60,139 nt of DNA from an uncultured Eubacteriales bacterium. GTDB taxonomy: Bacteria; Bacillota; Clostridia; Lachnospirales; Lachnospiraceae. The DNA lies in the NCBI GenBank assembly GCA_900315425.1, contig OMZA01000011.1, forward strand, positions 1-60,139, written 5' to 3'. The notes below the pieces were generated by a model. It saw nothing but the letters and a program-made list of their open reading frames with translations. It was not told where the DNA came from and searched no databases. Every line of letters begins with the position of its first letter. The first letter of the stretch is position 1. A program made the translations under genes and the position numbers. This document shows, piece by piece, positions 1 to 60,139 of the stretch.

Positions 1-1
1 T

Positions 2-118
2 GAAGAATTAAAATCAGAAATCGAGCGATATATAAAGTATTACAATGAACAAAGAATTAAAGAGAAACTAGGATGGATGAGTCCTGTTCAATACAGGCTC
101 AGCCTCTTGGCTGCATAA
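2..118 (+). pseudogene. IS3-family transposase, C-terminal end only (cut by window edge)
   Basis: An open frame enters from the left edge and ends at a TAA at 116-118. Its 38 residues end in the pattern YYN-QRIK-KLGWMSPVQYR, which is typical of the C-terminus of the DDE (rve) integrase subunit OrfB of IS3/IS150-type elements. The rest of the gene lies outside the window, so I cannot say whether the full element is intact. A hairpin and a terminal inverted repeat follow directly, which supports this as the right end of an insertion sequence. Confidence 0.8.
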
Positions 119-122
119 AAAT

Positions 123-149
123 AGCGTAGCAGCCAAAAACTGCTACGCT
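123..149 (+). terminator. Hairpin after the IS transposase
   Basis: A 10-bp perfect stem (123-132 with 140-149) with a 7-nt A-rich loop begins 4 nt after the transposase stop. It is followed by a weak T-rich stretch. It probably ends the transposase transcript and shields the neighbouring locus. Confidence 0.6.
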
Positions 150-155
150 TAAAAA

Positions 156-174
156 GTCTAACTTTTTGGGGTCA
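156..174. mobile_element. Right terminal inverted repeat of an IS3-family element
   Basis: The sequence gtctaactttttggggtca is the complement of tgaccccaaaaagttagac, a common terminal inverted repeat of IS3-family elements in Firmicutes. It lies about 40 bp after the transposase stop, as expected. The element boundary is therefore near 174. The matching left end is outside the window, so the target duplication cannot be checked. Confidence 0.65.
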
Positions 175-256
175 CCTCAATTGTATACCAATGCCGGTCT
201 ATTTATTAAGCGACTTTTTAAAGTCTAATTTTCACTTTTAATAACTTTATACGTTA

Positions 257-3200
257 TTATTTACTTCTGTATGCATTACTTGTTGAACCAATTACTGCTG
301 ATGGTGAATTCTTGTATGCAAGCTGAATCTGAATTGCCTCAAGTCTGTATCCATATCCTGAAGTTCCTGCAGATGCGCCATTCTTAGCCCATCCCATCCA
401 TCCAAACTTCTCAGCCTGTACTCTATAGTAGATGTCATATTTTTCTGCAAGATCACCTGTAAGTTTAATCTGAATTGCTTCAAGTCTAAGGGCTTTTCCT
501 ACTGTTCCTGATAATGCATCATCAGATACCCATTTCTGCCATCCCTTTTTCTGTACATGTGTTCTGTACTGGATGCTTCCTGAAACTCCCTTGTTGTCTG
601 CAATCTTAATTCTTATTGCTTCAAGTCTCTTAGCTTTTCCTACTGTTCCTGATGTCTGACCATTCTTAACATATGACTGCCATCCGTATGTCTGAACCTG
701 AACTCTATACTGAACTACCGGAAGTGCTGTCTTGCTATAGTATTCATTTCTTGAAGATGCTGCTACTCCTCCAGCTTCTGTTGGAGCTTCTCCATCTTTT
801 TCTACAAGAACTACCTGGATTCCTTCAAGTCTGTATCCGTATCCTGATGTACCAGCTTCTTCGTCATTTTTAGCCCATCCGAGCCATCCGAATTTCTCAG
901 CCTGTACTCTGTAGTATACATCATAGTAATCAGCAACTTTACCTGTTAATCTAATCTGGATTGCTTCAAGTCTCTTAGCTTCTCCAACTGTTCCTGATAA
1001 CTCATCATTTGCAAGGTATTCTTTTTCCCAACCATTCTTTTGTACATGAACTCTATACTCAATACCACCATTAGTTGTATCAAAATCAGTTCCGTCGCTA
1101 TTTGTTAATTTAATCTTGATAGCTTCAAGTCTAAGAGCCTGTCCTACTGTTCCTGATGTTGTACCATCTGAAACATATGATTTCTCCCAACCTGTTTTCT
1201 GAACCTGAACTTTGTAGCTTACTGAAGGTTCTTGAAGATCTTGAGGATCTTGAGCAACTATCATACATGTCAATGGAGATACATCCATTGTATCTTCAAC
1301 AGTACCAAGAACTTCTGTTCCAGCTTTATCATCCTTCGCATATACATTCCATGTTCCTGAACCCGGAAGCTCTGCTGTATATGTCTCATCTGTTGGGTTA
1401 TAAACAACAAATATTCTTGATGAATCACCATTCATACCAAGTGGTAATTCGTATGTGATTACTGTTCCATCATTTTTAATAATTGCACCTGTATCTGGAT
1501 ATTGGAATTCTTCACCAACACCTCTGAAACTTGGATGTAATTTTCTAAATGCAATAAGTCCTTTATAATATTCATATGACGTCTTATAATTATCCTCATT
1601 AAGTGTATCCCACTTAATAGAGTTCTCTGATGCAGGACTTGCATAACTGTTCTCATCAAACGATCCGTCTGACTTTACTTTTGTTCTTAAGATTTCTTCA
1701 CCAGCCTGGAAGAACGGAATACCCTGAGCTAACATAACAATTGATGCTGCTAAACTGTTCTGCTTAAGAAGTGTTTCATCATCTGCTGTAGTATTACCAT
1801 CTGTTATCTGAAGTCTGTCATACAGTGTATAGTTGTCATGACATGAGTTATAGTTAACAACTGATTGCTGTGGTTTATCATAGTTTTCCCATCCCGGAAG
1901 CGAATATAATGCATTAATAACTGCTGATGTAGAACTTGCATTTCCTGTTACATAACCAGCCTGTGTTCCAAATACGGAACCTTTAACAGCATCTCTAATT
2001 CCGTCAGAGAAAAAAGCTCCGTCCGCAATATCAGGTGCTGACGACTGATTTGCAAGCTTTGTTCCTGCCTTTGTAACTTTTGTTGACGACATATCCCAAC
2101 CTTCACCGTATACGATAATTGAAGGGTCAATCTCATGCAAAGCTGTAATTACTTCATTTATTGTATCAACATCAAAAAGACCTTCCTGATCAATTCTAAA
2201 TCCGTTAACGTGATACTCTGTTGCCCAATATACAAATGAATCAACAATGAATTTTCTATTCATTGATCTCTCTGTTGCAGTATCGTTACCACAACCGGAA
2301 GCATTTGAATTAGGTCTTGAATAATAATTAGGTGTAAGTCTGTTGATTGGGAACTGTGAAGCTGAATTAACATGACCATAAACAACGTCTAATACAACAC
2401 TGATTCCACTATCATGTAAAGACTTAACCATTTCTTTTACTTCTTTTACTCTAACTTCACCGTTGTATGGATCTGTAGAATACGAACCCTCCGGTGTGTT
2501 AAAGTTCTGAGGATCATATCCCCAGTTAAATGCATCACTTGAACCATCTTCTTTAACAGATGCATAATCAAACATTGGAAGGATATGAACATGAGTAATT
2601 CCTAAATCCTTCAGATAATCAAGACATGTTGACTGTCCGTATGAATTTGTTGTACCTTCCTCAGTAAAAGCAAGATATTTTCCTCTGTTTGCTTCAGATA
2701 CACCTGATGACTCTTCGTATGAAAAATCTTTTACATGTAATTCATAAAGAACGTCATCTGTATAATTTTCATACGGATTAGGGTTTGTATCATCTTCCCA
2801 TCCTTCAGGATCTGTAGAGTCAAGATTAATAACCATACCTCTGTTACCGTTTACACCTGTTGTTCTGGCGTATGGATCAACGATATCTTCCTGTACAACA
2901 CCTTTAACCGTAGCTGTATATGTATAGTATGTACCATTTAAATCACCATCAACAGTTGCTACCCATGTACCCTGTACGTCAGAAGTCATATCTACTACAT
3001 CAATAAGATCATCTGTTCCCTGAGTACCACTTTTGTATAAATTAACCTGAACTTTAGTTGCAAGTGGAGCCCATACTCTAAATGTTGTTGAATTTTCAGA
3101 CCATGTAGCACCAAGGTCATCTCCTTCATATGTGTATGCATCTTCAAATCCATCATATGAATATGGGTCAGGCATACCGATTAAAAATGTCAGGTTTTTC

Positions 3201-3898
3201 TGTGAACCATAATCATACACAAGTTCATAAGATCCATCTCTAACAAGAGCCTCTGCAAGCTGAATGTTAAAGTTTTTGTTTGTACTTCCTATAGGATTAA
3301 TGCTTGTTATCTCCTGGAAAGTTCCATCTTCAGTACTTCTAACTCTTAAATTAATACTTGAGATGTCGTCCATTGCAACACCAACACCAAATCTAATAAC
3401 GGAAAGATTACTTTCCTGCGCTTTAGCACTTGTAATCTTTAAGCCCTCAATGGCATCGCTGTTGTCCTGTGTAAACTCTCCTACTTTACTTTCGATATAA
3501 ACATTTACAGTTCCACCTGTAATAGAGCTGAGATCTACAAATCTGTCTGCCTCCCAGTCCTTTTTAGACCAGTCATTTCCCAGTCTTACAATAAATCCCT
3601 GTCTAAGTGTTGCTGTACTAGGAAGAACATGTTTATATGTCATCTCAGTTCCATCATCACTTAAAACCATATCATATGCTGCGCCTTCTCCGCCGCCTTC
3701 AGACCATGTGTAGAGCTGATATCCAACACCTTCAGCGCCTGTGGCGGTTAAGTCTGTTCCTGTAAAATGGAACACAATGCTAAGTGAATTTTCATCAGCA
3801 TGTGCTGTTACCGGATTAGTAAGTGTAGCACCTGCCGGAAGCACTGTTGTTACCAATAATGCAAGAGCGACTAAAAGAGCTTTTACTCTTTTACCCAT
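257..3898 (-). CDS. Secreted pullulanase (GH13) with CBM41, CBM48 and six ChW repeats
   Basis: 1213 aa. It hydrolyses alpha-1,6 branch points of pullulan, glycogen or starch outside the cell. In order: signal peptide (1-35), a CBM41-like alpha-glucan-binding domain (about 38-137), an N-terminal beta domain (150-245), CBM48 (about 260-345), the GH13 barrel (about 380-800), a C-terminal beta domain, then six ChW repeats (893-1195) in two groups of three. The NWGYDP-FN-PEGSYSTDP motif is diagnostic of pullulanases. Catalytic residues are D570 (GFRID), E599 (YGEGW) and D688 (SCHDN). Region I reads DVVYGHV rather than the usual DVVYNH. There is no LPXTG motif, so attachment presumably relies on the ChW repeats. 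A strong AAGGAGG site lies 8 nt before the ATG. The next gene upstream is a starch-binding surface protein with the same ChW module. Confidence 0.93.
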   Translation of the reverse strand: MGKRVKALLVALALLVTTVLPAGATLTNPVTAHADENSLSIVFHFTGTDLTATGAEGVGYQLYTWSEGGGEGAAYDMVLSDDGTEMTYKHVLPSTATLRQGFIVRLGNDWSKKDWEADRFVDLSSITGGTVNVYIESKVGEFTQDNSDAIEGLKITSAKAQESNLSVIRFGVGVAMDDISSINLRVRSTEDGTFQEITSINPIGSTNKNFNIQLAEALVRDGSYELVYDYGSQKNLTFLIGMPDPYSYDGFEDAYTYEGDDLGATWSENSTTFRVWAPLATKVQVNLYKSGTQGTDDLIDVVDMTSDVQGTWVATVDGDLNGTYYTYTATVKGVVQEDIVDPYARTTGVNGNRGMVINLDSTDPEGWEDDTNPNPYENYTDDVLYELHVKDFSYEESSGVSEANRGKYLAFTEEGTTNSYGQSTCLDYLKDLGITHVHILPMFDYASVKEDGSSDAFNWGYDPQNFNTPEGSYSTDPYNGEVRVKEVKEMVKSLHDSGISVVLDVVYGHVNSASQFPINRLTPNYYSRPNSNASGCGNDTATERSMNRKFIVDSFVYWATEYHVNGFRIDQEGLFDVDTINEVITALHEIDPSIIVYGEGWDMSSTKVTKAGTKLANQSSAPDIADGAFFSDGIRDAVKGSVFGTQAGYVTGNASSTSAVINALYSLPGWENYDKPQQSVVNYNSCHDNYTLYDRLQITDGNTTADDETLLKQNSLAASIVMLAQGIPFFQAGEEILRTKVKSDGSFDENSYASPASENSIKWDTLNEDNYKTSYEYYKGLIAFRKLHPSFRGVGEEFQYPDTGAIIKNDGTVITYELPLGMNGDSSRIFVVYNPTDETYTAELPGSGTWNVYAKDDKAGTEVLGTVEDTMDVSPLTCMIVAQDPQDLQEPSVSYKVQVQKTGWEKSYVSDGTTSGTVGQALRLEAIKIKLTNSDGTDFDTTNGGIEYRVHVQKNGWEKEYLANDELSGTVGEAKRLEAIQIRLTGKVADYYDVYYRVQAEKFGWLGWAKNDEEAGTSGYGYRLEGIQVVLVEKDGEAPTEAGGVAASSRNEYYSKTALPVVQYRVQVQTYGWQSYVKNGQTSGTVGKAKRLEAIRIKIADNKGVSGSIQYRTHVQKKGWQKWVSDDALSGTVGKALRLEAIQIKLTGDLAEKYDIYYRVQAEKFGWMGWAKNGASAGTSGYGYRLEAIQIQLAYKNSPSAVIGSTSNAYRSK

Positions 3899-3950
3899 TT
3901 TAAAATCCTCCTTTTAAAATAATAGTTATTAAGTTACAAACTTATCTTTA

Positions 3951-3956
3951 ATTATA
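3951..3956 (-). promoter_or_regulatory. Possible -10 box for the pullulanase gene
   Basis: TATAAT on the minus strand, about 50 nt before the pullulanase start. The hexamer 17 nt upstream (TAGATT) is a poor -35 box, so the promoter may need an activator. This is weak evidence based on motif match alone. Confidence 0.35.
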
Positions 3957-4021
3957 CTGAAAAACCTAGTAAAAATCTACAACTTTAAATAATTTAATGT
4001 TTAATTTATGTACAAAATATA

Positions 4022-4058
4022 ACAAAAAAGACCACATCCATATACATGAATGTGGTCT
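4022..4058 (-). terminator. Rho-independent terminator of the starch-binding surface protein gene
   Basis: A 9-bp perfect stem (4050-4058 with 4029-4037) followed on the minus strand by a run of six T. It lies 34 nt after the stop at 4092, so the pullulanase gene downstream needs its own promoter. Confidence 0.85.
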
Positions 4059-4091
4059 AATTTAGACTACGTTAAGTTTTCACTTTTCGTA

Positions 4092-6866
4092 TTATTTTTT
4101 TCTGTAAGCATTCTTTGTTGTTCCGATAACTCCTGAAGGTGTTCCCTTCTTAGCTACCTCAATCTGAATTGCTTCAAGTCTGTATCCATATCCTGATGTT
4201 CCTGCTGATTCGCCATTCTTAGCCCAGCCCATCCATCCGAACTTCTGAGCCTGAACTCTGTAGTAAATATCGAATTTTTCTGCAAGATCACCTGTGAATC
4301 TAATCTGGATTGCCTCAAGTCTAAGAGCCTTTCCTACTGTTCCTGATAAAGCGTCATTCTTAACGAATTTCTGCCATCCCTTTTTCTGTACATGTGTTCT
4401 GTACTCAATATCTCCAGAAACACCTCTGTTGTTAGAAATCTTAATTCTGATAGCTTCAAGTCTCTTAGCTTTTCCAACTGTACCAGATGTAGCACCTGTC
4501 TTAACATAATCCTGCCATCCGTATGTCTGAACCTGTGTTCTGTACATAACTACTGGAAGCTCTGATTTGCCGTAGAATGCATCTCTTCCTGTATCAGCTA
4601 CTCCGCCTACATTTGATGGAATCTCTTCACCTTTTTTAACAAGAATTATCTGGATTCCTTCAAGTCTGTATGCATATCCTGCTGTACCTGACTCTTCGTC
4701 GTTCTTAGCCCATCCGAGCCATCCGAATTTCTGAGCCTGTACTCTGTATGCTACATCATAGTAATTAGCAACTGTACCTGTTAATTTAATCTGGATTGCT
4801 TCAAGTCTCTTAGCTTCTCCAACTGTTCCAGATAATTCATCATTTGCTCTATATTCTTTCTCCCAGCCATTCTTCTGAACATGTACTCTGTATTCAATAC
4901 TTCCGTTAGCTGTATCAAAATCAGTTCCATCGCTATTTACTAACTTAATCTTAATAGCTTCAAGTCTGAGAGCTTGTCCTACTGTTCCTGATGTTGTACC
5001 ATTTGAAACATATTCTTTCTCCCAACCTGTCTTCTGAACCTGAACTTTGTAATTTACTGAAAGATTAGAAATCTCTTTAACATGTACATTAACTGTTTTT
5101 GAAATTGTAGAATCATATGAGTTAGTAAATGTAATTGTTGTATCACCAGCCTTAACTGCTGTTACTGTACCGGTTTCCTCATCATAAGTAGCTGAATCAC
5201 CTTCAACTGTAACTGTAATACCTGTATCAGCTAATGTTTCCGGCTCAATCTTAGCATCAATTTTATCTGTTTCACCGATAGATAATGTGATTTCATCTTT
5301 ATCTGTTGTGATTTTAAAGTTACCAAGAATCTTCTCAGCAAGTGCAAGATTACCTTTAACAAAATTAGGAAGCTTTGATTCTGATGTGTATCCACACTTC
5401 TCAAGATCTGCTGTTCTATCTTCTTTAGCATTAAGTGTATCTTCGTAGTCACCTACTGTTGCAAACTGAGCATAATCAGCTGGTGCATAATATGTCTCAT
5501 CATTGTCATTTCCTACCCAGCTCATTGTATAATTTACTAATTCATCAGGAAGTCCTAAAACTCCATCTGCATCATCTGTTTTAAAGATAAGTACAGCACC
5601 TGTTGTTGTATCATAGTAAACTGTTGCAGTATATGCTTCTTCTTCAAGTTCTGGTCTGATATTTGTAAGACAATTACTTGTTGTATCTGTTGCTTCCGGA
5701 GATACTGATGTTCCAAGTAACTGTCTGTTCCATGCACTTGTTGTCTCCGGTGTATGAGCAATTATACCAAATCTGTATGTCCACTCACCTGCAGGATTTC
5801 CTTCTTCATCTGTTGCTGCTGGTACTGAGATATTTGCTTTAACAACTCCATCCCATTTTGTTTCTTCGAATGCATTGTTCATGCTTGTTGGTGCCCAAGG
5901 TGTTTTTGCCATAGCTGCACCAATTGTATAAACTGTTGTATTTTCTTCATAGGCTACATCCTGAGCACTCTTAACTGTTGTTAATTTCTCGTTAAGAGCT
6001 GCGTTTAATGTTGCAAAATCAGGAAGAGCTGACTCTGCTGTATATCCGCACTTCTCAAGATCTGCTGTTCTGTCGTCTTTTGCACTTAATGTTGCTTCGT
6101 AATCACCTACTGTTGCAAACTGTGCGTAATCAGCTGGTGCATAATATGTTTCATCATTATCATTTCCAACCCAGCTCATTGTAATATCTACTAATCCGTC
6201 AGGTGTTGAATCAGTATCATCTGTGTCATCACCAGTCTTATAAATAGCAACCGCACCTGTTGTTGTATCATAGTAAACAACTGCTTCATATGCTTCTTCT
6301 TCAAGTGCTGGTCTTATATTTGTAAGACAGTTACTTGTTGTAGGTACTGAGATATTTGCTTTAACAACTCCATCCCACTTTGTCTCTTCAAATGCGTTTG
6401 CATAATTTGTAGGAGCCCATGCTACTGGAGCCATTGCTGATCCTAATGTATAGACTGTATCATCTGTACCTGCTACTACATCAGCTACATTAACAGATGT
6501 TAATTTTGTATTAAGATCTGCATTTAATGCTGCAAAATCAGGAAGAGCTGAATCTGCTGTATATCCGCACTTCTCAAGATCTGCTGTTCTGTCTGCTGCT
6601 GCACTAAGTGTTGCTTCGTAGTCACCTACTGTTGCAAACTGTGCATAATCAGCTGGTGCATAATATGTTTCGTCATTATCATTTCCAACCCAGCTCATTG
6701 TGATATCTACTAATTCCTCAGGTGTAGATGTTACATCATCACTGTCATCACCTACTTTGTAGATAGCAACCGCACCTGTTGTTGTATCATAGTAAACAAC
6801 TGCTTCATATGCTTCTTCTTCAAGTGCTGGTCTTATATTTGTAAGACAGTTACTTGTTGTATGTTG
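4092..6866 (-). pseudogene. Starch-binding surface protein, 3' part after a frameshift: repeats 2-4, Big_2, six ChW repeats
   Basis: This frame continues the protein that stops at 6850 but has no start of its own. The open frame upstream to 6986 is out of phase and reads as nonsense. Coding resumes at the residues TTSNCLTNIRP. It holds the end of tandem repeat 2, repeat 3 (about 5945-6465), repeat 4 (about 5320-5940), a Big_2 bacterial Ig-like domain (about 5075-5310) and six ChW repeats (about 4160-5070). Compared with repeats 1 and 4, repeat 2 has lost about 65 nt at the junction, which shifts the frame. Repeat 3 lacks about 135 nt in frame. With the 65 nt restored, the whole gene (4092-8610) would encode about 1527 aa. 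It is either a true lesion, a switchable repeat region, or an assembly collapse. Confidence 0.8.
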
Positions 6867-8610
6867 TTGCAATAATACCAAATCTGTATGTCCACTCACC
6901 TGCAGGATCTCCTGCTTCATCTGTTGCTGCTGGTACTGAGATATTTGCTTTAACAACTCCATCCCATTTTGTTTCTTCAAATGCATTATTTAAATTCTGA
7001 GGAGCCCATGCTACTGGAGCCATTGCTGATCCTAATGTATAAATTGTATCATCTGTTCCACTTACAGCATCAGCTACATTGTTTAATTTTGTTTCCAATG
7101 CATTATTTACATCTACAAAATTAGGAAGCTCTGAATCTGCTGTATATCCACATTTTTCAAGATCTGCTGTTCTGTCTGCTGCTGCACTAAGTGTTGCTTC
7201 GTAGTCACCTACTGTTGCAAACTGTGAATAATCAGCTGGTGCATAATATGTTTCGTCATTATCATTTCCAACCCAGCTGAATGTGTAATCAACTTTATCT
7301 GTTGGATATGATACAGACTCATTATCTCCGTTTTTGTAGATTGCTACAGCACCTGTTGCTGTATCAAGATATACTGTTGCTGTATATGCTTCTTCCTCAA
7401 GAGGAACTCTAATATTAGAAAGACAATTAGATGTTGTATCAGTTACTTCAGGAGCAACATCTGTTCCAATAAGCATTCTGTTCCATCCTGTAACTGTATC
7501 TGCTGTCTGAGCGATAATACCGAATCTGTATGTCCACTCACCAACTTCTTCATAATTATTTGTTCCGTCTTCGTTTTTTGTAACTTTTCCTGTATATTTT
7601 GCAGGAACAGAGATATTTGCTTTTACTACATTATCCCATTTAGTTTCAACAAAAGCATTATCTACATGATCTGGATTCCATGCTACTGGAGCCATTGCTG
7701 ATCCAAGACTGTAAACAACTTCACCCTCTTCGATATTCTCTGATATGCTATCAGGATTCTTCTGCTTTTCTGTTGTTTCTTCTTCTGTTGTTTCTTCTGT
7801 TGTCTCATCTGAAGTTGATGTCTCGTCTTCTGTTGTTGTCTCGTCTTCTCCACCTTCATTATAATCAGGTACTGACTCAACCTCATTAGCCTTATTACCA
7901 GCTACTTGATATAACTTACCTGAATCTGTCTTTGCATAACATGTAACTGTTGTACCATCATTTGTACAATAAATATCAGTTATTGTACCATCAACAGATT
8001 TAATAGCTCTTGCTGAAATTACAATATTAGCTGTCTGCTCTTTAGCTGCAAAACAAGATGATGGAACATCTGCCCAATAAGTTTTTACTTCATCAGCAGC
8101 ATCATCTGCAATTGTGTTAACTTTAATTTTTCCATCAATTGCATTTGCTTTGATGTTGTCAAGATCTGCCTGTGTAGTTGTGTCATTTGTCCAGTTATCT
8201 GCTGCATAGTTGTTGAAGATTGAAACAACACCTGATGCTGAAGGGTCTGTATATGTAGCTGTTACTTTATACCAGCTTGAATTAGATCCTCCCTCATTAT
8301 CCATTGCTGCTCCAGGCCAAACCTGTTTTACATTTTCATAAGTCTCGCCTGTGTCTTCGTCTTCAAGTGTTTCAAGTGTTTTTACAATACACTTATCCGC
8401 AGGTGAAACATTTGTTGTGAATGCATTACCTTCATAAAGCCATCCACCAACTAATTCCCACTCACTTGCGTTCTGGAAATGCCATGTTATGTCCATAGTA
8501 GTAGCTGCTTCTGCTTTAACATATTTTATGTTAGCTGCATATCCTACAAATGTACTGATTACCATTACCATAGACATAATCAAACTCAAAATTCTTTTTT
8601 GTGTCTTCAT
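6850..8610 (-). CDS. Starch-binding surface protein, 5' part: signal peptide, CBM26-like domain, Thr/Glu linker, repeat 1 and half of repeat 2
   Basis: 586 aa as it stands. A signal peptide (1-35) is followed by a domain (about 38-165) with the pattern WHFQNASEW ... VWPGAAM ... WYKVT ... IFNN. This resembles starch-binding CBM26-type modules. A Thr/Glu-rich linker (about 255-285) leads to repeat 1 of a ~185-residue unit I do not recognise as a named family; landmarks are GSAMAPVAW, NAFVETKWD, GEWTYRFGIIA, WNR-LIGT, SNCL-NIR and SWVGNDNDETYYAPADY. The frame stops inside repeat 2 just after FGIIA, because of a deletion; the rest continues in another frame (4092-6866). Start chosen at the ATG after GAAAGGAG. 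Family membership of the first domain is inferred from motif shape; binding to starch is inferred also from the pullulanase next door. Confidence 0.8.
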   Translation of the reverse strand: MKTQKRILSLIMSMVMVISTFVGYAANIKYVKAEAATTMDITWHFQNASEWELVGGWLYEGNAFTTNVSPADKCIVKTLETLEDEDTGETYENVKQVWPGAAMDNEGGSNSSWYKVTATYTDPSASGVVSIFNNYAADNWTNDTTTQADLDNIKANAIDGKIKVNTIADDAADEVKTYWADVPSSCFAAKEQTANIVISARAIKSVDGTITDIYCTNDGTTVTCYAKTDSGKLYQVAGNKANEVESVPDYNEGGEDETTTEDETSTSDETTEETTEEETTEKQKNPDSISENIEEGEVVYSLGSAMAPVAWNPDHVDNAFVETKWDNVVKANISVPAKYTGKVTKNEDGTNNYEEVGEWTYRFGIIAQTADTVTGWNRMLIGTDVAPEVTDTTSNCLSNIRVPLEEEAYTATVYLDTATGAVAIYKNGDNESVSYPTDKVDYTFSWVGNDNDETYYAPADYSQFATVGDYEATLSAAADRTADLEKCGYTADSELPNFVDVNNALETKLNNVADAVSGTDDTIYTLGSAMAPVAWAPQNLNNAFEETKWDGVVKANISVPAATDEAGDPAGEWTYRFGIIATTYNK

Positions 8611-8666
8611 TTCCTAACTCCTTTCATCATTTTTATTTTTAGGTACTTATCTCATACCGATACCAC

Positions 8667-8675
8667 ATTATAACA
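8667..8675 (-). promoter_or_regulatory. Extended -10 promoter of the starch-binding protein gene
   Basis: Minus-strand TGTTATAAT (TGn plus TATAAT) about 57 nt before the start codon. The -35 region (TAGAAT at 17 nt) is poor, as expected for an extended -10 promoter. The rest of the 8611-8876 gap is very AT-rich and shows nothing else I can support. Confidence 0.5.
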
Positions 8676-8876
8676 TATTTTCAAAATCAATTCTACCGCT
8701 GTTTTGTTAAATTTAACTATAAATGTGTTTTAATTTTGTTTTTTTTTATGTAATTATTAAACATTTTGTATATATTTAGTTTTATTTATTGTGATTTTAC
8801 ATAAAATTACACATTCAGATAATGTGTCGTTTTAAAAAAATATATATTTTTCTTTATTACTTTTCTTTGCACCCTG

Positions 8877-9407
8877 TTAAATATCTAAAATAATTGCTGA
8901 ACTATTATCAGACACATTATTTTCACACTCATATTTAAAGGTGTTTATTATCATTTCGGAATTTCTTTTCATTATGGCAGACAACTCTCTCAAGGAATAC
9001 ATATCAGATATTCCGTCTGAGCATATGAGTATTTTGTCTGATTTTTCTAATTTAATTTTATCAGCCAGTTGAAATGGAACTCCCCCACCTCCCATGAACC
9101 TGGTGAGAACATTCCATGCTTTTGTTTTCTTAGCTTTTTCTTCGTCATCTATCATGCCTTCATCTATAGCTTCCTGAGCCACTGTATGATCTTTGGTTAT
9201 CTGAGTTAAAACCCCTCTTCTAAAAAGATATATCCTGCTGTCTCCAGCCCAAAACGGATATGCAATTCCTTCCTTTATTAATAATGCTGCACAGGTGGTT
9301 CCACTTATTTCACCCGGAATAATACTTTCCATTTCTCTTTTAAAATCATCGTAATATATTTCTAAGGCTCTGTTGATATCCAATGTATCATATATGAAAT
9401 TATCCAT
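8877..9407 (-). pseudogene. PP2C-type protein phosphatase, C-terminal part after an in-frame TGA
   Basis: 176 aa in the same frame as the fragment at 9408-9647, separated only by one TGA codon that directly precedes an ATG. It carries the later PP2C motifs: WAGDSRIYLFR (GDSR), a Q-ITKDHT element, ILICSDGISDM (SDG) and a C-terminal DNSSAIIL (metal-binding Asp). No Shine-Dalgarno site precedes the ATG, so this part would be made only by readthrough or by re-initiation at the TGAATG overlap. Together the two parts give about 256 aa, the normal length of a bacterial PP2C phosphatase. It is the last gene of the Sel1/J/HIRAN/PP2C operon. Confidence 0.8.
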
Positions 9408-9647
9408 TCATGTAGCCGCTGTTAAGGATGCAATATCACCATATTTCTCCCCACCCATTCCATCAAATACTGCAATCAATCCCGGCTCATATAGGTTTAT
9501 TTCTTTGATTCCTTCTCCATAGTCTGTAAGATTTATCTTCATGGTTCCGTTAATATAATAATTGTCCTGGTTAAACTCTGCAGTGGAACCTATTCCCGAA
9601 TAGTATCTTACTTTTATTTTATCAATTGAAAATTTGGATTCTCTCAT
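9408..9647 (-). pseudogene. PP2C-type protein phosphatase, N-terminal part ending at an in-frame TGA
   Basis: 79 aa. It carries the first metal-binding motif of PP2C Ser/Thr phosphatases (AVFDGMGGEKYGDIAS) and an early QDNYY element. A TGA at 9408-9410 stops it; the frame then continues without shift at 9407. The N-terminal part alone lacks the later Asp residues that hold the two metal ions and should be inactive. A sequencing error, a recent nonsense mutation and true readthrough are all possible. It follows the HIRAN gene by 15 nt in the same operon. Confidence 0.8.
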
Positions 9648-9662
9648 TTTTACACTCTCTTT

Positions 9663-10055
9663 TTAAAAATCTATTAAATATATACCTATGTATATCTGGG
9701 TAAATGGACCCTTTCTATCTATGCTTATTATTTTTGCATCTAACATTTTCCCTGCATCCATCAATCTTGCAAATATAACATTATCTTTTTCTGGTATATA
9801 TCCTATTTTTTCTTTATCCTTCGTCAGTATAACAACCTCATTCTCATCAAATTTACTTTCTTCTCGTCTGAGTAAAAGCTTGTCCCCTACTTTAATATCA
9901 TTAAAAATTTCTTGATTTTTTATCCTGGACGTTGCCGATACAAAGGTATCAAACAAATATATCTCTTTTGTAAGAGGTTTAATGATATCTGCTATTTTTT
10001 CTTTACTTGACGTAGCAATAAATTGTTTATTCTGTACCGTTAATTCCTTAGCCAA
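9663..10055 (-). CDS. HIRAN-domain protein
   Basis: 130 aa. The central part (about 30-115) has the HIRAN pattern: a conserved start (YLFDTFVSATSRI), GDKLLLRREESKFDENEVVIL, then KIGYIPEKDNVIFARLMDAG. HIRAN domains occur in DNA helicases such as HLTF, where they bind DNA 3' ends, and as stand-alone bacterial proteins of unknown role. No helicase or nuclease domain is attached here. The start overlaps the end of the J-domain gene by 16 nt, so the two are translationally coupled. A role in nucleic-acid binding or in signalling with the PP2C phosphatase is only inferred. Confidence 0.8.
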   Translation of the reverse strand: MAKELTVQNKQFIATSSKEKIADIIKPLTKEIYLFDTFVSATSRIKNQEIFNDIKVGDKLLLRREESKFDENEVVILTKDKEKIGYIPEKDNVIFARLMDAGKMLDAKIISIDRKGPFTQIYIGIYLIDF

Positions 10056-10840
10056 TTTATTCCTGCCTCCCCTTCATTTCCTTCATTTTTCAACTCTTCC
10101 AAAATATCCTTCAGACTCTTTTTGTATTCTACATATTTTTTTATTTCTTCAATTATTTCTGCTTTTTTCTCCTTTATCAGATTACTATCCGAAATAATAT
10201 CTTTATATCTGTATGGATCAGTATTTACGATATGATCAATTTCATTTTCCAAATCTGTTATTTTTTCTTTTATATCGGGAATCGTTATCTTTTCATTTCC
10301 TAATCCGCCATTTGCAAGCTCCTTATCCACTAAGAATTTCAGTTCGTCCAAAGTCTTTATATTATTTTCCCGATACGCAATACATACCCGGTACCACAGT
10401 TCACTTAACCTTTCATCATCTTTTGTTCTTGGATTTATGTCAGGATGTAGTTTTTTTGCTATTTCCCTATAAAGTCTTTTTACTTTTAAGACGGTTGCTT
10501 TTGTTGATTTAGTACTTTCCTGTGCATTTTTTGAGTCTTGTATCATTTCTTGCAGTTCCTGGTAATAATCTTCCATCTCATTTTCCACAATTTTTGAAAT
10601 AGCTTCAATATCCACTGTCTGCCCTTTGTTAATTATAGCCTGTATATATCCTATATGTTTTTTAAGTTTTATACATTCTATTTTTTCTTTAAAACTCTCT
10701 GTTAATAATTCTCCAAATTCCTTTATATATGCCACTAAGATTGAAGCGCTATCCTTAAGTAAAGATTCTTTTTTTATAAGTAAATACTCATATCTTTCGT
10801 AGTCTCTATCTTTTTTGCTTTTAACCTCTATAATATCCAT
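10040..10840 (-). CDS. J-domain-like (DnaJ) co-chaperone protein
   Basis: 266 aa. Residues about 118-165 form a J-domain core with the invariant HPD tripeptide at 132-134 (YREIAKKLHPDINP), preceded by a long charged helical region (1-110) likely to form a coiled coil. J-domains stimulate Hsp70 ATPase; no Gly/Phe region, zinc finger or client-binding DnaJ C-terminus is present, so it is not the housekeeping DnaJ. It lies 9 nt after the Sel1 gene and overlaps the HIRAN gene. The partner Hsp70 is not in this window. Confidence 0.8.
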   Translation of the reverse strand: MDIIEVKSKKDRDYERYEYLLIKKESLLKDSASILVAYIKEFGELLTESFKEKIECIKLKKHIGYIQAIINKGQTVDIEAISKIVENEMEDYYQELQEMIQDSKNAQESTKSTKATVLKVKRLYREIAKKLHPDINPRTKDDERLSELWYRVCIAYRENNIKTLDELKFLVDKELANGGLGNEKITIPDIKEKITDLENEIDHIVNTDPYRYKDIISDSNLIKEKKAEIIEEIKKYVEYKKSLKDILEELKNEGNEGEAGINWLRN

Positions 10841-10849
10841 AGCACTCTC

Positions 10850-11734
10850 CTAATCCTTTATTATTTCAAACATGTATAAAGAATCTGCTATTACACATAA
10901 TTTTTCCTGATCTATACATGCTTTAATAATAAAATCATCTATGCTTCTATACCACTTTTCCTGAAATCTGACTTCACATTTCCCATCTTCTATTACAGAT
11001 TCCACTTCATAATTTTTTGAATTATATTTGAATCTCACCTTTGTAGGTTTTTTCAAAACGTAATACAAATCAAAATATTCCATGTCGTCTTCTTCAAAAG
11101 AAATCAGCTTGTATAAATCATTTATCAGCCATTTCATAATACTTAAATTACCAAAAAATGGATTGAATCTTATTCGCATTGCGAGAATATCTCTCGCCTC
11201 TATATATAATTCTATGGCCTCTTCTTTTTTTCCTTCATATGCCCATATCTTTGCAAGCCTTGTATATATTTCCGGTATGGGATCAAATACATTTTTCATT
11301 CTCTTGGCCGCCATATAAAGGGACTTTATGATTTCTTTATATTTATCGTAATCTTTTTCTACGTAGTATCCATTTTTATACATATCTGCAACTTTATATT
11401 TGCATACCACATTTCCCTTTTGGGCTGCCTTAGAATAGTACGTAAATGCCTTTTCATAATCAGGTGCCCCCGTCCTTCCGTAATACCAAATGTAACCCAA
11501 TCCCTCATACGCAGGCTCATAGTCAAACTCTGCTGCATATTCATAGTATTTCAAGGCAAGCTCATAATCTTTTTTTCCATAATAATATCCCCCAAGTTCC
11601 ATTATATATTGTGGATCTTTGGTTTCTTCCATAAGATATTTTACAGCCTCAACATATATGAATTCCTCTTTTTCAGATGGGTTATCAAGATTATAATAAT
11701 CTCTTACTATATCCAATGCGTCCTTTATTGTCAT
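10850..11734 (-). CDS. Sel1/TPR-repeat protein
   Basis: 294 aa, no signal peptide. Between about residues 35 and 190 it has repeated helix pairs with Sel1-type spacing (for example YIMELGGYYYGKKDYELALKYYEYAAE, then AYEGLGYIWYYGRTGAPDYEKAFTYYSKAA, each broken here by similar units). The C-terminal third is unrecognised. Sel1 repeats are protein-interaction scaffolds. First gene of a four-gene operon with J-domain, HIRAN and PP2C genes. A weak promoter-like TATAAT lies upstream. Its ribosome site (TGGGGTT) is poor compared with neighbouring genes. Confidence 0.8.
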   Translation of the reverse strand: MTIKDALDIVRDYYNLDNPSEKEEFIYVEAVKYLMEETKDPQYIMELGGYYYGKKDYELALKYYEYAAEFDYEPAYEGLGYIWYYGRTGAPDYEKAFTYYSKAAQKGNVVCKYKVADMYKNGYYVEKDYDKYKEIIKSLYMAAKRMKNVFDPIPEIYTRLAKIWAYEGKKEEAIELYIEARDILAMRIRFNPFFGNLSIMKWLINDLYKLISFEEDDMEYFDLYYVLKKPTKVRFKYNSKNYEVESVIEDGKCEVRFQEKWYRSIDDFIIKACIDQEKLCVIADSLYMFEIIKD

Positions 11735-11870
11735 AATTTTAACCCCATTTCATAAAATTCAGCATATTTACTTTTTAAATATTATATATCATAGGATTTT
11801 TTTTAGAAATAAAATACTATTTTTTAAGGGGAATTTTTATGATTTTTATAAAAAATAAGAAAATTAAGAT

Positions 11871-11910
11871 ATAAAAAAACAGTGGATTTCATTATAAAAA
11901 TCCACTGTTT
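11871..11910 (-). terminator. Terminator of the tRNA-Leu gene
   Basis: A 13-bp perfect stem (11898-11910 with 11877-11889) followed on the minus strand by a T run. It begins 2 nt after the tRNA 3' end. Confidence 0.85.
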
Positions 11911-11911
11911 A

Positions 11912-11993
11912 TGCGGATAACAGGAATCGAACCTGCACGGGATGTCCCACTAGAACCTAAATCTAGCGCGTCTGCCAATTCCGCCATATCCGC
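11912..11993 (-). tRNA. tRNA-Leu (anticodon UAG)
   Basis: 82 nt on the minus strand. The acceptor arms GCGGATA and TATCCGC pair perfectly, with discriminator A. The anticodon stem CTAGA/TCTAG encloses loop TTTAGGT, giving anticodon UAG, which reads CUA and other CUN codons. There is a long variable arm, as expected for a class II leucine tRNA, and a GGTTCGATTCC T-arm. The 3' CCA is not encoded. Confidence 0.95.
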
Positions 11994-12029
11994 GAACAAT
12001 CAAAATCTTATCAAAAAACCATTTTAATG

Positions 12030-12542
12030 TCAAGTTATATGCTTGGTTGAAACTATGTCATAAATCTTTTTAGTAACCGCGCTTCCAAATACCATTCCTG
12101 CCACTACATCTTTTACATAATGTACCCCGGCTATTACCCTTACAAAGGCCACTATAACAGCTACGAACATCGAAAATATTCCCAATCCCTTATTCTCATG
12201 ATATGCAGTAACTGCTATTGCAAATGCTGATGTTACGTGTCTGCTCGGAAATGAATGTCCCTTCTTATCTTTATTTATAAGGGGTTCAATATTCATTTCT
12301 TCATATGGTCTTTTTCTATTTATCTTGTGTCTTATTATTGTACATAATCCAAAGGTTACTCCAGGTGCAAAGATATTACAGAATAATCTTTTGTATTCTT
12401 TCTTTGCTATATTCTTCAAAAGAATTGCTGCATATACCAAAACGAACAGTGCCGTTGAGAATATATACAGCATTTTAAATATCTTGAATCTATTATTTTT
12501 TTCAAAAAAATCTTTAATCATGCCGTATCTATTTTCGTTCAA
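12030..12542 (-). CDS. PAP2-family membrane phosphatase
   Basis: About 170 aa. It carries the three-part acid phosphatase signature of type 2 phosphatidic acid phosphatases: KINRKRP, then FPSRHV (usual form PSGH), then RVIAGVHYVKDV with the catalytic His. Several hydrophobic segments place it in the membrane. Likely substrates are lipid phosphates such as undecaprenyl pyrophosphate or phosphatidic acid; the sequence does not decide. Start: a TTG at 12542 lies 6-7 nt after a perfect AGGAGG; the frame is open to 12560, but that part overlaps the ribosome site. Confidence 0.82.
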   Translation of the reverse strand: MNENRYGMIKDFFEKNNRFKIFKMLYIFSTALFVLVYAAILLKNIAKKEYKRLFCNIFAPGVTFGLCTIIRHKINRKRPYEEMNIEPLINKDKKGHSFPSRHVTSAFAIAVTAYHENKGLGIFSMFVAVIVAFVRVIAGVHYVKDVVAGMVFGSAVTKKIYDIVSTKHIT

Positions 12543-12607
12543 TATAAAACCTCCTATCAAACAATTATAGTTTAAAGCAAGACTTTAGATTCCGCAACAT
12601 CTTAATC

Positions 12608-13366
12608 TTATATTACATATAGGTATATACAAAAGAAATGTAATATACTTCCAGCAAGCACAAACAAATGCCATACCGAATGAATATATCTGACTTTACT
12701 TCCCAATGCAAATAATGCTGCACCGATAGTATATATAACACCACCCGTTACTAACAGTACTAATGCTTCTTTAGAAATTGCCTCGCATAACGGCTTTATG
12801 GCAAATATTATTGCCCAACCCATTGTTAAATAACATACCATGGAAAGCTTACTGAATTTCTCCATATCTATAGCATTCAATGTTATTCCAAGAATTGCCA
12901 TTGCCCAAACCACTCCAAATAATGTCCATCCGATTTTTCCGTGAAGTGTAATCAATGTAAATGGTGTGTAACATCCTACAATCAGCAAAAATATTGTACA
13001 ATGATCAAATATTCTAAACACTCTCTTAGCGTTACAAGGTTTTATACTGTGGTAAAGACATGACATAGTATAAAGGATTACCATGGATACACCAAATATC
13101 CAACTACTTACTATTTCCAATACACCACCTGATGTATAAGCTTTAACTAAACACAATACCAGTCCAACTATTCCAAGAATTGCCCCAATACCATGGGTAA
13201 CTCCATTCATAACTTCTTCTCCCACCGTATAACTTGGAATAGATATCTTCCTTTCTAATCTGGATATCTTTTTGTTAACTTCTTCAACCTTTTCTCCAAT
13301 GCCCCTATAAACATCCGAAACTCCGGCTCCTTGTATTGGCATACTTAAATTCATCTCTTTACTCAT
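12608..13366 (-). CDS. Hemolysin III / PAQR-family membrane protein
   Basis: About 252 aa. Seven membrane segments and the motifs EEVMNGVTHGIGAILG near residue 55 and HSVWHLFVLAGSILHF at the C-terminus, with conserved His residues that bind zinc in the PAQR superfamily. The family is called hemolysin III or YqfA in bacteria; its physiological role is poorly known. An N-terminal extension of about 50 charged residues precedes the family domain. Start at 13366 after AGAGGGTG; a GTG at 13375 overlaps that site. It diverges from the ABC transporter operon. Confidence 0.85.
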   Translation of the reverse strand: MSKEMNLSMPIQGAGVSDVYRGIGEKVEEVNKKISRLERKISIPSYTVGEEVMNGVTHGIGAILGIVGLVLCLVKAYTSGGVLEIVSSWIFGVSMVILYTMSCLYHSIKPCNAKRVFRIFDHCTIFLLIVGCYTPFTLITLHGKIGWTLFGVVWAMAILGITLNAIDMEKFSKLSMVCYLTMGWAIIFAIKPLCEAISKEALVLLVTGGVIYTIGAALFALGSKVRYIHSVWHLFVLAGSILHFFCIYLYVI

Positions 13367-13499
13367 AAGTTTCACCCTCTTCTCATTATGTCCGTGTTTT
13401 AGTTTTTTATTCCTTACTTCGAGTTACTCACAACTTTGTTATGTAGTTTTAATAACTACATTATATATCGTCAATATTATTTGTCAATACTATTCTTCC

Positions 13500-13528
13500 T
13501 TGCAAATAAAACTCTTAGGTTTTATAAT
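13500..13528 (+). promoter_or_regulatory. Promoter of the ABC exporter operon
   Basis: TTGCAA, a 17-nt spacer, then TATAAT. Transcription would start near 13535, downstream of the first possible start codons of the long open frame, which confirms the ATG at 13577 as the real start of the ATPase. Confidence 0.75.
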
Positions 13529-13576
13529 CTTATAGATAATGTCACAGTTGCATTTATGGCAGAGAGGATTTATAAA

Positions 13577-14239
13577 ATGATAACCATTAAAGATATATCC
13601 AAAAAATACGGAAAACATGTTATTTTACAGAACATTTCCTTTGATATAAACCCTGGAGATTGTGTGGGAATTGTTGGTGCCAATGGAAGTGGTAAAACAA
13701 CCCTCCTTTCAATTATATGCGGGGTTATTAAAGCTGATTCCGGAAAAGTTTTAAAGGATGAACAACCCTTTAAGTTAAACAAGGATACCGGATACGTACC
13801 CCAGGAAAACCCATTAATTCCAGAACTAACAGCCTTTGACAATTTAAGACTTTGGTTTCATGGTTCAAAAGATGAATTAAAGAAAGAAATTGAATCAGGC
13901 ATGATTAGTTTTCTCGGAATAAATGATTTTATAAATAAACCTATTTCAAAATTATCTGGCGGAATGAAAAAAAGGCTTAGTATAGCCATTGCATTAATAG
14001 ACAAACCTACACTTCTAGTTATGGATGAACCCAGTGCCGCTCTAGACATTCCTGGAAAACATCAGATAAAGCAATACATGGACTATTATACTAAGCAGTT
14101 AAAAGGGTCTATTCTCATTGCTTCCCACGATGAAAATGAACTTAGGGTTTGCAATAAACTATTGCTTTTAAAGAACCATCAACTTACGCCATTGGATACA
14201 GATATTAAACTTATGGAAAGTCTTATAGAAAATGAATAA
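13577..14239 (+). CDS. ABC transporter ATP-binding protein
   Basis: 220 aa. Complete nucleotide-binding domain: Walker A GANGSGKTT, Q-loop GYVPQE, signature LSGGMKKR, Walker B LLVMDEPS and a switch His in IASHDE. It energises export together with the two ABC-2 type permeases that follow. The start is the ATG preceded by AGAGAGGA and lying after the promoter at 13500-13528. Its 3' end overlaps the next gene by 8 nt. The substrate cannot be told from sequence. Confidence 0.9.
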   Translation: MITIKDISKKYGKHVILQNISFDINPGDCVGIVGANGSGKTTLLSIICGVIKADSGKVLKDEQPFKLNKDTGYVPQENPLIPELTAFDNLRLWFHGSKDELKKEIESGMISFLGINDFINKPISKLSGGMKKRLSIAIALIDKPTLLVMDEPSAALDIPGKHQIKQYMDYYTKQLKGSILIASHDENELRVCNKLLLLKNHQLTPLDTDIKLMESLIENE

Positions 14240-15533
14240 ACTTATATTTTTCAAATTAGATTTTAAACGAAAATTTAATACATTTCCTTTTATATTATTA
14301 GGGACTCTTCTTTTATTTGCATTCTGCGGTTTCTCGCTTTTCTTTGCAAGTAAAATGGCAGATCACAACTATATAAATTTTTCTGAAAAGAAAAAAGTTG
14401 CTTTTGATTCAGAGGATAACAGTGTAATAACAGAAAATATTATAGAATCTCTTACAAAAGTAAAATCTTTATCGTCTCTATTTGAGGTAAAACGTCTAAG
14501 TAAGGAAGAACTAGAACATGCCTTTGATGATTCAGCTGTTGTTGCAACCGCTTCTGTTCCGGAAGACTTTTTCAACAGCGTGAATACCGGAAAAAACCTT
14601 CCTATTGTAGTTCGTTTTTCAGATACACCTTCTTTGTACAGTGTTATTATTGCTGAACTTTGTACTTCTGGAGAACGTATATTAAAAAGTGCAGAATCAG
14701 GTATTTACCTGCAATACGACCTTATGAAAGAAAAAGATGATATGGATAACTATGAAACTGCTAACAATCTGTTGAACCTTAAATATTTATCCACCGCATT
14801 TGAAAGAAATTCCTTCTTTAATTACAAATACATTGTATCTACTGAAGATTATTCTATATTTGATTATTACCTTGCTTCATGCATTATGCTTACCATGTTA
14901 TTATCCGGCATAGTCCTAATAATCAAAAGAAGTAACCTTAACAGGTCTATTTTTATAAAACTAAAACAATCCGGAAGAGGATATTTTTTCCAGTCTGTTG
15001 TTGATGCTACAACTAATGGTTCAGTTTTATTTTTAACAGCCTTTGGCTACTTGCTAATTACCTATGTACTTAGTTTTATACCTGGAATGCCAAAGGTAAT
15101 TAAAGCATTTTTTACAAGCTGCGGTTTACTGAATACTTCAGATATAACCACATATTTATTGAACTTATTGACATTTTTATTAAATATATTTGTACTCTGC
15201 TTATTTTCCGGAAGTTTTTGCACTTTCTGCTACAGCTTATTTGAAAATTCCTATGCAGCTATTTTGTTTCACTTTATTTTCATAATTGTAGCGTCATACA
15301 TTTCAGGATGCTTTATACCATCTGCAATACTTCCTAACGCTTTGCAGGAAATGTCAAAATATATGCCAACAACATATATACAACAACTGATTCTTCATAT
15401 AACCAGAGGAGATGTTCAAGTACAATCTCTGATTATTGTTGTTTCGATTATTTTCATTTTAATTGTTATAAGTTCTCTCTTGCAGTATATAAGATTAGGA
15501 AATAAAGCATTAAAAAAGGAGTGTGGCTCATGA
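14232..15533 (+). CDS. ABC-2 type permease, first subunit
   Basis: 433 aa. One membrane segment near residues 15-35, a large extracytoplasmic region (about 40-205) and five or six C-terminal membrane segments (210-425). This is the layout of ABC-2 permeases in bacitracin/lantibiotic or drug exporters. It overlaps the ATPase gene upstream by 8 nt and the second permease by 4 nt (ATGA), so the three are translationally coupled. Confidence 0.85.
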   Translation: MNKLIFFKLDFKRKFNTFPFILLGTLLLFAFCGFSLFFASKMADHNYINFSEKKKVAFDSEDNSVITENIIESLTKVKSLSSLFEVKRLSKEELEHAFDDSAVVATASVPEDFFNSVNTGKNLPIVVRFSDTPSLYSVIIAELCTSGERILKSAESGIYLQYDLMKEKDDMDNYETANNLLNLKYLSTAFERNSFFNYKYIVSTEDYSIFDYYLASCIMLTMLLSGIVLIIKRSNLNRSIFIKLKQSGRGYFFQSVVDATTNGSVLFLTAFGYLLITYVLSFIPGMPKVIKAFFTSCGLLNTSDITTYLLNLLTFLLNIFVLCLFSGSFCTFCYSLFENSYAAILFHFIFIIVASYISGCFIPSAILPNALQEMSKYMPTTYIQQLILHITRGDVQVQSLIIVVSIIFILIVISSLLQYIRLGNKALKKECGS

Positions 15534-16600
15534 ATTTTAAACAGTTTTTTACATCCTTTTATTTATTCTCTAAAAAATATGCAAAATCCATACCATTACT
15601 TATTGTTTTGGTTATATTTGTAGGATCTCTATTCTTATTAAACGGGTCACAAAAATCCGAAAAAACAGTTACTGCCGGCATATACGCCAATAAGGATTCC
15701 TACGTAACAGATTCGTTAGTAGATAAAATGAATTCTGATTTTTCCAGCGTTAAATTCGTAAAATACGACTCCACCAAGAAAATGAAAGACGATATTCGCA
15801 GTTCAAAAATACAATGCGGATTTGCCTTTACCGATAACATGCTAGAGAAATTACATGAAGCAAACCTTAAAGATACTATAGATATTTACACTACAAAAAA
15901 TAATATACTAGTTTATCTTGTTAAAGAATACTTATTCTCTGAGGTATATAGTGAATATGCTATAAATGAACTTACCAATATGCTAGCAAAGGATGAGGCC
16001 TTTGAAATTAAAACCACAAAAGATAAAGAAGAACTGCGAGAGCTTGTAAAAACTAAATTTTACGAATATATGAATAGCAGTGAAACCTTTACCGTTGTCT
16101 TTGAAAACGAAGACAAATCCACTGTTGATGCCAGTTTTATCCTAAGTTCCTACCTGCTTATTTCTATTAGGGGTATGGTTAGTTTAATTATTATGATTCT
16201 TGCCTTTATAGGAACGTTTTATTTATTTAGAGATACCAAATCCGGAGTCTTTTATCATACATATGGTATAAACAGATGTATTTGCAAATTTAATGAAATA
16301 TTTTCCATGACATTATATGCATCTGTTTTCTGCATTATCGGACTTGTGATTACAGGCAATGCCACCAATATTTTCAAGGAAATATTTGCTATTGTGCTTT
16401 ATTCCTTAGGCGTTTCCCTATATTGCTATATACTTTATGAGTTAATTCGCAATCAAACATTGTTTGTTGCACTAACCCCATTTTTCATAATTTGCTGTAT
16501 TATATTCTGCCCTATATTTTTTAACATGGCAGAAATAATGCCCATAGCAAACAAAATTGCCTGGGCATTTCCTCCAAATTATTATATTATGTTCTTTTGA
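15530..16600 (+). CDS. ABC-2 type permease, second subunit, probably truncated at the C-terminus
   Basis: 356 aa, same layout as its partner: an N-terminal membrane helix, an extracytoplasmic region (40-200) and C-terminal helices. It ends at AFPPNYYIMFF, where its 433-residue partner continues after the matching point (YMPTTYIQQ) for about 45 residues with one more membrane helix. The 3' end overlaps the convergent gene by 19 nt, and there is no terminator. A deletion that joined a broken permease to the neighbouring locus explains this best. Start at the ATG after AAAGGAG; the frame is open back to a GTG at 15521 inside that site. Confidence 0.8.
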   Translation: MNFKQFFTSFYLFSKKYAKSIPLLIVLVIFVGSLFLLNGSQKSEKTVTAGIYANKDSYVTDSLVDKMNSDFSSVKFVKYDSTKKMKDDIRSSKIQCGFAFTDNMLEKLHEANLKDTIDIYTTKNNILVYLVKEYLFSEVYSEYAINELTNMLAKDEAFEIKTTKDKEELRELVKTKFYEYMNSSETFTVVFENEDKSTVDASFILSSYLLISIRGMVSLIIMILAFIGTFYLFRDTKSGVFYHTYGINRCICKFNEIFSMTLYASVFCIIGLVITGNATNIFKEIFAIVLYSLGVSLYCYILYELIRNQTLFVALTPFFIICCIIFCPIFFNMAEIMPIANKIAWAFPPNYYIMFF

Positions 16601-17025
16601 TTTACATGTTTATCTGTATTCTGCCACAATAATGATAATGATGATACTACATAAACTACAACACCGGCTAATACAAATAATCTTCCTACGTTATATAAAT
16701 ATGTCTGCAGGTAGCAGGCTGTTCCGGCAATCTCAAATATACCTCTGAGAAGACTGGATACTGTTAGTGCTGACACACCCGAATTATAAAGATTTACCGA
16801 AAAGCTTCCTGGCCTAGGAAGCTTTTTTATTACCATAAACACCAGATTAACCAGTGCTCCCATTATAAGGGGCCAAGCAAATAAATATGTCATATAAATT
16901 GAATTCACTCCATGGGAAAAGTTTCCATATATTTTCCATAAAATAACGCAGAATATTGAAACTCCAATATAAATCTTAAACATTTTCGAAACCGAATTTT
17001 TATTATTTAAAGTATACAATATCAC
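16582..17025 (-). CDS. Small four-helix membrane protein of unknown function
   Basis: 147 aa from a GTG start with AAAGGAG 5 nt upstream. Four hydrophobic segments and a loop rich in Lys, Pro and Arg (IKKLPRPGSF) in the middle. I do not recognise the family. It overlaps the 3' end of the GT2-GtrA-glycosidase gene by 23 nt, so the two are probably coupled and it may act in the same surface-glycan process. Its 3' end runs 19 nt into the convergent ABC permease. Confidence 0.65.
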   Translation of the reverse strand: MILYTLNNKNSVSKMFKIYIGVSIFCVILWKIYGNFSHGVNSIYMTYLFAWPLIMGALVNLVFMVIKKLPRPGSFSVNLYNSGVSALTVSSLLRGIFEIAGTACYLQTYLYNVGRLFVLAGVVVYVVSSLSLLWQNTDKHVNQKNII

Positions 17026-18994
17026 TCACGCTCCTTTCCTTCTCTGATCTACCATTAGAAGTTGGGTTGTTAATTACTGTTCCATTAAATACCATTGTTG
17101 ATGATCCACCACCATCTAAATTATATGCCTGAGTACATCCATAATCCGCCATGACTTCAGCCAGTTCATCAAGGGTAAGTCCTTCACTTTCATCGGTTCT
17201 ACCATCAGATACAACGAGTATATAATGTAAAGGTTCCACCATACCGATTGCTGTTCTAGGATTGCTACCCATTGCTCTGTCTACTTCGGTATCTTCATCA
17301 ACAACGACTTCTCCATCTATAATTAAGCCCGGTCCAAAGGAATATATCTGTGTTGCCCCAGCAGCCTGCAATTCTTCTGCTGTGACCTCTGATTCATTTA
17401 TAATTTCAAAACTACCATCCTCATAAACCACCAAATCCTCATTGTCATCTCCCGATGCAGCCTCAGATCTGTATAAATATCCATTTCTCATAACATATCC
17501 TTCATCTCTAAAGCCGTAATAATCACCATTTATTGCTAAAATGGCTCCGTAGTAATCAGCAATCTCTGAAGTTGTTTCCTTAATATTTTTTCCAAATGTA
17601 TCTTCTGCCAGCCCGGACTGTAACACTGATGCATCCTTAACTACTACGTCTGCAACATATATGGTAGTATCATACCTTCGAATTGTGTCGATGGTAACAG
17701 ATAAGGTTGAACTATCATAAGTAGTATCTGTTACAACAGTTTCATCACTATTTTCTGTGGTGGAATATACCACTGTCGTTGTATCTGAAACCGAAAGCTG
17801 CGAATTACCTGTTACATCTGACAGTTTTACACTTTTTTGAGGTAGCACAAAGGTATAAAGCAAGGTATATACTGTGTAACTAAATAGCACAATTCCATAT
17901 ACAATTCCATATATATTGAATCTAATTCTTCTTTTTTCTTTCTGTTTCAAATCATCACCTTTACCTTTCTCTGCAAACACCCAATTCTTCTGAATTCTGT
18001 AGCTTATAAAAAATAATGTAGTATCCACTAATAACTTAGATATCTGTTCTGTTATACCAAAACTAGATATCATTATTACAAATCCGGCACTTGCTGCCAT
18101 TTGTGTAAAGAATAATATTAAATATCTAACCATATCAGGAATCGTCTTATTCTTGCTTTTAAAACTTACCTTTCTGTTTAGATAAAAGTTATAAAAACCA
18201 GAACACATTCTAGCAATAACAACGGCTAAAATAACCTTCATATCGATATTTAATATTGCAAATAATATACAAAATAGTACATAATCCAAAACAGCACTAC
18301 TTAAGGCAACCCCTGCATATTTTAAAGGTTTAGCATATATTCTGGCTGAATCCTTTATAGGTCTAAAATGAGAACCGCTGTTATTATTCTCATATACAGT
18401 TTCAATTTCCACATAATAAAGTTTTGTCTTTTTAACTGCATCCATTAAAAAATTCATCTCATATTCATATCTTTCTCCTTCAGTTTCAAGAGCAAGATCT
18501 ATAAGATTTGGAGGTATCGCCCTTAAGCCTGTTTGAGTATCCTTACATTCAACCCCAGTAGACATTTTAAAATAAACTGAGGTAATCTTATTGCCATTTC
18601 TACTTTTGAAAGGAACATTATCATCGTCAAAATTCCTTATTCCCAAAACCAGCTTATTTTTATTAAGAATTGCTGCATCTGCTACCTTCTTAACATCTTC
18701 AGGTAAATGTTGGCCATCAGAATCAACCGTTATAAAACAACAATCCTTACCATATTTTTCAACACTATATTTAATAGCTGTTTTAATAGCCTTACCTTTG
18801 CCGCAATTTTTTTCATGGTGAATTACAGTGCATCCTAATTCCTGTGCTCTTCTAAATCTGATTTTAAATTCTTTTCCTATGCTACCATCATCCACAACGA
18901 TAATTTCTGTAAAATCTAATTTAAGTAACGCTTTGACTAAAATAATCATTTTATCCTTAGGATCAAGTGCTGGAATAATTACTATCGTCTTCAT
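17003..18994 (-). CDS. Glycosyltransferase family 2 / GtrA / phosphodiester glycosidase fusion
   Basis: About 663 aa. Domain 1 (about 1-215) is a GT2 glycosyltransferase of the polyprenyl-phosphate type: IIPALDPKDK, VVDDGS, DSDGQHLP (metal-binding DxD) and a TGLRAIP motif. Domain 2 (about 230-345) is a four-helix GtrA-like lipid-sugar flippase domain. After a further membrane helix (about 365-390), the extracellular C-terminus (about 450-663) is a phosphodiester glycosidase (NAGPA-like) domain with AINGDYYG, NPRTAIG, VVSDGR and YNLDGGGSSTM. Such a chain could load a sugar on a lipid, flip it and trim a sugar-phosphodiester outside. Start chosen at the ATG after AGGAGGGGTGA; an earlier start at 19015 lies before that site. 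Confidence 0.88.
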   Translation of the reverse strand: MKTIVIIPALDPKDKMIILVKALLKLDFTEIIVVDDGSIGKEFKIRFRRAQELGCTVIHHEKNCGKGKAIKTAIKYSVEKYGKDCCFITVDSDGQHLPEDVKKVADAAILNKNKLVLGIRNFDDDNVPFKSRNGNKITSVYFKMSTGVECKDTQTGLRAIPPNLIDLALETEGERYEYEMNFLMDAVKKTKLYYVEIETVYENNNSGSHFRPIKDSARIYAKPLKYAGVALSSAVLDYVLFCILFAILNIDMKVILAVVIARMCSGFYNFYLNRKVSFKSKNKTIPDMVRYLILFFTQMAASAGFVIMISSFGITEQISKLLVDTTLFFISYRIQKNWVFAEKGKGDDLKQKEKRRIRFNIYGIVYGIVLFSYTVYTLLYTFVLPQKSVKLSDVTGNSQLSVSDTTTVVYSTTENSDETVVTDTTYDSSTLSVTIDTIRRYDTTIYVADVVVKDASVLQSGLAEDTFGKNIKETTSEIADYYGAILAINGDYYGFRDEGYVMRNGYLYRSEAASGDDNEDLVVYEDGSFEIINESEVTAEELQAAGATQIYSFGPGLIIDGEVVVDEDTEVDRAMGSNPRTAIGMVEPLHYILVVSDGRTDESEGLTLDELAEVMADYGCTQAYNLDGGGSSTMVFNGTVINNPTSNGRSEKERSVSDIVYFK

Positions 18995-19158
18995 AGTCAC
19001 CCCTCCTTGAAACAATGTAAACTGCTTTAATTATTCATATAATATCCTAATAAAAAATGAATTCAATAGATTTCACCTAACATTCAGCCAGTATCACACA
19101 ACAATCAGTATAATCAATACATAATTTACATAAAAAAAGGGGCTGTAAAAACTCCCCT

Positions 19159-19198
19159 AAAAAAACAGAACTGCATTGGGAACGCCCAAATGCAGTTT
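19159..19198 (-). terminator. Terminator of the L,D-transpeptidase-like gene
   Basis: A 10-13 bp stem (aaaactgcatttggg with its complement, one bulge) followed on the minus strand by CTGTTTTTTT. It starts 7 nt after the stop at 19205. Confidence 0.8.
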
Positions 19199-19204
19199 TG
19201 CTAT

Positions 19205-20248
19205 TTAGAAACTTTTTTTACTGCCACTTCTAACAATATCTTTCTTTCTTTTTTCACTTCTATTTATAAAGTGTAGTATTATGATTGTTGCCAATAACGA
19301 TACCAAGCCAATTATTAACAAGCGTCTGATTTTATCATCCTTTGTTAACACTTTCTTTTCAGTCCCTGTATTATTCGTAACGACCTCTTGTCCTGGCTTC
19401 TTTACATTTACTGTTGCTTCCTTACTAACCCTTGATCCTGTAGAATCTGTTAAAGAATACGTAACTGTATATTTTCCTTCTTTGTATTCCATAGCCCCAT
19501 CTGCACTTAGAACTATCTGTTCTGTTATATCATTTCCACATTTATCATATCCCTTAACATCTCTTAACAACTCTGCTTTCATTTCATCTATTGGAGCCAT
19601 ATACATATCTCTGTTATTAACATGTGTAATACTTGCCTCTTTGGAATTCCACGGGTTGTCTTGACTGTCATCTGTAGGATCCCAGTTAGTATCTTTACTG
19701 TTTTCGCTAAATCTAATAATCCGAGGAATACCGTACTCACCAGGTATTTCCTTATCTTCGTAATATTCGACCATTGTTTCACTTTCAAGATTTTCAAATA
19801 TCCACTTTGCTCCAGAACATGTAAGTCTTATGTCTTTATCTGTATTTTCAACCCCTAATTTGTTATATTCTTCAGCAATTAAAGTATTACCTGCTTTTTT
19901 CTCATATGGAACTGTTGAAAAAGCCATGTCATTATTCATTCTTACATAATATCTTAACCATGTTCCATCATCATTCTCGGTCCATTTTCTTGATGCTCTT
20001 ATAATAGCTGTGGTATCCTTATATTCCTCTATATTATCAGGTAGAGAACAAGGCAATGCTATTGCTATTTTGCTATAGTTTCCAGAATTATCTTTTTCGT
20101 ATACATTTATAACTCCAAAGGCAATGTTAATTCTAACATAATACGTTTTGTCATATCCCTCTGGTGCATCAGCCTTAACATTTACTGTATTATTGATAAT
20201 ACATATATTTATAAATAATAATAAAAATACTATGTAAAACTTCTTCAT
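19205..20248 (-). CDS. L,D-transpeptidase-like (YkuD) protein lacking catalytic His and Cys
   Basis: 347 aa. Signal peptide (1-26), a YkuD-like domain (about 35-170), an Ig-like bacterial surface domain (about 205-285, DKCGNDITEQIVLSADG ... YTVTYSLTDSTGS pattern) and a C-terminal membrane helix (about 310-330) followed by a basic tail. The domain match rests on FSTVPYEKK, EYNKLG, IRL, AKWIFENL, T-VEYYEDKEIPG. In active enzymes these read FHS-PY and SxGCIRL. Here the His position is Ser (S111) and the Cys position is Asp (D139). It should therefore not crosslink peptidoglycan; it may bind cell wall or act as a regulator. Own terminator; a 150-nt gap separates it from rpoC. Confidence 0.72.
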   Translation of the reverse strand: MKKFYIVFLLLFINICIINNTVNVKADAPEGYDKTYYVRINIAFGVINVYEKDNSGNYSKIAIALPCSLPDNIEEYKDTTAIIRASRKWTENDDGTWLRYYVRMNNDMAFSTVPYEKKAGNTLIAEEYNKLGVENTDKDIRLTCSGAKWIFENLESETMVEYYEDKEIPGEYGIPRIIRFSENSKDTNWDPTDDSQDNPWNSKEASITHVNNRDMYMAPIDEMKAELLRDVKGYDKCGNDITEQIVLSADGAMEYKEGKYTVTYSLTDSTGSRVSKEATVNVKKPGQEVVTNNTGTEKKVLTKDDKIRRLLIIGLVSLLATIIILHFINRSEKRKKDIVRSGSKKSF

Positions 20249-20350
20249 ACCTATTACCTTATCCTGTCTTTATATTATTACCCTTTTTATACACCTTAAA
20301 AATCATACATTATGTATTTTACCATCTTTTAGGCTAATAATAAAGATAGA

Positions 20351-20388
20351 AGCCACCCCAACTTAAAGCACGTTTAATCGGGATGGCT
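20351..20388 (-). terminator. Terminator after rpoC
   Basis: A 9-bp stem with one G-T wobble (20380-20388 with 20351-20359) just after the rpoC stop. The T tract that follows is interrupted. It probably ends the rpoBC transcript. Confidence 0.7.
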
Positions 20389-20399
20389 TTATTTTAAAA

Positions 20400-23300
20400 T
20401 TATTCTTCTGTAGGATTAATTACCATATCATCTGTTTCTGAAATGACTATATCTGATAAATCTTCCTCTTCACTTACATTGATTTCATCTACGTCTGTGC
20501 TAAGATGAATATCTCTATATCTCTTCATACCTGTTCCTGCCGGTATAAGGTTACCAATAAGAACGTTCTCTTTAAGACCTACAAGTGGATCTTCCTTACC
20601 GTTAATAGCGGCGTCTGTAAGAACTCTTGTTGTCTCCTGGAATGAAGCTGCTGACAAGAATGAGTTAGTAGCAAGAGATGCCTTTGTAATACCAAGCATT
20701 ACTCTCTTACCTGTTGCAAGCTTCTTGCCCTGTTCTTCAAGTTCGTCATTTACATCGTCAAAATCAAGAACTTCTAACTGAGATCCTGGGAGAAGATCTG
20801 AATCACCAGCATCTTCAACTCTAATCTTCTTAAGCATCTGTCTAACAATAACCTCAATGTGTTTATCGTTAATCTCAACACCCTGAAGTCTGTAAACCTT
20901 CTGAACTTCACGAATCATGTAATCCTGAACCGCACGAACACCTTTAATTCTAAGAATGTCATGTGGATTTACACTACCTTCTGTAAGCTCATCACCGGCT
21001 TCAATAATGTCACCATTCTGAAGATGTGCTTTAAGCTTAGATCCATATGGAATAAGGTATGATTTTGTATTACCTGTCTCTAATTCAGTTACAATTACTT
21101 CTGTGTTTGTCTTTGCTTTGCTCTTAATTTCTTTAATTTCAATCTTACCACCAAATTCAGCTACTATAGCAACACCCTTTGGCTTACGAGCTTCGAAAAG
21201 TTCTTCAACTCTAGGAAGACCCTGTGTAATATCGCCACCGGCAACACCACCAGTATGGAATGTACGCATTGTAAGCTGTGTACCAGGCTCACCGATTGAC
21301 TGAGCAGCTATAATACCAACTGCCTCACCAACCTGAACTGCCTGTCCTGTAGCAAGGTTTGAACCATAACATTTAGCACAAATACCATTTTTACATTTAC
21401 ATGTAAGAATTGTACGAATCTTAACTTTCTCAACACCTGTAGCTACAATCTTAGCTGCTCTCTTAGGAGTAATCATATGATTCTTCTTAACAATCATATT
21501 ACCCTCTGCATCATATATTGATTCAGCAGCATATCTACCTGTGATTCTCTCTTCAAGACTTTCAATTACTTCTTTACCTTCACTAAAGCCTTCGATTTCC
21601 ATGTATGGAATCTCTTTTCTGTTAACAGAACAATCTGGTTCTCTAACAATGAGTTCCTGTGAAACATCAACAAGACGTCTTGTAAGATATCCAGAATCGG
21701 CTGTACGAAGAGCTGTATCTGAAAGACCTTTTCTAGCACCATGGGCAGAAATGAAGTACTCCAATACATCAAGACCTTCACGGAAGTTAGATGTAATAGG
21801 AAGTTCGATAGTTCTACCTGATGTATCTGCCATGAGACCACGCATACCAGCTAACTGTTTAATCTGCTTATCAGAACCTCTGGCTCCGGAATCAGCCATC
21901 ATAAAGATATTGTTATAATCATCAAGGCCGTCCATAAGAGCTTTCTGAATCTTCTTATCTGCGTTATCCCAAGCTGTAATTACTTCTTTATATCTTTCAG
22001 GTTCACTAATGAAACCGTGTCTGTAGTTAGCTGTAACCTTATCTACAGTCTTTCTAGCTTCATCAAGTAAGACTTTCTTCTCCTGAGGAATAGTCATATC
22101 TGAAACTGAAACTGTCATACAAGCTCTTGTAGAGAACTTGTAACCAATTGCTTTAACTTTATCAAGAACCTCAGCTGTCTTAGTTGCACCATGTACGTTT
22201 ACAACTTTTTCAAGAATACCCTTTAACTGTTTCTTCTTTACAAGGTAATCTACTTCCAACTTCAGATAATCCTCTTTTGTCTCTCTCTTAGTAATACCAA
22301 GATCCTGAGGAATAATTTCGTTAAATAAGCATCTACCAAGAGTTGTATTAATGATACCCTCTACAACTTCTCCATCTGGAGTTGTTCTCTTAACTCTTAT
22401 GAAAATCTTAGCATGCAATGTAATTGCACCGTTTTCATATGCAAGAATTGCCTCGTTAACATCCTTAAATATCTTACCTTCGCCCTTTGCACCTGGTCTA
22501 TCCTGTGTAAGATAGTAAATACCAAGAACCATATCCTGTGAAGGAACTGCAACCACACCACCATCAGATGGTTTAAGAAGGTTGTTTGGTGAAAGAAGAA
22601 GGAATCTACACTCAGCCTGAGCTTCCTCTGAAAGTGGAAGGTGGATAGCCATCTGATCACCGTCGAAATCGGCGTTGAAAGCTGTACATACCAATGGATG
22701 TAACTTAATAGCTTTACCTTCTACAAGAATAGGCTCAAATGCCTGAATACCAAGTCTATGGAGTGTAGGAGCTCTGTTAAGCATAACTGGATGTTCTTTA
22801 ATTACATCCTCAAGTACATCCCATACCTCAGTCTGTAATTTTTCAACCATCTTCTTAGCACTCTTAACGTTATGAGCTAAACCTCTTGCTGTTAACTCTC
22901 TAATAACAAATGGTTTAAATAATTCAATAGCCATTTCCTTAGGGAGACCGCACTGGTATATCTTAAGTTCAGGACCTACAACGATAACTGAACGTCCTGA
23001 GTAGTCAACTCTCTTTCCTAAGAGGTTCTGACGGAAACGTCCCTGTTTACCCTTTAACATATCTGAAAGGGATTTAAGAGCTCTGTTACCCGGACCTGTA
23101 ACAGGTCTACCTCTTCTACCGTTATCTATAAGAGCATCAACTGCTTCCTGAAGCATTCTCTTTTCATTTCTAACAATGATTTCCGGAGCTCCAAGTTCAA
23201 GAAGTCTCTTAAGTCTGTTATTTCTATTGATAATTCTTCTATAAAGGTCATTAAGATCTGATGTTGCAAATCTTCCACCATCTAACTGAACCATAGGTCT

Positions 23301-24044
23301 AAGATCTGGTGGAATTACAGGAATAACCTTTAATATCATCCATTCAGGCTTATTTCCTGAATTTCTGAAAGCATCGATACATTCAAGTCTCTTTATAATC
23401 TTTGCTCTCTTCTGACCTGAAGAATCCATTAACTCTGATTTAAGTGATTCTGATTCAGCATCAAGATCAACTGAAGAAAGAAGCTCATCAATAGCCTCTG
23501 CACCCATTGTTGCTCTAAATGAATCCTCACCATATTTCTCTACAGCATCTCTGTACTCTCTCTCAGAAAGAACCTGCTTGTATGTAAGCTCTGTATTCTC
23601 TCCTGGATCTAATACAATGTATGATGCGAAATACAATACTTTTTCAAGTATTCTTGGGGAAATATCAAGTACCAATCCCATTCTACTTGGGATTCCTTTA
23701 AAATACCAGATATGTGATACTGGTGCTGCAAGTTCAATAGAACCCATACGTTCTCTACGAACGCTTGATTTTGTAACCTCTACACCACATTTATCGCAAA
23801 TTGTTCCTTTATGTCTAATCTTTTTATACTTACCACAATGACATTCCCAGTCCTTTGTTGGTCCAAAGATTTTCTCACAGAAAAGTCCGTCTGGTTCAGG
23901 CTTTAATGTCCTGTAATTGATAGTCTCCGGTTTGGTAACTTCTCCATTAGACCATTCTCTAATTTTATCCGGAGATGCAAGCCCAATCTGGATCTTGTCA
24001 AATGTTATCTGCTGATATGCATCTTTATTTGATTCAGGCATCAT
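20400..24044 (-). CDS. rpoC: RNA polymerase beta' subunit
   Basis: 1214 aa, usual length for Clostridia. N-terminal zinc site ([20 protein letters not shown]), catalytic Mg motif [10 protein letters not shown], bridge-helix and trigger-loop region ([37 protein letters not shown]) and the second zinc site ([13 protein letters not shown]). Forms the active-site clamp of the core polymerase with RpoB. It follows rpoB after 14 nt and is transcribed with it. The second Met is also a possible start. Confidence 0.98.
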
Positions 24045-24058
24045 GACTCTCCCTTCTA

Positions 24059-27000
24059 TTATTCTTCTTCACTGAATTCTTCATCAGCATAATCTTCTGA
24101 ATCAGAATCCTCTTCTACATTAACCATTCCCTCTGCAGTAGATTCCTGTACAGAATAACCTAACGCTGCATAATCTTCGCTCTTCTGAGAATAGTTCTTG
24201 TTATCTTCTGAGAGAACTGAGTTAAATGAAATTGTATTCTCATCTACGTTCTCTTTGAATTCTACTTCTGTTCCATCATCTTTAAGAACCTTAACATCCA
24301 ATGCTAAAGCCTGAAGTTCTTTAATAAGAACCTTAAATGACTCTGGAACACCCGGCTTAGGAATATTAAGTCCCTTGATAATTGCTTCGTAAGTCTTAAC
24401 TCTTCCAACAACATCATCAGATTTTACAGTAAGAATCTCCTGAAGTGTATATGAAGCACCATATGCTTCAAGAGCCCAAACTTCCATTTCACCAAATCTC
24501 TGTCCACCGAACTGAGCCTTACCACCAAGTGGCTGCTGAGTAACAAGTGAATAAGGACCTGTTGAACGAGCATGAATCTTATCATCAACAAGGTGGTGAA
24601 GTTTCAAGTAATTCATGTGACCAATAGTTGTCATACCATCGAAGTTTTCTCCTGTACGTCCATCTCTTAACTGAACCTTACCATCTGTTCTAATTGGAAC
24701 ACCCTTCCATAATTTACGATGTTCTCTATTATCATATAAGAATTTCATGATATCTGGATCTAACATTTCTTTATATTTTGCTTCAAATTCTTCCCATGTA
24801 CTATTAGCATAGTCATTAGCCATCTCAAGTGTCTTGGCAATGTCTCCTTCTTTTGCTCCATCAAATACAGGTGTAGCAACATTGAAACCAAGGACTTTAG
24901 CTGCAAGACTTAAATGAATTTCAAGGACCTGTCCAATATTCATACGGGAAGGAACTCCTAATGGGTTAAGCACGATATCAAGAGGTCTACCATTTGGTAA
25001 ATATGGCATATCTTCTACAGGAAGTACTCTGGAAACTACACCCTTGTTACCATGACGACCAGCCATCTTATCACCAACAGAAATCTTTCTCTTCTGCGCA
25101 ATGTATATACGAACTGACTGATTAACTCCTGGTGGAAGCTCCTCATCTTTTCCTCTTGTAAATACCTTAGCATCTACAACGATTCCGTATTCACCATGTG
25201 GAACCTTAAGTGAAGTATCTCTAACTTCTCTTGCTTTTTCTCCAAAGATTGATCTTAAAAGTCTCTCTTCCGGAGTGAGTTCTGTTTCTCCCTTAGGTGT
25301 AACTTTACCTACAAGGATATCTCCTGCACGAACCTCAGCACCGATTCTTATGATACCTCTCTCATCAAGATTCTTAAGAGCATCATCGCCAAGTCCTGGC
25401 ACGTCTCTTGTAATCTCTTCTGGTCCAATCTTTGTATCTCTTGACTCTGTCTCATATTCTTCAATATGAATAGATGTATAAACGTCATCTCTTACAAGAC
25501 GCTCACTAAGAAGTACAGCATCCTCGTAATTATAACCTTCCCATGTCATGAATCCAATAAGTGGATTCTTACCAAGGGCTATCTCTCCATTTGATGTTGA
25601 AGCACCATCAGCAATAACCTGTCCTGCCTCTACATGCTCACCTTTGTCAACAATAGGTTTCTGGTTATAGCAGTTACTCTGGTTACTTCTTGAGAATTTA
25701 ATTAATTTATATCTTTCAAGACTTCCATCTTCATCATATCTGATGGTTATCTCCTTTGCTGTAGATTTCTCAACTGTACCTGCCTTTTTAGCAACAACAC
25801 ATACACCTGAGTCAACAGCAGCTTTATGTTCAATACCTGTACCTACTACAGGTGGCTCTGTTGTCATAAGAGGAACTGCCTGACGCTGCATGTTTGATCC
25901 CATGAGTGCTCGGTTAGCATCATCATTCTGAAGGAATGGAATCATGGATGTAGCTACCGAGAAAACCATCTTAGGAGATACGTCCATAAGGTCAATAGTC
26001 TGTTTTCTAAATGAAGATGTTTCTTCTCTGAAACGACCTGATACTGAATTATTTATAAAATGTCCCTCTTCATCCAATGGCTCATTAGCCTGAGCAACTC
26101 TATAGTTATCTTCTTCATCTGCTGTAAGATATCTAACTTCATCTGTTACTTTTGGATTGTTAGGATCAGATTTATCTACTACTCTATATGGAGCTTCTAT
26201 AAATCCATATTCGTTAATTCTTGCATATGTAGCAAGAGAGTTAATAAGTCCGATGTTAGGACCTTCAGGAGTCTCAATTGGACACATTCTTCCATAATGA
26301 GAATAATGTACGTCTCGAACTTCGAATCCTGCTCTATCTCTTGAAAGACCACCAGGTCCCAATGCAGAAAGTCTTCTCTTATGAGTAAGCTCTCCAAGAG
26401 GGTTGTTCTGATCCATAAACTGTGACAACTGGGAACTTCCAAAGAATTCCTTAACAGAAGCTGTTACAGGTTTAATATTAATCAGTGCCTGTGGTGTAAT
26501 ATCAGCCATATCCTGAGTTGACATTCTTTCGCGAACAACTCTCTCCATTCTTGAAAGACCTATTCTATATTGGTTCTGAAGGAGCTCTCCTACAGCACGA
26601 ATACGTCTATTTCCTAAATGGTCAATATCATCTATGTTACCAATGCCATACTCAAGGTGAAGATTATAGTTAATAGAAGCTATAATGTCTTCCTTTGTGA
26701 TGTGCTTTGGTATTAATTCATTAATATTTCTTTTTATTGCATCCTTGATTTCCTCTTCACTCTCATAATTATCAAGGATTTCTTTGAGTACAGGGTAGAA
26801 TACTCTTTCATTAATATCAAGATCTGAAATATCGAAGCTTACATATTTTGTAATGTCTACAGCCATATTTGACAATACTTTTGCTTTTTTAGCTTCTGTC
26901 TGAATCCATACATATGGTACGGCAGCATCTTGAATTGTATCTGCTAATTTTTCAGAAACAGTAACTCCTGCTTCAGCAAGAATTTCTCCTGTTGATGGAT

Positions 27001-27898
27001 CAACAACGTCTTCAGCAAGTACATGATCTTTAATTCTATTCTTAAGTGCTAACTTCTTATTATATTTATAACGTCCTACCTTAGCTAAGTCATATCTTCT
27101 AGCATCAAAAAACATACCTGAAAGATGACTCTCTGCGCTATCTACTGCAAGTGGCTCACCCGGACGAATCTTTTTATATAACTCTAAAAGACCATCTTCA
27201 TAATTATCTGATGTATCTTTCTCAATGCTCTTTTCAATCTTAGCTTCTTCGCCAAATAATTCTCTGATTTCTGCGTTTGTTCCATATCCTAAAGCTCTGA
27301 TAAGTACAGTTATAGGAACTTTTCTTGTTCTGTCAACTCTTACATATAAACAACCTACAGAATCTGTCTCATACTCTAACCAAGCTCCTCTGATAGGAAT
27401 TACCTGAGAACTAAATAGTTCTTCACCGCCTTTATTATGTTCCATACCAAAATAAATTCCTGGTGATCTAACTAACTGGCTTACAATAACTCTTTCTGCA
27501 CCGTTGATAACAAATGTACCTGTTTCAGTCATAAGTGGCATGTCACCCATAAAGATTTCGTGCTCACTAATTTCTCCGGTACTCTTCTTATTGAGTCTTA
27601 CCTTAACTTTAAGAGGTGCTGCATATGTTGCATCTCTTTCTTTGCATTCCTCAATATTGTACTTAGCCTCATCTTCACACAACTGAAAGTCTACGAATTC
27701 CAAGCTTAAATGTTCCGTATGATCCTCAATTGGCGAGATGTCGTTAAACGCTTCTTTCAAACCATCCTTAATAAACCACTCATAAGAATTCTTCTGGATT
27801 TCAATAAGATTAGGCATTTCAAGAACTTCTTTGTTTCTTGCATAACTCATTCTTAAACTCTTATCTGATTTAACTGGATGTAATTTGTATTGCTCCAT
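24059..27898 (-). CDS. rpoB: RNA polymerase beta subunit
   Basis: About 1279 aa. Catalytic beta subunit of the core polymerase. The rifampicin-binding region reads [19 protein letters not shown] (plus [10 protein letters not shown]), with the residues linked to resistance (Q, D, H, S) all wild type. The C-terminal extension is acidic. Start: the ATG at 27898 is 6 nt after GGGGTGA; the ATG at 27904 directly abuts that site and is less likely. Own promoter at 28012-28040 after the rplL terminator. Confidence 0.97.
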
Positions 27899-28011
27899 CG
27901 ACATTCACCCCTATCATAGTAAAATATATTAAGAACAGGTGGCTAATCCGTTCTTTTAGGTACTGATTTTAGGCCGCAAAAAGCCTACCACACCAAAATA
28001 GTGCATTGTCC

Positions 28012-28040
28012 ATTATAGCACTATATACTTACTCAGTCAA
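28012..28040 (-). promoter_or_regulatory. Promoter of rpoBC
   Basis: TTGACT, a 17-nt spacer, then a perfect TATAAT, on the minus strand. It lies between the rplL terminator and rpoB and gives a leader of about 100 nt. This makes rpoBC independent of the ribosomal-protein transcript. Confidence 0.85.
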
Positions 28041-28081
28041 ATATTTGAATTGTACTTTTTCCAGTACAAGCACTTATTGAA

Positions 28082-28125
28082 ATAAAAAAGGTAATAAGAC
28101 ATTCTTTCGAATATCTTATTACCTT
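28082..28125 (-). terminator. Terminator after rplL
   Basis: A 12-bp perfect stem (28114-28125 with 28088-28099) followed on the minus strand by TTTTTTATT. It separates rplJ-rplL from rpoBC. Confidence 0.88.
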
Positions 28126-28153
28126 ATTAACATTTCTTATTGAAAAAATCTGA

Positions 28154-28516
28154 TTATTTAAGAGTGATTGTAGCTCCAACCTCTTCGAATTTCTTCTTGA
28201 TATCTTCAGCTTCTTCTTTAGCTGCTGCTTCTTTGATTACCTTTGGAGCAGACTCAACTAATTCTTTAGCTTCCTTAAGTCCTAATCCTAAAGCGTTCTT
28301 AGCAAGTTTGATAACATCCATCTTCTTCTCGCCGTATGATGTAAGCTCTACATCGAACTCTGTCTTCTCATCTGCTGCTGCAGCTCCACCAGCTGCTACT
28401 ACTGCAACACCTGCTGCTGCAGAAACACCAAATTCTTCCTCACAAGCTTTTACTAAATCATTTAATTCTAAAACTGTCATGCCTTTAATAGCATCGATAA
28501 ATTCCTGAGTTGTCAT
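28154..28516 (-). CDS. rplL: Ribosomal protein L7/L12
   Basis: About 120 aa. The stalk protein that recruits translation GTPases. N-terminal dimerisation domain, Ala/Gly-rich hinge ([16 protein letters not shown]) and the conserved C-terminal domain ([24 protein letters not shown]). Start at 28516, preceded by ATGGAGGAATTAAAA in which GGAGG is the ribosome site; the upstream ATG belongs to that site. Confidence 0.97.
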
Positions 28517-28580
28517 TTTTAATTCCTCCATTTAAATTTAATCTTTAATTATTTTTTAAAATTGTAATCCTAATATTGGA

Positions 28581-29075
28581 TTATGCAACTTCGTCCTGTT
28601 TTTCAGCAATCTGCTTAATAACACGAGCAAAGTTTGCAACACTTGACTGCAAGCTTCCAAGAAGTTTTGAAATAAGTTCTTCTCTTGAAGGGATGCTTGC
28701 GATTACCTTGAGACCTTCCTGATCATAGAATGTTCCTTCTATTACACCAGCTTTAATCTCAAGTGCTTCAGCTGTATCGCCGAATTTTTTAAGGATTCTA
28801 GCTGGAGCTGTTGCATCTTCTTTTGAAACAGCGATAGCTGTTGGTCCTTCTAAGTACTCTGCTAATGATTCGAACTCTGTATCTTTTACTGCGAAGTTAA
28901 TCATTGTGTTCTTATATACTTTATAAGTAACATTAGCTTCTCTCAACTCTTTACGAAGATTTGTGTCCTGCTCAACTGTAAGTCCACGATAGTCAACTAA
29001 AACAGCTGATTTAGCATCTGAAAGTAACTCTGAAATCTCTTCAACTACTGGCTTCTTCAAATCTACTTTTGCCAT
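28581..29075 (-). CDS. rplJ: Ribosomal protein L10
   Basis: About 164 aa. Base of the L7/L12 stalk. Begins MAKVDLKKPVVEEI and carries the VDYRGLTVEQ and GPTAIAVS motifs of the family. Start at 29075 follows CAAGGAGG; the longer frame to 29117 runs into the leader. Expression is likely controlled by the L10 leader and attenuator just upstream. Confidence 0.97.
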   Translation of the reverse strand: MAKVDLKKPVVEEISELLSDAKSAVLVDYRGLTVEQDTNLRKELREANVTYKVYKNTMINFAVKDTEFESLAEYLEGPTAIAVSKEDATAPARILKKFGDTAEALEIKAGVIEGTFYDQEGLKVIASIPSREELISKLLGSLQSSVANFARVIKQIAEKQDEVA

Positions 29076-29125
29076 GAATTCTGCCTCCTTGTAAAATTTA
29101 GGTTGGCCTAAAAACATCGAACATA

Positions 29126-29159
29126 TAAAAAACCCTCTGTCAAAACCTTGACAGAGGGT
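29126..29159 (-). terminator. Attenuator hairpin in the rplJ leader
   Basis: An 11-bp perfect GC-rich stem (29149-29159 with 29132-29142) followed on the minus strand by TTTTTTAT, 51 nt before the rplJ start. Placed inside the leader, it is expected to act as a conditional terminator tied to L10 (or L10-L12) binding upstream. Confidence 0.85.
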
Positions 29160-29263
29160 AATAATTCAAAATTCATTAATGATAAATCATTAAGTATTCT
29201 AAATTCCTAGGCTGGCATATTTAAGCACTTACGTGCACCTGCTGTCTTCGGTCTTTAAGCACA
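29160..29263 (-). promoter_or_regulatory. L10 leader (ribosomal protein autoregulation)
   Basis: The minus strand between the promoter and the attenuator contains GACCGAAGACAGCAGGTGCA ... CTTAAATATGCCAGCCTAGG, the conserved core of the Firmicutes L10 leader. It mimics the L10-binding site on 23S rRNA. Excess L10 is expected to bind and favour the attenuator at 29126-29159. Recognised from memory of the family, not by a covariance search. Confidence 0.8.
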
Positions 29264-29269
29264 ATGTGC

Positions 29270-29298
29270 ATATTAACACATTTGGAATATATTGTCAA
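29270..29298 (-). promoter_or_regulatory. Promoter of rplJ-rplL
   Basis: Minus-strand TTGACA, 17-nt spacer, TAATAT. The start would be near 29263, just ahead of the L10 leader core. It lies in the rplA-rplJ gap. Confidence 0.82.
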
Positions 29299-29306
29299 TC
29301 AATAAA

Positions 29307-30002
29307 TTATTCTGTAACACTGTTAGGATTAATCTTAACACCAGGTCCCATTGTTGATGTAAGAGTGATGCTCTTAAGATATGTTCCCTTTAATGTTGCA
29401 GGCTTAGCTTTGTTGATTGCACCTATAAGCGTCTGGAAGTTGTCCGTTAATTGTTCTTCACTAAATGAAGCTTTTCCAATTGGCACATGGATAATATTTG
29501 TTTTATCAAGTCTGTACTCGATTTTACCTGCTTTAATATCTGCGATAGCCTTTGTAACATCCATAGTAACTGTTCCAGCTTTTGGATTAGGCATTAAGCC
29601 CTTAGGTCCGAGAACTTTACCTAAACGTCCTACAACACCCATCATATCTGGTGTAGCAACAACTACATCAAAATCTAACCATCCATCTTTCTGGATCTTT
29701 GGAATAAGTTCGTCAGCTCCTACGAAATCTGCTCCTGCTGCCTGAGCTTCATCAGCCTTAGCACCCTTAGCAAATACGAGAACCTTAACTTCCTTACCTG
29801 TTCCGTGTGGAAGTACAACTGCACCTCTAATCTGCTGATCAGCGTGACGTCCATCACAACCTGTTCTAATATGTAACTCAATAGTCTCATCAAATTTAGC
29901 TTTTGCATTATTCTTTACTATAGAAACTGCATCAGCTGTATTGTAAAGAGTAGTTTTATCATATGATTTTGCTGAATTTGTATAATTCTTTCCGTGTTTC
30001 AT
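29307..30002 (-). CDS. rplA: Ribosomal protein L1
   Basis: 231 aa. Binds 23S rRNA helices 76-78 (the L1 stalk) and represses its own mRNA. Family motifs: [20 protein letters not shown]-like [31 protein letters not shown] region ([10 protein letters not shown] is diagnostic). Start preceded by AGGAGG. A 27-nt copy of the L1 rRNA site lies directly before the ribosome binding site (30016-30042). Confidence 0.97.
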
Positions 30003-30015
30003 TATAAACCTCCTA

Positions 30016-30042
30016 GTGGTATTAGCGGAAGACTCCTCCCAC
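30016..30042 (-). promoter_or_regulatory. L1-binding rRNA mimic before rplA
   Basis: Minus strand GTGGGAGGA, TCTTCCG, TAATACCAC. The same elements occur before rplK and match the L1 site of 23S rRNA (GGUGGGAGG ... AAUACCACC). It sits 2 nt from the AGGAGG of rplA, so bound L1 could block translation start. The match is read by eye; L1 binding is inferred. Confidence 0.7.
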
Positions 30043-30058
30043 TTTATTATTCAATGTA

Positions 30059-30484
30059 TTATTCTTCAACAGTTACGCCCATGCTTCTAGCTGTACCAGC
30101 TATCATGCTCATAGCTGATTCAAGGTTAGCTGCGTTAAGGTCAGGCATCTTTGTTTCTGCAATTTTCTGGATATCAGCTTTTGATATCTTAGCAACTTTT
30201 GTTTTATTAGGAACACCTGATCCACTCTTGATATTACAAGCTTTCTTAATAAGTAAAGCTGCTGGTGGTGTCTTTGTAATAAAACTGAAACTTCTGTCTG
30301 AATAAACTGTAATAACTACAGGAATGATCATTCCAGCCTGATCTGCTGTCTTAGCATTGAACTCTTTTGTAAATGCACCGATATTTACACCGTGCTGTCC
30401 AAGAGCTGGACCAACTGGTGGTGCTGGTGTTGCCTTACCAGCTTCAATCTGTAATTTAATGTAACCTTCTACTTTCTTAGCCAT
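30059..30484 (-). CDS. rplK: Ribosomal protein L11
   Basis: 141 aa. Binds the GTPase-associated centre of 23S rRNA. Family motifs: [25 protein letters not shown] at the N-terminus and GTARSMGV near the C-terminus. AGGAGGTG ribosome site. First gene of the rplK-rplA pair, with an L1-site mimic just upstream. Confidence 0.97.
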
Positions 30485-30503
30485 TATGGCACCTCCTAAA
30501 ATT

Positions 30504-30534
30504 GTGGTATTATCGGAAGAAAATATCCTCCCAC
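30504..30534 (-). promoter_or_regulatory. L1-binding rRNA mimic before rplK
   Basis: Minus strand GTGGGAGGA, TATTT, TCTTCCG, ATAATACCAC. GGAGGA pairs with TCTTCC (one wobble) and GTG with CAC around an asymmetric TAATAC loop, which copies the L1 site of 23S rRNA helices 76-77. It lies 7 nt before the rplK ribosome site. Together with the copy before rplA it suggests L1 represses both genes. Confidence 0.72.
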
Positions 30535-30549
30535 CTTAAACCCAACGGT

Positions 30550-31068
30550 TTAATCCATCTTTTTAACGTCTGTGAAACTTATCTCAACCGGTGTTTCACG
30601 ACCGAACATGTCAACATTTATAGTAACAACCTGCTTATGTTCATCAACACGTTTGATTACTCCAACGGTCTTTTCCCATACACCACTTGTAACTACAACT
30701 GTATCGCCTTCTGCAAAATCAACAACGACCTTGTCACTCTTGATTCCCAATGGTCTCATTTCATCTTCTGACAAAGGAACAGGCTTAGATCCTGGTCCCA
30801 CAAAACCTGTAACACCTCTGGTATTTCTTACAATATACCAGGTGTCATCATTCATTATCATCTTGATAAGTACATAACCTGGAAACAATTTTCTAGATAC
30901 CTGTTTCTTTGCGCCGTTCTTCACTTCAACGACATCTTCCATAGGTACCTGTACCTCCAGAATCTGATCCTGAAGATTTCTGTTTTCAATTGTCTGCTCA
31001 ATATTAGCTTTTACCTTATTCTCATATCCGGAATAAGTATGAACTACATACCATTCTGCTTCTGACAT
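30550..31068 (-). CDS. nusG: Transcription elongation/antitermination factor NusG
   Basis: 172 aa. N-terminal NGN domain (WYVVHTYSGYENKVK, FPGYVLIKM) that binds the polymerase clamp, and a C-terminal KOW domain (EGDTVVVTSGVWEKTVGVI). Follows secE by 16 nt in the standard secE-nusG-rplK-rplA order. Confidence 0.97.
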   Translation of the reverse strand: MSEAEWYVVHTYSGYENKVKANIEQTIENRNLQDQILEVQVPMEDVVEVKNGAKKQVSRKLFPGYVLIKMIMNDDTWYIVRNTRGVTGFVGPGSKPVPLSEDEMRPLGIKSDKVVVDFAEGDTVVVTSGVWEKTVGVIKRVDEHKQVVTINVDMFGRETPVEISFTDVKKMD

Positions 31069-31084
31069 TTATTCACCTATCTTT

Positions 31085-31291
31085 CTACACAATAATACTA
31101 AGGCCTAACTGAATCAACATATCAACGATTTTGATTATTACGCCTAGTACTATAGAAACAACTAATACAGCAGTTGTCTGCTTGGTTAAAGTCATCTTAT
31201 CAGGCCAGATAATTTTCTTAAATTCAGCTGCGACGCCTTTGAAAAAGCCCTGCTTTTTAGCCTGAGCTTTCTTTTCATCTTTAGCTCCCAT
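31085..31291 (-). CDS. secE: Preprotein translocase subunit SecE
   Basis: 68 aa, typical short Gram-positive form. A charged N-terminus, the conserved cytoplasmic helix with EFKKIIWPDK, and one membrane helix at the C-terminus. Stabilises SecY in the translocon. Confidence 0.95.
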   Translation of the reverse strand: MGAKDEKKAQAKKQGFFKGVAAEFKKIIWPDKMTLTKQTTAVLVVSIVLGVIIKIVDMLIQLGLSIIV

Positions 31292-31317
31292 ACCTACCTC
31301 TTTCCATCTAAGTTAGA

Positions 31318-31467
31318 CTATTTTGTTTCTTTGTGTAATGTGTGACTCTTACAGAATCTGCAGTACTTCTTTGTTTCCATTCTGTCAGGGTGATTCTTTT
31401 TGTCTTTTGTAATAAAGTAATTACGCTGTTTACACTCTGTACATGCCAATGTTATCTTAACGCGCAC
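31318..31467 (-). CDS. rpmG: Ribosomal protein L33
   Basis: 49 aa, from a GTG start ([17 protein letters not shown]) to a TAG. Carries the two Cys pairs CTEC and CRFC, so it is the zinc-binding (C+) form. Ribosome site GGAGGTGG 6 nt upstream. First gene of the rpmG-secE-nusG transcript. Confidence 0.95.
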
Positions 31468-31573
31468 AACAATCCACCTCCACTTAATTTCAATTTTCTA
31501 GCTTTCTTTTTTATATTTTTTTGAAGTATACGAAAAAAAAGCAAAAAAAAAAGACTTCTTCCATCGCCACACT

Positions 31574-31602
31574 AATATAGCATAGCGATGAAATTACGTC
31601 AA
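31574..31602 (-). promoter_or_regulatory. Promoter of rpmG-secE-nusG
   Basis: Minus-strand TTGACG, 17-nt spacer, TATATT, about 100 nt before rpmG. It lies directly after the stop of the upstream membrane protein gene (31607). The leader between contains long A/T runs. Confidence 0.78.
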
Positions 31603-31606
31603 GTTT

Positions 31607-33190
31607 TTATTTATCTTCTAGAAAATCCAAGTCAATACTCTTTACATTTTCTATCTCTTCATTTATTAAAACATCAATTGTTTTCATCCCCAGAAGCTCA
31701 ACAGGTGCCTTATCATCAGTAAGTATATGTTTGCTTCTTTTGTATTCCTTAAGATTGGAAGAAACTTTTCTTGCCATTTTTCTAAGATAGTTATTATCTA
31801 TCTCTGAAAAGTTTTCTCTCCACTTTGTACTATCAGCTTTATCATTAAAGGCAAACACTTCTCGATTACAAGAATCTTCTACATCTATAGAAAAGCATTT
31901 ATCAAATACATTATCAATGCTTCCAATAAGATAGTCATTTATATCACCAGGAGTTTTAGTGTACATATTTAAATTAACAACCATTACTCCATTTTCCTTA
32001 AGATGACTTTTCACCATTTCAAAGAATTCCACCGTAGACATTTGAAATGGAATCGTTATGTCCTGATAAGCATCCACCATTATTACGTCGTATTTTTTAT
32101 CATCCACATTAAGATATGCTCTGCCATCATATTCGTATACCTTAATCTCTTCTTCCAAATCGAAATATTCTCTTGATATATCTTTTATTTTATTATCAAT
32201 TTCCACTCCTGTGATATTTGCTTTTGGATAGTATTTATAACATTGAGTGGCAAAGGTTCCTGTTCCCATACCCAATACAAGTATATCTCCCTCATCCTCT
32301 GAATTCACCATTCCACTCATTAAAGGAGCAACCGAAGCATAGTCATAATACATATCTGTAAGTTCATCATTCTTCATTTTAACTGACTGCACTCCAAACA
32401 ACACATTTGTGGACAAAGTTATGCTTTCATCATCTTCTTTAACCAACAAGTAGTTGTACACAGACTCATCTTCTAATACAATTCCTTTTTCCCAAAAGGC
32501 AAACCCCAGGGTATTACCTGCAATCACAAAAATTATAAATATAATCCCCGAAGCTACAACTAGTCCAATCTTTCTTTTAGAGCTTACAAAATAAATAATC
32601 CCTATTAAAAGGATGATGCCGGAAAAGATGTGAAATGTTACTGCTGTTCCAACTGCCGGTATAGTTACAAAGGTCGGAAGAAATGTTCCTATAATACTTC
32701 CCGTTGTATTAAATGCCCCTAAATTACCGGCTACCCTTCCACTTTCTTCAAGATTCTTTGTAGAATATTTTATAAGAGATGGGGTAACCGTTCCTAATAA
32801 AAATAATGGAAATACAAATATTATCATACATACTAGGAAGGCAGCTGTTATAAGAAAGTTGGTACTTACTGTTTTTACTAACAGTAATGAAATCCCTATA
32901 ATTACAAATTTTCCCAGAAATGGAATTGCTACTATCCAAAGTGCTGCAATTATTAGCCTTTTATATAATTTATCCGGATTATCATCTTTATCTGCCCATC
33001 TTCCTCCTACGGCATTCCCCATAGCCATGGCAATCATAATGGTTCCAATGATTATAGTCCATACAATCTGAGAGGAACTAAAATATGGAGCTAAGAGTCT
33101 GCTAGCCCCTAATTCTACAGCCATTACGGACATCCCTGCAAAGAATTCAGTGGCATATAAATATGTTTTTTTTATTAATATTTTATTCAT
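31607..33190 (-). CDS. Membrane-bound spermidine-synthase-like protein
   Basis: 527 aa. The N-terminal half (about 10-225) has six or seven membrane helices with the GASRLLAPYFSSS motif of fused MFS/spermidine-synthase proteins. The C-terminal half (about 295-480) is a Rossmann aminopropyl/methyltransferase-like fold: ILVLGMGTGTFATQCYKYYP, GVEIDNKI, YDGRAYLN, YDVIMVDAY. The substrate is unknown; the family is often only called spermidine synthase-like. No speD or speE partner is nearby. Stop lies 5 nt before the rpmG promoter. Confidence 0.8.
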   Translation of the reverse strand: MNKILIKKTYLYATEFFAGMSVMAVELGASRLLAPYFSSSQIVWTIIIGTIMIAMAMGNAVGGRWADKDDNPDKLYKRLIIAALWIVAIPFLGKFVIIGISLLLVKTVSTNFLITAAFLVCMIIFVFPLFLLGTVTPSLIKYSTKNLEESGRVAGNLGAFNTTGSIIGTFLPTFVTIPAVGTAVTFHIFSGIILLIGIIYFVSSKRKIGLVVASGIIFIIFVIAGNTLGFAFWEKGIVLEDESVYNYLLVKEDDESITLSTNVLFGVQSVKMKNDELTDMYYDYASVAPLMSGMVNSEDEGDILVLGMGTGTFATQCYKYYPKANITGVEIDNKIKDISREYFDLEEEIKVYEYDGRAYLNVDDKKYDVIMVDAYQDITIPFQMSTVEFFEMVKSHLKENGVMVVNLNMYTKTPGDINDYLIGSIDNVFDKCFSIDVEDSCNREVFAFNDKADSTKWRENFSEIDNNYLRKMARKVSSNLKEYKRSKHILTDDKAPVELLGMKTIDVLINEEIENVKSIDLDFLEDK

Positions 33191-33239
33191 ATTTTGTAGT
33201 CCTTTTTTAACAGTTTTTTAATTGCTTATATGTCTTTAT

Positions 33240-33556
33240 TACTATATAATTAAACTATGGTGGAGAGGCGGATCACTGTATGTATCTAGGCGCTTCAGCA
33301 ACATTTTTTAACAGGCGTACGACTGATTAAACTTTGTTAGCTCGCCGTTTTGTCTGCGGCCTTATTTGACCATATGGAAAGAGTGAAGCCATATGTGTCC
33401 GAAGTATTTCAATATCAGTGCATTCACCTTTATATAGAATATAAATATATTGGAACTTGTAGATAACGTATAGTTTGAAACATTGAGGTATTTATTTATT
33501 GTTAACTAGTTAATCCCGCAGGCCTTTAAATACTACCGTTTTCCAGCTTCTCCCAT
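33240..33556 (-). ncRNA. Probable structured RNA downstream of comFC (raiA-motif candidate)
   Basis: The 371-nt gap between comFC and the spermidine-synthase-like gene has no credible ORF but is richer in GC and paired segments than other gaps. On the minus strand: CATATGG/CCATATG hairpin; CTGCGG near 33520 pairs with CCGCAG near 33357; GGAGA near 33553 pairs with TCTCC near 33264; TTAACA with TGTTAA. The raiA-motif RNA is a large Firmicutes RNA found characteristically beside comFC, which fits the place and size. Identity is inferred from context; no covariance search was possible, and no raiA/hpf gene follows here. Strand assumed the same as comFC. Confidence 0.55.
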
Positions 33557-33561
33557 TTAAA

Positions 33562-34269
33562 TTAATATCCGTTGCCAATGGTCAACGTGATAAAATATAT
33601 TTCTTTACATCCGGCCTTTAATAAGACCTTGCTACACTCATCTATTGTAGCGCCGGTTGTATATATATCATCTACTAGGATTACAGACTCTGGTAGATTT
33701 TTTATTTTATCCTTAGGAACAAAGAATGCATTTTTAAGATTCTTTTTTCTATCCTTATCGTTAAGTTCCTTTTGTGGTTTTGTATTTTTACTCCTCTTTA
33801 ATAAGGAATTACAATACGGTATTCCTAACTCCTTACCTAGTTTTTTAGCTATCAATTCCGCCTGATTATATCCACGTTTTCTTTTTCTAAGAAAATGTAG
33901 TGGAATAGGAATCAATACCTGGGCATTCCAGCTCTTAACCTCTTTACTATGGTATTTACAAAATTCCTCCACGTAATAATCTATGTATTCTCTTTTGTTA
34001 TTATATTTAATTTTATACAAAGATTTTGCCACCAAACCATTGTGTTCCATTAATGCTATGCCTGATATAAAATTATGTTTTTTATTTTGACAGTCATAGC
34101 AATATTCACTCACTTCATTATCCAAAGGTTTACTACATTTCATACACCTTGGTTCTTTGATTATGGTTATTTTATTTTTACAATTATCGCATATTTTTTC
34201 TTTGTTAAATTTTAAAACGCCATCGCATATAGGACAGCGTCTTGGAAAAACAACCCCTATTAAATCCAT
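33562..34269 (-). CDS. comFC: ComFC-type phosphoribosyltransferase-like protein
   Basis: 235 aa. N-terminal zinc ribbons (CPICDG, CDNC, CMKCSKPL, CYDC), PIPLHFLRKRKRGYNQAELIAK, and the phosphoribosyltransferase PRPP-binding motif VILVDDIYTTGAT. The ComF family takes part in DNA uptake during competence. Follows recD2 by 6 nt in the mreB-recD2-comFC operon. No other competence gene is in the window. Confidence 0.92.
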   Translation of the reverse strand: MDLIGVVFPRRCPICDGVLKFNKEKICDNCKNKITIIKEPRCMKCSKPLDNEVSEYCYDCQNKKHNFISGIALMEHNGLVAKSLYKIKYNNKREYIDYYVEEFCKYHSKEVKSWNAQVLIPIPLHFLRKRKRGYNQAELIAKKLGKELGIPYCNSLLKRSKNTKPQKELNDKDRKKNLKNAFFVPKDKIKNLPESVILVDDIYTTGATIDECSKVLLKAGCKEIYFITLTIGNGY

Positions 34270-34275
34270 TCCCTT

Positions 34276-36504
34276 TTATATATTACTCTCCTGTTTCATT
34301 TCTTTTATTCTGTATTTCAAGCCAGAATGCCTTATCTGCTGGCTATCATTATTTACCATTGTATAGAAAATAGAAGGATCTCCTACCATACATACACATT
34401 TTTTAGCCCTGGTTACAGCAGTGTACAAAAGGTTCCTGTTAAGCAACATTCTTGGACCGGTAAACATCGGAATAATTACTGCAGGATATTCACTTCCCTG
34501 AGATTTGTGGATAGTAACAGCATAGGCGAGTTCTAACTCCTCTAACTGCTTAAAAGTATAAGTTACTATTTTCTTTTCTTCGAATTCCACTTCCACATAT
34601 TCTGTATAGGAATTGATAGTGTTAATTTTCCCCACATCTCCGTTAAATACACCTTTTCCACTTTCAATGGCTATTCCATATTTACCCTGAATCTCCCACT
34701 CCATTTGGTAATCATTTTTAATTTGCATAACCTTATCCCCTTCTCTAAAGGTTATTTCGCCATATTTTACCTCGTGCTTTTCTTTTCCCGGTGGATTGAG
34801 TTTCATCTGAAGATAATTATTCAAACTCTCCACTCCTAAAGCTCCGATTCTTGTAGGAGTTAATACCTGTATATCACTTATGCTGGAATTTACATACTTT
34901 GGAAGTTTATCCTTAAGTAAAATCAGCACGGTATTTAAAATGTTATTATTATCGTTTCCCTTTATGAATAAAAAGTCCTTGCTCTTCTTGGCTAAATCGA
35001 CTTTCTCTCCCTTATTTATCTTATGGGCATCCATTACTATATCACTAGTAGCCGCCTGTCTAAAGATTTTATCCAATCTTACCACATTGAAACAGTCACT
35101 ATTTATTATATCTTTCAAAACATTTCCCGGTCCAACACTTGGAAGCTGATTAACATCTCCCACCAGGATAAGTCTGGTTCCTACGGAAATAGCTTTAAGA
35201 AGCGCATTCATTAAGAATATGTCTACCATAGACATTTCATCTATTATAATAAGGTCCGCTTCTAAGGGATTGTTCTGATTCCTTTCAAATCTTCCTGAAT
35301 CATCTTTATCTTCGGGATTCCCAACAACCTCTAACATTCTGTGAATGGTCTGGGCTTCGTAGCCTGTAGTCTCTGTCATTCTCTTTGCTGCTCTTCCTGT
35401 AGGTGCCGCAAGTCTTATTTCAAGTTTTTCACTTTCAAAGAATTTTATTATAGTTTTTATGGTGGTGGTTTTACCTGTTCCCGGTCCACCAGTTATTACT
35501 AAAAGACCATTTTTTATGGCCTCAATAACTGCTTCTTCCTGCTTTTCGTCAAGAATTACACCCTCTTTATCTTCAATAGCAGATAGCTTTCTTCTTATCT
35601 TTTTCTCATCTATGGAATCATGGATATTAAGCTCCATAAGTCGTCTTGCCACACCCAGTTCCGTATAATAATAATCTGTTTCATAGATGAATTTATTATC
35701 ATCTTTTTCCTTAACAATAATTCTCTTTTCCAAAGAAAGATCATCTAAATAATTGTTTAACTCTAAATCATCTATTCCTAACCATTTTATGGCTTCTTTT
35801 TCTAAGTCTTCGTATGGTAAATATACATTTCCCCCGGCTGCTGCTTCCTGTAAAGCATATACAATACCGCTTTTTATTCTAAAATCCGAATCACTGCTAA
35901 TGCCTGCTTTTCTGGCAATTTCATCTGCAATTTTAAAACCTACGCCCTTTATATCATCAGCAATTCTATAAGGATTTACTTTTATTACGTTATATATTTC
36001 CGGACCATAATAATTATATATCTTTACCGCCAACGTCATGGATATACCATAATTTCCTAAGAAAATCATGGCATCTCTCATATCCTTTTTTTCATTTATC
36101 TGACTGGCTATCTCAAGGGCTTTCTTTTTACTGATTCCCTTAATCTCTGCAAGTCTCTCAGGAGAATTCTCTATTATTTTAAAGGTCTCTCCCTTAAAAT
36201 GATTAACAATCTTAGTTGCCGTTGGAAGCTTTATTCCTTTAATGGCTCCTGAACCAAGATATCTTATAATAGCCATTTCATCCTGAGGTTGAACCATCTC
36301 ATATTCCGTAGTGCTAAGCTGTGTTCCATATATCTGATGATCTTTAAACTCTCCCTTGCACCTTATGTATTCGCCCTGTCCTATATAATGAAAAATGCCT
36401 ACAACGGTCACATCGGTTCCGCTATCGTTAACCGACATGACTGTGTAGCCATTTTCATCATTTCTAAATACTATTCGTTCTATGTATCCTTCAACTGTAT
36501 CCAT
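34276..36504 (-). CDS. recD2: RecD2-type ATP-dependent DNA helicase
   Basis: 742 aa. N-terminal OB-like and helix-hairpin-helix regions (1-190), then a SF1B helicase core: Walker A GGPGTGKTTT, Walker B DLIIIDEMSMV, GDVNQLPSVGPG, and motif VI region AYAVTIHKSQGSEYP ... YTAVTRAKK. RecBC-independent RecD of Firmicutes, a 5'-3' helicase in DNA repair. 8 nt after mreB. Confidence 0.94.
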   Translation of the reverse strand: MDTVEGYIERIVFRNDENGYTVMSVNDSGTDVTVVGIFHYIGQGEYIRCKGEFKDHQIYGTQLSTTEYEMVQPQDEMAIIRYLGSGAIKGIKLPTATKIVNHFKGETFKIIENSPERLAEIKGISKKKALEIASQINEKKDMRDAMIFLGNYGISMTLAVKIYNYYGPEIYNVIKVNPYRIADDIKGVGFKIADEIARKAGISSDSDFRIKSGIVYALQEAAAGGNVYLPYEDLEKEAIKWLGIDDLELNNYLDDLSLEKRIIVKEKDDNKFIYETDYYYTELGVARRLMELNIHDSIDEKKIRRKLSAIEDKEGVILDEKQEEAVIEAIKNGLLVITGGPGTGKTTTIKTIIKFFESEKLEIRLAAPTGRAAKRMTETTGYEAQTIHRMLEVVGNPEDKDDSGRFERNQNNPLEADLIIIDEMSMVDIFLMNALLKAISVGTRLILVGDVNQLPSVGPGNVLKDIINSDCFNVVRLDKIFRQAATSDIVMDAHKINKGEKVDLAKKSKDFLFIKGNDNNNILNTVLILLKDKLPKYVNSSISDIQVLTPTRIGALGVESLNNYLQMKLNPPGKEKHEVKYGEITFREGDKVMQIKNDYQMEWEIQGKYGIAIESGKGVFNGDVGKINTINSYTEYVEVEFEEKKIVTYTFKQLEELELAYAVTIHKSQGSEYPAVIIPMFTGPRMLLNRNLLYTAVTRAKKCVCMVGDPSIFYTMVNNDSQQIRHSGLKYRIKEMKQESNI

Positions 36505-36512
36505 TTACCCTC

Positions 36513-37505
36513 TTACTCTACTGGATCATCACTTAAGAATTCAATGAATTTTCCTGTTCCAATAGCAACTGCTGTCATCGGATCTTCAGCTGTCATTGTG
36601 TTGATACCAGTTTTCTCTTCAATAAGTTCCTCAAGTCCGTGTAATAAGCATCCACCACCTGTAAGCACAATACCTCTGTCAGCAATATCTGCTGCAAGTT
36701 CTGGTGGTGTCTTTTCAAGCACACTATGAACAGCCTCTACAATCTGAGATGTTGGCTCACGAAGAGCTTCCATAGTCTCTTCAGATGTAACTGTTACTGT
36801 TTTAGGAAGACCTGTTACAAGGTTTCTTCCTCTTATATCTAATGTTGTTGTCTCTGGTAATGTATATGCTGTACCAATGTTAATCTTTATTTCTTCAGCT
36901 GTTCTCTCTCCAATAAGAAGATTATGTTTCTTACGCATATATCTTACGATAGCTTCATCGAAATCATCTCCAGCTGTTTTAACTGAAGTGCTTACAACAG
37001 TACCTCCAAGAGAAATAACTGCGATATCTGTTGTACCACCACCTATATCAACGATCATGTTTCCACATGGTCTTGTAATATCAATTCCTGCACCAATAGC
37101 TGCTGCAATTGGCTCTTCAATAATAGCAACTTCTCTTGCTCCTGCCTGAATAGTTGCATCTTCAACTGCTTTCTTCTCAACCTCTGTAGCTGCACTTGGT
37201 ACACATACACTAATTCTAGGTTTCTTGAAGGTTCTCTTTCCAATAGCCTTCTGAATAAAATGCTTAAGCATTTTCTCTGTAACTGAATAATCTGAAATAA
37301 CACCCTGTCTAAGTGGTCTTACAGCCACAATATTTCCAGGAGTTCTTCCTATCATAAGTCTTGCTTCCTCGCCAATGGCTTTGATTTTATTAGTGTCTCT
37401 ATCAAAAGCAACAACTGAAGGCTCTTTTAAAACAACGCCTTTACCTTTTATATACACAAGAATGCTTGCGGTTCCCAAATCGATACCGATATCTGTAGAT
37501 AACAT
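36513..37505 (-). CDS. mreB: Rod shape-determining actin-like protein MreB
   Basis: 330 aa. Actin-fold ATPase with IGIDLGTASILVYIKGKG, PSAATEVEKKAVEDA, VDIGGGTTDIAVISLGG and VLTGGGCLLHGL. Forms membrane-bound filaments that direct cell-wall elongation. No mreC or mreD follow, so it is a stand-alone paralogue of the MreB/Mbl/MreBH type. Ribosome site AAGGAG. First gene of an operon with recD2 and comFC. Confidence 0.95.
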   Translation of the reverse strand: MLSTDIGIDLGTASILVYIKGKGVVLKEPSVVAFDRDTNKIKAIGEEARLMIGRTPGNIVAVRPLRQGVISDYSVTEKMLKHFIQKAIGKRTFKKPRISVCVPSAATEVEKKAVEDATIQAGAREVAIIEEPIAAAIGAGIDITRPCGNMIVDIGGGTTDIAVISLGGTVVSTSVKTAGDDFDEAIVRYMRKKHNLLIGERTAEEIKINIGTAYTLPETTTLDIRGRNLVTGLPKTVTVTSEETMEALREPTSQIVEAVHSVLEKTPPELAADIADRGIVLTGGGCLLHGLEELIEEKTGINTMTAEDPMTAVAIGTGKFIEFLSDDPVE

Positions 37506-37582
37506 GTGAATCTCCTTCCAACAATTTAAACTTATATTTATATGTTAATTATGTAAAAATCTTTTTGTACTTTCAAGGTATA

Positions 37583-37611
37583 ATAATATGAAAGAAAATG
37601 AAATATGTCAA
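37583..37611 (-). promoter_or_regulatory. Promoter of mreB-recD2-comFC
   Basis: Minus-strand TTGACA, 17-nt spacer, TATTAT, about 80 nt before mreB. Confidence 0.82.
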
Positions 37612-37724
37612 TCAAAAAAATATAACACTTCTTTTTTTATAATAAATTTCATGATATAATTTTCTCATGTTGTGTGTCATAGGTGACCATGGCAAATTTT
37701 TTCAAAGGAGACCTTAAAATTATT

Positions 37725-39092
37725 ATGAGTAAAGAAATTCCTTATAAAATTTATCTCGAAGAAAATGAGATTCCAAAACAGTGGTACAACGTAAGAGCTG
37801 ATATGAAAAATAAACCGGCTCCATTACTTAATCCTGCCACTCATGAACCTGCTACATTAGAAGAATTAGAACAGGTATTTTGTACAGAACTTGCTAAACA
37901 GGAGTTAAACAACGACGATGCCTATATAGATATTCCTGAGGAGATCCAGAATTTCTATAAAATGTATAGACCTGCTCCACTTGTAAGAGCATATTGTTTA
38001 GAGAAAGCCTTAGATACACCTGCTCACATTTATTACAAATTTGAAGGTAACAATACCAGCGGTAGCCATAAACTTAACTCAGCTATTGCTCAGGCTTACT
38101 ATGCAAAGAAACAGGGACTTAAAGGTGTAACTACAGAAACTGGTGCAGGCCAGTGGGGTACAGCTCTTTCCATGTCATGTTCTTACTTTGACCTTGACTG
38201 TAAGGTATACATGGTTAAAGTATCATATGAGCAGAAACCTTTCAGACGTGAAGTTATGAGAACTTACGGAGCAGATGTAACACCTTCTCCATCAGATACA
38301 ACAGAAGTTGGTAGAAAAATTCTTGCAGAACATCCTGGTACAACAGGAAGCCTTGGATGTGCTATTTCTGAAGCTGTTGAAAAAGCAGTTTCTACAGAAG
38401 GCTATAGATATGTTCTTGGTAGCGTTCTTAACCAGGTACTTTTACACCAGACAGTCATTGGTCTTGAAACAAAGACTGCTCTTGATAAATATGATATCAC
38501 TCCAGATATCATCATCGGATGTGCCGGTGGTGGTTCTAACCTCGGTGGTCTTATCTCTCCTTTCGTTGGTGAAATGTTAAGAGGCGAAAAGGATTACGAA
38601 ATTATAGCCGTAGAACCTAAATCTTGCCCAAGTTTAACAAGAGGAAAATTTGCATATGATTTCTGTGACACCGGTAAGGTTTGCCCACTTGCAAAAATGT
38701 ATACTTTAGGATGTGACTTTATTCCTTCAGCTAATCATGCCGGCGGTTTAAGATACCATGGAATGAGTTCAATTCTTTCACAGCTTTATGATGATGGTTA
38801 TATCAAAGCAACATCTGTTGAACAGACAGAAGTATTTAAAGCTGCTACACAGTTTGCAAGAGTTGAAGGAATTCTTCCAGCTCCTGAAAGCTCACATGCT
38901 ATTAAAGTAGCTATAGACGAAGCTCTTAAATGTAAAGAAACCGGAGAAGCTAAGAACATTGTATTCGGTCTCACAGGAACAGGATACTTCGATATGGTTG
39001 CTTACCAGAAATATAATGACGGACTAATGACAGATTACGTCCCAACAGATGAGGAATTAGAAGCAAGTTTTGCTAAACTTCCTAAAATGTAA
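37725..39092 (+). CDS. Tryptophan synthase beta-like protein (TrpB2 type)
   Basis: About 455 aa, longer than TrpB1 (about 400). PLP-lysine motif NTSGSHKLNSA, GAGQWGTALS, and the glycine-rich phosphate loop CAGGGSNLGG. Converts indole and serine to tryptophan. TrpB2 proteins often act without TrpA, and none is present here. Start at 37725 (MSKEIPYKIYLEE) is chosen by similarity to relatives, with AAAGGAG 14 nt upstream; the frame is open back to a GTG at 37683, and an ATG at 37689 is an alternative. No T-box or trp leader could be seen upstream. Confidence 0.88.
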   Translation: MSKEIPYKIYLEENEIPKQWYNVRADMKNKPAPLLNPATHEPATLEELEQVFCTELAKQELNNDDAYIDIPEEIQNFYKMYRPAPLVRAYCLEKALDTPAHIYYKFEGNNTSGSHKLNSAIAQAYYAKKQGLKGVTTETGAGQWGTALSMSCSYFDLDCKVYMVKVSYEQKPFRREVMRTYGADVTPSPSDTTEVGRKILAEHPGTTGSLGCAISEAVEKAVSTEGYRYVLGSVLNQVLLHQTVIGLETKTALDKYDITPDIIIGCAGGGSNLGGLISPFVGEMLRGEKDYEIIAVEPKSCPSLTRGKFAYDFCDTGKVCPLAKMYTLGCDFIPSANHAGGLRYHGMSSILSQLYDDGYIKATSVEQTEVFKAATQFARVEGILPAPESSHAIKVAIDEALKCKETGEAKNIVFGLTGTGYFDMVAYQKYNDGLMTDYVPTDEELEASFAKLPKM

Positions 39093-39100
39093 TTCAATAA

Positions 39101-39145
39101 AAATGGCTGCTCTACTAATCATAGTAGAACAGCCATTTATTTTTA
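39101..39145. terminator. Shared terminator between trpB2 and the AsnB-like gene
   Basis: A long stem (aaatggctg...tctacta with its complement, one mismatch) at 39101-39138, with T-rich tracts on both sides. It can serve both convergent genes. Confidence 0.8.
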
Positions 39146-39149
39146 TATA

Positions 39150-40685
39150 TCATCTCTTAATGAAATATTCTTCATACCATACAAGGAATGTATAAATAGT
39201 CCAAACCTTTCTCCAAAGATCCGAATTGCCATTTACATATTCATCAAAAATTTTCTTAATCTCGTCAACATCGAAAAACTCTGCTGCATATTCAGAATTA
39301 AACTTAGCTTTCACATCCTGATTGTATCTGTCATCAGCCATCCATATTCTAATAGGTACAATGAAGCCCAATTTTTTTCTAAAGGCAATTTCATCCGGAA
39401 GAACCTTTGCTGCAGCTGTTCTAAAAGCTACCTTATTCTGTTCTTCATTAACCTTGAATCTTGCCGGCATTCTTGAGGCAATATCAAATACTCTTCTATC
39501 TGTAAGAGGCATTCTGATTTCTAATCCTGCTGCTGTACTCATTTTATCAACGTTTAGATAAATGTCACCCTCAAGCCATATTTGAATATCCACATTTGAC
39601 ATCTTTGTTAATGGATCTAATCCCTCTGTCTCATCATATATATCTTTTACAAGGTTAATTGGTAAAACCTCAGGATTATAATGTTTAAGAATCTTTTTCT
39701 TTTCATCTTCCTTCATGATATTAGTGTTACCAACATAAAAATTCTTAAGCTCATCACCATATCTTTCAGCATTTCTATACATATTGTATCCGCCGAAGAA
39801 TTCATCTGCACCTTCTCCTGAATAACAAAGCTTTGTGTGCTTTGCAGTAGCATTACATCCCAAAGTAAATACTATAGCTGAAGCATCTCCTAAAGGCTGT
39901 TCCATGTTATACATTACATATGGAACTATGTCAAAGAATTCCTCAGGCTGAATAATTGCTGTAGTATTTTCTTTACCTAAAAGTTCTGCAGTTTTTCTAG
40001 CCAAAGGTGATTCATCAAATCTCTCTTCTTCATATCCACAAGAATCAGACATTGTGGCATCTGATAATGCAAATACATAAGACGAATCAACTCCTCCTGA
40101 CAAGAATGATTCTGCTGTTTCATCATCTGTCTTAACTTCCTTAAATACATTTTGAACCGTTGTATGAATCTCATCGGCCCACTCATCAAGAGTTTTACTT
40201 TCATCTGCATGAAATTCCGGCGTAAAATATCTTACATCATTTATCTTACCATCCTTAAAGGTCATATAATGACCTGGCATAAGCTTTTCTACACCTTTAA
40301 AAAATGTATCCTTGCCTGCAACATAAGTAAGACTCATATATATTTGAAGCATATCTATGTTCAATTCTTTTTTAAACTCAGGATTATCAATGAAATCCCT
40401 GATCATGGTTCCATACAATAACTTACCTGACTCCGTAACATAATAATAAAATGGCTTTGTTCCAAACTGATCTCTTACACAATATAACTCATCCTTTGAT
40501 TCATCGTATATTGCAAGAGCAAACATTCCATAGATATGATTTGGAAGTTCATATCCCCATTTTTCATAACCTTTTAAAAGAATCTGTTTTTCTCTCTCTT
40601 CTCTGGTAAGATCTTTTGAAAGACCTAACTCCTGACATAAATTTTCCCAATTTCTTATATGTCCTCTGTATACTTTAAGTTCCAT
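39150..40685 (-). CDS. Asparagine synthetase-like protein without the N-terminal glutaminase nucleophile
   Basis: 511 aa against about 610 for AsnB. The C-terminal synthetase domain is complete: PP-loop SFLSGGVDSSYV, CYSGEGADEFFGGY, EIRMPLTDRRVFD. The N-terminal amidotransferase is shortened: the protein starts MELKVYRGHI, at the point of the usual FNGEIYN segment, so Cys2 and the Asn-Gly-Glu motif are absent, while GMFALAIYD and RDQFGTKPFYY remain. It should not use glutamine and may use free ammonia or another amine. A proper ribosome site precedes the ATG and no lost N-terminal piece lies upstream. 56 nt after the Lon-like AAA+ gene, probably co-transcribed. Confidence 0.82.
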   Translation of the reverse strand: MELKVYRGHIRNWENLCQELGLSKDLTREEREKQILLKGYEKWGYELPNHIYGMFALAIYDESKDELYCVRDQFGTKPFYYYVTESGKLLYGTMIRDFIDNPEFKKELNIDMLQIYMSLTYVAGKDTFFKGVEKLMPGHYMTFKDGKINDVRYFTPEFHADESKTLDEWADEIHTTVQNVFKEVKTDDETAESFLSGGVDSSYVFALSDATMSDSCGYEEERFDESPLARKTAELLGKENTTAIIQPEEFFDIVPYVMYNMEQPLGDASAIVFTLGCNATAKHTKLCYSGEGADEFFGGYNMYRNAERYGDELKNFYVGNTNIMKEDEKKKILKHYNPEVLPINLVKDIYDETEGLDPLTKMSNVDIQIWLEGDIYLNVDKMSTAAGLEIRMPLTDRRVFDIASRMPARFKVNEEQNKVAFRTAAAKVLPDEIAFRKKLGFIVPIRIWMADDRYNQDVKAKFNSEYAAEFFDVDEIKKIFDEYVNGNSDLWRKVWTIYTFLVWYEEYFIKR

Positions 40686-40741
40686 CTTACATTATCCTCT
40701 TTTCTTCGTGAATATTAGATGCCCTGTGGCTTTCTAATTCA

Positions 40742-42238
40742 TTATTTACCAAGTATAGCATCTACCATTTCCTTGTCAAATGTTACACTGTCAATATTTT
40801 TTGTTTCTATCTGATATAAGGCATTAGCTGCTAAATGCTCTGCCGCCTGCTCCAAATCACGACATCCGGTAGTACCTTCGCATTTTTTAACAACCTCTGC
40901 AACACCTTCGTCATTCACTACACATTCATGCTCCTTAATTCCCATTCTTTTCAGAACTTTTGGAAGTGAGAATTTTTTAAATATAGTTGCCTTTTCCTTT
41001 GGTGTATAATCCGGAATATCTAAAACCGCAAATCTGCTCATAAGCGGTGCACTTATTTTATCCTTATCATTTGCTGTTGCAATTGGATATACTCCATTAG
41101 TTGGTATCATACACTCAATATAATTATCTGTGTAACCAATATTATCTAACAGTGTAAGAAGAGCGTCTGCCGGATTACCATTATCAGAATTAGAGTCTGC
41201 TTTATCCAACTCATTTATAATAAATACCAAATTAGAAGATCCTGCTTTAGAAAATGCTTCCATAATAAGTCCCGGTTTTGCATTGGTATAAACTCTCGGA
41301 CTTCCTGTTAAAGCTTCCGAATCTCTAATAGCACTCATATCCAATCCCGTCCATGGAAGTTTCATAATTCTAGCTACCGCATATGCAAGCTGAGACTTAC
41401 CTACTCCGGCAGGTCCTGCAAGAAGTAATCCATATGCCGGCAGGGTATGGGTTCTGTTTATCTGAATAATAGTTTCTATAATTCTCTGTTTAACGTTTTC
41501 CATTCCATAAAGTTCTTCATCAAGAATTCTTCTTGCTTCTTCCGGATCAATAGACTCAAAATATGATCCCTTCCACTTTATGTTAAGCATAATAGAAAGT
41601 GCTCTTTGCGCATGACGCCTCTCATCCTGGCTTATGGTTCCTGATTTGGAAACTGCAATATTCCTCTGTGCCCAACGTCTTATATTAGTTGGAATAACTG
41701 AAGACGCACAATTGAGAAAATCCTCAATACTATTCATATCCGCCAGCATTATTTCGTCGTCTCTTACTTCATTTGCATCATCTGCATCTTCATCCACATC
41801 TTCTTCCATTATCTGGCTTGAAAGAATTCTACCGATTACATATTGAACAAATGTATCTGTATCATTTTGAAGTTTCCCCTGTTTATTTATTACATGGATT
41901 CTGTAAATGCAATATCCTTTTTCTGTATGTTTACCAGAAAGTCTAACATGTAATCTTTTACTGCCAATCCACTCTAAGAACTTTTTAAATCTGGCATCTA
42001 TTATAGTAATATCTGCCTCTTTTTTCCCATCACCATCTAGTTTAAAAGATGTTCTAATGGATACTTCGTTAAATACACCATTTTGGTGATGAGGAATCTG
42101 AAAATTCGAATCATCCAATACCATTATTGGATATTCAAATGATGCCGTATCCTTATCATTATCATATTCAGTATAAGTTACTACCGGCTTATCTGCACCT
42201 GCTTCCTTCTTAGGTGCCGAATCAAAATCAAAAACCAT
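40742..42238 (-). CDS. Lon-like AAA+ ATPase without a protease domain
   Basis: 498 aa. The N-terminal 200 residues are unrecognised, with an acidic stretch (about 145-160). From about 230 the sequence resembles the Lon ATPase module (EEARRILDEELYGMENVKQRI), with Walker A GPAGVGKS (275-282) and Walker B region VFIINELDKAD. The first acidic residue of Walker B is Asn here (Lon has DEIDK). Sensor region TANDKDKISAPLMSRFAVL follows. No Ser-Lys protease domain. It might remodel a partner such as the AsnB-like protein encoded next; this is inferred from the gene pair only. Confidence 0.75.
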   Translation of the reverse strand: MVFDFDSAPKKEAGADKPVVTYTEYDNDKDTASFEYPIMVLDDSNFQIPHHQNGVFNEVSIRTSFKLDGDGKKEADITIIDARFKKFLEWIGSKRLHVRLSGKHTEKGYCIYRIHVINKQGKLQNDTDTFVQYVIGRILSSQIMEEDVDEDADDANEVRDDEIMLADMNSIEDFLNCASSVIPTNIRRWAQRNIAVSKSGTISQDERRHAQRALSIMLNIKWKGSYFESIDPEEARRILDEELYGMENVKQRIIETIIQINRTHTLPAYGLLLAGPAGVGKSQLAYAVARIMKLPWTGLDMSAIRDSEALTGSPRVYTNAKPGLIMEAFSKAGSSNLVFIINELDKADSNSDNGNPADALLTLLDNIGYTDNYIECMIPTNGVYPIATANDKDKISAPLMSRFAVLDIPDYTPKEKATIFKKFSLPKVLKRMGIKEHECVVNDEGVAEVVKKCEGTTGCRDLEQAAEHLAANALYQIETKNIDSVTFDKEMVDAILGK

Positions 42239-42336
42239 ACTAATCTCCTATTTCCAAGTATTTATTCCGTGTCTTTTCTATTTTCATCAGTTATAATTAT
42301 CTTTGTCATCTCTGGTTTTGTCTTTCCATGAGAATC

Positions 42337-42745
42337 TTATATTGTTACATTTTCACAATTCCAAAAGGCATCCTTTGAAAGGATTCTGCTTTCATGAATC
42401 TCCACATCTTTTGCACCATCAAAACAATAATCCCCACACACTGTAATATTAGTTGCCTTAACATTTTCAGTATTCATTGCAAAATACTTACCATTGGCTG
42501 TGACGTTTTCCATTTCAACATCCTGGCTATTCCACAGGGTTTCCTCAGCATTGGCAAAGGACACATTTTTTTATTCGTAAATGTCTACATCTTCTTAAAC
42601 TTCTAATAGACTCAAAAATAGAATCTTCTATTTTTACATTACTTGAATACCAGACAGCCGATCTGGCGCCATTTTGAAAATAACAATTTCTTAGTTTTAT
42701 AGCTCTACTGTGCCTCCTGAATAAAAATAAATATTTATTAATCTT
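42337..42745 (-). pseudogene. DUF3737 beta-helix protein remnant
   Basis: Two pieces of a DUF3737-type right-handed beta-helix protein (about 280 aa when whole) in different frames. One (about 42630-42745) reads KLRNCYFQNGARSAVWYSS plus NVKIEDSIFES. The other (42337-42564, 75 aa) reads SFANAEETLW, GDYCFDG, LSKDAFWNCENVTI and then stops. Both ends of the family domain are missing and a frameshift separates the pieces, so this is a decayed gene. It fills most of the gap before the CotH gene terminator. Confidence 0.7.
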
Positions 42746-42854
42746 TTTCTTTTCATTTCAAACACGAACACTTATGCATAAATTACATAAGCCCAGATAA
42801 TGAGATTATACCACATCTATACTGGTGTAGCCAATTTTTATACAGTTATTTTCA

Positions 42855-42890
42855 TAAAAAATAGGACCTGCACCTAAGGATGCAGATCCT
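42855..42890 (-). terminator. Terminator of the ChW-CotH gene
   Basis: A 10-bp stem with one wobble (42881-42890 with 42863-42872), followed on the minus strand by ATTTTTTATG, about 30 nt after the stop at 42922. Confidence 0.85.
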
Positions 42891-42921
42891 ATATATTCGT
42901 AATAATAGTTTTCAGATATGG

Positions 42922-45702
42922 TTAACTGTTCAAAGCTGCCTCATATCTTGATTTAATTGCTGATAAATAGCTTTCTACTGTCTGATTTCCCTTAGTTGTA
43001 ACTACGCCGTTTGTCTCAGCAAATGCCATATCACTTGAATTATAATATGTTGGTGAACCTTCACCTAAATCCTGCTTCTTTAAAGTAACATGAGAATCCG
43101 GAATGGCTACATCTTCGTAATTCTCTTTAGCAATATTATAATATTTCTTAAAGTTATCATACTCAAGCCATCCACTGTTGTATACTTCTTTTAATGCATC
43201 CATATACTCTGTTGTATATTTATTATTTTTTCCTGTTACCGTATATAAATATACCGGACTTTGCTGTGTATTTCCCTGTAATCTTGCCTGGTCATCACGA
43301 GGACTGTAACTTGCCATATTAAGTCCTGATGTTGTAAGTCCTAAACATCTGTCATTGTCATATGGCATAAATATTGCTTTTCCTTGAGATGAGAAGTATA
43401 CATAATGATTGTTGTAATTATTTCTCAGATCATCCGGATTACCTACAAAATATGACAAAGCTGCAAACTTAACCCAAAGGTCAGTTTCTAAGACACCTTC
43501 GATTTTTTCTTTTGTAACAGATGATTTATCCATTGTATTAATAAAATTCAAGATATCTTCATGTTCAGATTTCTTTTTATTTGTTTTAAGTGTATAGATA
43601 TAATCCATACCCTCTTCTTCGACCCAAGCCGAATACTGTGTACTATTCTTATATGTAGCTCCTGACCATCCGCCGGAATCTCCATAAAGCTGACCCCATT
43701 TACATTTGTATAAATCTCCGTCTGCTTTGTTAAAGCTTCCATCGTCATATACTTCGTTTAAATATCTCTTGCAGAAAATATTATCTATCGGCTCATACAT
43801 TGTATATACGCCATAGTTATAACCGCCGAAATGAACGTTGGCAAGAGATGTATTCTGGGCATATACTCCCAAATCTCTATACATCATATTTGCATATACA
43901 TTGGCCATATATGTTGGATCTACATTTCTGTTCCACTTAAGTTCAAGAGCTTTAAGAGTTGCAAATGTTCTGTTCTTTCTGACTTTTCTGGCTGCTGATT
44001 TACCATCCCATTTTCCGGTATCATATCCATCAATACCTTCATCATCAAAAGTCTCCTGGAAACTTAATTTCAAGTGAATAGCATTTCTGTCATTTACATT
44101 GCCATTGTTATAGATATCTACTCTTGATGTATTTCCTTTAAGTCTTACACCAACTTCTTCCAAGTCATAAGAAGTTCCATCAATCGTAAATTTAACATCG
44201 GCCATTCTATAAGTTTCCTCATCTCCGGCTTTATAATCTGCTTCCATGAGTTTCAACTGTTCATCAGAAATATCTATATCCACTGTTACCTTGTTGTTAA
44301 TATCAAAGAGCTCATCATATACCTTCTCTTCAGCGATCCCAGCCTCATCTGTTGGTTCTTGTTTTTCAGTATATGTAATCTCTCCTGTGTACTTTGTAGT
44401 TTCTTCCTCTGCAGTGGTTGTTTCTTCCTCTTTCTTAGTTGTTGTCTCTTCTTCTTTCTTGGTTGTTGTCTCTTCTTCTTTCTTGGTTGTTGTCTCTTCT
44501 TCTTTCTTAGTAGTTGTCTCTTCCTCTTTCTTAGTAGTTGTCTCTTCCTCAGCTGGTGTTGTCTCTTCCTCTTGTTCATCATCTGTAGTTACAGCTGTAT
44601 CCGGTTTACCACCTTCATCAGAATAAGAGTTCTTTGTTGAACCTATAACACCTGCCGGTGTTCCTTTTTCAACCATCTGTATCTGAATTGCTTCGAGTCT
44701 ATATCCATATCCTGAAGTTCCTGCTGATGCTCCGTTCTTTGTCCAGCCCATCCAGCCAAACTTCTGTGCTTGAACTCTATAGTACACATCAAAATATTTA
44801 ACCATATCACCAGTAAGCTTAATTCTGATAGCTTCAAGTCTTAATGCCCTACCTACTGTTCCTGACAATGCATTATCACTTACCCAGTCTTGCCATCCCT
44901 GCTTCTGGACATGAGTTCTATAAGAAATGCCACCTGTATAGCCCTTCTTGTTACTGATGTATATCTTGATTCCCTCTAATCTCTTAGCTTTTCCAACAGT
45001 TCCTGATGTAGCTCTAGATGTCACATAATTCTGCCATCCATATGTCTGAACCTGAGTCTTATAGCTAACTGTAGGTGCTGCATTTTTGTTGTAAAATGCT
45101 TTGATTCCGGCTACTGTTGCTACCCCATCAGAAGTTGTTGGTGCTTTAGAGTTACCATCTTCATCTTTTGCAACAAGTACAATCTGAATTCCTTCAAGTC
45201 TAAAGCCATATCCTGCTGTACCAGCTGACTCTCCGTCTTTAGCCCAACCAAGCCATCCAAACTTCTGAGCCTGAACTCTATAGTATACATCATAGTAATC
45301 ACGAATCTCTCCGTATAACTGTATCTGTATTGCCTCAAGTCTAAGGGACCTTCCTACTGTTCCTGAAACAGCATCATCAGATACAAAATTTGATTCCCAG
45401 CCTATACTTTGAATATGAGTTTTATACTCAATTCCACCTTCGTAGTCTCCCATGTTGGCAAGCTTAATCTTTATTGCTTCCAATCTTAAGGCCTGACCTA
45501 CTGTTCCTGACGTTGCTCCATCTTTTTTATAAGATGATTCCCAGCCTTTCTTCTGTACCTGTACCTTGTAAAGTACTGAAGGGCCGTCTGCTGCATAGGC
45601 TGTATTCTTTATGTACTGTGCACTTCCTGATACAAATATACCAGTCACTAACATAGCTACAGCTATCAGCATTGATAATAGTTTCCTTTCGGACTTCATC
45701 AT
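42922..45702 (-). CDS. Surface protein: six ChW repeats plus CotH-type kinase domain
   Basis: 926 aa. Signal peptide (1-36), six ChW repeats (about 42-350) in two triplets, an acidic Thr linker of EEETTT/KK units (about 375-435), and a CotH-family domain (about 450-925). CotH motifs: VGVRLKGNTS, NYGVYTMYEPID, DGDLYKCKWG, FMPYDNDRCLG. CotH proteins are atypical protein kinases, best known from spore coat; secreted forms occur in gut Clostridia and in cellulosomal proteins. The ChW block matches those of the two starch proteins at 257-8610. Strong AAGGAGG site. It begins 24 nt after folBK with no terminator between, so it may be co-transcribed with the folate genes. Confidence 0.88.
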   Translation of the reverse strand: MMKSERKLLSMLIAVAMLVTGIFVSGSAQYIKNTAYAADGPSVLYKVQVQKKGWESSYKKDGATSGTVGQALRLEAIKIKLANMGDYEGGIEYKTHIQSIGWESNFVSDDAVSGTVGRSLRLEAIQIQLYGEIRDYYDVYYRVQAQKFGWLGWAKDGESAGTAGYGFRLEGIQIVLVAKDEDGNSKAPTTSDGVATVAGIKAFYNKNAAPTVSYKTQVQTYGWQNYVTSRATSGTVGKAKRLEGIKIYISNKKGYTGGISYRTHVQKQGWQDWVSDNALSGTVGRALRLEAIRIKLTGDMVKYFDVYYRVQAQKFGWMGWTKNGASAGTSGYGYRLEAIQIQMVEKGTPAGVIGSTKNSYSDEGGKPDTAVTTDDEQEEETTPAEEETTTKKEEETTTKKEEETTTKKEEETTTKKEEETTTKKEEETTTAEEETTKYTGEITYTEKQEPTDEAGIAEEKVYDELFDINNKVTVDIDISDEQLKLMEADYKAGDEETYRMADVKFTIDGTSYDLEEVGVRLKGNTSRVDIYNNGNVNDRNAIHLKLSFQETFDDEGIDGYDTGKWDGKSAARKVRKNRTFATLKALELKWNRNVDPTYMANVYANMMYRDLGVYAQNTSLANVHFGGYNYGVYTMYEPIDNIFCKRYLNEVYDDGSFNKADGDLYKCKWGQLYGDSGGWSGATYKNSTQYSAWVEEEGMDYIYTLKTNKKKSEHEDILNFINTMDKSSVTKEKIEGVLETDLWVKFAALSYFVGNPDDLRNNYNNHYVYFSSQGKAIFMPYDNDRCLGLTTSGLNMASYSPRDDQARLQGNTQQSPVYLYTVTGKNNKYTTEYMDALKEVYNSGWLEYDNFKKYYNIAKENYEDVAIPDSHVTLKKQDLGEGSPTYYNSSDMAFAETNGVVTTKGNQTVESYLSAIKSRYEAALNS
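44396..44570 (-). repeat. 24-bp tandem repeat coding the EEETTTKK linker
   Basis: Seven EEETTT blocks, five joined by KK, encoded by nearly identical 24-nt units (tctttcttagttgttgtctc plus cttct on the plus strand, with small changes). The unit is a multiple of three, so copy changes stay in frame and only alter the linker length between ChW repeats and the CotH domain. Confidence 0.9.
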
Positions 45703-45726
45703 ACCTTGCCTCCTTTTATCATATCT

Positions 45727-46557
45727 TTAGTTACTATTTCTTTTCAAATTCTCATACAGTTCCTCAATGGTTTTGTTATAAACCGGATGAATAAAAAATG
45801 GCGCAATTGTGTTAAGAGGTCCCAACACAAAATCCCGCCTTATCATATCCTTATGTGGTATTACTAAATCCTTTGTCTGAATCACTTTGTCACCATAAAA
45901 AAGAATGTCCAAATCAATAGTTCTAGGTCCCCAATGTATCTCCCTAGTTCTATGACCACTCTCTTCCACCTCATGTAAAAACTCCAAAAGTTCTGTTGGC
46001 GAATACAGTGTTTTCATGGAAATAACACCATTTAAAAACTCGTCCTGTTCCTTATAACCATAGGGCTCTGACTTTATAATATCAGAAATATATACGTCTT
46101 TGCTATATTTATTTCCCAAGATTTTTTCCAAGGCATCTTCTATGTTTTGCTGCTTGTCTCCCAGATTAGAACCCACTCCAATAAATACTGTTTCCCAGGC
46201 ATTTTCCACCGTTACAGAAACCGTATCCACAGGAAAATGTATAGGTGCCCATGGCTTTTTAACTGTAAGTTCTACACTATCAATAGTTGGAAATTTCAAA
46301 AGAATATTTTTTGACAAATTCTCTGCCACTGATTCAATTAAATTGTATCTGGCATTACTCATCCACTTAGTTATATATTCTGCAATGCTGGCATAATTAA
46401 CAGAGTCCTCAATATCATCTGTTTTGCCAGGAGTTTTAATATCTGTGTAAATGCTACACGATACTATGAACTTTTGTCCCAAGGTCTTTTCTTCTTCTAA
46501 AACGCCATGATATCCAAAACATTCAAGATTATGTATTTCTATTTTATCTTTACTCAT
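45727..46557 (-). CDS. folBK: Bifunctional dihydroneopterin aldolase / HPPK
   Basis: 276 aa fusion. The N-terminal FolB (1-118) has CFGYHGVLEEEKTLGQKF and KPWAPI; the C-terminal FolK (about 122-275) has FIGVGSNLGDK, RTREIHWGPRTIDLDIL and IPHKDMIRRDFVLGPL. The two consecutive steps before dihydropteroate synthase. Follows folP after 16 nt, AGGGAGGTGA site. Confidence 0.94.
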   Translation of the reverse strand: MSKDKIEIHNLECFGYHGVLEEEKTLGQKFIVSCSIYTDIKTPGKTDDIEDSVNYASIAEYITKWMSNARYNLIESVAENLSKNILLKFPTIDSVELTVKKPWAPIHFPVDTVSVTVENAWETVFIGVGSNLGDKQQNIEDALEKILGNKYSKDVYISDIIKSEPYGYKEQDEFLNGVISMKTLYSPTELLEFLHEVEESGHRTREIHWGPRTIDLDILFYGDKVIQTKDLVIPHKDMIRRDFVLGPLNTIAPFFIHPVYNKTIEELYENLKRNSN

Positions 46558-46573
46558 TTTGTCACCTCCCTGA

Positions 46574-47392
46574 TTATATTTTACTATTTCTAACTGCCTC
46601 TATCATTTTCAGGGCTTGTACATTTCCTTTAACATTATGAACTCTGACAAATGCAGCCCCCTTCATCATTGCATATACTGACAATGCCATAGTTCCTTCT
46701 TCTCTTTCATTTTTTTCAACTTCCAATACGTCCCCTATCATTCTCTTTCTAGATGCTGCATATAACACAGGATATCCCATATCCATAAGAATTTCCAAAT
46801 TATTTGTAAGTACAAGGTTTTCTCTGGTATCCTTAGCAAATCCTATACCCGGGTCCAAGATAATATTCTCCTTTTTGATACCTGCATTTAGTGCCAGTTG
46901 AATACTTTCTTCCAAATCTGTTCTTACATCTTTTAGGAAATCCTTATAATTTCTTTCCCTTCTATTGTGCATAAGAATAACAGGAACCGCCCTCTCACCG
47001 GCTAATTTTTTCATATTAGGATCATACTTTAATCCCCATATATCATTTATTATATCCGCACCTGCATCTAGTGCTTCCCTGGCAACCTTGCTTTTATACG
47101 TATCTATGGAAATAGGTATATCATATTTTCTTCTGATTGCCTTAATTGCAGGAACAACTCTTTTTATCTCTTCCTCTTCATCTATCATGGTATATCCCGG
47201 TCTTGTGGATTCTCCACCAACATCGATTATATCCACTCCATCCCTTACCATTTCATCTACGTGTTCCATCATTTTTTCCAGATTATTATATCTTCCTCCA
47301 TCTGAGAAAGAATCTGGCGTTACATTTAATATTCCCATAATATAAGCCCGGTTACCCGGGCTTATATTAAATTCTTTATTTCTTATTTTCAT
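46574..47392 (-). CDS. folP: Dihydropteroate synthase
   Basis: 272 aa. MGILNVTPDSFSDGGRY, DVGGESTRPG, SIDTYKSKVA, NDIWG, DPGIGFAKD and the closing RVHNV motif: complete TIM-barrel DHPS. Joins pterin pyrophosphate and p-aminobenzoate; target of sulphonamides. Starts 3 nt after the ABC permease stop, and so is coupled to the transporter genes. No folE is present in the window. Confidence 0.95.
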   Translation of the reverse strand: MKIRNKEFNISPGNRAYIMGILNVTPDSFSDGGRYNNLEKMMEHVDEMVRDGVDIIDVGGESTRPGYTMIDEEEEIKRVVPAIKAIRRKYDIPISIDTYKSKVAREALDAGADIINDIWGLKYDPNMKKLAGERAVPVILMHNRRERNYKDFLKDVRTDLEESIQLALNAGIKKENIILDPGIGFAKDTRENLVLTNNLEILMDMGYPVLYAASRKRMIGDVLEVEKNEREEGTMALSVYAMMKGAAFVRVHNVKGNVQALKMIEAVRNSKI

Positions 47393-47395
47393 AAA

Positions 47396-48271
47396 TTAAT
47401 TGATATCCCTTTTTGTTTCTACTGATATTGCTATAGCTGTTGCCACAACAAAGTATATAACAGCCAAAATCAATACATGTGTAATATTTTTATGCGTAAA
47501 TCCTGTTATCAACCATGATCTCGCTGAAAGTAATGATACCTCGGAAAGATCAAAATTCTTAATCTTTAAATATTTTTCTACAAGCATATTAATTATATAG
47601 AATCCTGTAAGATGAATACCCATAGATATTATTACTCCAATGGCCATGGCAATTCCGCTTCCCTTTAACAATACAGCTATTGCAGCAAACAATGATGCCA
47701 ACGCAATATTTATCACATACAACATTATAGAATGCATCACTATATCTGACATCGCTCCTGTCTGTGGACTGTCTGCAACAATATAGTACGCAACAGTAGT
47801 TCCTATACAATATACTAAATGCATTATCAATGTATAAATAAAACATATAGAAAGCTTTGATAATATCAAATATGCTCTATGACTTATCTGACCATATACA
47901 TTCTTATTGTATCCCATTTTATAATCGGCACCACAGAATAAAATTACATATACCGTAATAAGAATTACATAAGCGCTTCCTACCAATGAGGCATCCAGAT
48001 AATCAATTAGTTTACCTTCATTATATTCCTGTTCCGCCCCCTGATAATTCATTTCCAAGTTAATATCGCTTTCTTCATATTCTTCCTGAGCCGTTTCATC
48101 CTCAGACGTATGATTCTCCGTTTCCACCTGCCTATTCATATCATATATCAATTTATTTACCTTCATAGTTGCAAAAGTAACAAGAAAAGATAAAATAAAC
48201 GCTATTAATAGGATTATATACGTTGATTTAAACTTTCTCATTTTAAATAAATCCATTTTTAAACATCTCAT
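47396..48271 (-). CDS. ABC-2 type permease
   Basis: 291 aa. Six hydrophobic segments: one at about 18-38 followed by an acidic outside loop (about 45-78), then five from about 90 to 285. Layout of BcrB-like or lantibiotic-immunity permeases. 2 nt after its ATPase gene. The first Met and the Met at residue 6 are both possible starts. Confidence 0.85.
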   Translation of the reverse strand: MRCLKMDLFKMRKFKSTYIILLIAFILSFLVTFATMKVNKLIYDMNRQVETENHTSEDETAQEEYEESDINLEMNYQGAEQEYNEGKLIDYLDASLVGSAYVILITVYVILFCGADYKMGYNKNVYGQISHRAYLILSKLSICFIYTLIMHLVYCIGTTVAYYIVADSPQTGAMSDIVMHSIMLYVINIALASLFAAIAVLLKGSGIAMAIGVIISMGIHLTGFYIINMLVEKYLKIKNFDLSEVSLLSARSWLITGFTHKNITHVLILAVIYFVVATAIAISVETKRDIN

Positions 48272-48273
48272 AA

Positions 48274-49239
48274 TTATTCATTTTCTCCTTTCATGACTTT
48301 ACCCAGCTGCACCTCTGAATTCGCAGATACTCCCACACCATTTATGAGATTAAAGAAGTATGACTCCAAATCTATTCTTCCAATCTTAATCTCTGATACT
48401 GCAACTCCTGCATCGTTCAAAGCTTTGTTTATCTCTGCTGATCTTTCTTCACAATCATAAAGGTTTAACGAGTTCTCTCCCTTTACTTTATAATTCTCAA
48501 TTCCAATACTCTTTGCTACTTCAATAGTTTTATCAACATTGTCAACTATTAACTTAACATGCTGCTTGCACTCTTCAAAGAGATCTTCCGAAGATATTTC
48601 TTTTACAAGTTTTCCCTGTTCTATGAATCCATAACATGTAGCAACCTTTGAAAGTTCACTAAGAATATGACTAGATATAACTATTGTTGTTCCCTTTTCT
48701 TTATTAATCTTTGTTAGCATGTCTCGCATTTCAGCCACACCCTGTGGATCTAGTCCGTTAATCGGTTCATCTAATATCAGCAACTCTGGGTCTCCAACCA
48801 TTGCCATGGCAATTCCCAATCTCTGTTTCATTCCCAAAGAAAATTTCTTTGTTTTTTTGGAACCTGTTTTTCCAAGTCCTACTAATTCCAATAAATTATT
48901 AATGTAATTTTTCTGGTCTTTGACTCCCATAAAAATGCATTTTGCCTTTAAATTATCAAAAGCAGTTAAATTGCCATATATACCAGGAGCCTCCACAAGA
49001 TTACCAACTTCTTTTCTAACTTCAGCTATATCAAATCCCTTTTTTCCAAATATCTCTATATTCCCCTGGGATGCAGTAGTTAAGCCTACTGCCATTTTCA
49101 TAAATGTTGTTTTTCCCGCTCCATTTCTTCCAACAAGTCCGTATATAGATCCCTTTGGAACATGAATATTTACATTATCTACTGCCTTGACTTTTCCAAA
49201 ACTCTTTACAAGATTTTGGGATTGTAAAACATAATCCAT
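48274..49239 (-). CDS. ABC transporter ATP-binding protein (BcrA-like)
   Basis: 321 aa. Walker A GRNGAGKTT, signature FSLGMKQRLG (S of the usual SGG is SLG), Walker B LLILDEPINGLDPQG, His switch VISSHILSEL, and a C-terminal extension of about 100 residues as in bacitracin/lantibiotic transport ATPases. AAAGGAGAG site. Pairs with the permease downstream; the substrate is unknown. Confidence 0.9.
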   Translation of the reverse strand: MDYVLQSQNLVKSFGKVKAVDNVNIHVPKGSIYGLVGRNGAGKTTFMKMAVGLTTASQGNIEIFGKKGFDIAEVRKEVGNLVEAPGIYGNLTAFDNLKAKCIFMGVKDQKNYINNLLELVGLGKTGSKKTKKFSLGMKQRLGIAMAMVGDPELLILDEPINGLDPQGVAEMRDMLTKINKEKGTTIVISSHILSELSKVATCYGFIEQGKLVKEISSEDLFEECKQHVKLIVDNVDKTIEVAKSIGIENYKVKGENSLNLYDCEERSAEINKALNDAGVAVSEIKIGRIDLESYFFNLINGVGVSANSEVQLGKVMKGENE

Positions 49240-49283
49240 TATATTTCTCTCCTTTATTTTATATATGTCTATGATACTGTATT

Positions 49284-50084
49284 TTAGAAACCGTGGCTGG
49301 CGCCGCCGCCACCGCCTCCGCCTCCTCCACCACCTCCGCCTCCGGAGCTGCTAGAACGTGGACTATATTCCCTCTTTGTATGAGAGAACGTTAAATGTAG
49401 GCGATCTTCATCGTATTGATAGTCTATATTTTCTGCTATTTCTGATACTGACAGCTTATGTCTCATACTCTTTATTAAAATAAATATATAACAAAATCCC
49501 GTTGACAGTACCAACGCCAGGAAAAAGTTTGATGTATGTTTCATCTTCTGACTTATCTTACCACCTCGTAGCAAAATATTTTCCTGATTAAATGCCTCTT
49601 TTGCACATTTATAATAATTCTCATCTGAAGCATATGAATATGTATTTGAAACAATTACCTGTGCCCTGTTTATGCTAATTGTGTCTAACACATTTCCATA
49701 ACTCCACAATGTAATCTTTCTTGCAGCCATGCTTATAGAAAAGATTGTTCCACTTTCCTCATCATATAAGTTTGTATATAATCCTTTTGCTGCACTTTCA
49801 TATGCATATTCATTGTTGGAATAAAATACTGCATTTCCATAATCTGTTATGCTTTTCATTTCTTCCAACAAAGATATCTCTTCAGATTCTTTAAGCAAAT
49901 CCATATAATCTATAACGTATGCCTGATATCCTGTTTGTTCATTTACATAGAATATGCATCCATAGTCATCATATTCATAATCATCCTCGTTTGCTAAAGC
50001 TGTACTTGGCATAAGTACTACACTTAGTAACACTAATATTACAACTGGAAATGCCATAATCATTTTATTAATTGATTTTGTCAT
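49284..50084 (-). CDS. TPM-domain (YgcG-like) membrane protein with Gly-rich tail
   Basis: 266 aa. Signal peptide (1-32), a TPM-type extracytoplasmic domain (about 45-165), a membrane helix (about 188-206), then a cytoplasmic part ending in SSSG followed by 13 more Gly and ASHGF. Gly-rich His/Phe tails are typical of the YgcG group. Its start overlaps the zinc-ribbon gene by 4 nt, so the two act together. Role unknown; TPM proteins have been linked to photosystem repair in plants and to membrane stress in bacteria. Confidence 0.75.
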   Translation of the reverse strand: MTKSINKMIMAFPVVILVLLSVVLMPSTALANEDDYEYDDYGCIFYVNEQTGYQAYVIDYMDLLKESEEISLLEEMKSITDYGNAVFYSNNEYAYESAAKGLYTNLYDEESGTIFSISMAARKITLWSYGNVLDTISINRAQVIVSNTYSYASDENYYKCAKEAFNQENILLRGGKISQKMKHTSNFFLALVLSTGFCYIFILIKSMRHKLSVSEIAENIDYQYDEDRLHLTFSHTKREYSPRSSSSGGGGGGGGGGGGGGASHGF

Positions 50085-51706
50085 CCCTTCTGCTCACCTC
50101 CTTTTCTGTCGAACTGAGGTAATGGTCTTGTGGCAAGTACGTTGTATTTTCTAATTATAGCCATATTACATGATACAATTCCTATTAAAAGAATTGCTAT
50201 TGCTATATAATTTATCCAATCCTGAATTGGTTTTATAACATCTACCACACCTGATATTATCATTGTTATAGCAAGTATTACTATCCCCACAGAAGAAATG
50301 TATGCACGCTTCACATTTTCATCCTCTTTGAAATTAGATATAATTGATACAATTCCTGTAAGTATTCCCGCAAACGGCATTATATTCCCTATAAAATTGG
50401 TTATTCCAGCAAATGATACAACCACAATTAATATAACAAATACTACAACCCAGATATCCAACTTTAATAATAAGGAACTTAGTTTTGACTTTTTAACATT
50501 ATTCCCTTCTTCTTTTGAAATCTTATTTATCTCTGTCTTGGTATCTGCTTTTAACGTAGCATACCCTTTATCACCTTCATGTGATTCTCTCTTTTTTACT
50601 TTTCTTACATTGCAAAAATATAGTATCACAGCTACAATAGCTACCAATTCTACCAATTTTAACAAAGTCGTTGGTAGCATGGTTATTGCCACCTCTAAAA
50701 TAAAATAAATAGGTATTGCAAGTATTAAAGAAAAGATAATATATTTCTTTATAGAAGCTGGCATATCAGCATATGTAGCTCCTGTCTGTCCATTTACTAT
50801 GGCATATGCAACTCTGTCATTCTTTCTATACGTTAAAAACCATACTGGAAATAGTGTTGATTCTCCTTTTTCCATTTTTCTGATTTTAGAAATATCATCT
50901 TGTAATCCTTTATCAAAATCCATATCTTTGAATTCAGATATTTTTTCTATTCTTTGTTTTGTTATGGAATCAGAAATATCTCCAGCTTCCTTGGAATATA
51001 TCTTTTCTGGTACATTTGGCAAATCTCCAAAGAATCCACACATATACGCCGGTGAAAACTCCTGTGCTTTCCTGTAATCATAAGGTTCTATTGCTTTTGA
51101 AAGTTCATCATCATATGTAGCTTCTGCATCAAAAGATATTCCCTTTTGCTTGTCCCTTACAGTTCCATCTACTTTATAACAATCATAGTAAAGATAATCT
51201 CCATGTCTTTCCGGCTTACTTTCAGCTTTTGTATGAAGTTCCCCCTCATGAGCTGCTTCATATGTCCAATATGGCATATAAATGCCCCTAAACTGCTCAA
51301 TGTATTTATCATTCTTTAATTCTTTAGGTACAAAGAAAGCTTTCCCTACAAAATCCTTATAATTCTTTCTACACTGTTCCTTGGAAACCGCAAAAGGAAT
51401 TATCTTTTGTGGTTTTTTTACCCCTTGCATACGCCTTTCAAGAACAACAGACGCACCACAATAACTACAATATGATGCTACAGTATTTTCATCATTAGTA
51501 ATAACTTCTCCTCCACAGTGAGGACAACTTAGCACAACACTGTCGTAAAATGCTTTGTCTTCAGGCGTTTCCATGGAAGTATCTTCTTTATATTTTATTT
51601 CATCGTACTCCCTAACATCATAGCTATTCTCACAGCTATCACATTTTAATCTTTGTGTTGCGATATCGAATCTAAGATTCGAACCACATCCTAAACACAG
51701 ATACAT
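50081..51706 (-). CDS. Zinc-ribbon membrane protein
   Basis: 541 aa. Two zinc ribbons at the N-terminus (CLGCG ... CDSC near 4-27 and CPHCGG ... CSYCGA near 60-85), a conserved middle part (FRGIYMPYWTYEAAHEGE, about 135-330), then six or seven membrane helices in the C-terminal third. I do not know a precise function; similar proteins occur beside TPM-domain proteins. GGAAAGGAG site. First gene of a same-strand run reaching to 42922. Confidence 0.7.
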   Translation of the reverse strand: MYLCLGCGSNLRFDIATQRLKCDSCENSYDVREYDEIKYKEDTSMETPEDKAFYDSVVLSCPHCGGEVITNDENTVASYCSYCGASVVLERRMQGVKKPQKIIPFAVSKEQCRKNYKDFVGKAFFVPKELKNDKYIEQFRGIYMPYWTYEAAHEGELHTKAESKPERHGDYLYYDCYKVDGTVRDKQKGISFDAEATYDDELSKAIEPYDYRKAQEFSPAYMCGFFGDLPNVPEKIYSKEAGDISDSITKQRIEKISEFKDMDFDKGLQDDISKIRKMEKGESTLFPVWFLTYRKNDRVAYAIVNGQTGATYADMPASIKKYIIFSLILAIPIYFILEVAITMLPTTLLKLVELVAIVAVILYFCNVRKVKKRESHEGDKGYATLKADTKTEINKISKEEGNNVKKSKLSSLLLKLDIWVVVFVILIVVVSFAGITNFIGNIMPFAGILTGIVSIISNFKEDENVKRAYISSVGIVILAITMIISGVVDVIKPIQDWINYIAIAILLIGIVSCNMAIIRKYNVLATRPLPQFDRKGGEQKG

Positions 51707-51832
51707 AGCTTCTCCTTTCCATTATTAGTACAAATGTCATTGTACTTTGCCAAATGGCATATCCTTAAGTATTCTATCATTTTGGGTTTTATATTACAAC
51801 TTAGAGTCTAACATTAGGATATTTATTTTTTG

Positions 51833-51890
51833 CCATAAAAATTCCCCTTAAATAGATTTTGGTTATTTACCTTGTCTACTTAAGGGGAAT
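51833..51890 (-). terminator. Terminator of the anchored acidic protein gene
   Basis: An 11-bp stem (51880-51890 with 51841-51851) extendable by TAG/CTA with a long loop, followed on the minus strand by TTTTTATGG. It lies about 48 nt after the stop at 51938. Confidence 0.75.
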
Positions 51891-51937
51891 CATATCATTT
51901 TTCACCTAGGCGCTTTTTGGCTATCTGTATTTAATTA

Positions 51938-53248
51938 TCAACCAAATGCACTTGTTAATTCAAAATCATCATATTCTTTCTCAATCGCCTTACTAGCTTC
52001 ATCTACTGATGAATATCCATAGAATTTAAGGTCTGAACCGGAACTTGTCTGACCGACTGTTACCTCATCATCTGTTGTAGAAAACCATAAGTAGTCATCA
52101 TCCTCAAGTTCACCGTCTTCATTTATTTTTATATTTTTTATAGAATATGTTGTATAGTAATCAAATGTTTTGTTCTGCTCTGTATCCTTTACTGTTACTT
52201 TGTAAATATATACTAATACATTTTGGTCATCCCAACTTCCTGCATCTTCATTTACACCAAGATATGTACCTTCAATACTTGACTCCTGGTATTCTATGTC
52301 CCAACCAAAGTAGTTATCTTTCAAATCCTCAGCTGCTTTTTTCTGAATTTCTTCAATGGCATCTGCATCTTCTTCAAGATCATTTATATATTTATCAAGT
52401 CCTTCAACAGTAAATGTCTTTTCTGTTTCTTCAGGTATCTGACCATATTCCTGAGCATAACTTGTGTACTCGTCTTCGTCATCCCAATATGAAAGTACTT
52501 TTACTGTTATCTCATCACCATTAGACAACTCTTCAGTTTTATCAGCTTCATAGTAAAGTCCATCAGGAGCTCCGGAAATATATACATATCCTTCAGGTGA
52601 TGTTCCTGAATATTCAAGTTCGATATCTTCAAAAGCATCAAACTTTTTGATTTTTTTAAGACCAGAAACTTTCTTTGAAACAGTTGTGTTCTTGAATACG
52701 ATTCCGTAATCTTTGAATTTGTCTTTGCTAATATCAAATTTAACTTTAACCTTATCACCATTTGAAAGCTCTGAATCAGGATCTACTTCATAATCATAGA
52801 AAGAATCTAATACTTTATCAAATTTATGTTCTGAATAGGTTCCTTTATCTTTCATCGCAGACTTTATATCCTTTAAAAGAGCATCATCAATATCAACATC
52901 TGCTGTTCCATATCCATCTGCACCATCAAATGTAACATCAACATATTTACTAATATCAATTGTCTTAGGTCTGGTTACAAAGTAAATAATAGCTGCTACT
53001 GCAATTGCTGCAACAAGTACAAATATAATTCCTCCAATTATAAGACCTTTAACAAGTCCGTTACCTTTTTTCTCTGGCTTTTCAGGTGGAACTGCTCCGC
53101 TAACTGGTGTAGGCTGTGGCTGTGGCTGTGGTGTAGTCTGTGCTACTTCTGGTGCCACCTGCTGCACTGCTTCTGGTGCTGCCTGTGCTTCTGATTCAGG
53201 TGTTGCTCCCTGTGGCATTCCCTGAACTCCATTGTTTTCATTTTCCAT
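51938..53248 (-). CDS. Single-pass membrane-anchored protein of unknown function
   Basis: 436 aa. Cytoplasmic N-terminus (1-68) rich in Pro, Gln and Ala, one membrane helix (about 68-90), and a large acidic extracellular part (about 95-436) with three beta-rich segments, each holding a LSNGDKVKVK or LSNGDEITVK strand. No family recognised with confidence. The layout (Pro/Gln tail, helix, acidic outside part) is common in Firmicutes stress-response or surface-sensing proteins. Own ribosome site and terminator; probably a single-gene unit. Confidence 0.7.
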   Translation of the reverse strand: MENENNGVQGMPQGATPESEAQAAPEAVQQVAPEVAQTTPQPQPQPTPVSGAVPPEKPEKKGNGLVKGLIIGGIIFVLVAAIAVAAIIYFVTRPKTIDISKYVDVTFDGADGYGTADVDIDDALLKDIKSAMKDKGTYSEHKFDKVLDSFYDYEVDPDSELSNGDKVKVKFDISKDKFKDYGIVFKNTTVSKKVSGLKKIKKFDAFEDIELEYSGTSPEGYVYISGAPDGLYYEADKTEELSNGDEITVKVLSYWDDEDEYTSYAQEYGQIPEETEKTFTVEGLDKYINDLEEDADAIEEIQKKAAEDLKDNYFGWDIEYQESSIEGTYLGVNEDAGSWDDQNVLVYIYKVTVKDTEQNKTFDYYTTYSIKNIKINEDGELEDDDYLWFSTTDDEVTVGQTSSGSDLKFYGYSSVDEASKAIEKEYDDFELTSAFG

Positions 53249-53322
53249 ACGTTTCTTCCTTTCTAAAATTATTTACAAGTATTTTAAGTTTACCATATAT
53301 AGTAGATATTTTCAACAATTTA

Positions 53323-54261
53323 CTACAACATAAGCTTTTCTACGTTTTCATCGGAGTGTTCTACTTGTTTTGAAAATGCATGTGTAATATCAATAATATC
53401 AATGTCTTTATCGCATGACATTATCATTAACTTTATAAACGATAAACTTCTGATTATCATTTTAATTGTCATGTTTAAGCTATCCTTTAAATTTTCCTCT
53501 GAATAATAAATCTGACTTATATATCTAAAAACAAAATACACCGAAAGCTTTTCAAACTGCCAGCCATATTTTTTATAAAATTCTTCATTATCCATTTTTA
53601 ATAAATTATCTTTAATAGCAACATATCTTTTAACACTATTAAAACGACTTCTCCACTTCTCATCTATAAGTTCGAGATTTTCGAATACATTTATAAGGGA
53701 CCCCGCTGATTCTTGATGATAACTTATCTGGAATTTACTAAATATAGTTTGCCATTTCGAAATTATGCTATAGCCTTCACCTTGAAGAATATCAATCATT
53801 TCGTTTCTTATGGACAAAATATTTTTTACCTCGTCATCTATGTGCCCACTACCTCTTTTTATAAAACAAATTTTTTCGTCGTTTTCAAAAAAAATTCTTC
53901 CTAACTCCATGCAAGATAAACTCATATCTATTTGCTCATACTCTTGAAGCCTTAAATAATATCTGGGATATTCAGTGCATACCTGGCACAGACTCTCTTC
54001 ACCCAAGGCACTGTATATGTCGCAAAGATTCTTATCATTTAAAAAAGGGCAGCGATTATTTTTAGTCAGCGGAAAGAAAACATCCTCCCCTTCTATCTTT
54101 ATACTTTCCTTAATTCTGTTGCCAATATCTCCATTAAGAGTTTGGTAATAATAAAATGTCTCCTCGTCTATGTCAATTTCCCAACCTGCACAACAAGTAT
54201 CTTTGCAGTCTCCACCAACACATTTAAACTTTTCATAATAGTCTGGATATTCAATAATCAT
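53323..54261 (-). CDS. FliB-family (lysine N-methylase-like) Cys-rich protein
   Basis: 312 aa. N-terminal motif PDYYEKFKCVGGDCKDTCCAGWEIDID, broken here into FKCVGG, CKDTCC and AGWEID, then CPFLNDKNLCDIY, LCQVC-EYPR and SLSCMELGR. These Cys clusters, probably an iron-sulphur site, define the FliB/YkgJ-like family named after flagellin lysine N-methylase of Salmonella. It is shorter than usual (about 390). No flagellin or other flagellar gene is in the window, so the target is unknown. Last gene of the FadR-trpF-dtd operon, 6 nt after dtd. Confidence 0.78.
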   Translation of the reverse strand: MIIEYPDYYEKFKCVGGDCKDTCCAGWEIDIDEETFYYYQTLNGDIGNRIKESIKIEGEDVFFPLTKNNRCPFLNDKNLCDIYSALGEESLCQVCTEYPRYYLRLQEYEQIDMSLSCMELGRIFFENDEKICFIKRGSGHIDDEVKNILSIRNEMIDILQGEGYSIISKWQTIFSKFQISYHQESAGSLINVFENLELIDEKWRSRFNSVKRYVAIKDNLLKMDNEEFYKKYGWQFEKLSVYFVFRYISQIYYSEENLKDSLNMTIKMIIRSLSFIKLMIMSCDKDIDIIDITHAFSKQVEHSDENVEKLML

Positions 54262-54267
54262 AACACG

Positions 54268-54726
54268 TCACGACCTGCTACATATTTCTTCACTATCAAG
54301 TATTATTGTAAATGGACCGGAATTTACTAAGCTGATTTTCATGTTGGCGCCAAAAATTCCCGTCTCGACTTTATCTGTATATTCCTTGGATATGCTTATG
54401 ATGTATTCATACATATCGTTGGCAAAATCCGGTTTACCTGCTCTTATAAATGATGGTCTGTTGCCCTTTTTACAATCAGCATATAAAGTAAATTGTGAAA
54501 CCAATAACAGACCTCCATCCACATCCTTTAAAGAAAGATTCGTCTTACCTTGCTCATCGCCAAATATTCTAAGACCACACATTTTTTTAACCATTTTATC
54601 AGCAATGTCTTTTGTGTCCGTATCGGCAACTCCAATAAATACTAAAAAACCATCATTAATTTCTCCGGTAATATTATTATCAACCTCAACTTTTGCAGAA
54701 GATACTCTTTGAATAACAAATCTCAT
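54268..54726 (-). CDS. dtd: D-aminoacyl-tRNA deacylase
   Basis: 152 aa. Removes D-amino acids from mischarged tRNA. Active-site motifs LLVSQFTLYADCKKGNRPSF and LVNSGPFTIILDS (Gly-cisPro type NSGP). 6 nt after trpF. Confidence 0.94.
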   Translation of the reverse strand: MRFVIQRVSSAKVEVDNNITGEINDGFLVFIGVADTDTKDIADKMVKKMCGLRIFGDEQGKTNLSLKDVDGGLLLVSQFTLYADCKKGNRPSFIRAGKPDFANDMYEYIISISKEYTDKVETGIFGANMKISLVNSGPFTIILDSEEICSRS

Positions 54727-54732
54727 AATTCC

Positions 54733-55341
54733 TTAACCTCTTACTTCACTAACAAATGCTTTAATCTTAATTGGATCCTTCCCAATTCCATTGTCATTTT
54801 CCACCCCTGAGGAAACATCCACCATGTCAGGATTTACAAAATCAATGGCTTCCTTAACATTGTCCTTATCTAGTCCCCCAGCTAGAATAAACAACTTATT
54901 ATCTGGTCTTTTTATTTCTTTCAAAACATTCCAATCAAAGGTCTTTCCACTACCTGGCTTTCTTGCATCAAAAAGAAATCCTACGATTCTATCATTTCCC
55001 AAAAACTTGTCAAAGAAACTTATGTCTTTAACATTAAAAGCCTTTATTACCTTAAGACCGGTTCTTTCGTACAATCCCTCTGGCACCTCTCCATGAATCT
55101 GAATGAAGGAAAATCCAGCTTTTTCAATAGCGATTGCCTTATCTATATCAGGAGATATGGTAACAGCCACAGCAGTTATGTTTTTATCTAGACTATTAAG
55201 CAAAACACCTGCATTTTGTAAATCATTATTTCTTTTACTTTTAGGAACAAATACCACAAAACCCGCATATTCGACTTTATTATTGTTTATAAGTTCCACG
55301 TCATTAATACTTGTAAGACCACATATTTTTATCTTAGTCAT
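54733..55341 (-). CDS. trpF: Phosphoribosylanthranilate isomerase
   Basis: About 202 aa. Third step of tryptophan synthesis. Motifs KIKICGLTS (catalytic Cys), GFVVFVPKSKR, QIHGEV, ILAGGLDKDNV and VDVSSGVE. Start at 55341 follows CAGGAG; the frame is open to 55374. Overlaps the end of the GntR gene by 8 nt. No other trp operon gene is near; trpB2 lies 16 kb away. Confidence 0.93.
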   Translation of the reverse strand: MTKIKICGLTSINDVELINNNKVEYAGFVVFVPKSKRNNDLQNAGVLLNSLDKNITAVAVTISPDIDKAIAIEKAGFSFIQIHGEVPEGLYERTGLKVIKAFNVKDISFFDKFLGNDRIVGFLFDARKPGSGKTFDWNVLKEIKRPDNKLFILAGGLDKDNVKEAIDFVNPDMVDVSSGVENDNGIGKDPIKIKAFVSEVRG

Positions 55342-56074
55342 AGTCTTTCTCCTGTTTTTGCTTCTCCATAGCATCTATGTAAATGTCTACGATTCTCAAA
55401 TGTTCTTTCATAACCTGTTCGGCTCTGTCCGGCTGGTGTTTTGTTATAGCTTCTACTAAGGCTCTGTGCTGACTGGCAATATCCTTGCCGGAATATTTTT
55501 TTTCCTTCATGTACTTTCTTGTATTACTAATAAGATCCTCGGTTATGCTAACTGACGCAGCCAGAACGCTGTATATAATCGGATTATCTGCCATTTTTGC
55601 AATTTGCAAATGAAATTTAAAATCCATGTCCTTAGCATCATCCACATCCTCAGTTGCATTTACCTGCTCCATTAAAAGATTTAGCTTTGCACATTCCACT
55701 GGAGTAGAATTAATAGCCGCAAGTCTTGCTGCTGCACACTCTAAGGTAACCCTCAATTGCTGACTTTGCCTTGGACTTGTTTGACTTATTTTCATTAAAA
55801 TAGCAATTGGTTCGATGAAACAATTTTTTAAATCCATGGAAATATAATTAGCACCACCTTGGACCGCAGAAACTATTCCTAAGAATTCAAGAGACTTTAT
55901 AACTTCTCTGACAATTGGTCTCGAAACTCCAAAGGTTTCTGCCATGGCTCTTTCTGCTGGGAGAGCATCTCCTGATTTCAGCTCACCATTGCTGATACAA
56001 TCTATTATTTGTCCCATAATCTGGGAAAAAGCATCTTTGTTATTATTTTTATCAACTAAAATCTTTTTAAACAT
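55334..56074 (-). CDS. GntR/FadR-family (FCD) transcriptional regulator
   Basis: 246 aa. N-terminal winged helix (about 12-80: SGDALPAERAMAETFGVSRPIVREVIKSLE, split as PAERAMAE and VSRPIVREV) and a C-terminal FCD ligand domain (about 95-235) with the metal-binding D-FH-IA and SQHRALVEAI-H pattern. Probably controls its own operon and ilvC, since a perfect 15-bp palindrome of GntR type lies in the divergent gap. The ligand is unknown. Confidence 0.88.
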   Translation of the reverse strand: MFKKILVDKNNNKDAFSQIMGQIIDCISNGELKSGDALPAERAMAETFGVSRPIVREVIKSLEFLGIVSAVQGGANYISMDLKNCFIEPIAILMKISQTSPRQSQQLRVTLECAAARLAAINSTPVECAKLNLLMEQVNATEDVDDAKDMDFKFHLQIAKMADNPIIYSVLAASVSITEDLISNTRKYMKEKKYSGKDIASQHRALVEAITKHQPDRAEQVMKEHLRIVDIYIDAMEKQKQEKDYD

Positions 56075-56083
56075 GTAAACACC

Positions 56084-57252
<1,169 letters not shown>

Positions 57253-57270
57253 TAGATAATAATATGAATA

Positions 57271-57306
57271 ACCCCTGCTGCCAACGGCAACAGGGGTATT
57301 TTTACG
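57271..57306 (+). terminator. Terminator of ilvC
   Basis: GC-rich stem (acccctg-tgcc with ggca-caggggt) at 57271-57297 followed by ATTTTTAC. It reaches the stop of the convergent P-type ATPase gene. Confidence 0.88.
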
Positions 57307-59215
57307 TTGTTTTATCTTTTACAAATAATGCTCTTATGGCATTTAATACTGCAAGTATCATTACTCCAACATCAGCAAATATTGCATACCACATATTAGC
57401 GATACCAACAGCTCCTAATATCAGACAGACCACTTTTATTCCTATGGCAAACCATATATTTTCATTAACTATTCCAATACATTTTTTAGAAATCTTAATA
57501 GCCTTAGCTATCTTCATAGGATCATCATCCATTAGAACAATATCTGCAGCTTCTATTGCTGCATCTGAACCCATGGCTCCCATGGCAATTCCCACATCTG
57601 CCCTGGATATTACCGGAGCATCATTTATTCCATCTCCAACAAAGGCTAGAAGTTTCTTACCATTTTCATCAATAAGCTCTTCTACTTTATTTACTTTATC
57701 TTCAGGTAAAAGTCCACTGTAGTAACTATCGATATTTAAATCCATAGCAACTTTTTTAGCTATTTCTTCATTATCTCCTGTTAACATTATCGTTTCCTTT
57801 ATACCACATTTCTTAAGGGCTCTAATCGCTCCCTTTGAAGTCGCTTTCTCCACATCGGAAATAACTATATGTCCTTCATATTTTACACCACTTTCAGTGG
57901 CTCTTGCCACATGGATAATAGTACCTTTGTGCTCACAAGGTTTACATTTAACTCCTATTTTATCCATAAGTTTTGAGTTACCGGCATATATAATCTGTCC
58001 ATCAACCACCGCTTTTACACCATGTCCTGCCATCTCTTCTACATCTTTTACTTCACAACCGTCATTCTCATTCTCATAAGCTTCCTTGAGAGAATCTGCA
58101 ATAGGATGGTTGGAATATCTTTCGGCATGTGCTGCAATATGAAGCAATTCCTTTTCATCCATTTCTTCCGGATGAATAGCTGTTACCTCAAACACTCCTT
58201 TTGTCAAAGTTCCTGTCTTATCAAATACTACAGTTTTAACCTTTGACAACTGTTCTAAATAATTAGACCCTTTAACTAACACGCCTTCTCTGCTAGCTCC
58301 ACCGATTCCGGCAAAAAAGCTTAAAGGAATACTTATAACCAGTGCGCAAGGACATGATATTACAAGAAATGTCAGGGCTCTGTATATCCACTCTCCCCAG
58401 ATTGCATCCATTCCAATAATAAGTCTTACAATTGGTGGGATAGTTGCAAGAGCTATGGCAAGATAAACAACGACTGGGGTATAAATTCTTGCAAATCTTG
58501 ATATAAATGCTTCTGATTTGGATTTTCTGGAACTGGCGTTTTCCACCAGATCAAGAATCTTAGAAGCCGTGGACTCATCAAAATCCGTGGTGGTTTCTAT
58601 CTTTAACAATCCATTAGTATTTATACAACCACTGATTACACTATCACCCTTTTCAACATCCCTAGGCTTGCTTTCTCCGGTAAGAGCCGCGGTATTAAGG
58701 GTAGCATTCCCATCTACTATGATTCCATCAATGGGAATCTTTTCACCAGGTTGAACCACAATAATACTTCCAACCTCAACTTCATCAGGATCCACCTGTT
58801 CAAGGCTTCCATCTTCATTTTCAATATTAGCATAATCAGGTCTTATATCCATAAGATCGCTGATATTTCTTCTGCTTTTACCAACAGCATAACTTTGAAA
58901 CCACTCACCTATCTGGTAAAACAGCATAACGGCTACAGCTTCCACGTAATCACCGGTTCTGAATAATCCTAATGCCATAGCACCAATTGTAGCTATTGCC
59001 ATAAGAAGATATTCATCAAAGGCCTGTTTATTTTTAATTCCCTTAAAAGCTTTGATAAGAACATCATACCCAACTACCAGATACGCAATCAAATATATAA
59101 TAAATCTTACAATGCTTTTTTCTGGCAATACAGCCTTGGGGATAAAATGAAATGCAATGAGTAATACAGCAGAAATAATAATTCTAATGAGATTTTTCTT
59201 CTGTTTTTTATTCAT
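57302..59215 (-). CDS. Heavy-metal P1B-type ATPase (Zn/Cd/Co type)
   Basis: 637 aa. Metal exporter with the CPC metal site in SCPCALVISIP, TGES actuator loop, phosphorylation site DKTGTLTKG, the P1B signature SNHPIADS and hinge GDGINDAPV. The N-terminal HMA domain is missing from the chain; it is supplied as a separate protein by the gene just upstream (59227). CPC with the closing part resembles zinc/cadmium/lead pumps rather than copper pumps, which agrees with the ArsR/SmtB-type regulator next door. TAGGAGATG site. Confidence 0.92.
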   Translation of the reverse strand: MNKKQKKNLIRIIISAVLLIAFHFIPKAVLPEKSIVRFIIYLIAYLVVGYDVLIKAFKGIKNKQAFDEYLLMAIATIGAMALGLFRTGDYVEAVAVMLFYQIGEWFQSYAVGKSRRNISDLMDIRPDYANIENEDGSLEQVDPDEVEVGSIIVVQPGEKIPIDGIIVDGNATLNTAALTGESKPRDVEKGDSVISGCINTNGLLKIETTTDFDESTASKILDLVENASSRKSKSEAFISRFARIYTPVVVYLAIALATIPPIVRLIIGMDAIWGEWIYRALTFLVISCPCALVISIPLSFFAGIGGASREGVLVKGSNYLEQLSKVKTVVFDKTGTLTKGVFEVTAIHPEEMDEKELLHIAAHAERYSNHPIADSLKEAYENENDGCEVKDVEEMAGHGVKAVVDGQIIYAGNSKLMDKIGVKCKPCEHKGTIIHVARATESGVKYEGHIVISDVEKATSKGAIRALKKCGIKETIMLTGDNEEIAKKVAMDLNIDSYYSGLLPEDKVNKVEELIDENGKKLLAFVGDGINDAPVISRADVGIAMGAMGSDAAIEAADIVLMDDDPMKIAKAIKISKKCIGIVNENIWFAIGIKVVCLILGAVGIANMWYAIFADVGVMILAVLNAIRALFVKDKTT

Positions 59216-59226
59216 CTAATCATCTC

Positions 59227-59445
59227 CTAGAAAAAGATTTCACAATCAGATTCTACTTTTTTACAGTTAGCTAAAACATTTTTCATAACTGCTTCTACAT
59301 CTGCTCCCTCGTCAAATTCAACTTTCATCTTTAAAGTCATAAAGTTGACAACTGCATCTTTCACACCTGCTGTTTCTTTTGCTGCAACTTCCATTTTATT
59401 AGCACAATTAGCACAATCTACATCAATTTTATAAGTTTTTTTCAT
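59227..59445 (-). CDS. HMA-domain metal chaperone
   Basis: 72 aa. Ferredoxin-like HMA domain with metal-binding CANC (KIDVDCANCANKMEVAAK) and an acidic, Cys-containing tail (CKKVESDCEIFF). Likely delivers metal to the ATPase downstream (11 nt gap), as a detached N-terminal domain. Start at 59445 (MKKTYKID) after GGAGAATT; the frame is open to 59484 but lies in the operator. Confidence 0.88.
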   Translation of the reverse strand: MKKTYKIDVDCANCANKMEVAAKETAGVKDAVVNFMTLKMKVEFDEGADVEAVMKNVLANCKKVESDCEIFF

Positions 59446-59475
59446 AATAATTCTCCGTTCTATACTTTTATTACA

Positions 59476-59493
59476 ATTAAACAATTGTTTAAT
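59476..59493. promoter_or_regulatory. Operator-like palindrome of the metal-efflux locus
   Basis: Perfect 18-bp palindrome attaaacaattgtttaat between the divergent HMA/ATPase and ArsR genes. Spacing and AT-rich form fit ArsR/SmtB-type operators. Metal would release the repressor and induce both sides. Confidence 0.7.
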
Positions 59494-59606
59494 CGTTGAT
59501 TTTAATATATCAAATCATAAACATGCTGTCAATAATATATGGCTTCTTGATAAAAAATATTCATTCCCATATAATAGGACAAAGAAGACTTATCTGGAGG
59601 ATTAAA

Positions 59607-60032
59607 ATGGCTAATAATAAAATAAAACTAACAACTACTACCCAGGAAAAAAACCTTAATCATAAACATGAAAAAACTTTACCCCACGACCATTCCATAG
59701 ATAATTGCGAGGATTTACTTATTGAGGCAATGCCTCCTGTATCAACAGTGGAAACAGTGGCAGATGCTTTAAAACAACTAGGTGACCCAAACAGACTTAG
59801 AATCTTTTGGCTGTTATGTCACTGTGAAGAATGTGTTATAAACATTGCTTCCCTAATGGAAATGAGTTCTCCTGCAGTATCTCATCATTTAAAACTATTA
59901 AAAATAAGCGGTTTAATAGTATCTAAAAGACACGGAAAAGAAATGTTTTATAAAGCTGCCGATACAGCTATTGTTGATAAACTACATCACACCATAGAAG
60001 AGATAGCAGAAATTACATGTCCAAAGAGATAA
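59607..60032 (+). CDS. ArsR/SmtB-family metal-responsive repressor
   Basis: 141 aa. His-rich N-terminal tail (HKHEKTLPHDHS), then the winged-helix core: VADALKQLGDPNRLRIFWLL, CHCEECVINIASLM (Cys cluster close to the ELCVCD box of metal sensors), recognition helix SPAVSHHLKLLKISGLI, and a C-terminal helix with metal-site pattern (DKLHHTIEEI). Likely senses Zn, Cd or Pb and controls the adjacent pump. Start after TGGAGG at 59607; the frame is open upstream to a TTG at 59496. Confidence 0.92.
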   Translation: MANNKIKLTTTTQEKNLNHKHEKTLPHDHSIDNCEDLLIEAMPPVSTVETVADALKQLGDPNRLRIFWLLCHCEECVINIASLMEMSSPAVSHHLKLLKISGLIVSKRHGKEMFYKAADTAIVDKLHHTIEEIAEITCPKR

Positions 60033-60036
60033 TAAC

Positions 60037-60093
60037 CAAAAAAGGGGCTGTCGCTTTAGATGATTAAATCATCTGGGCGAAGCCCCTTTTTGG
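60037..60093. terminator. Terminator of the arsR gene
   Basis: A long stem (aaaaaggggct-cgc with gcg-agccccttttt) enclosing a second hairpin (agatgatt/aatcatct). Flanked by A and T runs, so it could work in both directions. Nothing else is seen up to the window end. Confidence 0.85.
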
Positions 60094-60139
60094 GTTGTGT
60101 GAAGTTGATATTGTGATGTGTACAGCATATTGGCTGAAA

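Follow-up and report, generated by a model that had tools for sequence, protein, structure and literature searches.

The analysed window, a stretch of 60,139 nucleotides that forms a single contig in the 2.05-Mb genome of a gut Lachnospiraceae, probably encodes a wall-bound starch-capture scaffold, in which X25-like modules are combined with a CBM26-like domain beside a pullulanase gene. The scaffold's tandem repeat most likely represents a starch-binding module of a divergent X25-like type, here placed in a new architecture. No published description of this module was found in our literature searches.

Region 4092 to 8610 of the minus strand had been described from the sequence alone as one gene for one protein. 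It proved to hold two open reading frames (8610-6850 and 6986-4092) with a frameshift. ORF A (586 amino acids, 6850 to 8610) comprises a signal-peptide-like start, a CBM26-like N-terminal domain (7861 to 8505), a Thr/Glu-rich linker (7741 to 7860), the complete module 1 (7075 to 7740), and the head of module 2 (the whole module spans 6486 to 7063). ORF B (964 amino acids, 4092 to 6986) has its ATG within module 2, in a different frame and with no signal peptide after it. It continues through the tail of module 2, an incomplete module 3 (5964 to 6485), the complete module 4 (5319 to 5957), in which a predicted beta-sandwich is followed by C-terminal helices, a Big_2 Ig-like domain (5118 to 5312; E 8.5e-6), and six ChW repeats forming a putative cell-wall anchor (4095 to 5069, outer limits approximate; E 1.1e-90). 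All of these features lie on the minus strand. The signal peptide and the linker proposed by the sequence-only reading were recognized again by reading of the sequence, and Big_2 and the six ChW repeats were both found by Pfam. Six further ChW repeats (PF07538) are present in the adjoining pullulanase. According to PMC5817068, anchoring to the cell wall is predicted for ChW repeats and their ligand is unknown. Neither dockerin nor cohesin was matched in the window proteins at E 1 in Pfam. A further ChW surface protein is encoded elsewhere in the window (42922-45702, minus strand); besides its six ChW repeats (E 1.8e-92), it contains a CotH domain (71 bits, cut-off 23.8) and a linker of tandem KKEEETTT units.

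The tandem repeat itself is real. Modules 1 and 4 have 66% of residues in common, and copy 4 used as a query against its own genome gave an E value of 5.3e-82. Four copies with strongly conserved landmarks had been claimed; only copies 1 and 4 are complete, WTYRFGIIA is missing from copy 3, and copy 4 has GAAMAKTPW in the place of GSAMAPVAW. With module 4 as the reference, 65 bp are missing from the middle of module 2, with the frameshift at 6862/6861, and an in-frame gap of 135 bp interrupts the middle of module 3 at 6343/6342. These two gaps have different starts and end on the same base, which is the first base of a 99-bp stretch over which modules 2 and 3 are identical (6861-6763 and 6342-6244), the longest exact repeat of the array. 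A conserved tryptophan, W76, was lost to the gaps in both modules. Judged from this pattern, both the broken frame and the missing stretches most likely arose in assembly. An artefact was preferred because both gaps terminate exactly where the best repeat begins: two independent deletions both ending there would be a coincidence, whereas a repeat that collapsed in assembly gives the pattern naturally. We consider it possible, though unlikely, that the gene is truly broken, with real deletions and a frameshift that ends the protein in module 2, either in a species that is losing its scaffold or as strain variation. The sequence does hold two reading frames, recombination is common in tandem repeats, and a deletion copied from module to module could share one end, but the other ends of the gaps differ and ORF B is open over 964 codons. 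Moreover, the homologous scaffold of a congener (G399) is one unbroken frame of 1823 amino acids, containing a CBM26-like domain, five modules, Big_2, and six ChW repeats.

Both the profile and the structure search suggested by the sequence-only reading were performed with the repeat. No Pfam or NCBIfam model matched the window modules above its cut-off, and the window proteins had no match at E 1 to the X25 model itself (X25_BaPul_like, PF22058; curated cut-off of 27 bits). The predicted structure of copy 4 showed the X25 beta-sandwich fold, and its best matches were X25 starch-binding domains, namely those of Sca5 (7RPY) and a pullulanase (2WAN) and the N-domain of Amy703. No confident match to a non-carbohydrate family was found. 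The wider comparison used 44 family modules; relatives had been collected from the second locus of the same genome, nine genomes of the genus, and a few others of the family. The PF22058 model weakly matched eight of the 44, with a best E value of 3.9e-5. Comparing the 44-module profile with seven X25 domains yielded a probability of 97.3 (E 1.6e-11). Three of the seven had originally been found through module searches, and the comparison was repeated without them; against the four X25 domains found by the Pfam model alone, the probability was 95.6 (E 1.2e-8). The control with a CBM26 set gave 3.7, and X25 compared with CBM26 gave 0.3. The eight window-like modules alone, a poor profile of few and closely similar sequences, scored 65.3 against the seven X25 domains and 7.7 against the four Pfam-found ones, the latter below their CBM26 control of 21.0. 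This weak result slightly lowered our confidence in the scaffold explanation, which still stands as the probable one. The link of the window's own copies to X25 would thus be carried by the wider family and the predicted fold.

A carbohydrate-binding family of its own, with no kinship to X25, appears quite improbable. It would account for the window modules having no match above cut-off in Pfam or NCBIfam, for the failure of the window-like modules alone to match Pfam-found X25 domains, and for a profile search of the PDB with the 44 modules that returned no significant match (best E 0.025). Against it stand the fold, the profile match of the whole family, and a syntenic link to X25. We therefore regard the repeat as most likely an X25-like subfamily that carries a helical tail and is divergent, in that the Pfam X25 model matches none of the window modules. 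The repeat, postulated earlier to be possibly a new glucan-binding module, is real but not wholly new. Several other candidates were discarded. Of the two PDB profile matches, neither the one at E 0.025, to a chain bearing the name PG1 heavy chain, nor the other at E 0.95 was considered meaningful. When a single module sequence was searched against the PDB, lipoproteins at E 0.12-0.13 were all that came up, and they were rejected as chance. Partial NCBIfam matches on ORF B were far under their cut-offs (PdpE, 26.8 bits against 150; PRK02399, 25.3 against 335). Gag_p24 in L016 reached 26.7 against 24 bits as a whole-protein sum in which no single stretch passes, a repeat effect, and CBM_20 in G399 (20 bits, cut-off 23.3), likewise with no stretch passing alone, was not used. 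Sas20 domain 1, a CBM26-like sandwich plus helices, was considered as a template for the whole module with its helical tail; it was absent among the matches listed, which is uninformative either way.

With one module as the query, three of 299 family genomes were matched, and with a ten-sequence profile five of 397, the own genome being included in both counts; among the five, G125 was matched only at E 9.4e-4. The own genome was the sole match among 295 genomes in an order-wide draw. A phylum-wide draw of 398 genomes added one genome (G756, E 7.5e-5), in which the match is an X25 domain (97 bits, PF22058) whose host protein reads as a GH13 enzyme. Relatives in named records came from Lachnospiraceae or Lachnospira assemblies (7 loci), and phage records contained no module match.

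Residues that could form a binding site are conserved across the family. W21 of module 4 (5895-5897, minus strand) falls on the first X25 tryptophan in all four profile comparisons with X25 and is kept in 42 of the 44 modules. W76 (5730-5732, minus strand) falls on the second X25 tryptophan in both comparisons with seven X25 domains and lies a few residues off in that of the 44 modules with four; their equivalence is likely, not certain. It is kept in 40 of the 44 modules, and three of the four exceptions have Tyr or Phe. N99, within the landmark SNCL-NIR, aligns with an Asn of Sca5 that contacts the sugar. The two X25 tryptophans probably correspond to W620 and W661 of Sca5, as judged from an offset of 477 that also fits W555 and N564. 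According to PMC9112005, mutating the equivalent of W661 in Sas20 domain 2 eliminated binding, and mutating that of W620 weakened it about 100-fold. Module 4 also has cysteines at 5394-5396 and 5670-5672, in the motifs SNCL or SCCL, and KCG. The motifs occur together in eight close modules and as this pair in none of the 36 others listed. A disulphide between the sandwich and the helical tail is possible, which is a guess.

The N-terminal domain of the scaffold scored 10.9 bits against CBM26, below the Pfam cut-off of 28.1. Its earlier assignment as CBM26-like nevertheless held, with a homologous domain in L016 at 37.3 bits, above the cut-off, and a predicted CBM26/25 beta-sandwich fold. Compared with CBM26 proper (PF16738; Eubacterium rectale Amy13K and a Bacillus halodurans amylase), it has the same fold and the landmarks HFxN..W..VG.W, WPGA, and FNN in common. 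Unlike CBM26, the window domain is under the Pfam cut-off and carries inserts, one of which, of about 30 residues, was modelled at low confidence.

As had been recognized earlier, the adjoining gene (257 to 3898, minus strand) encodes a pullulanase. It is of type I (626 bits, cut-off 504.5), with CBM48 and six ChW repeats. In G399, the scaffold likewise lies upstream of the pullulanase on the same strand, and a single module is found in that pullulanase, separating the catalytic part from the ChW repeats. The orthologous pullulanases of the seven remaining genomes in the genus contain no module and have a hydrophobic, positively charged tail at the end; neither a module nor CBM26 was found beside them (stretches of 4.8-5.6 kb), nor beside one further pullulanase-like gene of G397. 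Co-transcription of scaffold and pullulanase is uncertain because a terminator-like hairpin lies between them (4058-4029, minus strand), the only one found in a scan of 3600-9000, where shuffled sequences had a mean of 2.0 and there was thus no excess. The proposal of a gene pair for surface starch capture is consequently upheld in part: scaffold and pullulanase are neighbors in two of the nine genomes of the genus, but in the window a hairpin separates them, and the scaffold gene is interrupted in this assembly.

At a second locus, one or more module proteins and a CBM26 protein precede the genes DAGK and rpoD. Module, CBM26, and DAGK genes occurred together in nine of the 19 stretches compared, from nine different genomes including that of the window, and in six of these nine a GH13 amylase gene lies alongside. 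In G182, what reads as a glycosyltransferase-like gene takes the place of the amylase; in G399, no GH13 match was found within 5.9 kb upstream; and in G400, the contig ends within the locus. Two G400 contigs, C38 (L066) and C91 (L065), each break off close to a module gene; the GH13 gene is on one of them and CBM26, DAGK, and rpoD are on the other, and a single locus may have been split between the two. In G125, a member of a different genus, the same neighbors flank an X25 protein (E 8.5e-15) together with a CBM26 protein (59.1 bits), and other genes intervene. Adjoining the module genes of several genomes is a divergently transcribed gene (L014 8607-9362, minus strand; L015 6123-6899, plus strand; 26-29% identity) whose product reads as membrane-anchored; the one encoded in the genome of the window matched nothing in Pfam at E 1. 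In the genome of the window, an L,D-transpeptidase gene (L014 10845-12311, plus strand) lies between two module genes, as does its homologue in G399.

Other module proteins have different architectures. Five carry choline-binding repeats, or dockerin and in part LRR. Three of these five also have a CBM26-like domain that is below the Pfam cut-off and clear with a profile of the window domain. G401 encodes three fusions of the module with dockerin I (L058 197-4954, L059 3689-5548, and L060 6133-9474), of which two contain LRR_5 and two the CBM26-like domain; they hint at an amylosome-like assembly in a Lachnospiraceae.

Taken together, the predicted fold, the family-level X25 homology, the conserved tryptophans, the module fused to the pullulanase of a congener, and the synteny are computational observations, and they point to glucan binding. 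The scaffold would be secreted and held at the cell wall through its ChW repeats, displaying a row of X25-like modules together with a single CBM26-like domain. In each module, an alpha-1,4-glucan chain would rest on an aromatic platform of the beta-sandwich (W21 and probably W76 in module 4), with N99 nearby and a helical tail after the sandwich. With several modules in series, starch would be held with avidity at the cell surface, and there the adjoining wall-bound pullulanase could cut alpha-1,6 branches close by and the GH13 amylase of the second locus alpha-1,4 bonds. We infer that scaffold and enzymes cooperate at the surface. That the modules have an X25-type fold and act as spacers, or bind another polysaccharide such as a cell-wall or host glycan, seems improbable. 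Beta-sandwich domains are frequently reused, and relatives in other genomes are fused to LRR, choline-binding, and dockerin domains; however, the tryptophans are conserved, a module is fused to a pullulanase, CBM26 occurs in the same proteins as the modules, and six of the nine module/CBM26/DAGK loci have a GH13 amylase.

To our knowledge, surface starch capture has been little described in Lachnospiraceae of the rumen and gut other than Roseburia and Eubacterium rectale. The X25-like assignment allows the conserved locus, in which module and CBM26 proteins precede DAGK/rpoD, often with a GH13 amylase, to be annotated as a starch-capture system, and it makes starch capture testable with single recombinant modules. 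More tentatively, Lachnospiraceae might possess a surface starch system of their own, in which a lineage-specific module derived from X25 closes its C-terminal helices over the bound chain and is used with interchangeable anchors (ChW, choline-binding, dockerin, or a membrane anchor) beside pullulanase and amylase. The helical lid would be analogous to the helices of Sas20 domain 1, which are thought to act in this way. If true, this would add another solution to those known from Gram-positive bacteria, the amylosome and single cell-bound amylases.

Among known domains, the closest comparison is X25_BaPul_like, represented by Ruminococcus bromii Sca5 X25-2, Sas20 domain 2, and the Bacillus acidopullulyticus pullulanase. 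X25 and the module have in common the beta-sandwich core, one tryptophan and an Asn in aligned positions, probably the second tryptophan, tandem use in starch-binding proteins, and fusion to a GH13-type enzyme. The window modules differ in having no match to the Pfam model, a long loop before strand 4, and a helical tail of about 50 residues. The module is also larger, with about 170-230 residues compared to 87 model positions; PMC9112005 puts the X25 domain at about 120 residues. The scaffold would work like the R. bromii amylosome proteins Sca5 and Sas20 and like Bacteroides SusE/SusF, with noncatalytic starch-binding domains in series near GH13 enzymes. Unlike the R. bromii amylosome, it has no dockerin or cohesin match, and ChW repeats stand where Sca5 and Sas20 have their cohesin, dockerin, and sortase parts.
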